A stretch of DNA of 41,316 bases from Candidatus Methylomirabilis sp. (GTDB lineage Bacteria; Methylomirabilota; Methylomirabilia; Methylomirabilales; Methylomirabilaceae), in contig NZ_JAQUOY010000006.1 in assembly GCF_028716865.1 (NCBI RefSeq), forward strand, positions 1-41,316, given 5' to 3'. Numbering within the stretch: the stretch's first letter is position 1; each line of letters starts with the position of its first letter. The notes below the pieces were generated by a model that worked only from the letters and a program-made list of their open reading frames with translations, did not search any database and had not been told where the DNA came from. This document shows, one piece after another, positions 1-41,316 of the stretch. Made by a program: the position numbers and the translations under genes.

Positions 1-2447
1 CCCTCATTAACCCAGTGGGCTTCAAACGATTCGATCAGATCTTCAAGCGACATTATCTGCCCGGCAAGGCGTTGAGTATTATACGCCTGAACGGCCCGAT
101 GCAGCGCGGCGCCATAGATGATCGTATGCTCCCTGAGCACAGGTACCCGCAGGATATGGACGTACTTGTACTTCAACGGGCAGGTCAGATAGTCGTCGAT
201 CTGATAGTGGGAGAGGCTGAGCGGGGTGTCGGCCCGGATCGCAAGATCAATGACGACTTGGGGCGGCGGCGCGTATCGACCGATGACCGCCTCTGCCGTC
301 CCGCGCCAGGGCTGCTCCTCTTCTTCTTTCGGCAGCGCCAGCGCCTCAGCCAGGAACCGGCTGCGCTTCCACTCCCGCTTTGTTCCGTAATCCTTCGCCC
401 GCGTGAGGAACAGGTACCTCTTGGCCCGAGTCATGCCGACATAAAATAGGCGTCGCTCCTCCTGCTGGTGAAAGTCGCCGGACGGCAACGTCTCTTTGAT
501 CAGCTCATCGGGAAGTGGGATCGCCTCTCGCCGATCGATCGAGGGGAACCGCTTCTCGACCAGGCCCACGAGAAAGACTGCTTCGAATTCGAGACCCTTG
601 GCCTTGTGCAGCGTCAGAACGGCTACTCCTTCCTCTGCTGCCTCGCCCTCCGCGACGGGCGGGTTCTCGCCTGCCTCGATCAGCATCGTCAGATACGGGA
701 CAAAGCCGACCACGCGGTCCTGGGGCGCCACCTCGCCGAATCGCTGAACCAGGCCAAAGAATGCGGCGAGGTTGCTGACCCGCTGATGATCGCGTGAGGA
801 ATTCGAATGCAGCAGTCGCTTGCCGTAGCCAGGCTGTTCCATCAGGAACTCATACAGGATACGTCCCGTTACCTCCCGAGCCGCTTTGTCCAGATAACGA
901 TGCAGGTCGCTCAGGAGGGCCGTGGCAGCAGCGATCCCTTCAGTCGAGACCCCGGAAAGCTCCGGTACGGCATCCGGCCGCCTCGTCAGATCGAGCAACA
1001 CCTCATAGAGACTGCGATGCTTCCGGCGCGCGTGGGCGTTGCAGAGGGTCAGGTCGGCAGCCGGCATCCCGTAGATATCGGAACCAGCCAAATGAAAGAG
1101 ACTCAGGGAGTCGTATGGGTCGGCAAGGAGGCGAAGGAACGAGATCACCAGACGTATCTCATCCCTGTCGTACAGACCCTTCGCCCCGCTGAAGCTCCAG
1201 GGGATTCCCTTCATGTTCAGCGCCCGGAGCAATGGGTCGGCATCGCTGTTTCGCCGAACCAGAATGGCGATATCGCTCAGCGCGCACGCCTTCGCCTCGA
1301 TCAGCTCCTCGATCTTTCCGGCTGCCCAGTCGGCCTCTTCCTGATAGGTCTGAAAGACCACGCTCTCAACGGCCGGGCCGTCACCATTGCAAGACTTCAG
1401 GCGCTTGTCGACGCCTTCCTGGTATTCCAGGCGGTCAGGGTTGTTGTGCTGGATCAGACGGTACGCGGCATCAAGGACGCTCGGCGTCGAGCGATAGTTC
1501 TCCGCCAGGACGACCGTCTCCGTCTCAGGGAACTCCCGGCGGAAGCTGAGGATGTTACTGATCGAGGCGCCTCGAAATTTGAAGATCGACTGGTCGTCAT
1601 CCCCCACCACCGTCACATTCCGATGGGAGGCCGTCAGCAGCTTCACAATCTGAAACTGGGCGTAGTTGGTATCCTGGAACTCATCGACCAGGATATACCG
1701 GAACCGCTCCTGTAACCGTTGCAGCACCAGCGGATGTTCCCGAAGTAAGTTGAGTGTCTGCGTCATCAGGTCGCCGAAATCCAACTTCCCTTCCCGCGCC
1801 ATCAGCTCCTGGTAGTGCCGGTAGGTCCTGGCGATCTCCGCCTCGCGCTTCGCCTGCTCCGCCAGCGCCTTATCATCGGAAGAGGCCGCTGCTCGACCTG
1901 CCAGCTCTTCCGCATAACTCGCATACTGCTCGGGGCCGACATCCTCGTCCTTGGCTCGACTGAACAGTTGGAGCAGCGCCTGCACATGCCGCAGCGGACT
2001 GCCGAGCGGCCGGAAATAGTCCAGTGGAAGCTCGAACAGATGCTCCTGAACGAAGATGACCTGCTCCGGCACCGTAAGCAGGCGGAAGTCCGGACTCAAG
2101 CCCAACACCAGGGCATGCTCCCGAAGCACGCGGTCTCCAAAGGCATGGAAGGTGGAGATCCAGGTATCGGTGAACCCGTATGGGACCAGCAGGTCCACAC
2201 GCCGCTCCATCTCCGCCGCCGCTTTCTCAGTGAAGGTCAGCGCCAGCACCTGCTCCGGCCTGGCTCGCCTGCTGTTGATCAGGTGGGCGATCCGGTGAGC
2301 GATCACCGTGGTCTTCCCCGTCCCGGCGCCCGCAATGATGAGCAAAGGGCCATCGCCGTGGATGACCGCCGCCTGCTGCGCCGCATTCAGGCCCCCCTGG
2401 ACCTTTTCGCCGGCACGGAATGAAACGACCGGGTCTTGTTCCAACAT
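1..2447 (-). CDS. UvrD/PcrA-like superfamily 1 DNA helicase with C-terminal PD-(D/E)XK-like domain (3' end outside window)
   Basis: ATP-dependent 3'-5' DNA helicase of the UvrD/PcrA/Rep group, expected to act in repair and in clearing proteins from DNA. The frame is open from the ATG at 2447 to the window edge (815 codons). Visible motifs are Walker A GAGTGKT at residues 40-46, motif II DEFQDT from residue 255, the GDDDQSI motif about residue 280, the LTLHKAKGLEFE motif and EERRLFYVGMTRAK about residue 660. Past that, the chain continues into a region with CPLKYKY and GAALHRAV, typical of the C-terminal PD-(D/E)XK nuclease-like domain found in AddB and some UvrD fusions; its catalytic residues are not all inside the window. 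The start is chosen because a G-rich Shine-Dalgarno-like stretch precedes it and the helicase N-terminus LNAAQQAAV follows directly. Helicase identity is certain; the nuclease-like tail is an inference. Confidence 0.93.
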   Translation of the reverse strand, partial: MLEQDPVVSFRAGEKVQGGLNAAQQAAVIHGDGPLLIIAGAGTGKTTVIAHRIAHLINSRRARPEQVLALTFTEKAAAEMERRVDLLVPYGFTDTWISTFHAFGDRVLREHALVLGLSPDFRLLTVPEQVIFVQEHLFELPLDYFRPLGSPLRHVQALLQLFSRAKDEDVGPEQYASYAEELAGRAAASSDDKALAEQAKREAEIARTYRHYQELMAREGKLDFGDLMTQTLNLLREHPLVLQRLQERFRYILVDEFQDTNYAQFQIVKLLTASHRNVTVVGDDDQSIFKFRGASISNILSFRREFPETETVVLAENYRSTPSVLDAAYRLIQHNNPDRLEYQEGVDKRLKSCNGDGPAVESVVFQTYQEEADWAAGKIEELIEAKACALSDIAILVRRNSDADPLLRALNMKGIPWSFSGAKGLYDRDEIRLVISFLRLLADPYDSLSLFHLAGSDIYGMPAADLTLCNAHARRKHRSLYEVLLDLTRRPDAVPELSGVSTEGIAAATALLSDLHRYLDKAAREVTGRILYEFLMEQPGYGKRLLHSNSSRDHQRVSNLAAFFGLVQRFGEVAPQDRVVGFVPYLTMLIEAGENPPVAEGEAAEEGVAVLTLHKAKGLEFEAVFLVGLVEKRFPSIDRREAIPLPDELIKETLPSGDFHQQEERRLFYVGMTRAKRYLFLTRAKDYGTKREWKRSRFLAEALALPKEEEEQPWRGTAEAVIGRYAPPPQVVIDLAIRADTPLSLSHYQIDDYLTCPLKYKYVHILRVPVLREHTIIYGAALHRAVQAYNTQRLAGQIMSLEDLIESFEAHWVNE

Positions 2448-2483
2448 CGATTCTCAGCCCCCTCTGAACGACTCGTATAACCA

Positions 2484-2498
2484 ATAATATCGTATTAT
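2484..2498. promoter_or_regulatory. AT-rich inverted repeat upstream of the helicase gene
   Basis: Perfect 6-bp arms ATAATA and TATTAT separated by 3 nt, 37 bp upstream of the helicase start, in an otherwise GC-rich gap. It lies where a promoter would be expected, but no convincing -35/-10 pair can be assigned. The rest of the 249-bp gap up to 2696 shows nothing I recognise. Confidence 0.3.
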
Positions 2499-2696
2499 CA
2501 TAACATGCTCACTCCTGGCCGACCACAGTCACACTTTGCCCAAATGGCTCACAGAAGAACAGATGACGAACCCCACCCCGCTCCCAGGGCCTGACCCTAG
2601 CCGCTGTAGTTCGCTCGGGAGGCTATGCCTTTTCCATTACAGGTGTTACCAACGGGAGCCCAGCCCGCAGGCATCGGGAGGGACCTGCACGATGGG

Positions 2697-3899
2697 CTAT
2701 GTTAAGCGGGTCGTTGTGTCCCGTCCCTTAGTCGACTTGCCCCTATGCGGGAACAGGGCATCCATGTCGCCCGTAGCCAGGGCCGCGAGCGGTACCACAT
2801 CCACCCGTTCGGCCAGCGCATACCGTCTTGTACCAGGATATAGAACGGTGAGGTGGTCGAGTTGCAGATCGTGAAGCGCAATGCGCATGGACGGCGTCAG
2901 GGTGGGCGCATCGGCTCGCTTCACCTCCACGCCAAGCCGCCGCCTGTTCTTGAACAGGAGAAGATCCAGTTCGGCGCCGGTATGTGTCGCCCAGAAGTAC
3001 GCCTCGTCCGGCTGCACAGCCTTGAGTGTTTCTTCGATGGCATACCCTTCCCACGATGCACCGCACTTGGGGTGCGCTAATAGGTCCCTTTCCGTCTTGA
3101 TGCCGAGAAGCTGGTGCAGCAGGCCGCTATCCCGTAGATAGACCTTCGGCGCCTTGACCTGGCGCTTCTTGAGGTTTGCATGCCAGGGGTGCAGTTGCCT
3201 CACCATGAACAGCCCCGTCAGCAGATCGAGATAGCGTCTGACGGTCGGTTCGCTGACCCCAAGCGATCTGGCCGGCTCGGCCGCATTCCAGCGCTGACCG
3301 TGGTAATGCGCGAGCATGGTCCAACACCGCCATAACGCGGGCGCGGGGATGGTCACGCCAAGCTGCGGGAGATCCCGCTCAAGAAACGTCTGGATGAATT
3401 GACGTCGCCAAGCCAAACTGTCCGCGTGCGAACGGGCGAGATACGAGCGCGGGAAGCCGCCACGCTGCCAATGACGTGTCAGCGCGTTGACCCCGACCTC
3501 GGCGAGACTGAAGCCTGAAAGCGGGACCGTCTCGAGCCTCCCCGCAAGCGATTCTGAAGATTGACGAAGCAGCACGGGTGAGGCGCTGCCGAGAATAAGA
3601 AATCTGACGGGCAGCGGCCTCCGGTCGGCCAGCACCCGCAGGACCGGAAAGAGATCCGGCCGACGCTGCACCTCGTCAATCACCACCACCCCGCGCAGAT
3701 CTGCCAGCGCGGTGATCGGCTCAGCCAGACGCGCAAGGCTTGCCGGGTCTTCGAGGTCGAAATAGTTGAGCGAATCCGAAGGAACGATCTGCCGGGCAAG
3801 CGTGGTCTTCCCGCACTGGCGCGGCCCGATAAGCGAGACCACGCGGCTGCGCGACAGGGCGCGCCGGACCTGCGAGAGGATGTGAGACCGTTGGACCAT
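2697..3899 (-). CDS. AAA+ ATPase with C-terminal DUF4143 domain
   Basis: A 400-residue protein of the AAA_14/DUF4143 family, widespread and often accessory ATPases of unknown cellular role. Walker A is GPRQCGKT at residues 25-32 and Walker B VVVIDEVQ starts at 71. A sensor-like LILGSAS segment follows, then the LSGFSLAEV stretch and the DUF4143 half, which includes a winged-helix-like region (SLGVSEPTVRRYLDLL) and a PD-(D/E)XK-like core with GAELDLLLF and GVEVKRAD. The ATG at 3899 follows a TATAGT box by only 6 nt and has no Shine-Dalgarno sequence, suggesting a leaderless mRNA. It stands alone, divergent from the gene at 4175. The family is clear; the function is unknown. Such genes are often compared with toxin-antitoxin or defence loci, but nothing here proves that. 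Confidence 0.9.
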   Translation of the reverse strand: MVQRSHILSQVRRALSRSRVVSLIGPRQCGKTTLARQIVPSDSLNYFDLEDPASLARLAEPITALADLRGVVVIDEVQRRPDLFPVLRVLADRRPLPVRFLILGSASPVLLRQSSESLAGRLETVPLSGFSLAEVGVNALTRHWQRGGFPRSYLARSHADSLAWRRQFIQTFLERDLPQLGVTIPAPALWRCWTMLAHYHGQRWNAAEPARSLGVSEPTVRRYLDLLTGLFMVRQLHPWHANLKKRQVKAPKVYLRDSGLLHQLLGIKTERDLLAHPKCGASWEGYAIEETLKAVQPDEAYFWATHTGAELDLLLFKNRRRLGVEVKRADAPTLTPSMRIALHDLQLDHLTVLYPGTRRYALAERVDVVPLAALATGDMDALFPHRGKSTKGRDTTTRLT

Positions 3900-3905
3900 A
3901 GAAGA

Positions 3906-3952
3906 ACTATACCATGAAAATCAAATACCAGGTATTCCTTTTTCATGGTATA
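3906..3952 (-). promoter_or_regulatory. Nested palindromic operator/promoter of the AAA+/DUF4143 gene
   Basis: Outer 13-bp perfect arms lie at 3908-3920 and 3940-3952; between them is a second perfect inverted repeat AATACC-A-GGTATT at 3924-3936. The core ATACC/GGTAT thus occurs four times in 45 bp. A -10-like TATAGT (complement 3906-3911) overlaps the proximal arm and ends 6 nt before the start codon. The arrangement suggests autoregulation by a dimeric or tetrameric DNA-binding protein, possibly the ATPase itself through its winged-helix-like region. Confidence 0.5.
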
Positions 3953-3977
3953 CCAGACGGCTTACGCAGGCCGATTG

Positions 3978-3999
3978 CCCGCGGCTTACCGCGGGGTAG
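3978..3999. repeat. REP-like GC hairpin with GTAG flank
   Basis: Perfect 7-bp arms CCCGCGG and CCGCGGG with a CTTA loop, followed immediately by GTAG. It lies between two divergent genes and has no T-run, so a terminator is unlikely. A short GC-rich palindrome next to GTAG resembles REP elements mobilised by REP-associated transposases. Only one copy of this exact type is in the window. Confidence 0.4.
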
Positions 4000-4174
4000 T
4001 TCACTGTCGGAAGCCTTGGTAGGCTGACACAGGTGCAGCGTTTGCCGTCGTCCGCCTTCAGACAAATGTCTTGTTAAGTACCAGAAAAGGCTATAGAGTT
4101 TTGGCCAGCTTCAAGAATGGCTGGTCGAGAGACTGATCAGCTTACATAATTAGGCGGGTCTCTGGAAGGGATAT

Positions 4175-4924
4175 ATGGTTCAGAACAGAATGGTCGCCGT
4201 TTGCGACATCCTCGGTTTTTCCGACATGGTCAATACCCATCCCCTACAAGAGGTAATCGACAATTCTCTGGGTTACCTGAGTAAGGCCATCTACCATTCT
4301 ATGAAGCAGGAAGAGTTTCCTAATTCTGCTCCTATATTGGATCAGTTTCAGAACCAGCGGCAAATCGGCTTTGCTTGGTTTTCCGATACTGTACTCTTGT
4401 ACGCGTTTGACGACGAGGACCACACAAACGAAAATCTAGTGGAGACAGCTGCTTGGCTCTTGTTCGAGACGATGGTTTGGGACTGGTCCAGGTTACGAGT
4501 AGGTGTGGCATACGGAGAGTTTCTCGCCGACGAGAAAGCCGGAATATACGTCGGCAAGGCAATGATCGATGCTTATCGACTGCAGTGCAACCAGGATTGG
4601 TCGGGTGGAGCACTCACCCCTTCGGCTGCCAATCGCCTGGGTGTCTCGCACCTCTCACCGGAGCAGACTCTTCATTTTCTCGTCAATTACCCGGTTCCGC
4701 TGAAATCAGAACCTATTTCGCCGCTATCCGTAGCCGTTGACTGGACATTTGGACTGCACGACTTTCTTCCAATGCCGTGGTCTTCCCAATCGCCTGAACC
4801 GTCCGCAGGGGAGCTGCAACGACAACCTTCGGTGGTACGTAAATGGCGAAACACGAAAAAGTTTCACGAGACAGTATGTAAGAGCTGCCATCGTGAAGGA
4901 ATGCGGTCTGAGAATGCCAAATGA
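4175..4924 (+). CDS. Class III nucleotide-cyclase-like protein (degenerate)
   Basis: A 249-residue soluble protein whose layout follows the class III adenylate/guanylate cyclase fold. CDILGFSDMV at residues 10-19 matches the first metal-binding strand (Asp11), WFSDTVLLY at 68-76 the second (Asp71), and RVGVAYGEF followed by YVGKAMIDAYRL at 125-136 the dimer-contact region. Both metal-binding Asp positions are kept and an Arg is found at 135, but by my alignment the transition-state Asn is replaced by Ile131, so nucleotide specificity or activity may differ. The C-terminus has a CKSC pair. A strong GGAAGGGAT ribosome-binding site precedes the ATG. It heads a small plus-strand group upstream of the attC-like site. 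A signalling or anti-phage cyclase such as a Pycsar-type enzyme is possible; an inactive fold relative is equally possible. Confidence 0.65.
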   Translation: MVQNRMVAVCDILGFSDMVNTHPLQEVIDNSLGYLSKAIYHSMKQEEFPNSAPILDQFQNQRQIGFAWFSDTVLLYAFDDEDHTNENLVETAAWLLFETMVWDWSRLRVGVAYGEFLADEKAGIYVGKAMIDAYRLQCNQDWSGGALTPSAANRLGVSHLSPEQTLHFLVNYPVPLKSEPISPLSVAVDWTFGLHDFLPMPWSSQSPEPSAGELQRQPSVVRKWRNTKKFHETVCKSCHREGMRSENAK

Positions 4925-5021
4925 TCCTGATTATCCCGGCGTTTTAGTCACCCTCGTAGGCATAGATATCGGCCCTTGGCTGGGGAGCGGAGCGTCACCA
5001 GTGACAACACTGACTCGTTGA
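4914..5021 (+). CDS. Possible 35-residue ORF coupling its two neighbours
   Basis: Starts at an ATG 11 nt before the end of the cyclase-like gene (overlap ATGCCAAATGA) and stops 3 nt before the ATG at 5025. The overlap and short gap look like translational coupling, but the peptide (MPNDPDYPGVLVTLVGID...) has no recognised domain. It could also be the frame-shifted remnant of a longer C-terminus of the cyclase-like protein. Confidence 0.2.
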   Translation: MPNDPDYPGVLVTLVGIDIGPWLGSGASPVTTLTR

Positions 5022-5024
5022 GTA

Positions 5025-5540
5025 ATGACAGGAATCGAAGATATGCGGCATGAGGTCGTGATCCCGAAGGGTCTAGACGAAAAGAGAATACGTGAATGGG
5101 CTGAACAGCAGAACTTCGCCGGTGTTCCTTTGGGGCTCATTTGTGAACTCCTTCTCGGGCTCGATCCGGAGATCTACACGACGAACGAGCGAATAAGTGC
5201 TAGTCGAGCAGAGGGAAGTCTTTTCGGCGCAATGGTCGAGAGGAATATTCTCGGGAAACAGCTGGAAGCGCGAAAGCTGACGCCCGAAGCGATCAGGATG
5301 TACGAGCAGAACGTGTCCGATTGGTTCATCGGTGACTTTCCTTACCGCCGGTTGCGCGTGATCTACGCAAGAGGAGGACGTCAGGATCTTGCGCTCAGGG
5401 TATATCAGTCCCGAGCAGAGAGTCTGAGAACCTTCTCGGCCATGGGGAAATCGGGGCAGTGGGAACGAGCCATATCAGAGGCAGAAGCGTGGATAGCCAA
5501 GCTGGCAGTCGCAGGAGAACGACGCCAAGATCACCTCTAA
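5025..5540 (+). CDS. Hypothetical protein with helical-repeat-like C-terminus
   Basis: I do not recognise a named family. The 171-residue protein is soluble, with no signal peptide or membrane segment. Its second half, from about residue 90 (AIRMYEQNVSDWFIGDFPYRRLRVIYARGG), resembles TPR-like helical hairpins seen at the end of several uncharacterised proteins. A second ATG at 5043, behind AGGAATCGAAG, is an equally good start and would remove six residues. It lies 100 bp after the cyclase-like gene on the same strand, and 115 bp before the attC-like site, which is where the gene of an integron cassette would sit. A functional link with the cyclase-like protein is plausible from position only. 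Confidence 0.65.
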   Translation: MTGIEDMRHEVVIPKGLDEKRIREWAEQQNFAGVPLGLICELLLGLDPEIYTTNERISASRAEGSLFGAMVERNILGKQLEARKLTPEAIRMYEQNVSDWFIGDFPYRRLRVIYARGGRQDLALRVYQSRAESLRTFSAMGKSGQWERAISEAEAWIAKLAVAGERRQDHL

Positions 5541-5655
5541 GCGCAAGCCGGCAGTTTCAAGAGCGTGACCCGGGGGCAATTGCTGGCCGCTCATCGGATC
5601 GGAACAGACCAACGATACAGCCAACCCCAACGGCACAGCAGGTGCCACGGGGCAT

Positions 5656-5747
5656 GCCTAACATTCGTTCCAGCGGACCCGCCCTCGCGCTTCTTGCACT
5701 GATCGACTGGTGATGTGGCCGGCGGGCCGCTGAACTTCGCGTTATGC
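5656..5747 (+). other. attC-like integron cassette recombination site
   Basis: A 92-bp imperfect palindrome. The left arm (5656-5683) begins GCCTAAC and the right arm (5721-5747) ends GTTATGC. Reverse-complementing the right arm aligns it with the left over 27 positions, with a single unpaired A in the left arm just before the distal CCCGCC block, and with a mismatched central spacer. That is the architecture of attC: RYYYAAC and GTTRRRY ends (the right end departs at one base), conserved arms, an extrahelical base and a 37-nt variable loop. Its orientation places the hypothetical gene at 5025 as the cassette gene and hicAB as the next insert. No integrase gene lies in the window and I found no convincing second attC after hicB. 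Confidence 0.65.
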
Positions 5748-5771
5748 GACGTAACAGTACGGGGTGAACTG

Positions 5772-5969
5772 GTGCCGCCGAAAGTCAGAGAACTCATTGC
5801 CGACCTTGAGCGCTCGGGGTTCGTCAATCGAGGCGGGCAAGGGAGTCACAGAAACTTTGTTCACCCGAAGGTTGCTAAACCGATTACAATATCCGGGGCG
5901 CCTGGTGACGACGCGAAGCACTATCAAGTCCGCGCCGTGCGGCGGGCCACAGAGGAGTCAAAGTCATGA
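5772..5969 (+). CDS. hicA: HicA toxin (mRNA interferase)
   Basis: A 65-residue HicA-family toxin with a double-stranded-RNA-binding-like fold that cleaves mRNA when free of HicB. The core is KVRELIADLERSGF, then GGQGSHRNFVHP with the catalytic His at residue 26 in the usual GSH context, then the PITISGAPGDD segment. The GTG at 5772 is preferred because GGGGTG lies 7 nt upstream and the protein then begins PPKVRELI as family members do; an upstream in-frame GTG would add 19 residues encoded partly by the attC-like arm. Its stop overlaps the hicB start (ATGA), giving the usual toxin-first order. It begins 24 bp after the attC-like site, which fits a toxin-antitoxin cassette. Confidence 0.85.
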   Translation: MPPKVRELIADLERSGFVNRGGQGSHRNFVHPKVAKPITISGAPGDDAKHYQVRAVRRATEESKS

Positions 5970-6205
5970 AGGAAAGCGCACGATACGCGAAAATCGTTGA
6001 GTGGTCGGAGGAGGATCAGTGCTTCGTCGGAAGTTCACCTGGGCTCATCTACGGTGGATGCCACGGTTCGGATGAAAAGGCAGTCTTCGAGGAGCTGTGC
6101 CAAGTGGTCGAGGAAGCGATTGCGCTCTATCACAAGGATGGCAAGCCTCTTCCTCCGCAGACGTCGGGCCGCGACTTCGCGAACAAGATGCAAAACGTCG
6201 CATAA
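5966..6205 (+). CDS. hicB: HicB antitoxin (short form)
   Basis: A 79-residue HicB-type antitoxin with the partially degraded RNase H-like fold (YAKIVEWSEEDQCFVGSSPGLIYGGCHG, residues 7-34, then EEAIALYHKDGKPLPP). It neutralises HicA by direct binding. The C-terminal HTH or ribbon-helix-helix DNA-binding part of long HicB proteins is absent or very short, so autoregulation by HicB alone is doubtful. The ATG overlaps the hicA stop as ATGA and has AGAGGAG upstream. The following 249-bp gap to glgB holds a possible glgB promoter and a 10-bp palindrome CAGGCGCCTG about 6285, but no gene. Confidence 0.85.
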   Translation: MKESARYAKIVEWSEEDQCFVGSSPGLIYGGCHGSDEKAVFEELCQVVEEAIALYHKDGKPLPPQTSGRDFANKMQNVA

Positions 6206-6386
6206 CCCTATCGTCACTGCTTTTACTCTCACGTCTGCGGCAAGCGAATAAGAGCGAGACGCACAACAATTGAGAATGCCCCGGCAGGCGCCTGTCCGCT
6301 TTCCTCGTCAGCCCTCCTCATGTCATGCATCTAACGCTTCCTTGCGTTTATCGTTCACCCTTGCTTGCTTGGGACAGGAACAGCGA

Positions 6387-6416
6387 TTGAAATGAAGGCA
6401 AGGATGATGTTATCTT
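6387..6416 (+). promoter_or_regulatory. Possible sigma-70 promoter of the glgB operon
   Basis: TTGAAA at 6387-6392, an 18-bp spacer, and TATCTT at 6411-6416, about 40 bp before the glgB start codon. Predicted from sequence match only. Confidence 0.4.
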
Positions 6417-6454
6417 TGGGACCATGTTGCGCAAAATGACAGGAGATTACATAA

Positions 6455-8683
6455 ATGCCTTCCACTCTTGCCGCTGAGGTGATCGAGGCGATCGTCCGGG
6501 GTGCGCACGGTGATCCGTTCGCTGTGCTGGGCCCGCATGAGATGCACGCCGCCCCGGAGCCATGCGTCGTCGTGCGCGCCTTTCTCCCTGATGCCCTGGA
6601 GGCGACGTTCGTCCATCCTGATGGCGTGAGCGAGGACCAACCCATGGAGCTGGTACACCCAGATGGTCTCTTCGAGATCGTCGTTCCGACGCGGGACGTC
6701 CTCTTTCCCTATCGGCTGCGTGTCATGGATCGGCAGGGACAGGGATGCGAGATCGAGGACCCGTACCGTTTTCCCCCGACCTTGAGTGACTATGATCTGT
6801 ACCTGATGGGTGAGGGTAGCCATCTCAGAAACTATGAAAAGTTAGGGGCCCACCTGATGACCCTCAATGGCGTGTCCGGAGTCGGTTTTGCGGTCTGGGC
6901 TCCCAATGCCAAAAGAGTCAGCGTCGTCGGAGACTTCAATAAATGGGACGGCCGTCGCCATCCGATGCGAAACCATCCCGGCAACGGCATATGGGATCTC
7001 TTTATCCCGGGGCTCACAGAGGGCGCGCTGTACAAATTCGAGATCAAGTCGCAATCCGGCGAGCCGCTCGCCCTTAAAGCCGACCCGTTCGCCTTCGCCT
7101 TTGAGCCGCCACCTCGAACCGCTTCGCGCGTGTTCAGCATCGATGCCTACCAGTGGGGAGATACGTCGTGGATGGAAGCGCGAGCGCATCAGAATTGGCT
7201 TGAGCGACCGGTTGCGATCTACGAGGTGCATCCGGGCTCCTGGATGCGGTCGCCTGAGGAAGGGCATAGTTGTCTGACATACCGGGAGTTGGCCCACCGG
7301 CTTGCCGATTATGCGACCGAGATGGGGTACACGCACGTCGAACTACTCCCGATCACGGAGCACCCGTTTTACGGCTCGTGGGGGTATCAAACTATCGGCT
7401 ACTTCGCGCCCACCTGCCGGTATGGCACGCCGACCGACTTCATGTACTTCGTGGATTACCTGCACCAGCGCGGGATCGGCGTGATCCTTGACTGGGTCCC
7501 ATCCCATTTCCCCCGCGACCCGCACGGGTTGGTCTACTTCGACGGAACCTACCTCTATGAGCATGAAGACCCCCGTAAGGGCGAACATCGCGAGTGGGGT
7601 ACGCTCACCTTCAATTACGGCCGAAAGGAAGTGGACAACTTCCTGCTTGGCGATGCACTCTTCTGGCTTGAACGGTATCACCTGGATGGGCTGCGGGTGG
7701 ACGCGGTCGCCTCGATGCTCTACCTGGACTATTCCCGGAAATCCGGGGAGTGGATCCCTAACATCTATGGCGGCAACGAGAATCTGGAGGCGGTCGCCTT
7801 CCTCAGACGCTTTAACGAGCTGGTCTACGAGCACCATCCCGGCGTGATGACCATTGCCGAAGAGTCCACTGCGTGGCCCCAGGTCTCGCGCCCAACCTAC
7901 GTGGGCGGGCTTGGCTTTGGGTTGAAGTGGAACATGGGGTGGATGCATGATATGCTCGAGTACCTGGCGCTCGACCCAATCTATCGAAGCCATCACCACA
8001 ATAACCTGACCTTCGGTCTACTCTACGCCTTCAGCGAGAACTTCGTCCTGCCCCTTTCGCACGATGAGATGGTGCATGGCAAAGGCTCACTGCTCGGAAA
8101 GATGTCGGGCGATGACTGGCAGAAGTTCGCCAACCTGCGCTGCTTCTATGTCTTCATGTATGGGCATCCGGGGAAGAAGCTTCTGTTCATGGGAGGAGAG
8201 TTCGGCCAGTGGCGCGAGTGGGATCACGACCGGAGTCTGGACTGGCACCTGCTCACGGAAGGCCCTTACCATCAAGGGCTACAGAGGTTGGTGCGGGATC
8301 TGAACCAGCTTTATCAACGGCTGCCGGCTCTGTACGAGGTCGATTGCGATCCGCACGGATTCGAGTGGATCGACTGCCATGACTGGCAGGGAAGCATCGT
8401 CTCGTTCTTGCGCCGGGCGAAGGACTCAGATGACTTTGTGGTCGTGATTTGCAACTTTACCCCCGTCCCCAGACACGACTATCGGATCGGCGTGCCGACC
8501 GGGGGCTACTATGCGGAACTGCTGAACTCAGACGGTGCGATCTACGGTGGCAGCAATCTCGGGAATGGTGGGGGCGTTGAGGCAGAGCCGATCCCGGAGC
8601 ATGGACGACCATTCTCACTGCTCCTTACCCTTCCTCCGTTAGCCGGGTTGATCCTCAAGCCCGCTACAGGTGTTGCGCTATGA
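6455..8683 (+). CDS. glgB: 1,4-alpha-glucan branching enzyme (GH13)
   Basis: Cytoplasmic glycogen branching enzyme: cuts an alpha-1,4 chain and re-attaches it by an alpha-1,6 bond. At 742 residues it is full length, with an N-terminal extra carbohydrate-binding module ([14 protein letters not shown] near residue 11), a CBM48 domain ([25 protein letters not shown]), the GH13 barrel and the C-terminal beta domain. The catalytic triad is visible: nucleophile Asp416 in [13 protein letters not shown], acid/base Glu469 in [10 protein letters not shown] and Asp537 in [12 protein letters not shown]. An AGGAGA ribosome-binding site precedes the ATG. The stop overlaps the next start (ATGA), so it is the first gene of a tight operon with the GH57 enzyme and a mechanosensitive channel. 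Confidence 0.97.
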
Positions 8684-10799
8684 CAGACCAACCCGGTCAG
8701 GATAAGCTCCGTTTTCTGTTTGTCCTGCACAACCATCAACCTCTGGGCAATTTTGATGAGGTGATCCAGGCACTGACGGACAGAGCCTACCGACCCCTCC
8801 TTGAGGCCATCCACGCCAGACCGGCGCTCAAGTTTACGCTGCACGTGAGTGGCCCGCTTCTGCTGTGGCTGGAGCGCCGAGCCTCGGATTACCTTGACCT
8901 CATTGGCGAATTGGTCCAGCACGGCCGACTGGAGCTCCTGACTGGAGGACTATACGAGCCGATCCTGGCAGCCATTCCGCACGAGGATCGAGTCGCCCAG
9001 ATCACGCTGATGAGCGAGCGCATGTGGTCCCGGTTCGGGGTTCGGCCGCGCGGCTTGTGGCTGACGGAGCGGATCTGGGACAGCGCAATTATTCCGTCTC
9101 TGGTAGATGCGGGAATTACCTATGTCTTGATGGATGACCGAGCTTTTCTCACGTCAGGATTTGAGGCTGAGCGACTGCACGACTACTACCTCACCGAAGC
9201 GGAGGGCGAGTCGCTGGCCGTCTTCCCGATCGATAAGGGGCTCCGATATCTGATCCCATTCCGCCCGCCGACCGAGATCGAGACGCACCTGCGCTGGATC
9301 GCGCGGACGGGCGGGCAGCTGGCCATTGCTGCCGACGATGGCGAGAAGTTCGGCGGCTGGCCTGGGACAGCGCAGTGGGTCTACAGGGACGGGTGGCTGA
9401 AGGGGTTCCTGGACCTGCTCGAAGGCGCGGGCGATTGGCTCGTGTCGCAGACGGTGAGCGAGGCGCTGGACGGTGTTCGCCCCGCTGGACTCTGTTACCT
9501 TCCTACCTGCTCATATATCGAGATGGAGGAATGGTCTCTGGGACCGGATGGGGGGCGTCGGTTTGAAGAGCTCAAGGGCCGTCTCGGCCCCGATGCCGAT
9601 CGGTTCATGCCGAATCTGCGCGGAGGGCATTGGAAGCATTTCCTGGTCCGGTATCCCGAGGCGAACCGGGCCCACAAGAAGGGTCTGGCGCTTGACCGAC
9701 TGTTGCCGGTAGGGCGTGGGGCCAAACAGGCCAGGCTTGAGCTCCTCGCGGCTCAGTGTAACGACAGCTACTGGCACGGGATATTTGGCGGCCTGTACCT
9801 ACCTCATTTGCGACACGAGATCTGGCGACATCTGGCGCGCGCTGAGGCCTGCATTCGCCGCCGCCAGACACTCAGGGTGGAGGCAACCGATCTTGATTGC
9901 GACGGGGCGCCGGAGGTCTGGGTCCACGACAGCCGCTTCTCGGCCCAAATTCAGCCGCATCGTGGCGGTCGGCTGGTGGAGTGGACAGACTTCGCCGGAG
10001 AGGCCAACCTCCTCAATACCCTCACTCGTCGCCCGGAGGTCTATCACGATGCGATTAGGCGTGCGGCAGCGCAACCGGAAGGGCAGACGCACGAGGGAAT
10101 CCCTGGGATTCACGACCTGCAGCGAGCGGCGCCGGCCGATCTTGTGAACGGGCTTTGCTACGATCAATGGGAACGCGCCGCGTTCCTCGACCACTTTTTT
10201 ACTGATTGCGATCCGCTGTCTGCCTGGGTTGCTGGCCGCCTGGACGAACGGGGGGATTTCGTCGACGCCCTCTGGGGTTTTAGGCCGACATCCAGTGGCG
10301 TAGTCCTTGAACGATCGGGACGTGTTCGAACCGAGTCCGACCCTTCGACAGAGCTCAGGACAGGTCTCAGTCATCCGCTTTATCTGCGGAAGGAATATGC
10401 CTTCACGAATAATCGGAGCCTCACTGTCCTCTACCAGATGCAGAATCGGGGAAGCGATCGCATGGCCATCCGCTTCGGGGTGGAGTTGAACTTCTTCCTC
10501 CCCGGCCTCGCCTTGGGTACCTCTTTTATCACTATCGGACATCAGCGCGCTTCGCTTGCTACCCCGACTTGCACGGCCGGAGTCGAAGACTTTACCTTGT
10601 CTACTCTGGGACCAAGCCTACAGCTTCGCGTCGAACTCGACTATCCCGTCATCCTGTACAGTCACCTGGTCGCAACGATCTCGCAATCGGAGGATGGGTA
10701 CGAACGAACCGTACAAGGGGTGGCTGCCATGCCCACCTGGGACCTCTGTCTCGATCCGGGTCAAGAGTGGAGAGGTCAGATGGGGGTGACGGTATCGGA

Positions 10800-10803
<4 letters not shown>
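8680..10803 (+). CDS. GH57 family glucanotransferase/alpha-amylase
   Basis: A 707-residue retaining glycoside hydrolase of family GH57, probably a 4-alpha-glucanotransferase or alpha-amylase acting on the same glucan as GlgB. Conserved regions are HNHQPLGNF near residue 17, the nucleophile region WLTERIWD with Glu130, and DDGEKFG at 219-225 containing the likely acid/base Asp. The central and C-terminal parts match the beta-sandwich domains (DUF1925/DUF1926 type) of the Thermococcus 4-alpha-glucanotransferase. No signal peptide is present, so it is cytoplasmic. Both ends overlap neighbours by ATGA. An intergenic-type repeat is embedded in frame at 10341-10364 near residue 555, in the C-terminal domain. 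Transferase and amylase activities cannot be told apart from sequence alone. Confidence 0.9.
10341..10364. repeat. Dispersed-repeat-like element inside the GH57 coding sequence
   Basis: A 24-nt block centred on TTCGACAGAGCTCAGGACAG, translated as PSTELRTG. I recall near-identical strings (CCCTTCGACAAGCTCAGG-type) as dispersed intergenic repeats in many bacterial genomes. Here the unit length is a multiple of three and the frame is kept. Repeat identity is from memory, not from a search. Confidence 0.4.
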
Positions 10804-11664
<861 letters not shown>

Positions 11665-11672
<8 letters not shown>

Positions 11673-11692
11673 GCTGACAGCTAATAGCTGAA
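11665..11692. repeat. Heptad repeat tract, GCTGA family (4 units)
   Basis: Four consecutive 7-mers: AGCTATA, AGCTGAC, AGCTAAT and AGCTGAA. The mscS stop TAA (11670-11672) spans the junction of units 1 and 2, so the tract begins within the last codons of that gene. Confidence 0.65.
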
Positions 11693-11710
11693 GGTTGTTC
11701 TTAAGGTACC

Positions 11711-11739
11711 TTGACCGCTGTGAAGACCGGAGGTAGAAT
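11711..11739 (+). promoter_or_regulatory. Sigma-70 promoter of the TPR gene
   Basis: TTGACC at 11711-11716, a 17-bp spacer and TAGAAT at 11734-11739. Transcription would start near 11746, giving a leader of about 30 nt that contains the GAAGGAAG ribosome-binding site. Confidence 0.6.
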
Positions 11740-11775
11740 AACTGCACGGCTGTACTGGCGAGAAGGAAGACTGCC

Positions 11776-12393
11776 ATGCAAGACGAAATAGTCCCGACAG
11801 TCCTTGAGGCGTATCGTAAGGCCATCGAGCAGGACCCCGAGAACATCGAGGCCCGGTACCAGCTTGCGCTGGAGTATCACCAGACAAGACAGGTAAAGGA
11901 AGCGATCGCTGAGATGCAACGGGTGATCATACTTGACCCCAAGCGCCTCGATGCCCATTTTCAACTCAGCCTCTGGTATTACGGGCGGTGTATGTTCCAC
12001 GCCGCCATTGACGCCGCTAAAAAAGTCTTAGCTCTGGACCCTACCCACCCGTGGGCCTACTATCGAATGGCGATGTCCTACTTCCATCTGGGTAAGCTGG
12101 ATCTGGCTATACAGAGTTTCGGGAAGGTGCTGGACGCAGACCCCACGCATATCATGGTGCATTACCACCTTGGCATTATCTATGAGCGGAAGCGGATGTG
12201 GCAGGATGCGATCCGGGAATTCTCACAGGTGGTGTCCGAGAATCCTGAGGCTGCCTCCTCTCACTTTCACTTGGGACTTGCCTACAAGCGGCTAGACATT
12301 CGCGACCTGGCCATCGGAGAATTCATGACGGCTCTGAGCCTCGACGGCGAAGACAACGCCTCCCTCGAACAGCTGCACACCCTCCAAGAGTAG
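11776..12393 (+). CDS. Tetratricopeptide repeat protein
   Basis: A 205-residue protein made almost entirely of TPR units with a 34-residue period: AIEQDPENIEARYQLALEY, VIILDPKRLDAHFQLSLWY, VLALDPTHPWAYYRMAMSY, VLDADPTHIMVHYHLGIIY and VVSENPEAASSHFHLGLAY mark five successive first helices. TPR arrays bind other proteins; there is no enzyme domain, signal peptide or membrane helix, so the partner is unknown. It is a single gene with its own promoter and a GAAGGAAG ribosome-binding site, between the MscS gene and a 339-bp gap. Confidence 0.85.
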   Translation: MQDEIVPTVLEAYRKAIEQDPENIEARYQLALEYHQTRQVKEAIAEMQRVIILDPKRLDAHFQLSLWYYGRCMFHAAIDAAKKVLALDPTHPWAYYRMAMSYFHLGKLDLAIQSFGKVLDADPTHIMVHYHLGIIYERKRMWQDAIREFSQVVSENPEAASSHFHLGLAYKRLDIRDLAIGEFMTALSLDGEDNASLEQLHTLQE

Positions 12394-12649
12394 TCTCAGC
12401 CTTCGGCCAGACCAGCCCTACGCTGAGGCAGATGCCAGCAAATCACCGTGAATTCAACGCATTGGCCAGGCGGCGCCTGAGCATCCCGTTCGTAACATCT
12501 GGCGCCCAGATCCTGGCGAAGTTTCCCGACATCGCTGTTTCACTAGATACGTTCACTACAGTGTGAGCGGTGCCTGACCATTAGGGTGGAGATGACAGAC
12601 GCGGGTCATCTCAATCCCCTGTTCCGTTCACGTGTTCTGCCTGATACGT
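12394..12649. other. Intergenic region without a recognisable gene
   Basis: About 256 bp between the TPR stop and the next promoter. I see no conserved ORF, RNA gene or terminator with a T-run. Only short imperfect palindromes occur, such as CACTACAGTG near 12552. Confidence 0.5.
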
Positions 12650-12678
12650 TTGACAAGTGTTACCGTGTAAGGTAACAT
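12650..12678 (+). promoter_or_regulatory. Sigma-70 promoter with built-in operator for the DUF2442-like/HTH gene
   Basis: A consensus TTGACA at 12650-12655, a 17-bp spacer and TAACAT at 12673-12678. A perfect inverted repeat GTTACC-N6-GGTAAC (12659-12676) fills the spacer and runs into the -10 box. A bound repressor would block RNA polymerase, and the downstream gene encodes a probable DNA-binding protein, so autoregulation is likely. Confidence 0.65.
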
Positions 12679-12732
12679 TACTCTCAATACGATTGCTGAA
12701 TTCATTGGAGAACTTGAGTCTGAGGGATGGCT

Positions 12733-13218
12733 ATGAAGATCGTGGCGGTGGCCGGCAACAACCGCAAGAAGGTGTTTGAGGTCACAACCTTGACTGGAAT
12801 GCTGGTCTTCCCCTACGTCAAACTCGATCCCCAGCCTACAGTCCAGGATCCCCTTAAACGGGTCTTTGTGGACCCGGAACTGAACCAGGAAGGGTTCACC
12901 TATATTCTCACGTCTGGGCTGGAGGGCACGGTGCACCTGGAGCAAGTCCTGGAATACAACCAGAATCCTGGCTACTTACGGCATGCGCTTCTATACAAGC
13001 TTACCATCGAAGCCCAACAGCGGGTTCAGGCCAGCCCCCTTGCAAAGCGGGAGATCATCCGTCGGCTTGGAACGTCTGCTACGCAGTTCTATCGCCTTCT
13101 GGATCAAACCAACTACCGCAAGACGATCGACCAACTGCTGTTCCTCCTTCATGTTCTGGACTGCGACGTCGATCTCATCGTGCGAGCAATCAAGGCGCGA
13201 CCCGACAGAGCCGCCTAA
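12733..13218 (+). CDS. DUF2442-like domain plus XRE-type helix-turn-helix protein
   Basis: A 161-residue probable DNA-binding regulator. The N-terminal half (VFEVTTLTGMLVFPYVKLDP, then VFVDPELNQEGFTYILTSGLEGTVHLEQVL) looks like a DUF2442-type domain. The C-terminal half (SPLAKREIIRRLGTSATQFYRLLD, about residues 106-129) has the pattern of an XRE helix-turn-helix. Proteins of this layout are often antitoxin-like. No toxin gene adjoins it, so it may be solitary. Two ATGs exist; the second, at 12733, is preferred because GAGGG is 6 nt upstream, whereas it abuts the first at 12727. A palindromic operator sits in its promoter. Confidence 0.7.
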   Translation: MKIVAVAGNNRKKVFEVTTLTGMLVFPYVKLDPQPTVQDPLKRVFVDPELNQEGFTYILTSGLEGTVHLEQVLEYNQNPGYLRHALLYKLTIEAQQRVQASPLAKREIIRRLGTSATQFYRLLDQTNYRKTIDQLLFLLHVLDCDVDLIVRAIKARPDRAA

Positions 13219-13339
13219 GCCCCGGCATCTTCTCTTTCCTGGCATTCACGCCCCTTCATCCGCCATGGGTCTACATTCCCATCTTGCCTTTCCGCGTTTT
13301 CTCCCTCAGAACGGCACAGGACATCGCGTAAGAACTGTT

Positions 13340-13367
13340 TTGTCACGTTCGCGGCTTCGACTATAAT
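13340..13367 (+). promoter_or_regulatory. Sigma-70 promoter of the cobalamin adenosyltransferase gene
   Basis: TTGTCA at 13340-13345, a 16-bp spacer and a perfect TATAAT at 13362-13367. Transcription from about 13374 gives a leader of about 80 nt that carries the REP-like hairpin and a heptad tract. Confidence 0.6.
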
Positions 13368-13396
13368 AGTGCTGACACTGGGGATTTGGCCGAGTT

Positions 13397-13426
13397 GTCG
13401 GGTTACGCTATGCTAACCCGACCTAC
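13397..13426. repeat. REP-type palindrome with GTAG tetranucleotide
   Basis: Perfect 9-bp arms GTCGGGTTA (13397-13405) and TAACCCGAC (13414-13422) with an 8-nt loop, flanked by CTAC, which on the minus strand reads GTAG next to the stem. A GTAG tetranucleotide plus imperfect stem-loop is the hallmark of REP elements mobilised by REP-associated tyrosine transposases. I recall very similar GTAGGTCGGGTTA strings in many proteobacterial genomes. It lies in the predicted pduO leader. Confidence 0.7.
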
Positions 13427-13454
13427 GGCTGAGCGCTGACTGCTGAAAGCTTAT
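13427..13454. repeat. Heptad repeat tract, GCTGA family (4 units)
   Basis: Four consecutive 7-mers: GGCTGAG, CGCTGAC, TGCTGAA and AGCTTAT. It directly follows the REP-type palindrome and ends 1 nt before the pduO start codon, so it takes the place of a normal Shine-Dalgarno region. Confidence 0.65.
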
Positions 13455-13455
13455 T

Positions 13456-13998
13456 ATGAAAATCTATACGCGGAAGGGTGATAAAGGTGAGACCGGGCTG
13501 ATCGGCGGGGTGAGGCTCTTAAAATCCGCCCTTCGAGTCGAAGCGTACGGGGAGGTGGACGAGCTGAACGCCATCCTGGGCTGGATCAGGGCCAAGTTGA
13601 CGGACGAGACGATCAGGGCAGAGCTGTTGCAGATCCAGCGCGACCTCTTCGCCGTTGGCGCGCAGCTTGCCGATCCGACCGGCCATGTGGAGCAGAAGGC
13701 CGAGAAGGCTGGCCTCCACGAGGGAAGGGTTCGAGAACTGGAAGGGATTATCGATCGGTACGATACCGTGTTGAGCCCACTTCGCGCCTTTATCCTGCCA
13801 GGCGGCTCAGAGGGCGGCGCGCTGCTCCACCTGGCCAGGACTGTCTGCCGACGGGCAGAGCGGCGCATGGTCGCATTGTCCCGGGACGTGCCGCTCTCGC
13901 CGGTACTCATTACTTATATCAATCGGCTCTCCGACCTCCTCTTCACCTTGGCTAGGGCGGTCAATCGTAAGGCGGGGATCGAAGAGATTCCTTGGTAG
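13456..13998 (+). CDS. pduO: ATP:cob(I)alamin adenosyltransferase, PduO type
   Basis: Transfers the adenosyl group of ATP to cob(I)alamin, forming adenosylcobalamin. The 180-residue protein has the N-terminal signature MKIYTRKGDKGETGLIGG and RVEAYGEVDELNAILG (about residues 29-44), and the C-terminal CRRAERRMVAL segment with ATP-contacting Arg residues, all typical of the PduO/MMAB five-helix bundle. The ATG at 13456 follows a heptad repeat and lacks a clear Shine-Dalgarno sequence. Sixteen bases separate its stop from def, so the two are probably co-transcribed. No cobalamin riboswitch is visible in the leader. Confidence 0.92.
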   Translation: MKIYTRKGDKGETGLIGGVRLLKSALRVEAYGEVDELNAILGWIRAKLTDETIRAELLQIQRDLFAVGAQLADPTGHVEQKAEKAGLHEGRVRELEGIIDRYDTVLSPLRAFILPGGSEGGALLHLARTVCRRAERRMVALSRDVPLSPVLITYINRLSDLLFTLARAVNRKAGIEEIPW

Positions 13999-14013
13999 CA
14001 ACGGGGGCGTAGA

Positions 14014-14544
14014 TTGCCGATCCTGAAGGTGGCGCGTCTGGGGCATCCGGTCTTACGGCAGGTCGCACCGCCCGTGAGACCAGAGACGATTCGGGAGGTC
14101 GAGATTCAGCGCCTCATCGATGATATGATCGAAACGATGCGGGAATACGAAGGCGTCGGGGTCGCGGCACCCCAGGTCCATGTCTCCAAGCAGATTGCCG
14201 TCATTGAGGCCGTGGGCAACCGACGCTACCCTGACGCCCCGGACATCCCACTGACTGTCCTGATCAATCTTGAGGTAACCCCGCTTGCTCCCGACCTGGA
14301 GGACGACTGGGAAGGGTGCCTTAGTCTGATCGATTTCCGTGGGCAGACACCGCGCTATCAGCAGGTGCGGGCGAAGGCGCTTGATCGGGAAGGTCGGCCG
14401 GTTGAGTTTGTCGCCACCGGATTCCATGCGCGGGTACTCCAACATGAGCGCGACCACCTGTTGGGTAAGCTGTTTATCGACCGGATGCCAAGTCTTGAAA
14501 CTCTGTCCTACCTTTCAGAGTACAGCCGCTACTGGAGCCGCTAG
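14014..14544 (+). CDS. def: Peptide deformylase
   Basis: Removes the N-formyl group from nascent proteins. The 176-residue protein shows all three motifs: GVGVAAPQ at residues 47-54, EGCLS at 100-104 with metal ligand Cys102, and HERDH at 144-148 with two His ligands and the catalytic Glu. The start is a TTG at 14014, giving the usual N-terminus PILKVARLGHPVLR; a GGGGGCG stretch lies just upstream. It follows pduO by 16 nt. Its stop TAG overlaps the stop of the convergent mutT gene inside a shared CTAG. Confidence 0.95.
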   Translation: MPILKVARLGHPVLRQVAPPVRPETIREVEIQRLIDDMIETMREYEGVGVAAPQVHVSKQIAVIEAVGNRRYPDAPDIPLTVLINLEVTPLAPDLEDDWEGCLSLIDFRGQTPRYQQVRAKALDREGRPVEFVATGFHARVLQHERDHLLGKLFIDRMPSLETLSYLSEYSRYWSR

Positions 14545-14954
14545 GCGATGAGACGCTGACCTGAGGCAATCTGCTGAACCAGCGGTAGGTCGGCGGGCGG
14601 AAACGTGAAGGCGTTGATCTCGGCCGGAGTAATCCAGCGAAAGGCTTCGCACTCGAGGGGGCTGGGCTCACCGACCAGGATGGTACAGCGGTAGAAACGA
14701 AGTCGGACCTGGCGCTCAGCATCGTGGTGCTCGGCGGAGGAGACCTGCTCGTGGACCGCGATGGTCAGTCCCAGCTCTTCCATGACCTCTCTTTTCAAGC
14801 AGGCCTCGAAGCTTTCGTTGGCTTGCCGCTTGCCACCGGGAAACTCCCAGAGCCCGCCCAAATGGACGTTGCTCAAGCGCTGGGCGATGAGGATCTTCCC
14901 ATCCCTGATGATAAGACCGGCCGCTACCTCGACAGTCGGCGCAACTTCAGACAT
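14541..14954 (-). CDS. mutT: MutT-type Nudix hydrolase
   Basis: A 137-residue Nudix pyrophosphohydrolase, probably 8-oxo-dGTP diphosphatase that cleans the nucleotide pool. The complete Nudix box (G-x5-E-x7-REUxEExGU) spans residues 41-63 with REVMEELG, and LWEFPGGK precedes it as in MutT. Start at 14954 with AAGGA upstream. Its start overlaps the 3' end of mutY by 31 bp, so both are translated from one message, and its stop shares a CTAG with convergent def. Pairing with mutY supports the oxidised-guanine role over other Nudix substrates. Confidence 0.92.
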   Translation of the reverse strand: MSEVAPTVEVAAGLIIRDGKILIAQRLSNVHLGGLWEFPGGKRQANESFEACLKREVMEELGLTIAVHEQVSSAEHHDAERQVRLRFYRCTILVGEPSPLECEAFRWITPAEINAFTFPPADLPLVQQIASGQRLIA

Positions 14955-15640
14955 GACTTATTTTCCTTATCCCATGGGTAAGAGATGCAGAGCGCCCGCA
15001 TGGGACAGATCGAGCAGTTGGGCTTGCGGGCGGTACAGATGAGCGCGCCCAAGTCCATCATAGCCTGATTGAAGTCATACCCTTTGCCCTTTGGAATCAA
15101 GGTCTCCGAGAGGTCCCAGAGGCGTTTCACCGGCTTGGAGCCGTTCCCGTTCATCGAACCAAGGAAGACCCGCTGCAGCAGCCTTTTCACGTTGGTATCG
15201 AGGATCGGGGCGTCCTTGCGGAAAGCGAAGCTCATCACCGCGCCGGCGGTGTAGCGGCCAATCCCCTTGAACGCTTGAAGCTTCTCCAGGGAGGCCGGGA
15301 TCTTGCCACCATGTTGCTGTACAGTCTCCTGCGCGATAGCGTGCAGGCGGACCGGCCGGATATTGTAGCCGAGCGGCCGCCAAGCGGCTTCGACGTCGTT
15401 CACCGAGGCGCTGGCAAGCACCTCGATCGAAGGGTACTTCCGGAGAAACTGCTTATACTTGGGGACGACCCGATCAACCTGGGTCTGTTGCAGCATCACC
15501 TCCGAAACCAGGATCTTGTACGGGTCAGAGGTCTTTCGCCAAGGCAGGTCGCGCCGATGGCGCGCATACCAGCGCAGCAGTCGCTGCTGGAATTTTCGTC
15601 TAATGGTGGGATCCGGGAAGTGATTATTGACGGGCGGCAT
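14924..15640 (-). CDS. mutY: A/G-specific adenine DNA glycosylase, short form
   Basis: Removes adenine mispaired with 8-oxoguanine. The 238-residue protein has the HhH-GPD fold: SEVMLQQTQVDRVVP with catalytic Glu47, the helix-hairpin-helix LQAFKGIGRYTAGAV, Asp148 in LDTNVKRLL, and a [4Fe-4S] motif C-x6-C-x2-C-x5-C at Cys202, 209, 212 and 218. It stops soon after the cluster and so lacks the Nudix-like 8-oxoG recognition domain of the roughly 350-residue E. coli enzyme; a separate mutT overlaps its end instead. An in-frame start at 15682 lies upstream of a strong promoter, so the ATG at 15640, 7 nt after the -10 box, is chosen; the mRNA would be leaderless. Confidence 0.92.
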   Translation of the reverse strand: MPPVNNHFPDPTIRRKFQQRLLRWYARHRRDLPWRKTSDPYKILVSEVMLQQTQVDRVVPKYKQFLRKYPSIEVLASASVNDVEAAWRPLGYNIRPVRLHAIAQETVQQHGGKIPASLEKLQAFKGIGRYTAGAVMSFAFRKDAPILDTNVKRLLQRVFLGSMNGNGSKPVKRLWDLSETLIPKGKGYDFNQAMMDLGALICTARKPNCSICPMRALCISYPWDKENKSCLKLRRLSR

Positions 15641-15647
15641 CGGCCGT

Positions 15648-15676
15648 AGTATAAAAAGTTGCAAGGTCGATTTCAA
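15648..15676 (-). promoter_or_regulatory. Sigma-70 promoter of mutY-mutT
   Basis: On the minus strand, TTGAAA (complement 15671-15676), a 17-bp spacer and TATACT (complement 15648-15653), ending 7 nt before the mutY ATG. The predicted transcription start falls on or next to the start codon. Confidence 0.65.
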
Positions 15677-15702
15677 TAACATTCAGGCATGAACTATCAG
15701 CA

Positions 15703-15737
15703 AGCTGACGGCTGATTGCTGATCGCTGATCGCTTAA
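15703..15737. repeat. Heptad repeat tract, GCTGA family (5 units)
   Basis: Five consecutive 7-mers: AGCTGAC, GGCTGAT, TGCTGAT, CGCTGAT and CGCTTAA, in the divergent gap between mutY and tldD. It ends 17 nt before the tldD start. Confidence 0.7.
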
Positions 15738-15754
15738 GAGAGAGTGAGGACTGG

Positions 15755-17224
15755 ATGACGATACACCCGATGAAACCGGAGCGGTTTTTCCTGGAAAAGT
15801 TCGGATTGACGGAGCGGCACCTTGAACGGGGATTGGGAGCCGCCCTCGGCGCGCAGGTTGATGACGCCGACCTGTACTTCGAGTACCGGATCAGCGAGTC
15901 GTTGCTGCTTGAAGAGGGGATAATCAAGCAGGCGGCGAAGAACATTAACCAAGGGGTCGGCGTCAGGGCCCTCGCCCACGAGAAGACCGGATACGCCTTT
16001 TCTGATGAGATCAGTCTGGAGAACCTGGAGCTCGCCGGTTCACGGGCCAAAGAGATCGCTGAGCGGGCGGGTGTCGGCACTCCTCCCCCGGTGAAGGTCG
16101 GCGGCTCGCCTCCTCATGATCTGTACCCGGTTCGTGTCCCGCCGGTAGAGATTCCGCTGGAAAAGAAGATTGATCTGCTCCAGCAAATCGACATCATCGC
16201 CAGGCAAGCAGACCCCCGGATCGTCCAGGTGATGGCATCTTTTGCCTGCGAATCTAAGATTGTCATGATTGCGACCTCTGCCGGCGTCATGATCGGCGAC
16301 ATCCAGCCGCTCTCACGCCTGAGCATCACCTGCATCGCCCAAGAGGGCGAGAACAGGCAAATAGGATCCTGGGGTGGAGGCGGTCGGGCCGACTTTGAGT
16401 TCTTTCTGGAACGGGACCGCTTCGAGCACTATGCCAAGGAGGCCGTTCGCCTGGCCATTATGAACCTCAATGCAGCCGACGCCCCTGCCGGAACGATGGA
16501 CGTCGTTCTCGGCCCCGGATGGCCCGGGATCTTACTGCACGAGGCGATCGGCCACGGTCTTGAAGGCGACTTCAACCGGAAGAAGACCTCGGCTTTCTCC
16601 GACCGGATCGGGCAGCGGGTGGCCTCCGAGCTAGTCACCGTGGTGGACGATGGCACGATCCCCGGACGCCGCGGCTCGCTGAATGTCGATGACGAGGGGA
16701 CGCCGACCAGCCGCACCGTTCTGATCGAGCGCGGGATCCTGCGGGGGTATTTGCAGGATCGGCTGAACGCCCGCCTGATGGGTATGGAACCGACAGGCAA
16801 CGGCCGACGCGAAAGTTACGCCCACCAACCGCTTCCACGCATGACCAATACCTTCATGCTGCCTGGCGACTCGACCTCGGAGGAAATCATCGGCTCCGTC
16901 AAGCATGGCCTGTACGCCGTGACCTTCGGTGGCGGCCAGGTGGACATCACCAGCGGCAAGTTCGTCTTTTCGGCCAGCGAGGCGTACATTATCGAAGACG
17001 GGAAGATCACAAAACCGGTCAAGGGCGCCACGCTGATCGGCCACGGGCCGGAGGTCCTGACCCGAGTGACCATGGTGGGTAATGACCTGAAGCTGGATGA
17101 GGGAGTCGGGACGTGCGGGAAGGACGGTCAAAGCGTTCCCGTGGGCGTCGGGCTGCCGACTATCAAGATCGAGGGGCTGACCGTGGGCGGGACCCTCGGC
17201 CTACAAAAGGGAGGGGGTGCGTAA
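15755..17224 (+). CDS. tldD: TldD metalloprotease subunit
   Basis: Zinc-dependent peptidase subunit of the TldD/TldE heterodimer, which degrades unfolded or modified peptides and in E. coli matures microcin B17. The 489-residue length matches E. coli TldD (481). The zinc motif HEAIGH sits at residues 262-267 (HExxxH), and the C-terminal half carries the DDEGTPTSRTVLIERG and YAHQPLPRMTNTFM segments typical of TldD. The ATG at 15755 is preceded by GAGTGAGGA; a TTG at 15716 would add 13 residues encoded by the heptad repeat and is rejected. The stop and the pmbA start overlap by one base (TAATG). Confidence 0.95.
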   Translation: MTIHPMKPERFFLEKFGLTERHLERGLGAALGAQVDDADLYFEYRISESLLLEEGIIKQAAKNINQGVGVRALAHEKTGYAFSDEISLENLELAGSRAKEIAERAGVGTPPPVKVGGSPPHDLYPVRVPPVEIPLEKKIDLLQQIDIIARQADPRIVQVMASFACESKIVMIATSAGVMIGDIQPLSRLSITCIAQEGENRQIGSWGGGGRADFEFFLERDRFEHYAKEAVRLAIMNLNAADAPAGTMDVVLGPGWPGILLHEAIGHGLEGDFNRKKTSAFSDRIGQRVASELVTVVDDGTIPGRRGSLNVDDEGTPTSRTVLIERGILRGYLQDRLNARLMGMEPTGNGRRESYAHQPLPRMTNTFMLPGDSTSEEIIGSVKHGLYAVTFGGGQVDITSGKFVFSASEAYIIEDGKITKPVKGATLIGHGPEVLTRVTMVGNDLKLDEGVGTCGKDGQSVPVGVGLPTIKIEGLTVGGTLGLQKGGGA

Positions 17225-18567
17225 TGATCGGCCAGCAGATCGTCGAAGAAGTCCTGCAACAGGCGAAGCAAAAAGGAGCTACAGAGGCCGACCTGGTTCT
17301 GGCTGAGAACGAGTTGGTCACCACCCAGGTCAGGTTAGGGGAGACTGAAACCCTTCGGAGTGCCAAAGAGGTCCGGCTCGGATTGCGGCTGTTTTTCGAC
17401 AAACGGTCGGCCACCAGTTCGACCTCGGACCTCTCTACGGAGTCGCTCGCACGATTGGTGGAGGATACTGCCGTCCTGGCCAAGGCGATTGCCCGCGATG
17501 ATTGCTCCGGGCTGCCGACGGCGGAAGAATGCGCCAGAAACGTCCCGGATCTTCACCTGTATGATCCGGATGGCGAGACCCTCACTGTCAAAGACCAGCT
17601 TGATCGGGCTAAGGCGGCCGAGGCTGCAGCCCTGTCCTCTGACAGCAGGATCACGAATTCTGAGGGGGCGGAGTTTGCGAGCAACCTGTATCGGATCATC
17701 TACGGCAGCAGTCAGGGCTTTCTGGGTGAGTATCGCGGCTCGACCTTCAGCCTGGCGGTGTCGCCCATCGCCTCGTCTGAGGACGGCATGCAGCGCGATC
17801 ACTGGTACTCACGCGCCCGACACCTGGGCGCCATGGAGTCGCCTGAAGCGGTCGGGAAACAGGCGGCCGAGCGTACCCTCAGGCGCCTGGGTGCGCGCAA
17901 GATCAAAACCCAGGAGGTCCCGGTAGTCTTCGACCCCGAGACCGCCACGAACCTCTTGCGTATCATCTGCGGCGCGCTCTGCGGTCCCGCCCTCTATCGC
18001 GGGGCGTCGTTCCTGGTCGGCAAGCTGGGTGAGCGGATCGCTGCCGAGACCGTCTCGGTCTATGATGACGGCACATTACCCGGCCATCTGGGCTCAAAGC
18101 CGTTCGATGGTGAGGGACTCCCGACTCGCCGGAATACCATCATGGAAGACGGCGTCCTGCGCAGCTACCTCCTCGACAGCTATTCCGCCCGCAAGCTCGG
18201 GATGAAGTCGACCGGCAATGCGAGTCGAGGCGCCGGCGATTCGCCGACTGCCTGGCCGACGAACTTTTACCTCCAGGCCGGGCCGCACGCCCCGGCTGAG
18301 ATCATTCGCTCGGTGGACGCCGGGCTCTACGTCACCGAACTGATCGGCTTCGGCGTGAACCTCGTGACCGGCGACTACTCACAGGGCGCGGTGGGATTCT
18401 GGATCGAGAAGGGTGAGTTGACCTATCCGGTGCAGGAGATCACCATCGCCGGCAACCTCAAGGAGATGCTCCTGGGGATCGAGATGGTGGGCAACGACCT
18501 CAGCTTCCGCCAGAGTGTCGTCGCCCCCACCCTCAAGATCCGCCGCATGACCGTCGCCGGGCACTAG
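17224..18567 (+). CDS. pmbA: TldE/PmbA metalloprotease partner subunit
   Basis: The 447-residue non-catalytic partner that forms the substrate chamber with TldD; it has no HExxxH motif, as usual. The N-terminal half matches PmbA (LRSAKEVRLGLRLFFDKRSATSSTSD, NSEGAEF) and the C-terminal half contains FDPETATNLLRIICGALCG and NVVTGDYSQGAVG-like features (read as NLVTGDYSQGAVGFWIEKGE). The start at 17224 overlaps the tldD stop as TAATG, with GGGAGGGGGTG upstream, so expression is coupled. The last 84 bp, including the stop, occur a second time at 19318-19401, beyond the vapBC cassette. Confidence 0.95.
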   Translation: MIGQQIVEEVLQQAKQKGATEADLVLAENELVTTQVRLGETETLRSAKEVRLGLRLFFDKRSATSSTSDLSTESLARLVEDTAVLAKAIARDDCSGLPTAEECARNVPDLHLYDPDGETLTVKDQLDRAKAAEAAALSSDSRITNSEGAEFASNLYRIIYGSSQGFLGEYRGSTFSLAVSPIASSEDGMQRDHWYSRARHLGAMESPEAVGKQAAERTLRRLGARKIKTQEVPVVFDPETATNLLRIICGALCGPALYRGASFLVGKLGERIAAETVSVYDDGTLPGHLGSKPFDGEGLPTRRNTIMEDGVLRSYLLDSYSARKLGMKSTGNASRGAGDSPTAWPTNFYLQAGPHAPAEIIRSVDAGLYVTELIGFGVNLVTGDYSQGAVGFWIEKGELTYPVQEITIAGNLKEMLLGIEMVGNDLSFRQSVVAPTLKIRRMTVAGH

Positions 18568-18587
18568 CCATACGCGTTACTTGGGGA

Positions 18588-18625
18588 GTCATTGCGAGGG
18601 GTACCGTCCCGAAGCAATCGCAAGA
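18588..18625. repeat. GTCATTGCGAG-type dispersed repeat
   Basis: A 38-bp imperfect palindrome beginning GTCATTGCGAG and ending GAAGCAATCGCAAG, with pairing blocks ATTGC/GCAAT and GGG/CCC. I recall closely similar strings as high-copy intergenic repeats in many bacterial genomes. It lies 20 bp after the pmbA stop, at the left edge of the vapBC insert. One copy is seen in this window. Confidence 0.55.
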
Positions 18626-18654
18626 ATGTGTCGACCTTTATCGCTCTTGGTTGC

Positions 18655-19059
18655 CTAGGGTTTCCAGATCGGAAGCGCAATATGGCGCGCCATCAGGTCG
18701 AAGTGCTTATCGCAATGAAGAAGGCGGCACGGGTAGCTCAAGACAACAGTAGCGATGAGAAGATCCGTCGTGGGAATCGATAAGCCTTTACGTCGCACCG
18801 CGTGGGCAATCCTGTAGGCCAATCTCCAGACTGACTCGGTAATCGGGAATTGTTGTAGCGCCTCTAAGTCTTCGCGGAGCTCCTGATACTCTCCTTCCGT
18901 CCGTGTGCCGCTGGCAAGCTCCAGGATGATCATTTCACACGTGACTGCCCGCCCCTCAGTGAGCAAACCGTAAACTTGTTGCCGGACAACGGGATTCCCG
19001 GTGGGCCGCAGGGCATGGATCCAGGCCGAGGTGTCGATCAGGACCCATCCATCAGCCAT
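18655..19059 (-). CDS. vapC: VapC toxin (PIN-domain ribonuclease)
   Basis: A 134-residue PIN-domain RNase, the toxin of a VapBC pair. The acidic metal-binding set is present: Asp9 in VLIDTSAWI, Glu47 in IILELASG, Asp99 in TTDLLIA and Asp117 in HCDKHF. The ATG at 19059 lies inside the end of vapB (8-bp overlap); a GTG at 19065 would add two residues. Transcribed with vapB against the direction of tldD-pmbA. The cassette is bracketed by the pmbA terminus and its partial duplicate, so it looks inserted. Confidence 0.9.
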   Translation of the reverse strand: MADGWVLIDTSAWIHALRPTGNPVVRQQVYGLLTEGRAVTCEMIILELASGTRTEGEYQELREDLEALQQFPITESVWRLAYRIAHAVRRKGLSIPTTDLLIATVVLSYPCRLLHCDKHFDLMARHIALPIWKP

Positions 19060-19255
19060 CGGCACGCAGCTTGGCGAGTTTTCTCGGAGTTAAGTTCAGT
19101 GGAAAGTGGCCAAGTTTTCCAAGGAGACGCTCGATCCGCTGCTGGCGGATAAGGGCCTCCAGGGAGCGGTGGACAACCTCCTTCTTTGTCTTGGCCTTGG
19201 TAAGAACCTGCGCCTGCTTGAGGAGCCTCTCGTCAATCTCTAGAGTTGTTCTCAT
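19052..19255 (-). CDS. vapB: VapB antitoxin (ribbon-helix-helix)
   Basis: A 67-residue antitoxin. The N-terminus MRTTLEIDERLLKQAQVL is a ribbon-helix-helix of the VapB/DUF2191 type, followed by TKKEVVHRSLEALIRQQ and a C-terminal toxin-binding tail. The ATG at 19255 has a perfect AGGAGGG 6 nt upstream; an ATG 21 nt earlier (19276) is too close to the operator and lacks a binding site. It should bind the inverted repeat upstream and repress its own operon. Confidence 0.9.
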   Translation of the reverse strand: MRTTLEIDERLLKQAQVLTKAKTKKEVVHRSLEALIRQQRIERLLGKLGHFPLNLTPRKLAKLRADG

Positions 19256-19272
19256 CGCGAACCCTCCTACAT

Positions 19273-19306
19273 GCATAAAACTAGACCGACTTTTATGCTA
19301 TGTCAA
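19273..19306 (-). promoter_or_regulatory. vapBC promoter with palindromic operator
   Basis: A TTGACA -35 box (complement 19301-19306) is followed after 17 bp by a weak TAGTTT. A perfect inverted repeat, GCATAAAA (19273-19280) and TTTTATGC (19291-19298) with a 10-bp spacer, covers the -10 region. This is the expected layout for VapB autorepression. Confidence 0.6.
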
Positions 19307-19317
19307 GTTTCTTCGGT

Positions 19318-19401
19318 ATGGTTGGTCAAGACCCCAGCTTCCGCCAGAGCGTCGTCGCCCCCACCCTCAAAATCCGCCGCATGACCGTCGCCGGGCACTA
19401 A
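19318..19401 (+). pseudogene. Duplicated 3' end of pmbA
   Basis: These 84 bp repeat the last 84 bp of pmbA (18484-18567) with 8 differences. The last 67 bp differ at only three places (serine and lysine third positions and TAG to TAA), all silent, and the frame, ending TVAGH and stop, is intact. There is no start or upstream coding sequence. It marks the right edge of the region that holds the GTCATTGCGAG repeat and vapBC, so it is best read as the original or donor pmbA terminus displaced by an insertion or recombination. Confidence 0.85.
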
Positions 19402-19466
19402 AGCCAACAGATGGGCTATAGCAGCGTCAACATGGAGGAGTCCAGAAAATCCGAGAGGGAAACGTA

Positions 19467-19973
19467 TCATGCCTGGTTTGAGCGGGACGGCTCGCCATCG
19501 GCGGTCCTGGGGATGACGCTGATCCCGCCGTTCTCCTCTAAGACTGCGACGTGCGCCTGCGCCGGTTCTACCAGGCCGTTGCGCCGCAGCGCCGCCAGCA
19601 ACTCGTCGAGCGTGATGCGTTCGCGTCGCAGATTCTCCTGGAGAATGCGGCCGTTGTGAATCAGGAGGGTGGGCTGGGCCTCGAGCAGGCGGCGAGCACG
19701 CTTGGAGCGATACGCCACTTCGGTCACGCCGTAATTGAGCGCAAGGATGGTCACCGCCCCGATGAGTCCGCCCCCGAGCGAGTTGTCGTTGCCGATTACA
19801 GCGTTCTGGACCACATTCGAGATGATGAGCAGGACGACAAGGTCAAAGGGGGTAAGCTGGCCTACCTGCCGCTTCCCTGTGAAACGAAACGCCAGCAGCA
19901 GGAAGAGATAGACGACACCCGACCGCAGTATCTTTTCAGCAATGGAAATCTCAGGAATGAAGAGCTTCCACAT
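19467..19973 (-). CDS. DUF421 (YetF/YkjA-like) membrane protein
   Basis: A 168-residue membrane protein of the DUF421 family, function unknown. Hydrophobic segments about residues 17-30, 45-60 and 65-82 include LTPFDLVVLLIISNVVQNAVIGNDNSLGGG, the family signature; a cytoplasmic alpha/beta domain follows (EAQPTLLIHNGRILQENLRRERITLDELLAALRRNG). The start at 19973 has AAGGAGG 5 nt upstream. It is shorter than the roughly 220-residue Bacillus members, lacking the second half of the YetF domain. It lies 86 bp downstream of dnaE on the same strand; nothing else in the gap is recognised. Confidence 0.85.
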   Translation of the reverse strand: MWKLFIPEISIAEKILRSGVVYLFLLLAFRFTGKRQVGQLTPFDLVVLLIISNVVQNAVIGNDNSLGGGLIGAVTILALNYGVTEVAYRSKRARRLLEAQPTLLIHNGRILQENLRRERITLDELLAALRRNGLVEPAQAHVAVLEENGGISVIPRTADGEPSRSNQA

Positions 19974-20059
19974 GGCGCCTCCTTCAGGTGTTGCCGTTGG
20001 GAGGGTAATGGATGCCTGGGGGAGAGCATATCCTCGCCAGGGGAGGGGCTATACCGAGG

Positions 20060-23500
<3,441 letters not shown>

Positions 23501-23517
23501 AATTCTCCTGCAACAAC

Positions 23518-23545
23518 AGGGTGTAGGACATAGGGTTTAGGGGGT
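23518..23545. repeat. Heptad repeat tract, G-rich family (4 units)
   Basis: Four consecutive 7-mers: AGGGTGT, AGGACAT, AGGGTTT and AGGGGGT. The DUF2442 gene stop (complement 23537-23539) lies inside it, so the last residues GTTP of that protein are repeat-encoded. It sits 18 bp upstream of dnaE. Confidence 0.65.
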
Positions 23546-23851
23546 AGTGCCTACCTTCTCCTTCACCGTGGCCCATCGTTTGGCTATGCGTTTCATCTCC
23601 TCTGCATACTTAGGCCAATCGTGCAATGTCTCCGGATCAAAGTCTGCTCCATTCGGCCATACTAACGTATGCGCTTCCGGGTCAATCTCAACCTGAGCAA
23701 ACAGCCTTTCATCACGCAGGGGCCCATACACCGCTCCTTCGAGCACCTGGCGGAAGTCAATCACCTGCTCCGACCTATCATCGAATGTAAGCCGTAGTGT
23801 ATATGGACCGATAATTGCGAAGTCAACAACCCGATAGATTGCATGCGCCAT
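23537..23851 (-). CDS. DUF2442 domain protein
   Basis: A 104-residue DUF2442 protein: YRVVDFAIIGPYTLRLTFDDRSEQVIDF, then EIDPEAHTLVWPNGADFDPETLHDW. DUF2442 proteins are small, often paired with toxin-antitoxin genes, and of unclear activity. It is the third gene after mazE and mazF, 25 nt beyond the mazF stop. The ATG at 23851 has GAGTGGA upstream; a TTG at 23887 would overlap mazF. Its C-terminus runs into a heptad tract. Confidence 0.85.
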   Translation of the reverse strand: MAHAIYRVVDFAIIGPYTLRLTFDDRSEQVIDFRQVLEGAVYGPLRDERLFAQVEIDPEAHTLVWPNGADFDPETLHDWPKYAEEMKRIAKRWATVKEKVGTTP

Positions 23852-23876
23852 TGTCCACTCGTTATCGTGAGCCACT

Positions 23877-24218
23877 TCAGACCGCAAGGAGTGACTGTGC
23901 CTTGCCGATTACTTCAAGAACAGTCGCCATAGGCGCCTTGCACGAGAACTCAGCATGTCGCGCGTGCCAGTCCATACTCTTGATCTGGTCAGCAAGCACG
24001 ACACCTGCCACTTTGAGGGCTTTAGGCAAAGACACCTCGAAGGGATAGTCCTTGCGCTGATTCGTAATCGGGCAAAGAAGAACCAAGCCAACTTTCTGGT
24101 TATAGGACTGGGGGGAGACGATCAAGGCCGGCCGCCGGCCGGCTTGCTCATGTCCTGCCTGTGGGTCAAAGTCGACCCAGACAATGTCTCCGCGGTCTGG
24201 GACATGCGGGGTTGCCAT
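23877..24218 (-). CDS. mazF: MazF/PemK-type endoribonuclease toxin
   Basis: A 113-residue type II toxin that cuts mRNA at short specific sites. Family signatures are GDIVWVDFDPQAGHEQAGRRPALIVSP (residues 9-35), GLVLLCPITNQ and VLADQIKSMDW. The ATG at 24218 overlaps the mazE stop as TGATG; a GTG just upstream is the only alternative. Antitoxin first, toxin second is the usual mazEF order. A DUF2442 gene follows in the same operon. Confidence 0.93.
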   Translation of the reverse strand: MATPHVPDRGDIVWVDFDPQAGHEQAGRRPALIVSPQSYNQKVGLVLLCPITNQRKDYPFEVSLPKALKVAGVVLADQIKSMDWHARHAEFSCKAPMATVLEVIGKAQSLLAV

Positions 24219-24460
24219 CACAGGGCTTCCTTGCCGACAGGCCGACCGGTCTTACACTCGGGGTGAATGTTACGCTTGGAGACCCTCTTGAGGAGATCCT
24301 CAAGCCTGTAGTGCGGCGGTCGGTGGGGCTCGAGGACGAGTTTATCGCCGACAACACGCAGTTCTACGGCACTGCCTTGTTCCAGACGGAATTCGTCCGC
24401 AAGAGCCTTGGGGAGTCTCAGGGCAAGACTATTGCCCCATTTCTGAACTCTTGCAGTCAT
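24218..24460 (-). CDS. mazE: MazE-type antitoxin (AbrB/SpoVT fold)
   Basis: An 80-residue antitoxin with the swapped-hairpin AbrB DNA-binding fold: VQKWGNSLALRLPKALADEFRLEQGSAVELRV at residues 5-36, then a basic C-terminal tail for MazF binding. The ATG at 24460 has AGGAGGG 8 nt upstream. It probably represses the operon through repeats near 24478-24496. Confidence 0.92.
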   Translation of the reverse strand: MTARVQKWGNSLALRLPKALADEFRLEQGSAVELRVVGDKLVLEPHRPPHYRLEDLLKRVSKRNIHPECKTGRPVGKEAL

Positions 24461-24477
24461 AAAGCGTCCCTCCTATA

Positions 24478-24496
24478 GTATCTACAATGACGATAC
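24478..24496 (-). promoter_or_regulatory. Possible mazEF operator
   Basis: A short inverted repeat GTATC-N9-GATAC located 18-36 bp upstream of mazE, where an autorepressor would bind. The arms are only 5 bp and no clear -35/-10 pair accompanies them. Confidence 0.3.
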
Positions 24497-24597
24497 CACA
24501 CGCATCCACGTCATACAAGAGATCTTGGTGGATCAGTTTCGCATCGATCTCGTGCTGAGTCCGGTACGCCTCGAGGTTCATTGCAGCTCAAACGAGG

Positions 24598-26130
24598 TCA
24601 CTCCCACTCGATGGTGCTCGGAGGCTTCGAGGAGATGTCGTAGACGACTCGATTGACCCCTTTGACCTCGCTCACGATCCGGCTGCTGATCGCCTGGAGC
24701 AGGTCGTGCGGCAGGCGCGCCCAGTCGGCCGTCATCCCGTCGAGGCTGGTGACGGCCCGGATGGCGACGACGTTCTCGTAGGTTCGCTCGTCGCCCATGA
24801 CCCCCACCGTTTTGATCGGCAACAGGACCGCAAACGCCTGCCACAACTCACGGTCCATCTTCGCTCGTGCGATCTCCGCCTCGACGACGGCATCGGTCTC
24901 TCTGAGCAGGTCCAGTCGCGCCTTCGTCACCTCGCCGATGATCCGGACGGCCAGGCCGGGCCCTGGGAACGGCTGGCGCCAGAGGATAGTGTCCGGCAGG
25001 CCGAGCTCTCGTCCAAGCTCTCGCACCTCATCCTTGAACAGCTCCCGCAGCGGCTCCAGCAACTCAAAATCGAACTGCTCCGGCAGGCCGCCGACGTTGT
25101 GGTGGGATTTGATCGTGACCGACGGCCCCTGAACCGACACGCTCTCGATGACATCCGGATACAACGTACCCTGAGCGAGGAAATCGAATCGTCCAAGCCG
25201 CCGCGACTCTTCCTCAAAGACGGCGATGAACTCCGCACCAATAATCTTCCGTTTCTCTTCCGGATCGATGATCCCTTTGAGCCGGGTCAGGAATCGGCCT
25301 CTCGCGTCAACCGAGACCAGGTGAACGCCCAAGTGTTCGCCCATGGCCTGCTCCACCTGGGCGGCCTCCCCTTTTCGGAGCAGACCGTTATCGACGAAGA
25401 CGCAGGTGAGCTTCGGACCGATCGCCCGATGCACCAACAGCGCGACAACCGAAGAGTCGACGCCCCCACTCAGAGCGCAGAGCACCCTCTGATCCCCCAC
25501 CTGACGCCGAATCTTATCGATGGCCATCTCAGCGAAGGAATGCATCTGCCAATCCTGGGCGCAGCCGCAGACCCTGAACAGGAGATTCCCAAGGATCGCC
25601 TTCCCGCTGTCAGTATGGGCGACTTCGGGATGGAACTGGACCGCAAAAAGCGGCTGGGTTCGATGGCGAATCGCGGCAAATGGCGCATTGGCCGTGTGGG
25701 CAAGGCGACGGAACGTGTCGGGGATCTCCTCAAGCTTGTCCCCGTGGCTCATCCAGACGGTAAGCCCACTCCCAAGACTGAAGAAAAGATCGGAGTCATC
25801 GTCGATCGTGAGGGATGCCCGGCCATATTCCCGGTTGGCTGCCCGGGTCGAGATGGCACCATAGAAGTGTCCAAGCACCCCCATCCCGTAGCAGATCCCG
25901 AGGACCGGCACGCCCTGCTCGATGATCTCGCGCCGACACAGGGGAGCATCCGGTTGGTAGACACTGGCCGGACTACCGGAGAGAATGATTCCCTTTGGAT
26001 CAAAAGTCTTGATGTCGTCTAGCGGCAGGTTGAACGGATGGATCTCGCAGTAGACACCCAGTTCACGGATGCGGCGGGCGATCAACTGCGTGTACTGTGA
26101 GCCGAAGTCAAGGATCAGGATTTTATGCAT
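24598..26130 (-). CDS. guaA: GMP synthase (glutamine-hydrolysing)
   Basis: Converts XMP to GMP with ATP and glutamine, the last step of guanine nucleotide synthesis. The 510-residue enzyme has the class I glutamine amidotransferase domain (nucleophile Cys80 in GICYGMG, His167 and Glu169 in FHPEV), the ATP-pyrophosphatase loop SGGVDSS at 221-227, and the C-terminal dimerisation domain ending KPPSTIEWE. No clear Shine-Dalgarno sequence precedes the ATG at 26130. It follows guaB on the same strand, with a 145-bp gap that contains two heptad tracts. Confidence 0.97.
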
Positions 26131-26147
26131 GAAGGGCAGCTATGAGC

Positions 26148-26168
26148 GATTAACCATCAGCGCTCAGC
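26148..26168. repeat. Heptad repeat tract, GCTGA family, inverted (3 units)
   Basis: 7-mers GATTAAC, CATCAGC and GCTCAGC, that is the family consensus read on the minus strand. A 19-nt string centred on CATCAGCGCTCAGC (26152-26170) is identical to 27759-27777 on the other side of guaB. Confidence 0.65.
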
Positions 26169-26246
26169 TAAGGCACTGCAAGAGGGGGCACGATCGAGCA
26201 TTCCGGAAGTCTATCTTCACACATTTGTATTGTTTGTCCGGTCAAC

Positions 26247-26274
26247 TGCTGATAGTTGACCGCTGAAAGCTGCT
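26247..26274. repeat. Heptad repeat tract, GCTGA family (4 units)
   Basis: 7-mers TGCTGAT, AGTTGAC, CGCTGAA and AGCTGCT. The tract ends 1 nt before the guaB stop codon (complement 26276-26278). Confidence 0.65.
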
Positions 26275-26275
26275 C

Positions 26276-27748
<1,473 letters not shown>

Positions 27749-27754
27749 TCAAGA

Positions 27755-27803
27755 AATCAACCATCAGCGCTCAGCTATTAGCTGAATGCTGACTGCTGAA
27801 ATA
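27755..27803. repeat. Heptad repeat tract, GCTGA family, bidirectional (7 units)
   Basis: Seven 7-mers in one phase: AATCAAC, CATCAGC, GCTCAGC, TATTAGC, TGAATGC, TGACTGC and TGAAATA. The first half is the inverted and the second the direct form, so the centre is a perfect palindrome TCAGCT-ATT-AGCTGA (27771-27785). It lies in the trpS-guaB gap and ends 5 nt before the trpS stop codon. Confidence 0.7.
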
Positions 27804-27807
27804 GGTT

Positions 27808-28794
27808 TCACAAGTGCATCGCGGTCTTGACCTCTGACAGGGTCTCGCCTGCAACCTTCTTGGCCTTTGCCCATCCGTCCTCCAGCACTTCCTGGACGAT
27901 CTCCGGGTGGGTCGCCAACTCTTGACGTCGGTCGTAAATAGGCCGAAGGACCGGAAGCATGTGCTGCAGGAGAACCCCCTTACAGTCCAAGCAGCCGATT
28001 CCCGCTGTCCGGCAGCCGGGATCGATGGTAGCATTCCGCTCCGCCTTGGGAGTGAAGATCTTGTGCAGGTCAAAGACCGGGCAGACATCAGGATTGCCGG
28101 GATCGCGCCGGCGCACCCGGGCCGGATCCGTCACCATCGGCCTGATCTTTGCGGTCACCTGCTCGGGCGAATCGGACAAATAGACGGCGTTACCGTAGCT
28201 CTTGCTCATCTTGCGGCCATCGGTGCCTGGGACCTTTGGAAACTCGGTCAGGAGCGCCTCGGGTATGGCGAGGACTTCCCCATACAGATAGTTGAATCGG
28301 CGCGCGATCTCCCTGGCCAACTCCAAATGCGGCACTTGATCGATACCGACCGGTACGTGATTGGCCTTATAGATCAGGATGTCCGAGGCCATCAGGACCG
28401 GGTACCCCAAAAACCCATAGGTGCTGAGGTCTTTGGTGGTCAGCTCCTGCTGCTGCTCCTTGTACGTCGGATTGCGCTCCAGCCAAGGCACCGGCGTGAT
28501 CATCGACAGCAACAGGTACAGCTCCGCATGTTCATGAAGCTTCGACTGCAGGAAGAGAGTCGCCTTTGAGGGGTCGATCCCGGCCGCCAACATATCCAGG
28601 ACCATCTCGCGGATATTCTCCTGGATACCCTTCGTCTCGGCGTACTCAGTCGTGAGCGCATGCCAGTCGGCTACGAAAAAGAAGCATTCGTACTCCTCCT
28701 GCAGACGGCGCCAGTTATCTAGGGCCCCAAACAGGTGGCCAAGGTGAAGGCGCCCTGTTGGCCTCATCCCACTTAAGACTCGACTCTTCGACAT
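27808..28794 (-). CDS. trpS: Tryptophanyl-tRNA synthetase with iron-sulfur cysteine motif
   Basis: Class I aminoacyl-tRNA synthetase charging tRNA-Trp, 328 residues. The HIGH signature is HLGH at residues 17-20 and the KMSKS loop is at 195-199. Four cysteines (238, 261, 268, 271) are spaced exactly C-x22-C-x6-C-x2-C, the arrangement described for the [4Fe-4S]-containing Thermotoga maritima enzyme, where the cluster sits near the anticodon-binding domain. Many TrpRS proteins lack it. AGGAGGAG lies upstream of the ATG, at a slightly long spacing. Confidence 0.96.
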   Translation of the reverse strand: MSKSRVLSGMRPTGRLHLGHLFGALDNWRRLQEEYECFFFVADWHALTTEYAETKGIQENIREMVLDMLAAGIDPSKATLFLQSKLHEHAELYLLLSMITPVPWLERNPTYKEQQQELTTKDLSTYGFLGYPVLMASDILIYKANHVPVGIDQVPHLELAREIARRFNYLYGEVLAIPEALLTEFPKVPGTDGRKMSKSYGNAVYLSDSPEQVTAKIRPMVTDPARVRRRDPGNPDVCPVFDLHKIFTPKAERNATIDPGCRTAGIGCLDCKGVLLQHMLPVLRPIYDRRQELATHPEIVQEVLEDGWAKAKKVAGETLSEVKTAMHL

Positions 28795-28821
28795 CGACTG
28801 TCGTACTCCTCCTGTACGTAC

Positions 28822-29463
28822 CTACGCGCCGAGCAACAGACCGGCAACAAGTGCAATGGGTGGCCAGATCAGCCGATCGACCGCCCCGCTGAAGATCAGA
28901 ACCATTAGAATGACAAAGCCGTACCGCTCGATCCTGCCATACGCGACGGCCTGGCGCGGTGGCAGGAGCCCGGCCATGACGCGGCCGCCATCGAGCGGCA
29001 GCAGGGGGATCAGGTTAAAGACGGCCAGCGCCACGTTGATCAGTACGCTCCAGTGCAACATATGATAGACCGGCGTGAACCACGCAAGCAACCAGGTCGA
29101 CTCTTCCGCCCCTGCCGTTCCGTCAAACATCCGAAGCGACCAGGCGCACACGGAGGCAAGGATAAGGTTCGCACACGGCCCGGCAGCCGCCACCAAAACC
29201 ATGTCACGCCTCGGATGTCGGAGGTTGTCGAAATTTACCGGAATCGGCTTGGCCCACCCCACCGGCGTGAAGATCAGAGCCAGGGTTCCGACCGGATCAA
29301 GGTGGGCGATAGGGTTAAAGGTGAGGCGGCCTGACAATCGCGCGGTCGGATCACCCCGCTTGTCGGCGACCCATCCGTGGGCATATTCGTGAAACGTCAA
29401 GGCTGCCAGGATGGCCGGCAGCCTCACGCTCAAACTTAGAATGAACTGCGTCAGATCAGGCAT
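28822..29463 (-). CDS. Site-2-protease-family (M50) membrane metalloprotease
   Basis: A 213-residue intramembrane zinc protease. The active-site motif HEYAH is at residues 25-29 in the first membrane helix (LPAILAALTFHEYAHGW), and the third zinc ligand is in NLIPLLPLDGGRV. Hydrophobic helices cover most of the chain; there is no PDZ domain, so it belongs to the short rhomboid-like-length M50 group rather than RseP. The ATG at 29463 gives the family N-terminus DLTQFILSL; a longer frame to 29550 would overlap the upstream gene. Its substrate is unknown. It is followed by trpS. Confidence 0.9.
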   Translation of the reverse strand: MPDLTQFILSLSVRLPAILAALTFHEYAHGWVADKRGDPTARLSGRLTFNPIAHLDPVGTLALIFTPVGWAKPIPVNFDNLRHPRRDMVLVAAAGPCANLILASVCAWSLRMFDGTAGAEESTWLLAWFTPVYHMLHWSVLINVALAVFNLIPLLPLDGGRVMAGLLPPRQAVAYGRIERYGFVILMVLIFSGAVDRLIWPPIALVAGLLLGA

Positions 29464-29534
29464 CGTTTCGCTACGCGCTTTCCGCCAAATACACACTTTA
29501 GCTACATTTACCGTAACAAAGGGAACCCCCCTTG

Positions 29535-30818
29535 TCAATCTCGAAGGCACGCGCTGGCGAAACGCTGAAGGGCAAATGAGGTCTCATCCTCCTTGGTACA
29601 GAGGCGCCCGTCCAGCTTGGCCGTACGCAGTGCAGCAAGGATCCTCCGGTAGATGGGACCGGGCTTAAGCCCTAACCGATGCAAGTCCCCCCCTTTGAGC
29701 AGCGGCACAATGCTCCATGAGGTTGTGAGGTATTTGGAGACCGCCTCCTGTGCCGATCCCTTCACAAGCCCAGCCAGAAGTACGACCCTCGCCTCCGGCG
29801 AAAGGGGATCGAGAAGCCGAGCCATCCGGCTTTGGCGCAGATCGACGGCGTGTGTCAGCTTTTGCGCGGCGTGTCGACATGCCGTGTGATCAGCTACCAG
29901 CTTCTCGGCAATCCGATGGGGTGGGGTGAGCCGCTTGAGGATGGCAACAACCGTCCTTGGATGCAAAGAATAGAACATCGCAAGGAGCAGCGCCTCACCT
30001 TCCACCGCTCTCTCCAGCGGCGGCATGGATGGGGCCTGAGAGAGAACCCGCTGCACGCGTTCGAGCAGACCGAAGGCGGCGGCAGAGAGGGCGAACTTCG
30101 GATGAATGGCCGTCAACACGCCCAGATCCCTGAAACGCCTGATGATGCGGGGAGCCGATAGTTCTTTCGTACTCAGGTAGAGCTCCCTGAAGATTCTCGA
30201 ACCGGCAAGATTCCCGACCGCCCCCCATTGTACTGCAGCCTTCATCAGCCGCAACGTGTCACGGGAAATAACGAACCGGTACCGGCCTTCAAACCGAGCT
30301 GTCCTGAAGAGCCGAGTGGGGTCGTCGATGAAGCTCTGCTCATGCAAGATTCTGATCCGGCCGCGCTCCAGATCCCGGAATCCTCCCAGTGGATCGATCA
30401 GCGGCCCGAACCGATGATGCTCGATGCGGGCAGCCATGGCATTGATGCTGAAATCTCGTCGAAGCAGATCGGCAAGGAGTGGGGCAGGTTGAACCTCCGG
30501 CAGCGCGGCAGCATGCGGGTATCGTTCCGACCTGGCGGTAGCAAGATCGAGCGTCCTGCCTCCGGGAAGCCGCAGGTGGGCGGTTCCGAACCTGGGGTGA
30601 GGCGCCACCACCGCCTTAAGGAAGTGCGCCAGACGTCTGGCGACAGCAATGGCATCGCCCTCAACCACCAGATCGATATCAATATTGCTCCGGCCAAGGA
30701 GGAGATCCCGCACATAGCCGCCGACCGCATAGATCGGCGAAGAGGCGGCAGCCCTGCGCGCCGCCTCGAGCACCCTCCGGCTGAGCGGATCAAGCTTTCG
30801 GAATTGCGGAAGCTGCAT
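29535..30818 (-). CDS. tRNA nucleotidyltransferase / poly(A) polymerase family protein
   Basis: Class II nucleotidyltransferase that adds all or part of the 3' CCA end of tRNA. Visible are YAVGGYVRDLLLG (about residues 31-43), the catalytic NIDIDLVVEGD, RRDFSINAMA, the DLERGRIRILHEQSFIDDPTRLFRTARF block and a helical C-terminal body of about 250 residues. At 427 residues it could be a full CCA-adding, an A-adding or a CC-adding enzyme; in lineages with split activity two genes are needed, and the window shows only this one. There is no N-terminal CBS or DHH domain. The ATG at 30818 is taken over a TTG three codons earlier. It is downstream of xerD on the same strand. Confidence 0.9.
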   Translation of the reverse strand: MQLPQFRKLDPLSRRVLEAARRAAASSPIYAVGGYVRDLLLGRSNIDIDLVVEGDAIAVARRLAHFLKAVVAPHPRFGTAHLRLPGGRTLDLATARSERYPHAAALPEVQPAPLLADLLRRDFSINAMAARIEHHRFGPLIDPLGGFRDLERGRIRILHEQSFIDDPTRLFRTARFEGRYRFVISRDTLRLMKAAVQWGAVGNLAGSRIFRELYLSTKELSAPRIIRRFRDLGVLTAIHPKFALSAAAFGLLERVQRVLSQAPSMPPLERAVEGEALLLAMFYSLHPRTVVAILKRLTPPHRIAEKLVADHTACRHAAQKLTHAVDLRQSRMARLLDPLSPEARVVLLAGLVKGSAQEAVSKYLTTSWSIVPLLKGGDLHRLGLKPGPIYRRILAALRTAKLDGRLCTKEDETSFALQRFASACLRD

Positions 30819-30843
30819 CGTTACCAAGCGCTTCGTATCCCAA

Positions 30844-30879
30844 ATTCCCCAACCCCTAACCCCTATCCCCTAACTCCCC
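30844..30879. repeat. Heptad repeat tract, G-rich family (about 5 units)
   Basis: On the minus strand the units read GGGGAGT, TAGGGGA, TAGGGGT, TAGGGGT and TGGGGAA. It fills the gap between the xerD stop (30884) and the tRNA nucleotidyltransferase start (30818). Confidence 0.65.
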
Positions 30880-30883
30880 GCCT

Positions 30884-31771
30884 TTATGCTCGGGGGTGAT
30901 AACGATCGTAAACCGACTTCAGATGCGCCCGGGAGACATGTGTGTAGATCTGCGTCGTAGAAATATCGGCATGGCCCAACATCATCTGGACCGCCCGCAG
31001 GTCGGCACCGCGCTCAAGGAGGTGTGTGGCAAAAGAATGGCGAAGCGTGTGAGGGGTCACTCGTCGGTCGATCCCCGCCGCCGTCGCGTACGCGCGGAGG
31101 AGCTTCCAGAAACCTTGACGCGTCAGCGGCCACCCCCAGCGGTTCAAGAACAGCACAGGAGTTGACCGTCCTCTTTGAAGGTGCGGTCTTGAGTCGGCGA
31201 GATACCGGCGAACAGCCGCCTGGGCATCTCTCCCCAACGGAACCACCCGGTCCTTCCCGCCCTTTCCCTGGCAGCGTACGTAGCCCACTTCCAGGTCCAC
31301 ATCAGACATCTGGAGGGTCACCATCTCCGACACCCGAAGGCCGGCCGCATACAGCAGTTCCAGCATCGCCTTATCACGAAGACCCAGGGGATTACTGGCA
31401 GGCGGCGCCGCCAGCAGCCGTCCCACCTCGTCCTGGCTCAGCACCCCTGGAAGACGCATCCAGGGGCTCGGGGACTCAAGGTGTGCGGTAGGATCCTCTT
31501 TCACATGGCCCTGCGTCAGCAGGTACCGGTACAGACCGCGAAGCGACGACGTGCGGCGCGCGACCGTCCGAGGCTGGAGCCCCTCCTCTCGGAGCGCCAA
31601 GAGCAGACGTGCGACGTGCCCGCGGCCGACCTCCTGAAATGAGCCGACCCCAGCCTGCTTGAAGTAGCCGACTATCCGGCGTAGATCCCTTCCATACGCC
31701 GCCAGGCTGTTCTCTGCCAGCCCCCGCTCGACCGTCAGGAACCTCAAGTACTCCTCGATCAACTGCTCCAT
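30884..31771 (-). CDS. xerD: Tyrosine recombinase XerD
   Basis: Site-specific recombinase of 295 residues that resolves chromosome dimers at dif with XerC. The N-terminal SAM-like core-binding domain covers about residues 1-90. The catalytic residues are Arg146 (AAGLRVSEM), Lys170 or 173 (QGKGGKDR), His241 and Arg244 (HTLRH), His267 (LGHADISTT) and the nucleophile Tyr276 (QIYTHV). The length and the absence of a mobile-element context favour the housekeeping XerC/D role. The start overlaps the end of the GT4 gene by 13 bp, an overlap created by a repeat at the 3' end of that gene. Confidence 0.93.
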   Translation of the reverse strand: MEQLIEEYLRFLTVERGLAENSLAAYGRDLRRIVGYFKQAGVGSFQEVGRGHVARLLLALREEGLQPRTVARRTSSLRGLYRYLLTQGHVKEDPTAHLESPSPWMRLPGVLSQDEVGRLLAAPPASNPLGLRDKAMLELLYAAGLRVSEMVTLQMSDVDLEVGYVRCQGKGGKDRVVPLGRDAQAAVRRYLADSRPHLQRGRSTPVLFLNRWGWPLTRQGFWKLLRAYATAAGIDRRVTPHTLRHSFATHLLERGADLRAVQMMLGHADISTTQIYTHVSRAHLKSVYDRYHPRA

Positions 31772-32943
31772 TGAAAATCAGGGATTAGGGTTTGGGGTAT
31801 AGGGTTCAGGAGTCGCTCGTAGACCTCAAGCAGCCGCACGGCCGAGGCTTCGGCCGTCAGCTTCATCGCACTCACCCTGCCCTGCTCGGCGTAGCGATGG
31901 AGACTCGCCCCATTGCAAAGTAGCGTGAGCAGGCGCTGGACGAAATCGCCCTCGGTATCGTCGGCCAGGGCCCCGTTCACCCCATCTATGATGAAATCCG
32001 AGGTGCCAACGGACCGGACAGCCAGCACGGGGAGCCCGTGCGCCATCGCCTCGAGCACAACCAAGCCTTGGGTCTCTGAAACGGATGGAAAGACAAAGAG
32101 GTCCGCAGCCTGATACCAGCAGCCAACAGTCTGATGCGGGACCGGGCCCACGAAGTGGACACGGTCAGCAATTTCCAGATGGGCGGCCAGCCGCTGTAAC
32201 GACCGCTCATCATCCCCTTCCCCGACTACCAGCAGTGTGAGGTTGGGCACAACCCGGACCGCGGCATGGATTGCCCGCAAAAGCAGCCCGAGATTCTTTT
32301 CCCTGGCCAGCCGTCCCACGTACAGGAGGACCGGCCCGTTGTCCTCCGGCACACCAAGGCGACGCCGAATCTGGGCCTTCGATTCCTTCGACTCTTCCGG
32401 CGGCTCGATCCCCGTGGGGATCACTTCAATGGGGACGGTGACCCCGTGGCGCCGTAGCCGCTCTTGCACCCCTGAAGTGGGCGCGATGACCAGATCGGCC
32501 CGGTTAGCGAAGGCGTGGCTTCGAGCCTCCGCGACCCGGGCAGCCATGGGCGAAACGACCGGCAGGTAGTGGGCGTAATGCTCGTACAGCGTATGATAGG
32601 TAAACACACACGGGACTCGCAGCCGGCGCGCCAGACGGTAGGCATATGGCCCGACAAGGAACGGGTGATGGGTATGGATAACCTGCAGACCGAGGCGTGC
32701 AATCAGACGATGAAGCCCCACGGCGACGGCTGGAATCGGCACGGCATAACGGTGATGGGTCGGAACGCGCAGCGATGGGAACCGGTAGGTGTCGGGTTCT
32801 ACGTCCGGGCAGTCCGGGTAACGCGGCGCAAAGATGAAGACCCGATGGCCGAGGCGACGCATGTGAAGCGCAAATTGTTGAATGGAGACAGCGAGGCCGT
32901 TCAGCAGTGGGGAGGCGTTACAGGTAAAAAAACCGATCTTCAC
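31759..32943 (-). CDS. GT4-family glycosyltransferase
   Basis: A 394-residue GT-B glycosyltransferase, family GT4, cytoplasmic or membrane-associated, probably adding hexose to a glycolipid or polysaccharide. The N-terminus KIGFFTCNASPLLNGLAVSI is a typical nucleotide-sugar fold start. The donor site is PVLLYVGRLAREKNLGLLLRA, and the Glu-x7-Glu motif is in SVSETQGLVVLEAMAHGLPV. The GTG at 32943 is chosen; an upstream TTG at 32988 would add 15 residues encoded by a G-rich heptad tract. The last 16 or so residues (LLNPIPQTLIPDF...) are themselves encoded by another tract, so both ends are shaped by repeats. Confidence 0.9.
   Translation of the reverse strand: MKIGFFTCNASPLLNGLAVSIQQFALHMRRLGHRVFIFAPRYPDCPDVEPDTYRFPSLRVPTHHRYAVPIPAVAVGLHRLIARLGLQVIHTHHPFLVGPYAYRLARRLRVPCVFTYHTLYEHYAHYLPVVSPMAARVAEARSHAFANRADLVIAPTSGVQERLRRHGVTVPIEVIPTGIEPPEESKESKAQIRRRLGVPEDNGPVLLYVGRLAREKNLGLLLRAIHAAVRVVPNLTLLVVGEGDDERSLQRLAAHLEIADRVHFVGPVPHQTVGCWYQAADLFVFPSVSETQGLVVLEAMAHGLPVLAVRSVGTSDFIIDGVNGALADDTEGDFVQRLLTLLCNGASLHRYAEQGRVSAMKLTAEASAVRLLEVYERLLNPIPQTLIPDFQWSS
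31779..31813. repeat. Heptad repeat tract, G-rich family (5 units), inside the GT4 3' end
   Basis: 7-mers CAGGGAT, TAGGGTT, TGGGGTA, TAGGGTT and CAGGAGT in one phase. The GT4 gene reads through the whole tract on the minus strand and stops at 31759, after entering the xerD start. Confidence 0.7.
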
Positions 32944-32951
32944 AGATGTTC

Positions 32952-32986
32952 TGGGTCTCGGGTTTCGGGTCTCGGGTTTCGGGTCC
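32952..32986. repeat. Heptad repeat tract, G-rich family (5 units)
   Basis: 7-mers TGGGTCT, CGGGTTT, CGGGTCT, CGGGTTT and CGGGTCC: in effect a 14-nt unit repeated about 2.5 times. It lies 8 bp upstream of the GT4 start. Confidence 0.7.
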
Positions 32987-33018
32987 AAACCTGAGAATCA
33001 GAACACCTCATTGTCTGT

Positions 33019-33053
33019 AACTCGAAACAAGAAACTCGGAATCCGCAACTGTT
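33019..33053. repeat. Heptad repeat tract, AACTCGN type (5 units)
   Basis: 7-mers AACTCGA, AACAAGA, AACTCGG, AATCCGC and AACTGTT in one phase, a third sequence type. It abuts the GT2 stop codon (complement 33053-33055). Confidence 0.5.
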
Positions 33054-34627
33054 CATTTTCTGGTAATCTCGGTGTGAGTAATGGAGATGCCCAGCGCCAG
33101 GCGAGCTTGCATATAAAGCTGTGCCGTAGCCATCAGGAAATAGTTATGCAGGTTGACCGGCGTGAAGGTGAGGCGAGACCACTCAAAGAGTGTCCTGGAC
33201 TGCCGCCAACGGCGAGGCGGCCGCTGATAAATAATCGGCTTCAGCGTGTGCGGAACTAACACCATACCCAAGAACATTGAAGCGGTCAGCACAATCGTCT
33301 GGAATCGCAGATTAAAGGCGGCGAGCGGACTCACGCACAGGCTCTTGCTCCCCATCCGTAAGGCGAGCACATCAGGCGAAAGGAAAACCTGAAACGGCCA
33401 CAGCTCTCCGACGCAAGGGCTGATCCAGGAGATCAGGATCAGTTGCGCCGGCAAAAAGACCATGAGGGGCGGCATGGCGTTGGCAAACAGCGCCCGAAGC
33501 GCCAGGAACAACTTATGCTTCAGCAGCGGCGGCCGCGCGTCGTCAAATCTTCGCACATAATTGACTACGAATTTGACGTCCACCGCGCCGCGGGCCCAAC
33601 GGGCGATCTGGCTCCACGAGTCCCTGGTGGTGAGCGGCGCCTGCCCCCAGGTTGGCATCTTGATAGGGGCCACGCGAAACCCTTCCATCACCACCTTGTA
33701 CCTAAACTGCATATCCTCGTTGTGACGATTCGGTTCAAAGTAGTCTACCGTGCGGAAATCGCTGAAGGGGAGGCTTGTCCCGGGACCCAGGACCAGATAA
33801 TCGCCCGCCGTCTGCATCTTTCCCATCTGATACAGGACGAACCCGGAATTGTGCAGGCGAGGCAGCATCGGCACCTTCCAGTAGTTCGAGGTATAGGTGG
33901 TGAGGCTCTGCAGAACGACCCCCCGGTCTCCCCTGGTCATCGCACGTTCCGCTTCCCGCTGATGGCTGACCTCTCGGAAGGCAAGATCTTGTGGGTGCAG
34001 AATCGTATCGGCATCGATGATCAGAATCTTCAAGTCCTCACCCCGAAGTGCGCCGTCGTCGATCTGGCGCGCAAGATGCCGGCCAGCCTCGCTGATCGAT
34101 GTTGCCTTACATCTGTTCACGATCCCGTCGGTGGGATAGATGAAGAGCCGGATCCTGAGGGTCTGCTCGAACGTCGGGAGGAGATCGCGTAGCGTGTCAA
34201 GCGTCTCCTGGTCCTCCGCCTCGACGATCGGCATCAGGGTGATCCGCTCGAGCGGGTAGCGCTGCCTCTCGATCGAACGAATCGCCTGAAACAGCACACG
34301 ACGGTTGCTTTCCCGCTTCAGGGGCATGAGGATCGCATAATGACTCAAGGAGTGGCCAGAGATCTCGATCCTGCCGCGCCAGTCGGTCTCCATGTTGGCC
34401 AGCAGTTCCTGTCGCGTCTTATGAGCGCGGACCTGATTGATGACCAGGTAGCCGATCCAGATGGTGATAACAATAAATCGAAAGACCTCAGCCCAAAACG
34501 GATCGCCAGGAAGGTATCGGAGTAGCGGATAGATCGAGAGGAGCAGAAGGGTCGTGAGAATCGGAAGAATATCCAGGACCCGCTCGAACATCCTGACTGC
34601 AAAAGTGGGGTGACCGCCGTACGTCAT
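33053..34627 (-). CDS. GT2-family membrane glycosyltransferase
   Basis: A 524-residue processive-type glycosyltransferase, probably making an extracellular polysaccharide. Two N-terminal hydrophobic helices (about residues 14-37 and 46-64) precede the GT-A domain with DAD at 205-207 (ILIIDADTIL), the acidic HNEDMQFRYKV motif and QIARWARG, equivalent to the QxxRW motif of cellulose and chitin synthase-like enzymes. Hydrophobic helices follow. The ATG at 34627 matches a promoter immediately upstream; a start at 34678 would precede that promoter. Its product is unknown. It is upstream of the GT4 gene on the same strand. Confidence 0.85.
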   Translation of the reverse strand: MTYGGHPTFAVRMFERVLDILPILTTLLLLSIYPLLRYLPGDPFWAEVFRFIVITIWIGYLVINQVRAHKTRQELLANMETDWRGRIEISGHSLSHYAILMPLKRESNRRVLFQAIRSIERQRYPLERITLMPIVEAEDQETLDTLRDLLPTFEQTLRIRLFIYPTDGIVNRCKATSISEAGRHLARQIDDGALRGEDLKILIIDADTILHPQDLAFREVSHQREAERAMTRGDRGVVLQSLTTYTSNYWKVPMLPRLHNSGFVLYQMGKMQTAGDYLVLGPGTSLPFSDFRTVDYFEPNRHNEDMQFRYKVVMEGFRVAPIKMPTWGQAPLTTRDSWSQIARWARGAVDVKFVVNYVRRFDDARPPLLKHKLFLALRALFANAMPPLMVFLPAQLILISWISPCVGELWPFQVFLSPDVLALRMGSKSLCVSPLAAFNLRFQTIVLTASMFLGMVLVPHTLKPIIYQRPPRRWRQSRTLFEWSRLTFTPVNLHNYFLMATAQLYMQARLALGISITHTEITRK

Positions 34628-34646
34628 CGTGTACTCACAGATAGAA

Positions 34647-34687
34647 TTTCTACACGAGTCACGGCAGGGTGTCAACATTATGTTGAC
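34647..34687 (-). promoter_or_regulatory. Promoter and palindromic operator of the GT2 gene
   Basis: TTGACA (complement 34670-34675), a 17-bp spacer and TAGAAA (complement 34647-34652). The -35 box overlaps a perfect palindrome GTCAACAT-T-ATGTTGAC at 34671-34687, so a regulator bound there would control access. It sits between the GT2 start and the end of pilD. Confidence 0.55.
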
Positions 34688-34694
34688 GCTGATG

Positions 34695-35483
34695 TCACCT
34701 GAAGAGGCTCATGTACCAGTCGATCACACGATCTCCAGCAAACAGGGTAACGACCGCGCCGAGCGCCAAAAACGGTCCGAATGGAATCCGGCCTTTCCGC
34801 GACAACACACCGGCTGCGATCAGTCCCAGCGAAAGACAGGCGCCGGAGACAACCGCAAAACCAAAAGATACAAGCATGAGGCGCCAACCAAGGAAGGCGC
34901 CAATCATACTGAGAAGGGTCACATCGCCGCCGCCCATGCTCTCCTGCTGAAAGGCCACTTCCGCATACACCGCAATCAGGTACACCAGTCCAGCGCCGAC
35001 AAGCGCCCCCGTTACGGCTTCAAGTGGCGAGGGATCGAAGGTGAGTACGCTCGAGATAAGACCGAGGGGTATGCCCGGAAGGGTGAGTATATGGGGAATG
35101 ATGCCATGATCCAGATCGATAAATGTGATCACCACCAGTACCGAGAGGAAAAGCAGGAGGAACGCGGTCCGAATAGCAATGCCGGAGTGTAGTACCGTCA
35201 TAAGGTAAAGGCCGGCGGTCAGCCCTTCAACCAGCGGGTAACGCCAGTGGATTGGAGCCTTGCACCGTCGGCATCGGCCCGCAAGCCACACAAAGCTGAC
35301 AAGAGGGATATTATCGTACCAGCCGATCGGCCCATTGCACCGAGGGCAGTGCGACCCAGGAAGGGCGAGGCTTTCGTCGCGTGGGATGCGCCATATACAG
35401 ACATTCAAGAAACTTCCGACCACAAGCCCCAGAGGGATGCTCAAGATTACTGACAAGTTTTCTAGCGACAGATTACCGGGCAA
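34695..35483 (-). CDS. pilD: Prepilin leader peptidase / N-methyltransferase
   Basis: A24-family membrane aspartyl protease, 262 residues, which cleaves and N-methylates type IV prepilins. The cytosolic domain has the zinc tetrad C-x2-C...C-x2-C (Cys46, 49, 71, 74) needed for methylation. The catalytic Asp residues are in FIDLDHGIIP (Asp123) and GGGDV (Asp187). About seven to eight hydrophobic helices are visible. The start appears to be a TTG at 35483. It lies 142 bp after the pilX-like gene; no gene is recognised in that gap. Substrates are the five prepilins encoded just upstream. Confidence 0.95.
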   Translation of the reverse strand: MPGNLSLENLSVILSIPLGLVVGSFLNVCIWRIPRDESLALPGSHCPRCNGPIGWYDNIPLVSFVWLAGRCRRCKAPIHWRYPLVEGLTAGLYLMTVLHSGIAIRTAFLLLFLSVLVVITFIDLDHGIIPHILTLPGIPLGLISSVLTFDPSPLEAVTGALVGAGLVYLIAVYAEVAFQQESMGGGDVTLLSMIGAFLGWRLMLVSFGFAVVSGACLSLGLIAAGVLSRKGRIPFGPFLALGAVVTLFAGDRVIDWYMSLFR

Positions 35484-35625
35484 GAGTGACTGACCCCCTA
35501 TGGCGTGGTCTCGGACTTACCAAAGCGATTAAGCCGCAACCGGATAACAGAATACACGATCGACATGGCCTGTAGGATAGCAGTTCCTGGACAGGTTACC
35601 AACCATAAAGCTGTCACGAAAGGGT

Positions 35626-36882
35626 CTAAAGTCCCCAGGAAAGGAACTGGAGTGGGCCTTGAAGGGGCGGGTTGGAACCGCAATTATACGTAAGCGTAAT
35701 ATTGCCGTTCACGATGTTGGCGCTCACAGGGCTGCCGGGCGTGTCGGGGGCGTTTTCACCAATGATGAGTCCGGTAATGGTCCCGGTGCCGCTGAGATCG
35801 AACTGTTCATGAGCTGCTATCAGTCCGTTGTAGCCATTGCTTGGGGTGCCTTGGATTTTGACATCACGGCCTGCGATAAACAAGGAATCGTGAACGGTAT
35901 AGGCGGCGTCGGCGCCTATCGTCGGATTGCCGGTAATCTTGACATCGCCGGTTGCAATCAGAGTAGTTTTCCATGGGTCGGTTGTAGAGCCTGTCACCGT
36001 CACGCTGCCGTCGAAATAGAATGTACCGTCACAGGGTGTGTTGCTGGCCAGGTCCCACGAAGCGAGAGGGGTGTCGGCGGTGTACTTCCATCCACAAGTA
36101 GAAGTATCTCTGGAATTCAGGGTTTGAAGCAGGGTGCCGCTGCCGTCGCGCACCTCACCCTTACCGTTCGCGTTCACCGTCATCTGATATAGGTGATCCA
36201 GGTGGCCTGCAAGCAGGTTCGTCGCGGCGGTCAGGAAATCGGCCGGATCGATGTGCGGAACTGTTTCTGTCGGTGTGCCGCCCCCGCTGCCGGCACCGAC
36301 AGTTGCGCCGGCGGGATTCGAATAAGTGCCGCTGGCGGTCGCGTTGCCGTTAATTTCAACATGGCCACCATTCAGGGTAAGATTACCGTTGGCATGAACG
36401 TTCCCGCATGTCCCACCAGTTGCTAACACGTCTGTGCTGCCCCCAATTGTCATACTACCGTCGGTCAGGATAGCGTCATTGGAGCGAAAAAATGTACTCA
36501 TGACGGCTCTTCGAATCGCTTGAGACCCTCCGATAGCGCTGGCGCCGGTTGACACCACCCTCACCGTGTAATCTCCCGCCTTCTGATACTGAACAGTATA
36601 GCTTCCCGCCCCGCCCAATTGCGTAGCGGGTATGATATTCTGAAGCGTGGCATTGGCATTTGTCATGTCGCTCGGTGTCGTTCGCAGTGTGTTAAAGGCG
36701 TGCTCCAGTCCGGCCTCGGCCAGGAACCGGGCCTGGATGGCGCGCAGAAGGTTGGACGCGATCTGCGCCTCAGAGCCTCCGATAGACAGAATGGCAGCCG
36801 CGAGCGCCGCCAGGACGACGAAGGCCATGAGCACAAGCGGAAGGATAAGACCCCGATCATCTCCAAGCCGCTTATACTTCAT
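35626..36882 (-). CDS. PilX-like minor pilin / pilus assembly protein, extended
   Basis: A 418-residue protein with a PilX-type N-terminus (DDRGLILPLVLMAFVVLAALAAAIL, residues 8-32), in which Gly is followed by a hydrophobic helix with Pro rather than Glu at position 5 of the mature part. The QARFLAEAGLEHAFNTLR stretch is typical of the family. After about residue 150 come many short Gly/Asn/Thr-rich strands (GNVHANGNLTLNGGHVEINGNA) that look like a beta-helix, making it more than twice as long as Pseudomonas PilX. The start overlaps the pilW stop (ATGA). It is probably surface exposed and may act at the pilus tip; this is inference. Confidence 0.8.
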   Translation of the reverse strand: MKYKRLGDDRGLILPLVLMAFVVLAALAAAILSIGGSEAQIASNLLRAIQARFLAEAGLEHAFNTLRTTPSDMTNANATLQNIIPATQLGGAGSYTVQYQKAGDYTVRVVSTGASAIGGSQAIRRAVMSTFFRSNDAILTDGSMTIGGSTDVLATGGTCGNVHANGNLTLNGGHVEINGNATASGTYSNPAGATVGAGSGGGTPTETVPHIDPADFLTAATNLLAGHLDHLYQMTVNANGKGEVRDGSGTLLQTLNSRDTSTCGWKYTADTPLASWDLASNTPCDGTFYFDGSVTVTGSTTDPWKTTLIATGDVKITGNPTIGADAAYTVHDSLFIAGRDVKIQGTPSNGYNGLIAAHEQFDLSGTGTITGLIIGENAPDTPGSPVSANIVNGNITLTYNCGSNPPLQGPLQFLSWGL

Positions 36883-37673
36883 GGCAGGCTCCTTGGCTTG
36901 ACCCTGGTGGTCATGCGGCGTGCGCTGCCGTCCGGACTCTGCACCGTGAGGTCGATCCGAATCTCCCTGATAAGGGCTGCATCCGCAGTCTGCGTCACCC
37001 CGTCGGCGCTGAAATAGGTGAAGGTCAGGTTTGTCACATTATCGATAATGGTATCGGCGTTGGCTCCGCCCTGTCTCCTGGTGAGGGTGTTGGCGCCTGC
37101 ATTTCGGGTGTAGGTAATGGTCTTGACATCTCGGACAAGACTGCCCACGGGATAGGCCGAGCTGAGGGGCGATGCAATGGTTAGAGTGCTGCCGCCTATG
37201 CCCGTTATTTGCCTGACATCCCGCGTGCCCCCGTCGGCGATATAGATATAATCGTTCAGACCAGAATTCGGATCCGCATAGATCTTGAAGGCATCGGCGG
37301 TCGCCGTTGCGCTTAGGCTTAAAGAAACAGTGTTCGCGGTAAATGCGGTGGCCGTCGCCTCAACACCATTGATCACGGAAGAGTCGTCTACGTTCGCCAT
37401 AAAGGTGATGCTGGCTGGGGAGGCAGCCGTGATCGCGTTGCCTGCGCCGTTAGCTCCGACCCAGTATGAACCGATCAGCCGGAGCTCGTTTGCCATGCGA
37501 TCCAGGCCTGCCCTTGCGCCAAGCTGGGCATCCTCCAAGGCGGTGGCCCGAGTATAGATGCCCTGCGAGACCTGGTAGACTCCTAAGATGGCCCCGCCAA
37601 TTAAGCCTGCAATCGCCAGGACGATCAACAGCTCAACGAGGCTATATCCCTCGGTTTCAGGGACACGCTTCAT
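36879..37673 (-). CDS. PilW-like minor pilin
   Basis: A 264-residue prepilin: cleavage site G9 followed by YSLVELLIVLAIAGLIGGAILGVY with Glu14 at mature position 5, then a large beta-rich C-terminal domain. The layout (short leader, LEDAQLGARAGLDRMANELRLIGSYW) is that of PilW. It is the third of four minor-pilin genes in a row, 13 bp after pilV, and overlaps the pilX-like start by 4 bp. Minor pilins prime pilus assembly and can form the tip. Confidence 0.85.
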   Translation of the reverse strand: MKRVPETEGYSLVELLIVLAIAGLIGGAILGVYQVSQGIYTRATALEDAQLGARAGLDRMANELRLIGSYWVGANGAGNAITAASPASITFMANVDDSSVINGVEATATAFTANTVSLSLSATATADAFKIYADPNSGLNDYIYIADGGTRDVRQITGIGGSTLTIASPLSSAYPVGSLVRDVKTITYTRNAGANTLTRRQGGANADTIIDNVTNLTFTYFSADGVTQTADAALIREIRIDLTVQSPDGSARRMTTRVKPRSLP

Positions 37674-37686
37674 GATTTATCCCCCC

Positions 37687-38175
37687 TTACGGCCTGGCGG
37701 CGACAAGCGTAGTGACGTTAATACTCTCCTGGTTCGCCCCCTGAGCCGTAGGAAGGGTGAAGGCTATGGTGACGGTCACCCGTCTGGTATCCGCGGCCGG
37801 ACCGGCCACAACTCTGACCTGCCTGTTGAAATTGGGATAGCCGGCGACGGGGTTCTCATCCCCGAAGCTTGGTGGGGGGTTACCTGTATCTGTGTTGAAG
37901 GGATCGCCGGCCCCCACCCTGTACTGGACCCGCTTGACCTGTTCCAGCCGGTCCTGGGCGAGCATGGTCGCCGTCGATAGATAATAGCCTCGCGTCACGG
38001 CGGCCTGGCCGAAAGAGATGGCGCCGGCGCTCCCGCCGCTTTGCAGCGCGGTCGTTGCCGCCACCCCTAAGACGGCGACGGTAAGAATCGCGAGGGCAAT
38101 TAGGACCTCGATGAGGGTAAAACCCTGCGACGCCCGCTTTGGAGCGCCCTGCCGCTCTGCTCGGTATCGTTTCAT
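37687..38175 (-). CDS. PilV-like minor pilin
   Basis: A 162-residue prepilin. After a basic leader (MKRYRAERQGAPKRASQG) the cleavage site G18 is followed by FTLIEVLIALAILTVAVLGVA, with Glu at mature position 5. The AQDRLEQVKRVQY segment is PilV-like. The ATG at 38175 overlaps the fimT stop as CCATGA; earlier ATGs at 38181 and 38211 overlap fimT further. Confidence 0.85.
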   Translation of the reverse strand: MKRYRAERQGAPKRASQGFTLIEVLIALAILTVAVLGVAATTALQSGGSAGAISFGQAAVTRGYYLSTATMLAQDRLEQVKRVQYRVGAGDPFNTDTGNPPPSFGDENPVAGYPNFNRQVRVVAGPAADTRRVTVTIAFTLPTAQGANQESINVTTLVAARP

Positions 38176-38687
38176 GGACATTGTGTGCAGTTTGCTGCGG
38201 TCGGGCCACATTGACGGATACGGCCCGATGGGCTGACAACGACATTCAGGGATGACGTGCCTTGAGCGTTCTGCACGGTGATGGTCCCTCCGCCAGCACT
38301 CCCGAGCGGGTTGAAGGTGATGAAGGAGGGCGGCTCAGGCTTCCTGCAGGTGAGGCGAGTCTGGTTGACCAGTCGCCTGTAGCCCTGAGCATCGGTTCCA
38401 GGGCCGGTCCATACGACATTGTCGCTGGTCCTGACAAAGCGGAGTCGATTGTTATCCGGCTCGATCTCTACGCGGTAATCGGTGTTGCGGGCAATGGCCA
38501 ACTCGCGGGCTTGCTGAAGCACCGTCACCAGCTCTTGGGATGCTCCTCGCGTCTGCATCGCCCTGAGAAAGGTCATAAACAAGGGGATGGTCCCCACGCT
38601 GACAATCCCGATGACCGCAATAGCAACCATCAGTTCCACGAGGGTAAACCCTCGTTGACCGCCCACTCGACTCTGCCGAAAGACCAT
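38172..38687 (-). CDS. FimT/GspH-family pseudopilin
   Basis: A 171-residue prepilin: leader MVFRQSRVGGQRG, then FTLVELMVAIAVIGIVSVGTI with Glu at mature position 5. QELVTVLQQARELAIARNTDYRV and the C-terminal strand region IRQCGPTAANCTQC are FimT/GspH features. First gene of the minor-pilin group, 112 bp after pilA; I see no clear terminator or promoter in that gap, so it may be read through from pilA. Confidence 0.88.
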   Translation of the reverse strand: MVFRQSRVGGQRGFTLVELMVAIAVIGIVSVGTIPLFMTFLRAMQTRGASQELVTVLQQARELAIARNTDYRVEIEPDNNRLRFVRTSDNVVWTGPGTDAQGYRRLVNQTRLTCRKPEPPSFITFNPLGSAGGGTITVQNAQGTSSLNVVVSPSGRIRQCGPTAANCTQCP

Positions 38688-38799
38688 CTGAACACCATTC
38701 GCCTCAGAGATGGCTCACCACCGTGAGACAGCCCTCACACCGCCCCACAGTGGCAAGCCTGGTTGCTCCTCTCCGCAGTAGCGCCTCTTGTGCGACTGC

Positions 38800-39270
38800 T
38801 TACGGCAGCGTGACGGAAAAGTTATCATTGGCGGCGGGGCTGGCCGCTACAACCGTGAAGGTCCCAGTCCCAGTCCTCGTATATGTGTAGGTCCAGTTTG
38901 CTAGTGGCTGTGGAACCGCTCGGAGGAACGGCCCCGCAGCAATAGCTGCGCCATCCCTCGAAGCACCAGTGAGCGCCCTTGGTCCAACAAGAGCGAGGTT
39001 GTTCGTGCAGGTGTCGGGGTCGGCGGCCGGGACAGCGTTTGCTGCTGGCCATGCCCCAGTTGCAGGAACATCGCCGCAGTGGGACCCGAAGGCAGCGACT
39101 GCGCCCGCCACCACCGCCGCATCGGCTTGGGCTCTGCTGATCCGCGCCTTCTGCTGCATGCTGGCATATAGCGGGATGGCGATCGCCGCCAGGATGCCGA
39201 TGATCGCCACAACGACCATCAACTCAATCAACGTGAACCCCTCGGGCTTTCTTCGTAATCGGCGCAACAT
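38800..39270 (-). CDS. pilA: Type IV major pilin
   Basis: A 156-residue prepilin with a short basic leader (MLRRLRRKPEG), cleavage after Gly11, and the mature start FTLIELMVVVAIIGILAAIAI with Glu at mature position 5. The long C-terminal globular part with two Cys (SHCGD and DTCTN, about residues 64 and 87) makes it a full-size type IVa pilin, not the short Geobacter type. AAAGGAGGAAAG precedes the ATG. A sigma-54 promoter and PilR-like sites lie upstream, next to pilR. Confidence 0.92.
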   Translation of the reverse strand: MLRRLRRKPEGFTLIELMVVVAIIGILAAIAIPLYASMQQKARISRAQADAAVVAGAVAAFGSHCGDVPATGAWPAANAVPAADPDTCTNNLALVGPRALTGASRDGAAIAAGPFLRAVPQPLANWTYTYTRTGTGTFTVVAASPAANDNFSVTLP

Positions 39271-39330
39271 GGTCTTTCCTCCTTTTGAACTGTTGAATGG
39301 ATGTCATTGAAACCAATACGTCTAGGTGGT

Positions 39331-39346
39331 TGCATTGGGGATGCCA
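39331..39346 (-). promoter_or_regulatory. Sigma-54 (-24/-12) promoter of pilA
   Basis: On the minus strand TGGCATCCCCAATGCA: the invariant GG and GC dinucleotides have the exact 10-bp spacing of the TGGCAC-N5-TTGCA consensus. The -12 element is about 60 bp upstream of the pilA ATG, giving a leader of about 50 nt. Confidence 0.75.
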
Positions 39347-39464
39347 AGTTCTTCTGCGTTAGAAAAAGACCAGGTCCATTCCTGGATAGATTAATATTCT
39401 CTTGATAATCCAATGAGTTACGCGAATCCACTTTCAGGATGATCAACAGAGCGATCGCAGTTCC

Positions 39465-39501
39465 TGACAAGTTTCTGCAGGAGGACTGACAATTCTTGTC
39501 A
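39465..39501 (-). promoter_or_regulatory. Putative PilR enhancer sites upstream of pilA
   Basis: Three TGACAA/TTGTCA boxes: 39465-39470 and 39487-39492 in one orientation (22 bp apart, two helical turns) and 39496-39501 inverted, forming the palindrome TGACAATTCTTGTCA. They lie 120-170 bp upstream of the -24/-12 promoter, a normal distance for an enhancer-binding protein. Pseudomonas PilR sites also contain TGTC cores. Confidence 0.5.
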
Positions 39502-39552
39502 CTTGAGTCGAGGAAGATAGGCGGAGGAGGGAACTCAGAGCGGGAGACCGTT

Positions 39553-40938
39553 TCAGGCGTCGCGTTCGGCCTTGGTGATCCCGTATTTCTTTGCCTTATG
39601 GCGGAAGGAGCGAAAACTGATCTTCAACAGATCCGCAGCCCGCTTTTGGACCCACCCAGAGCGTTCTAAGGCTTGGCGCATCAAGCCTTTTTCGATATCG
39701 GAGACGGTGACGTCCAGGTCGATCCCTTCCTCGGGAAATGGAATGGACGCCCGACCTCGCCGATCGGGGACCTCCCTGATCTCCAAAGGAAGACTCGCAG
39801 ATGTCAATTGATCGCTGGTTTCGAAGGCCACGGCTCGTTCAATGACATTTTCAAGTTCCCGCACATTGCCCGGCCACCGATACCGCACCAGGATCTCCAT
39901 GGCCTCCTGGGAGATCGAAGCCGTACCCCTCTGCTGGCGGAGCGTACACTGGGCCAGCAGCCTGTTAGCCAGTAGGGGGATGTCCTCCGTTCGCTCGCGA
40001 AGCGGCGGCAGATGGATCGGGATCACATTTACCCGATAAAACAGGTCTTCGCGAAACGCTCCATCGGCCATCGCCTTCACCAGATCCTTGTTTGTGGCGG
40101 CGATGAGACGGACATCCACCTCCAGGTCCTCCGTTCCCCCGACCCGCCGAAAGGTCCGCTCCTGCAGGAATCGGAGGAGCTTGACCTGCAGCCCCGGACT
40201 CATCTCGGCGATCTCGTCCAACAGGACTGTTCCGCGATTGGCCACCTCGAACAGTCCGGCCTTGTGGGAGACCGCCCCGGTGAATGACCCTTTGACGTGA
40301 CCAAACAGCTCGCTCTCCAACAGTTGCTCGGGTATGGCCCCGCAGTTGATGGCAAGAAACGGGCGGTCGGCTCGAGGGCTCGCGCAGTGGATGGTCCTGG
40401 CCACCAGCTCCTTGCCTGTCCCGCTCTCTCCGGTGATGAGGATCGTACTATCCAACTCGGCAATTCGAGTAATCAGTTTATACAGCTCGACCATCTTCGG
40501 GCTGCGACCGATGATCCCCGTAAGCTGCGCCTCCTCCATCACCGGCGGCTGGGAGACCTGACCATGCTGCCGAGCCCTGGCCCTGGCCAGCGCTTTTTCC
40601 ACAACCAGACGGATCTCGTCGATTCGGAATGGCTTGGTGATATAGTCGTCGGCCCCTAATCGCATGGCCTGAATCGTTGAATCCATGGAGGCGTATGCCG
40701 TGATCATAATAACCGGCAAATGCGGATACTTTTCCCGTATGCCGGTCAGCAGGCCGATCCCATCTACCTTCGGCATCCGAACATCAGAGATCACCAGATC
40801 CGGCGGCTGATGCGTAACAAGCTCAAGCGCCTGCTCGCCGTCAGATGCAGCGATTATCTGATGCCCTTGATGTTCCAAAAGGGCGGTGAGGAACTCGCGC
40901 ATCCCCTGCTCGTCATCGACGACTAATATCGTTCCCAA
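39553..40938 (-). CDS. pilR: Sigma-54-dependent response regulator PilR
   Basis: NtrC-family activator of 461 residues. Receiver domain (residues 1-118) with phosphoacceptor Asp52 in VISDVRMP and the conserved Lys in ITKPF; AAA+ domain with Walker A GESGTGKE at 170-177 and the sigma-54 contact loop GSFTGA at 217-222 (Ser in place of the usual Ala, seen in other members); C-terminal Fis-type HTH (MRQALERSGWVQKRAADLLKISFRSFRHKAKKYG). The start is a TTG at 40938, nine bases after TAGGAG. It follows pilS by 59 bp and adjoins pilA, whose promoter is of the sigma-54 type. Confidence 0.94.
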   Translation of the reverse strand: MGTILVVDDEQGMREFLTALLEHQGHQIIAASDGEQALELVTHQPPDLVISDVRMPKVDGIGLLTGIREKYPHLPVIMITAYASMDSTIQAMRLGADDYITKPFRIDEIRLVVEKALARARARQHGQVSQPPVMEEAQLTGIIGRSPKMVELYKLITRIAELDSTILITGESGTGKELVARTIHCASPRADRPFLAINCGAIPEQLLESELFGHVKGSFTGAVSHKAGLFEVANRGTVLLDEIAEMSPGLQVKLLRFLQERTFRRVGGTEDLEVDVRLIAATNKDLVKAMADGAFREDLFYRVNVIPIHLPPLRERTEDIPLLANRLLAQCTLRQQRGTASISQEAMEILVRYRWPGNVRELENVIERAVAFETSDQLTSASLPLEIREVPDRRGRASIPFPEEGIDLDVTVSDIEKGLMRQALERSGWVQKRAADLLKISFRSFRHKAKKYGITKAERDA

Positions 40939-40980
40939 AACGTAACTCCTATCAAAACCTTCTCGGTTTCTACCCCTAAA

Positions 40981-41000
40981 AGCCTTCAGCCTTCAGCCTA
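40981..41000. repeat. Heptad repeat tract, GCTGA family (nearly 3 units)
   Basis: On the minus strand, GGCTGAA, GGCTGAA and GGCT, beginning within the pilS stop codon TAG (complement 40998-41000). The only tract in which the units are identical. Confidence 0.5.
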
Positions 41001-41316
41001 TTCATCCGGAGCCTGTTTGAGCAAGACCCGAAAGGTCGACCCGCCGCCTTCCCGGCTGGTGACCTCGATTCGACCGCCGAGATTGTCGATGATCTTCCGC
41101 GTAATGGCAAGCCCAAGACCTGCGCCACCCGGCCTCGTTGTATAGAAGGGGTCAAAGATCCGATCGACCTCTCCTGGCGGGATCCCCCGTCCCGTATCCG
41201 TCAACTCAATCGCCACCCAGCCGTCGCCGTTTTGCGCTCCATGGCGGCGGATGGCAAAACTGATCTGCCCGCCCATCTGCATAGCCTGAATTGCGTTGAG
41301 CCCAAGGTTCCATAGT
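40998..41316 (-). CDS. pilS: Sensor histidine kinase, C-terminal catalytic part (probable PilS)
   Basis: The 3' end of a histidine kinase gene; the frame is open to the window edge. The ATP-binding domain shows the N box NLGLNAIQAM at the edge, the G1 box DTGRGIP, the F box FDPFYTTRPGG and the G2 box GAGLGLAI. The sensor part and the phospho-accepting His lie outside. Its position directly upstream of pilR supports PilS. It ends at a heptad repeat. Confidence 0.88.
   Translation of the reverse strand, partial: LWNLGLNAIQAMQMGGQISFAIRRHGAQNGDGWVAIELTDTGRGIPPGEVDRIFDPFYTTRPGGAGLGLAITRKIIDNLGGRIEVTSREGGGSTFRVLLKQAPDE

Follow-up and report, generated by a model that had tools for sequence, protein, structure and literature searches.

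The region analysed here, referred to as the window, is a 41,316-nucleotide stretch of a Candidatus Methylomirabilis sp. genome (contig NZ_JAQUOY010000006.1). Near its left end, to the right of a helicase-like gene, lies a series of elements that all run along the forward (+) strand, in the order attI relic, gene A, gene B, attC, hicAB, glgB:

1-2447, - strand: UvrD/Rep-type helicase-like gene, the conserved left flank (open reading frame; function by inspection).
3994-4157, + strand: putative decayed attI, from local alignment and multiple alignment.
4175-4924, + strand: gene A, open reading frame and putative first cassette gene, starting ~20 nt after the attI core.
5025-5540, + strand: gene B, putative cassette gene of 171 aa, ending before attC.
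5656-5747, + strand: predicted attC, with R'' GCCTAAC at 5656-5662 and R' GTTATGC at 5741-5747 (generic attC scan, covariance model, fold).
Interior of this attC: L'' with an extra C and an extra A, a long variable terminal structure, and L'; crossover predicted after G5741.
5772-5969, + strand: hicA toxin gene with a GTG start 25 nt after the attC core (HicA_toxin PF07927, 40.5 bits).
5966-6205, + strand: hicB-like antitoxin gene, overlapping hicA, 79 aa, named by its position beside hicA.
6200-6206, + strand: GCATAAC, the putative R'' heptamer of hicAB's own attC, overlapping the hicB stop codon; the rest is missing.
6455-8683, + strand: glgB, the conserved right flank.

The left flank is conserved to ~2393 in genomes G003, G004, G005 and G008, and glgB is 84-91% identical in most congeners and 75-82% in the rest. 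Between these two flanks, the interval 2394-6370 differs in content from congener to congener and forms an accessory-gene hotspot. By inspection, it holds a VapBC-like pair in G004 and BrnTA-like and AbiEi-like genes in G005, while in the window it also carries an AAA_14/DUF4143 ATPase (2697-3899). No tRNA was found in the window.

A preliminary description of this DNA had proposed an attC-like site at 5656-5747, with a cassette gene to its left and a HicAB pair to its right, and both the arm positions and the neighbouring genes stand as described. The arms R'' and R' form six of seven possible pairs and are inverse cores containing AAC and GTT; R' is one base off the strict GTTRRRY consensus, as are many hicAB-associated sites. 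Folding of the bottom strand gives 21 inter-arm pairs (six in the R stem and 4 + 5 + 6 in the L stem), with an unpaired central spacer between the two stems and two extrahelical bases, a G and a T 6 nt apart, in the L stem. This fold replaces the 27-position pairing with one bulged A that had been proposed. The bulged T faces the top-strand A in GCGGACCC and the bulged G faces the extra top-strand C in TTCCAG. Published attC sites combine an unpaired central spacer with two to three extrahelical bases on the R''-L'' arm, among them a conserved G and, 6-8 nt from it, a T (PMC2727003), and the architecture of the window site matches these features. The extrahelical bases, located in the 5' arm, define the same orientation as first proposed: the site closes the cassette on its left, and the right-hand cassette begins at G^TTATGC.

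A generic attC scan scored 20.5 at this site versus 12.5 at the next place in the 41-kb window. In 410 Mb of sequence simulated with the dinucleotide content of the window, three places scored 20.5 or more (0.007 per Mb); the resemblance to attC therefore exceeds chance. A covariance model, R1, was built from 27 aligned attC sites of relatives, none of them from the window. It matched the site on the + strand over 72 of 72 positions with 35.0 bits (E 3.1e-6, the E-values of this model being rough), versus 13.1 bits at the next-best place in the window and 11 bits on the - strand at the same place, and it gave 41.8 bits for an independent positive control, the attC of the class 1 aadA7 cassette on plasmid pSN254b. 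The plain folding energy of the site is ordinary (z -1.4) because of the long loop, so that the evidence lies in the architecture. Such an unexceptional energy would also suit an origin outside integrons, as a transcription terminator or as an imperfect palindrome arisen by chance, but the simulation and the covariance score leave this reading virtually no probability, and no terminator match was found at the site.

Searches of Rfam gave no match for the site, and BLAST of the whole site against plasmids, its own genome and relatives gave no true second copy, which is expected since attC sites are conserved in structure and not in sequence. The preliminary description had named a sub-threshold model score together with a lack of related arms in the genome as grounds for rejecting the site. 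Neither ground applies: R1 scored as given above, and at E<=0.01 it found 10 matches scattered through this genome. It found 6 to 20 in every congener at least 90% complete, and 0 to 5 in genomes of g3, a genus belonging to the same taxonomic order. The occurrence of several attC-like places per genome across the genus could be taken to indicate a dispersed repeat of the REP or MITE type that is merely attC-like. The chance of this is negligible, however, since the sites are alike in architecture and not in sequence, blastn finds no second copy in the genome, no near-identical copies with target duplications were seen, and the sites lie downstream of integrase genes, integrase stubs or attI in one orientation. 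Furthermore, covariation among relatives is strong: in the 27-site alignment 92.8% of the R and L helix cells are paired, with 99 double changes, and none of 500 shuffles reached as high. Judged by its sequence, 5656-5747 is a genuine integron attC.

Little can be assigned to the genes to the left of the site. Gene A belongs to no Pfam or NCBIfam family, and its only homologue within the class is a distant one in G028 (tblastn E 5e-10); a frameshift considered for gene A was dropped, as the alignment with this homologue keeps a single frame almost to the end. Gene B has no homologue in the 94 other class genomes. R1 detected no attC between the two genes, indicating that either the first cassette contains two genes or one attC has decayed. 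The motif GTTGAGT at 5015-5021 was considered as the left core of a gene B cassette and rejected, being without an attC model match.

The right-hand cassette is better defined. HicA retains GSHRNFVH, with the conserved His of the HicA fold, and shows a weak match to a solved HicA structure (5yrz), while Pfam, NCBIfam and PDB gave no credible match for the HicB-like protein. A search ahead of hicA returned nothing resembling a promoter, which is weak evidence for the promoterless state that the preliminary description associates with such cassette pairs. GTDB species genomes contain 348 stretches with relatives of HicB, 75-96% identical across many phyla; their hosts include Betaproteobacteria, other Proteobacteria (<=96% identical), Nitrospira, Acidobacteria, Deltaproteobacteria, Planctomycetes and Chloroflexi. 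On plasmids no relative was found, and two distant ones are on viral contigs. At the right end, an attC begins exactly at the last codon of hicB (GCA-TAA-C = R'') in at least 13 of the 73 hicAB loci searched. At the left end, a GTTA..C core lies ~25 nt ahead of hicA, with unrelated DNA upstream, in 22 of the 68 loci in which hicA was found; a border at the same core in 22 other hicAB loci refutes the chance palindrome or terminator. To judge from these borders, hicAB is a true and widely travelled integron cassette. In the window, its R'' heptamer GCATAAC runs straight into the flank, and R1 has no match at 6200-6206. A second hicAB of the same family is present in the genome (G000:C18:53946-54137, L164), with a HicA of 73% identity and no clear attC beside it.

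The left cassette border can also be seen by comparison with congener G001, which is ~86-91% identical to the window from 5739 through hicAB and glgB. The similarity starts exactly at the core GTTATGC. To the left of this core G001 differs entirely, carrying another small gene and another attC (GCCCAAC...GTTATGC, 29.3 bits); so exact a border likewise argues against a chance palindrome. At the position of the R'' heptamer after hicB, G001 has 122-124 bp extra, and no R1 match was found in this ~122 bp. The attI of G001 is out of view because its contig ends 226 nt before its attC.

An integron integrase above the family cut-off is encoded in 32 of 95 genomes of the class, and the attC sites of the class are found 3' of intI; a search for arrays 5' of it gave none. 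The reverse layout is seen in G013, where at least four attC sites follow an intact intI on its own strand. The region 3' of this gene recurs beside several integrase stubs and ends in ...CTTAATAG^TTRRRY, with the sequences diverging beyond; on this pattern it is regarded as the genus attI. When the window was searched with all intI-3' regions resembling that of G013, 3994-4157 gave a local alignment score of 89 against the region behind the intI 3' stub of G008, compared with a shuffled maximum of 14 and 17 at the best other place in the window. The segment is ~75% like the DNA directly after the G008 integrase stub, and the likeness starts a few bases past the G008 integrase stop codon. Its core reads ATAAT-TAGGC versus ATAATAG^TTAGGC in relatives (more widely, ACATAAT-TAGGCGG versus ACATAATAGTTAGGCGG), so that the crossover triplet has lost its G. 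On similarity and position, 3994-4157 is assigned as an attI relic. It lies ~1.5 kb upstream of the attC and points in the same direction; the attC is therefore not the "lone" site of the preliminary description, and its setting suggests an integron that lost its integrase.

A second attI of the same family is present in the same helicase-glgB interval of the closed genome G005 (score 107, shuffled maximum 17), followed by open reading frames and then an attC of 39.2 bits, all pointing to glgB. Occurrence of this element in both genomes points to an old integron platform rather than a place where cassettes landed at random. A different origin would be insertion of the cassettes, one at a time, by an integrase encoded elsewhere into a secondary chromosomal site of the attG type, with no platform ever present at this locus. 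Insertion at attG is documented (Loot et al. 2024, as cited in PMC12444791), and both the ten or so scattered attC sites of the genome and the lack of an integrase remnant in the window would suit it. Yet the decayed attI in the window, followed 20 nt later by the first gene, strongly disfavours such an origin, as does the attI in the same G005 interval, and we consider it improbable. Outside the genus, CAGTATACTCAATAG^TTAGGC stands in front of the hicAB cassette of a Nitrospira sp. RCB MAG (L251) and is almost identical to the attI-like end found behind an intI stub of Methylomirabilota at G006:C27 ~75.1k, which suggests that attI types may be shared between phyla.

In agreement with the preliminary description, no integrase gene is located near the attC or anywhere in the window, and no intI remnant was found upstream of the attI relic or elsewhere in the window; a XerC/D-like gene at 30884-31771 is not IntI. 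That description had also called for a search of the rest of the genome, where no intact intI above the cut-off was found, only C-terminal stubs. One, at C29:3650-3766, is 79% identical over 39 residues with the catalytic Tyr changed to Ser; another, at C13:39576-39671, is 74% identical with this Tyr changed to His; a third, at C28:30976-31047, contains a stop; and a fourth, on C2 at ~150.1k, is decayed. An integrase family search found isolated C-terminal stubs (~residues 260-315) in nearly every genome of the genus (loci L308-L327), several of them beginning at residues 264-276. Where attC was found, nearly all stubs inspected have it downstream on the same strand. Some stubs have common upstream sequence across species G004, G005, G007 and G010, for which reason they look like inherited relics. 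One locus in G005 (C1:1877066-1877326, L310) is an intI lacking residues ~39-265 with the frame open, the N-terminal 38 residues being joined to the C-terminal 50. The genome of the window also holds an integrase-less array on C46 (L207) with attC sites at 356, 3143 and 5736, three in 5.4 kb, together with an attI relic (3780-3948), an IS110-like transposase, a DNA methylase and a second HicA/HicB-like pair.

These data have led us to propose, with high confidence, that the helicase-glgB interval is a former integron platform of reverse layout whose integrase was lost and whose cassettes were left as a relic. The sequence itself shows the attC, the attI relic, the cassette borders, the absence of an intact intI and the loss of the second attC; past integrase activity, the order of the losses and the function of HicAB are inferred. 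The interval would once have read integrase, attI and cassettes, all in one direction, and an active IntI would have recombined the folded bottom strand of attC with attI or another attC at G^TT, inserting and excising cassettes. The integrase gene would then have been deleted to just past its stop codon, the G lost from the attI core, and hicAB's own attC lost after the R'' heptamer, leaving the attI relic, gene A, gene B, attC and hicAB. The preliminary description is supported in its reading of the site as a relic. Having no attC of its own with which to leave, hicAB would be fixed in place, and as a toxin-antitoxin pair it may resist loss. The window attC is intact in sequence and could still serve as a substrate for an integrase supplied in trans.

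The locus has partial counterparts among known systems. In the reverse chromosomal integron of Treponema denticola, as described in PMC4909258 from Coleman et al. (2004), intI points to the array and HicAB cassettes are present. Both the layout, as preserved in the intact G013, and the HicAB cassettes are alike; here, however, the integrase is gone, the attI core is broken, the phylum is another and the array is short. CALINs are cassettes with attC and without an integrase, thought to be degraded integrons, for which IntegronFinder 2 requires at least two attC by default (PMC9024848). The present locus shares the integrase-less attC cassettes but differs in having one recognisable attC plus an attI relic, and this single detectable attC places it below that default, so the CALIN-type label of the preliminary description is not retained. 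Xanthomonas carries scattered CALINs, integrase-less clusters at conserved chromosomal loci, and some of its species are without intI after loss (PMC12444791). The situation here is similar in that several such clusters occupy conserved places on the chromosome, whereas several of the Methylomirabilota loci additionally retain intI 3' stubs and attI relics. The Vibrio cholerae superintegron contains toxin-antitoxin cassettes thought to stabilise the array (PMC11023631); a toxin-antitoxin pair as integron cassette is common to both, while the pair described here belongs to a distinct HicAB family and appears immobilised by attC loss.

Cassettes without an integrase are already known; what is unusual is the number of integrase-less platform relics kept by this genus. 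A tentative idea, which we hold to be rather unlikely, is that the genus carries a scattered integron: many small integrase-less platforms at conserved chromosomal places, each with an intI 3' stub, an attI or both and with one to three cassettes, which would still be exchanged in trans whenever a lineage keeps or reacquires a working IntI. A 2021 review does not list this phylum among integron hosts (PMC8618304), and the present analysis would add it to them, together with a record of integron decay and a HicAB family carried as a cassette. The locus offers a clear case of a toxin-antitoxin cassette apparently turning into a fixed chromosomal gene, and the stubs and attI relics distributed throughout the genus could be used to date integron loss and to test the notion that platforms are served in trans.
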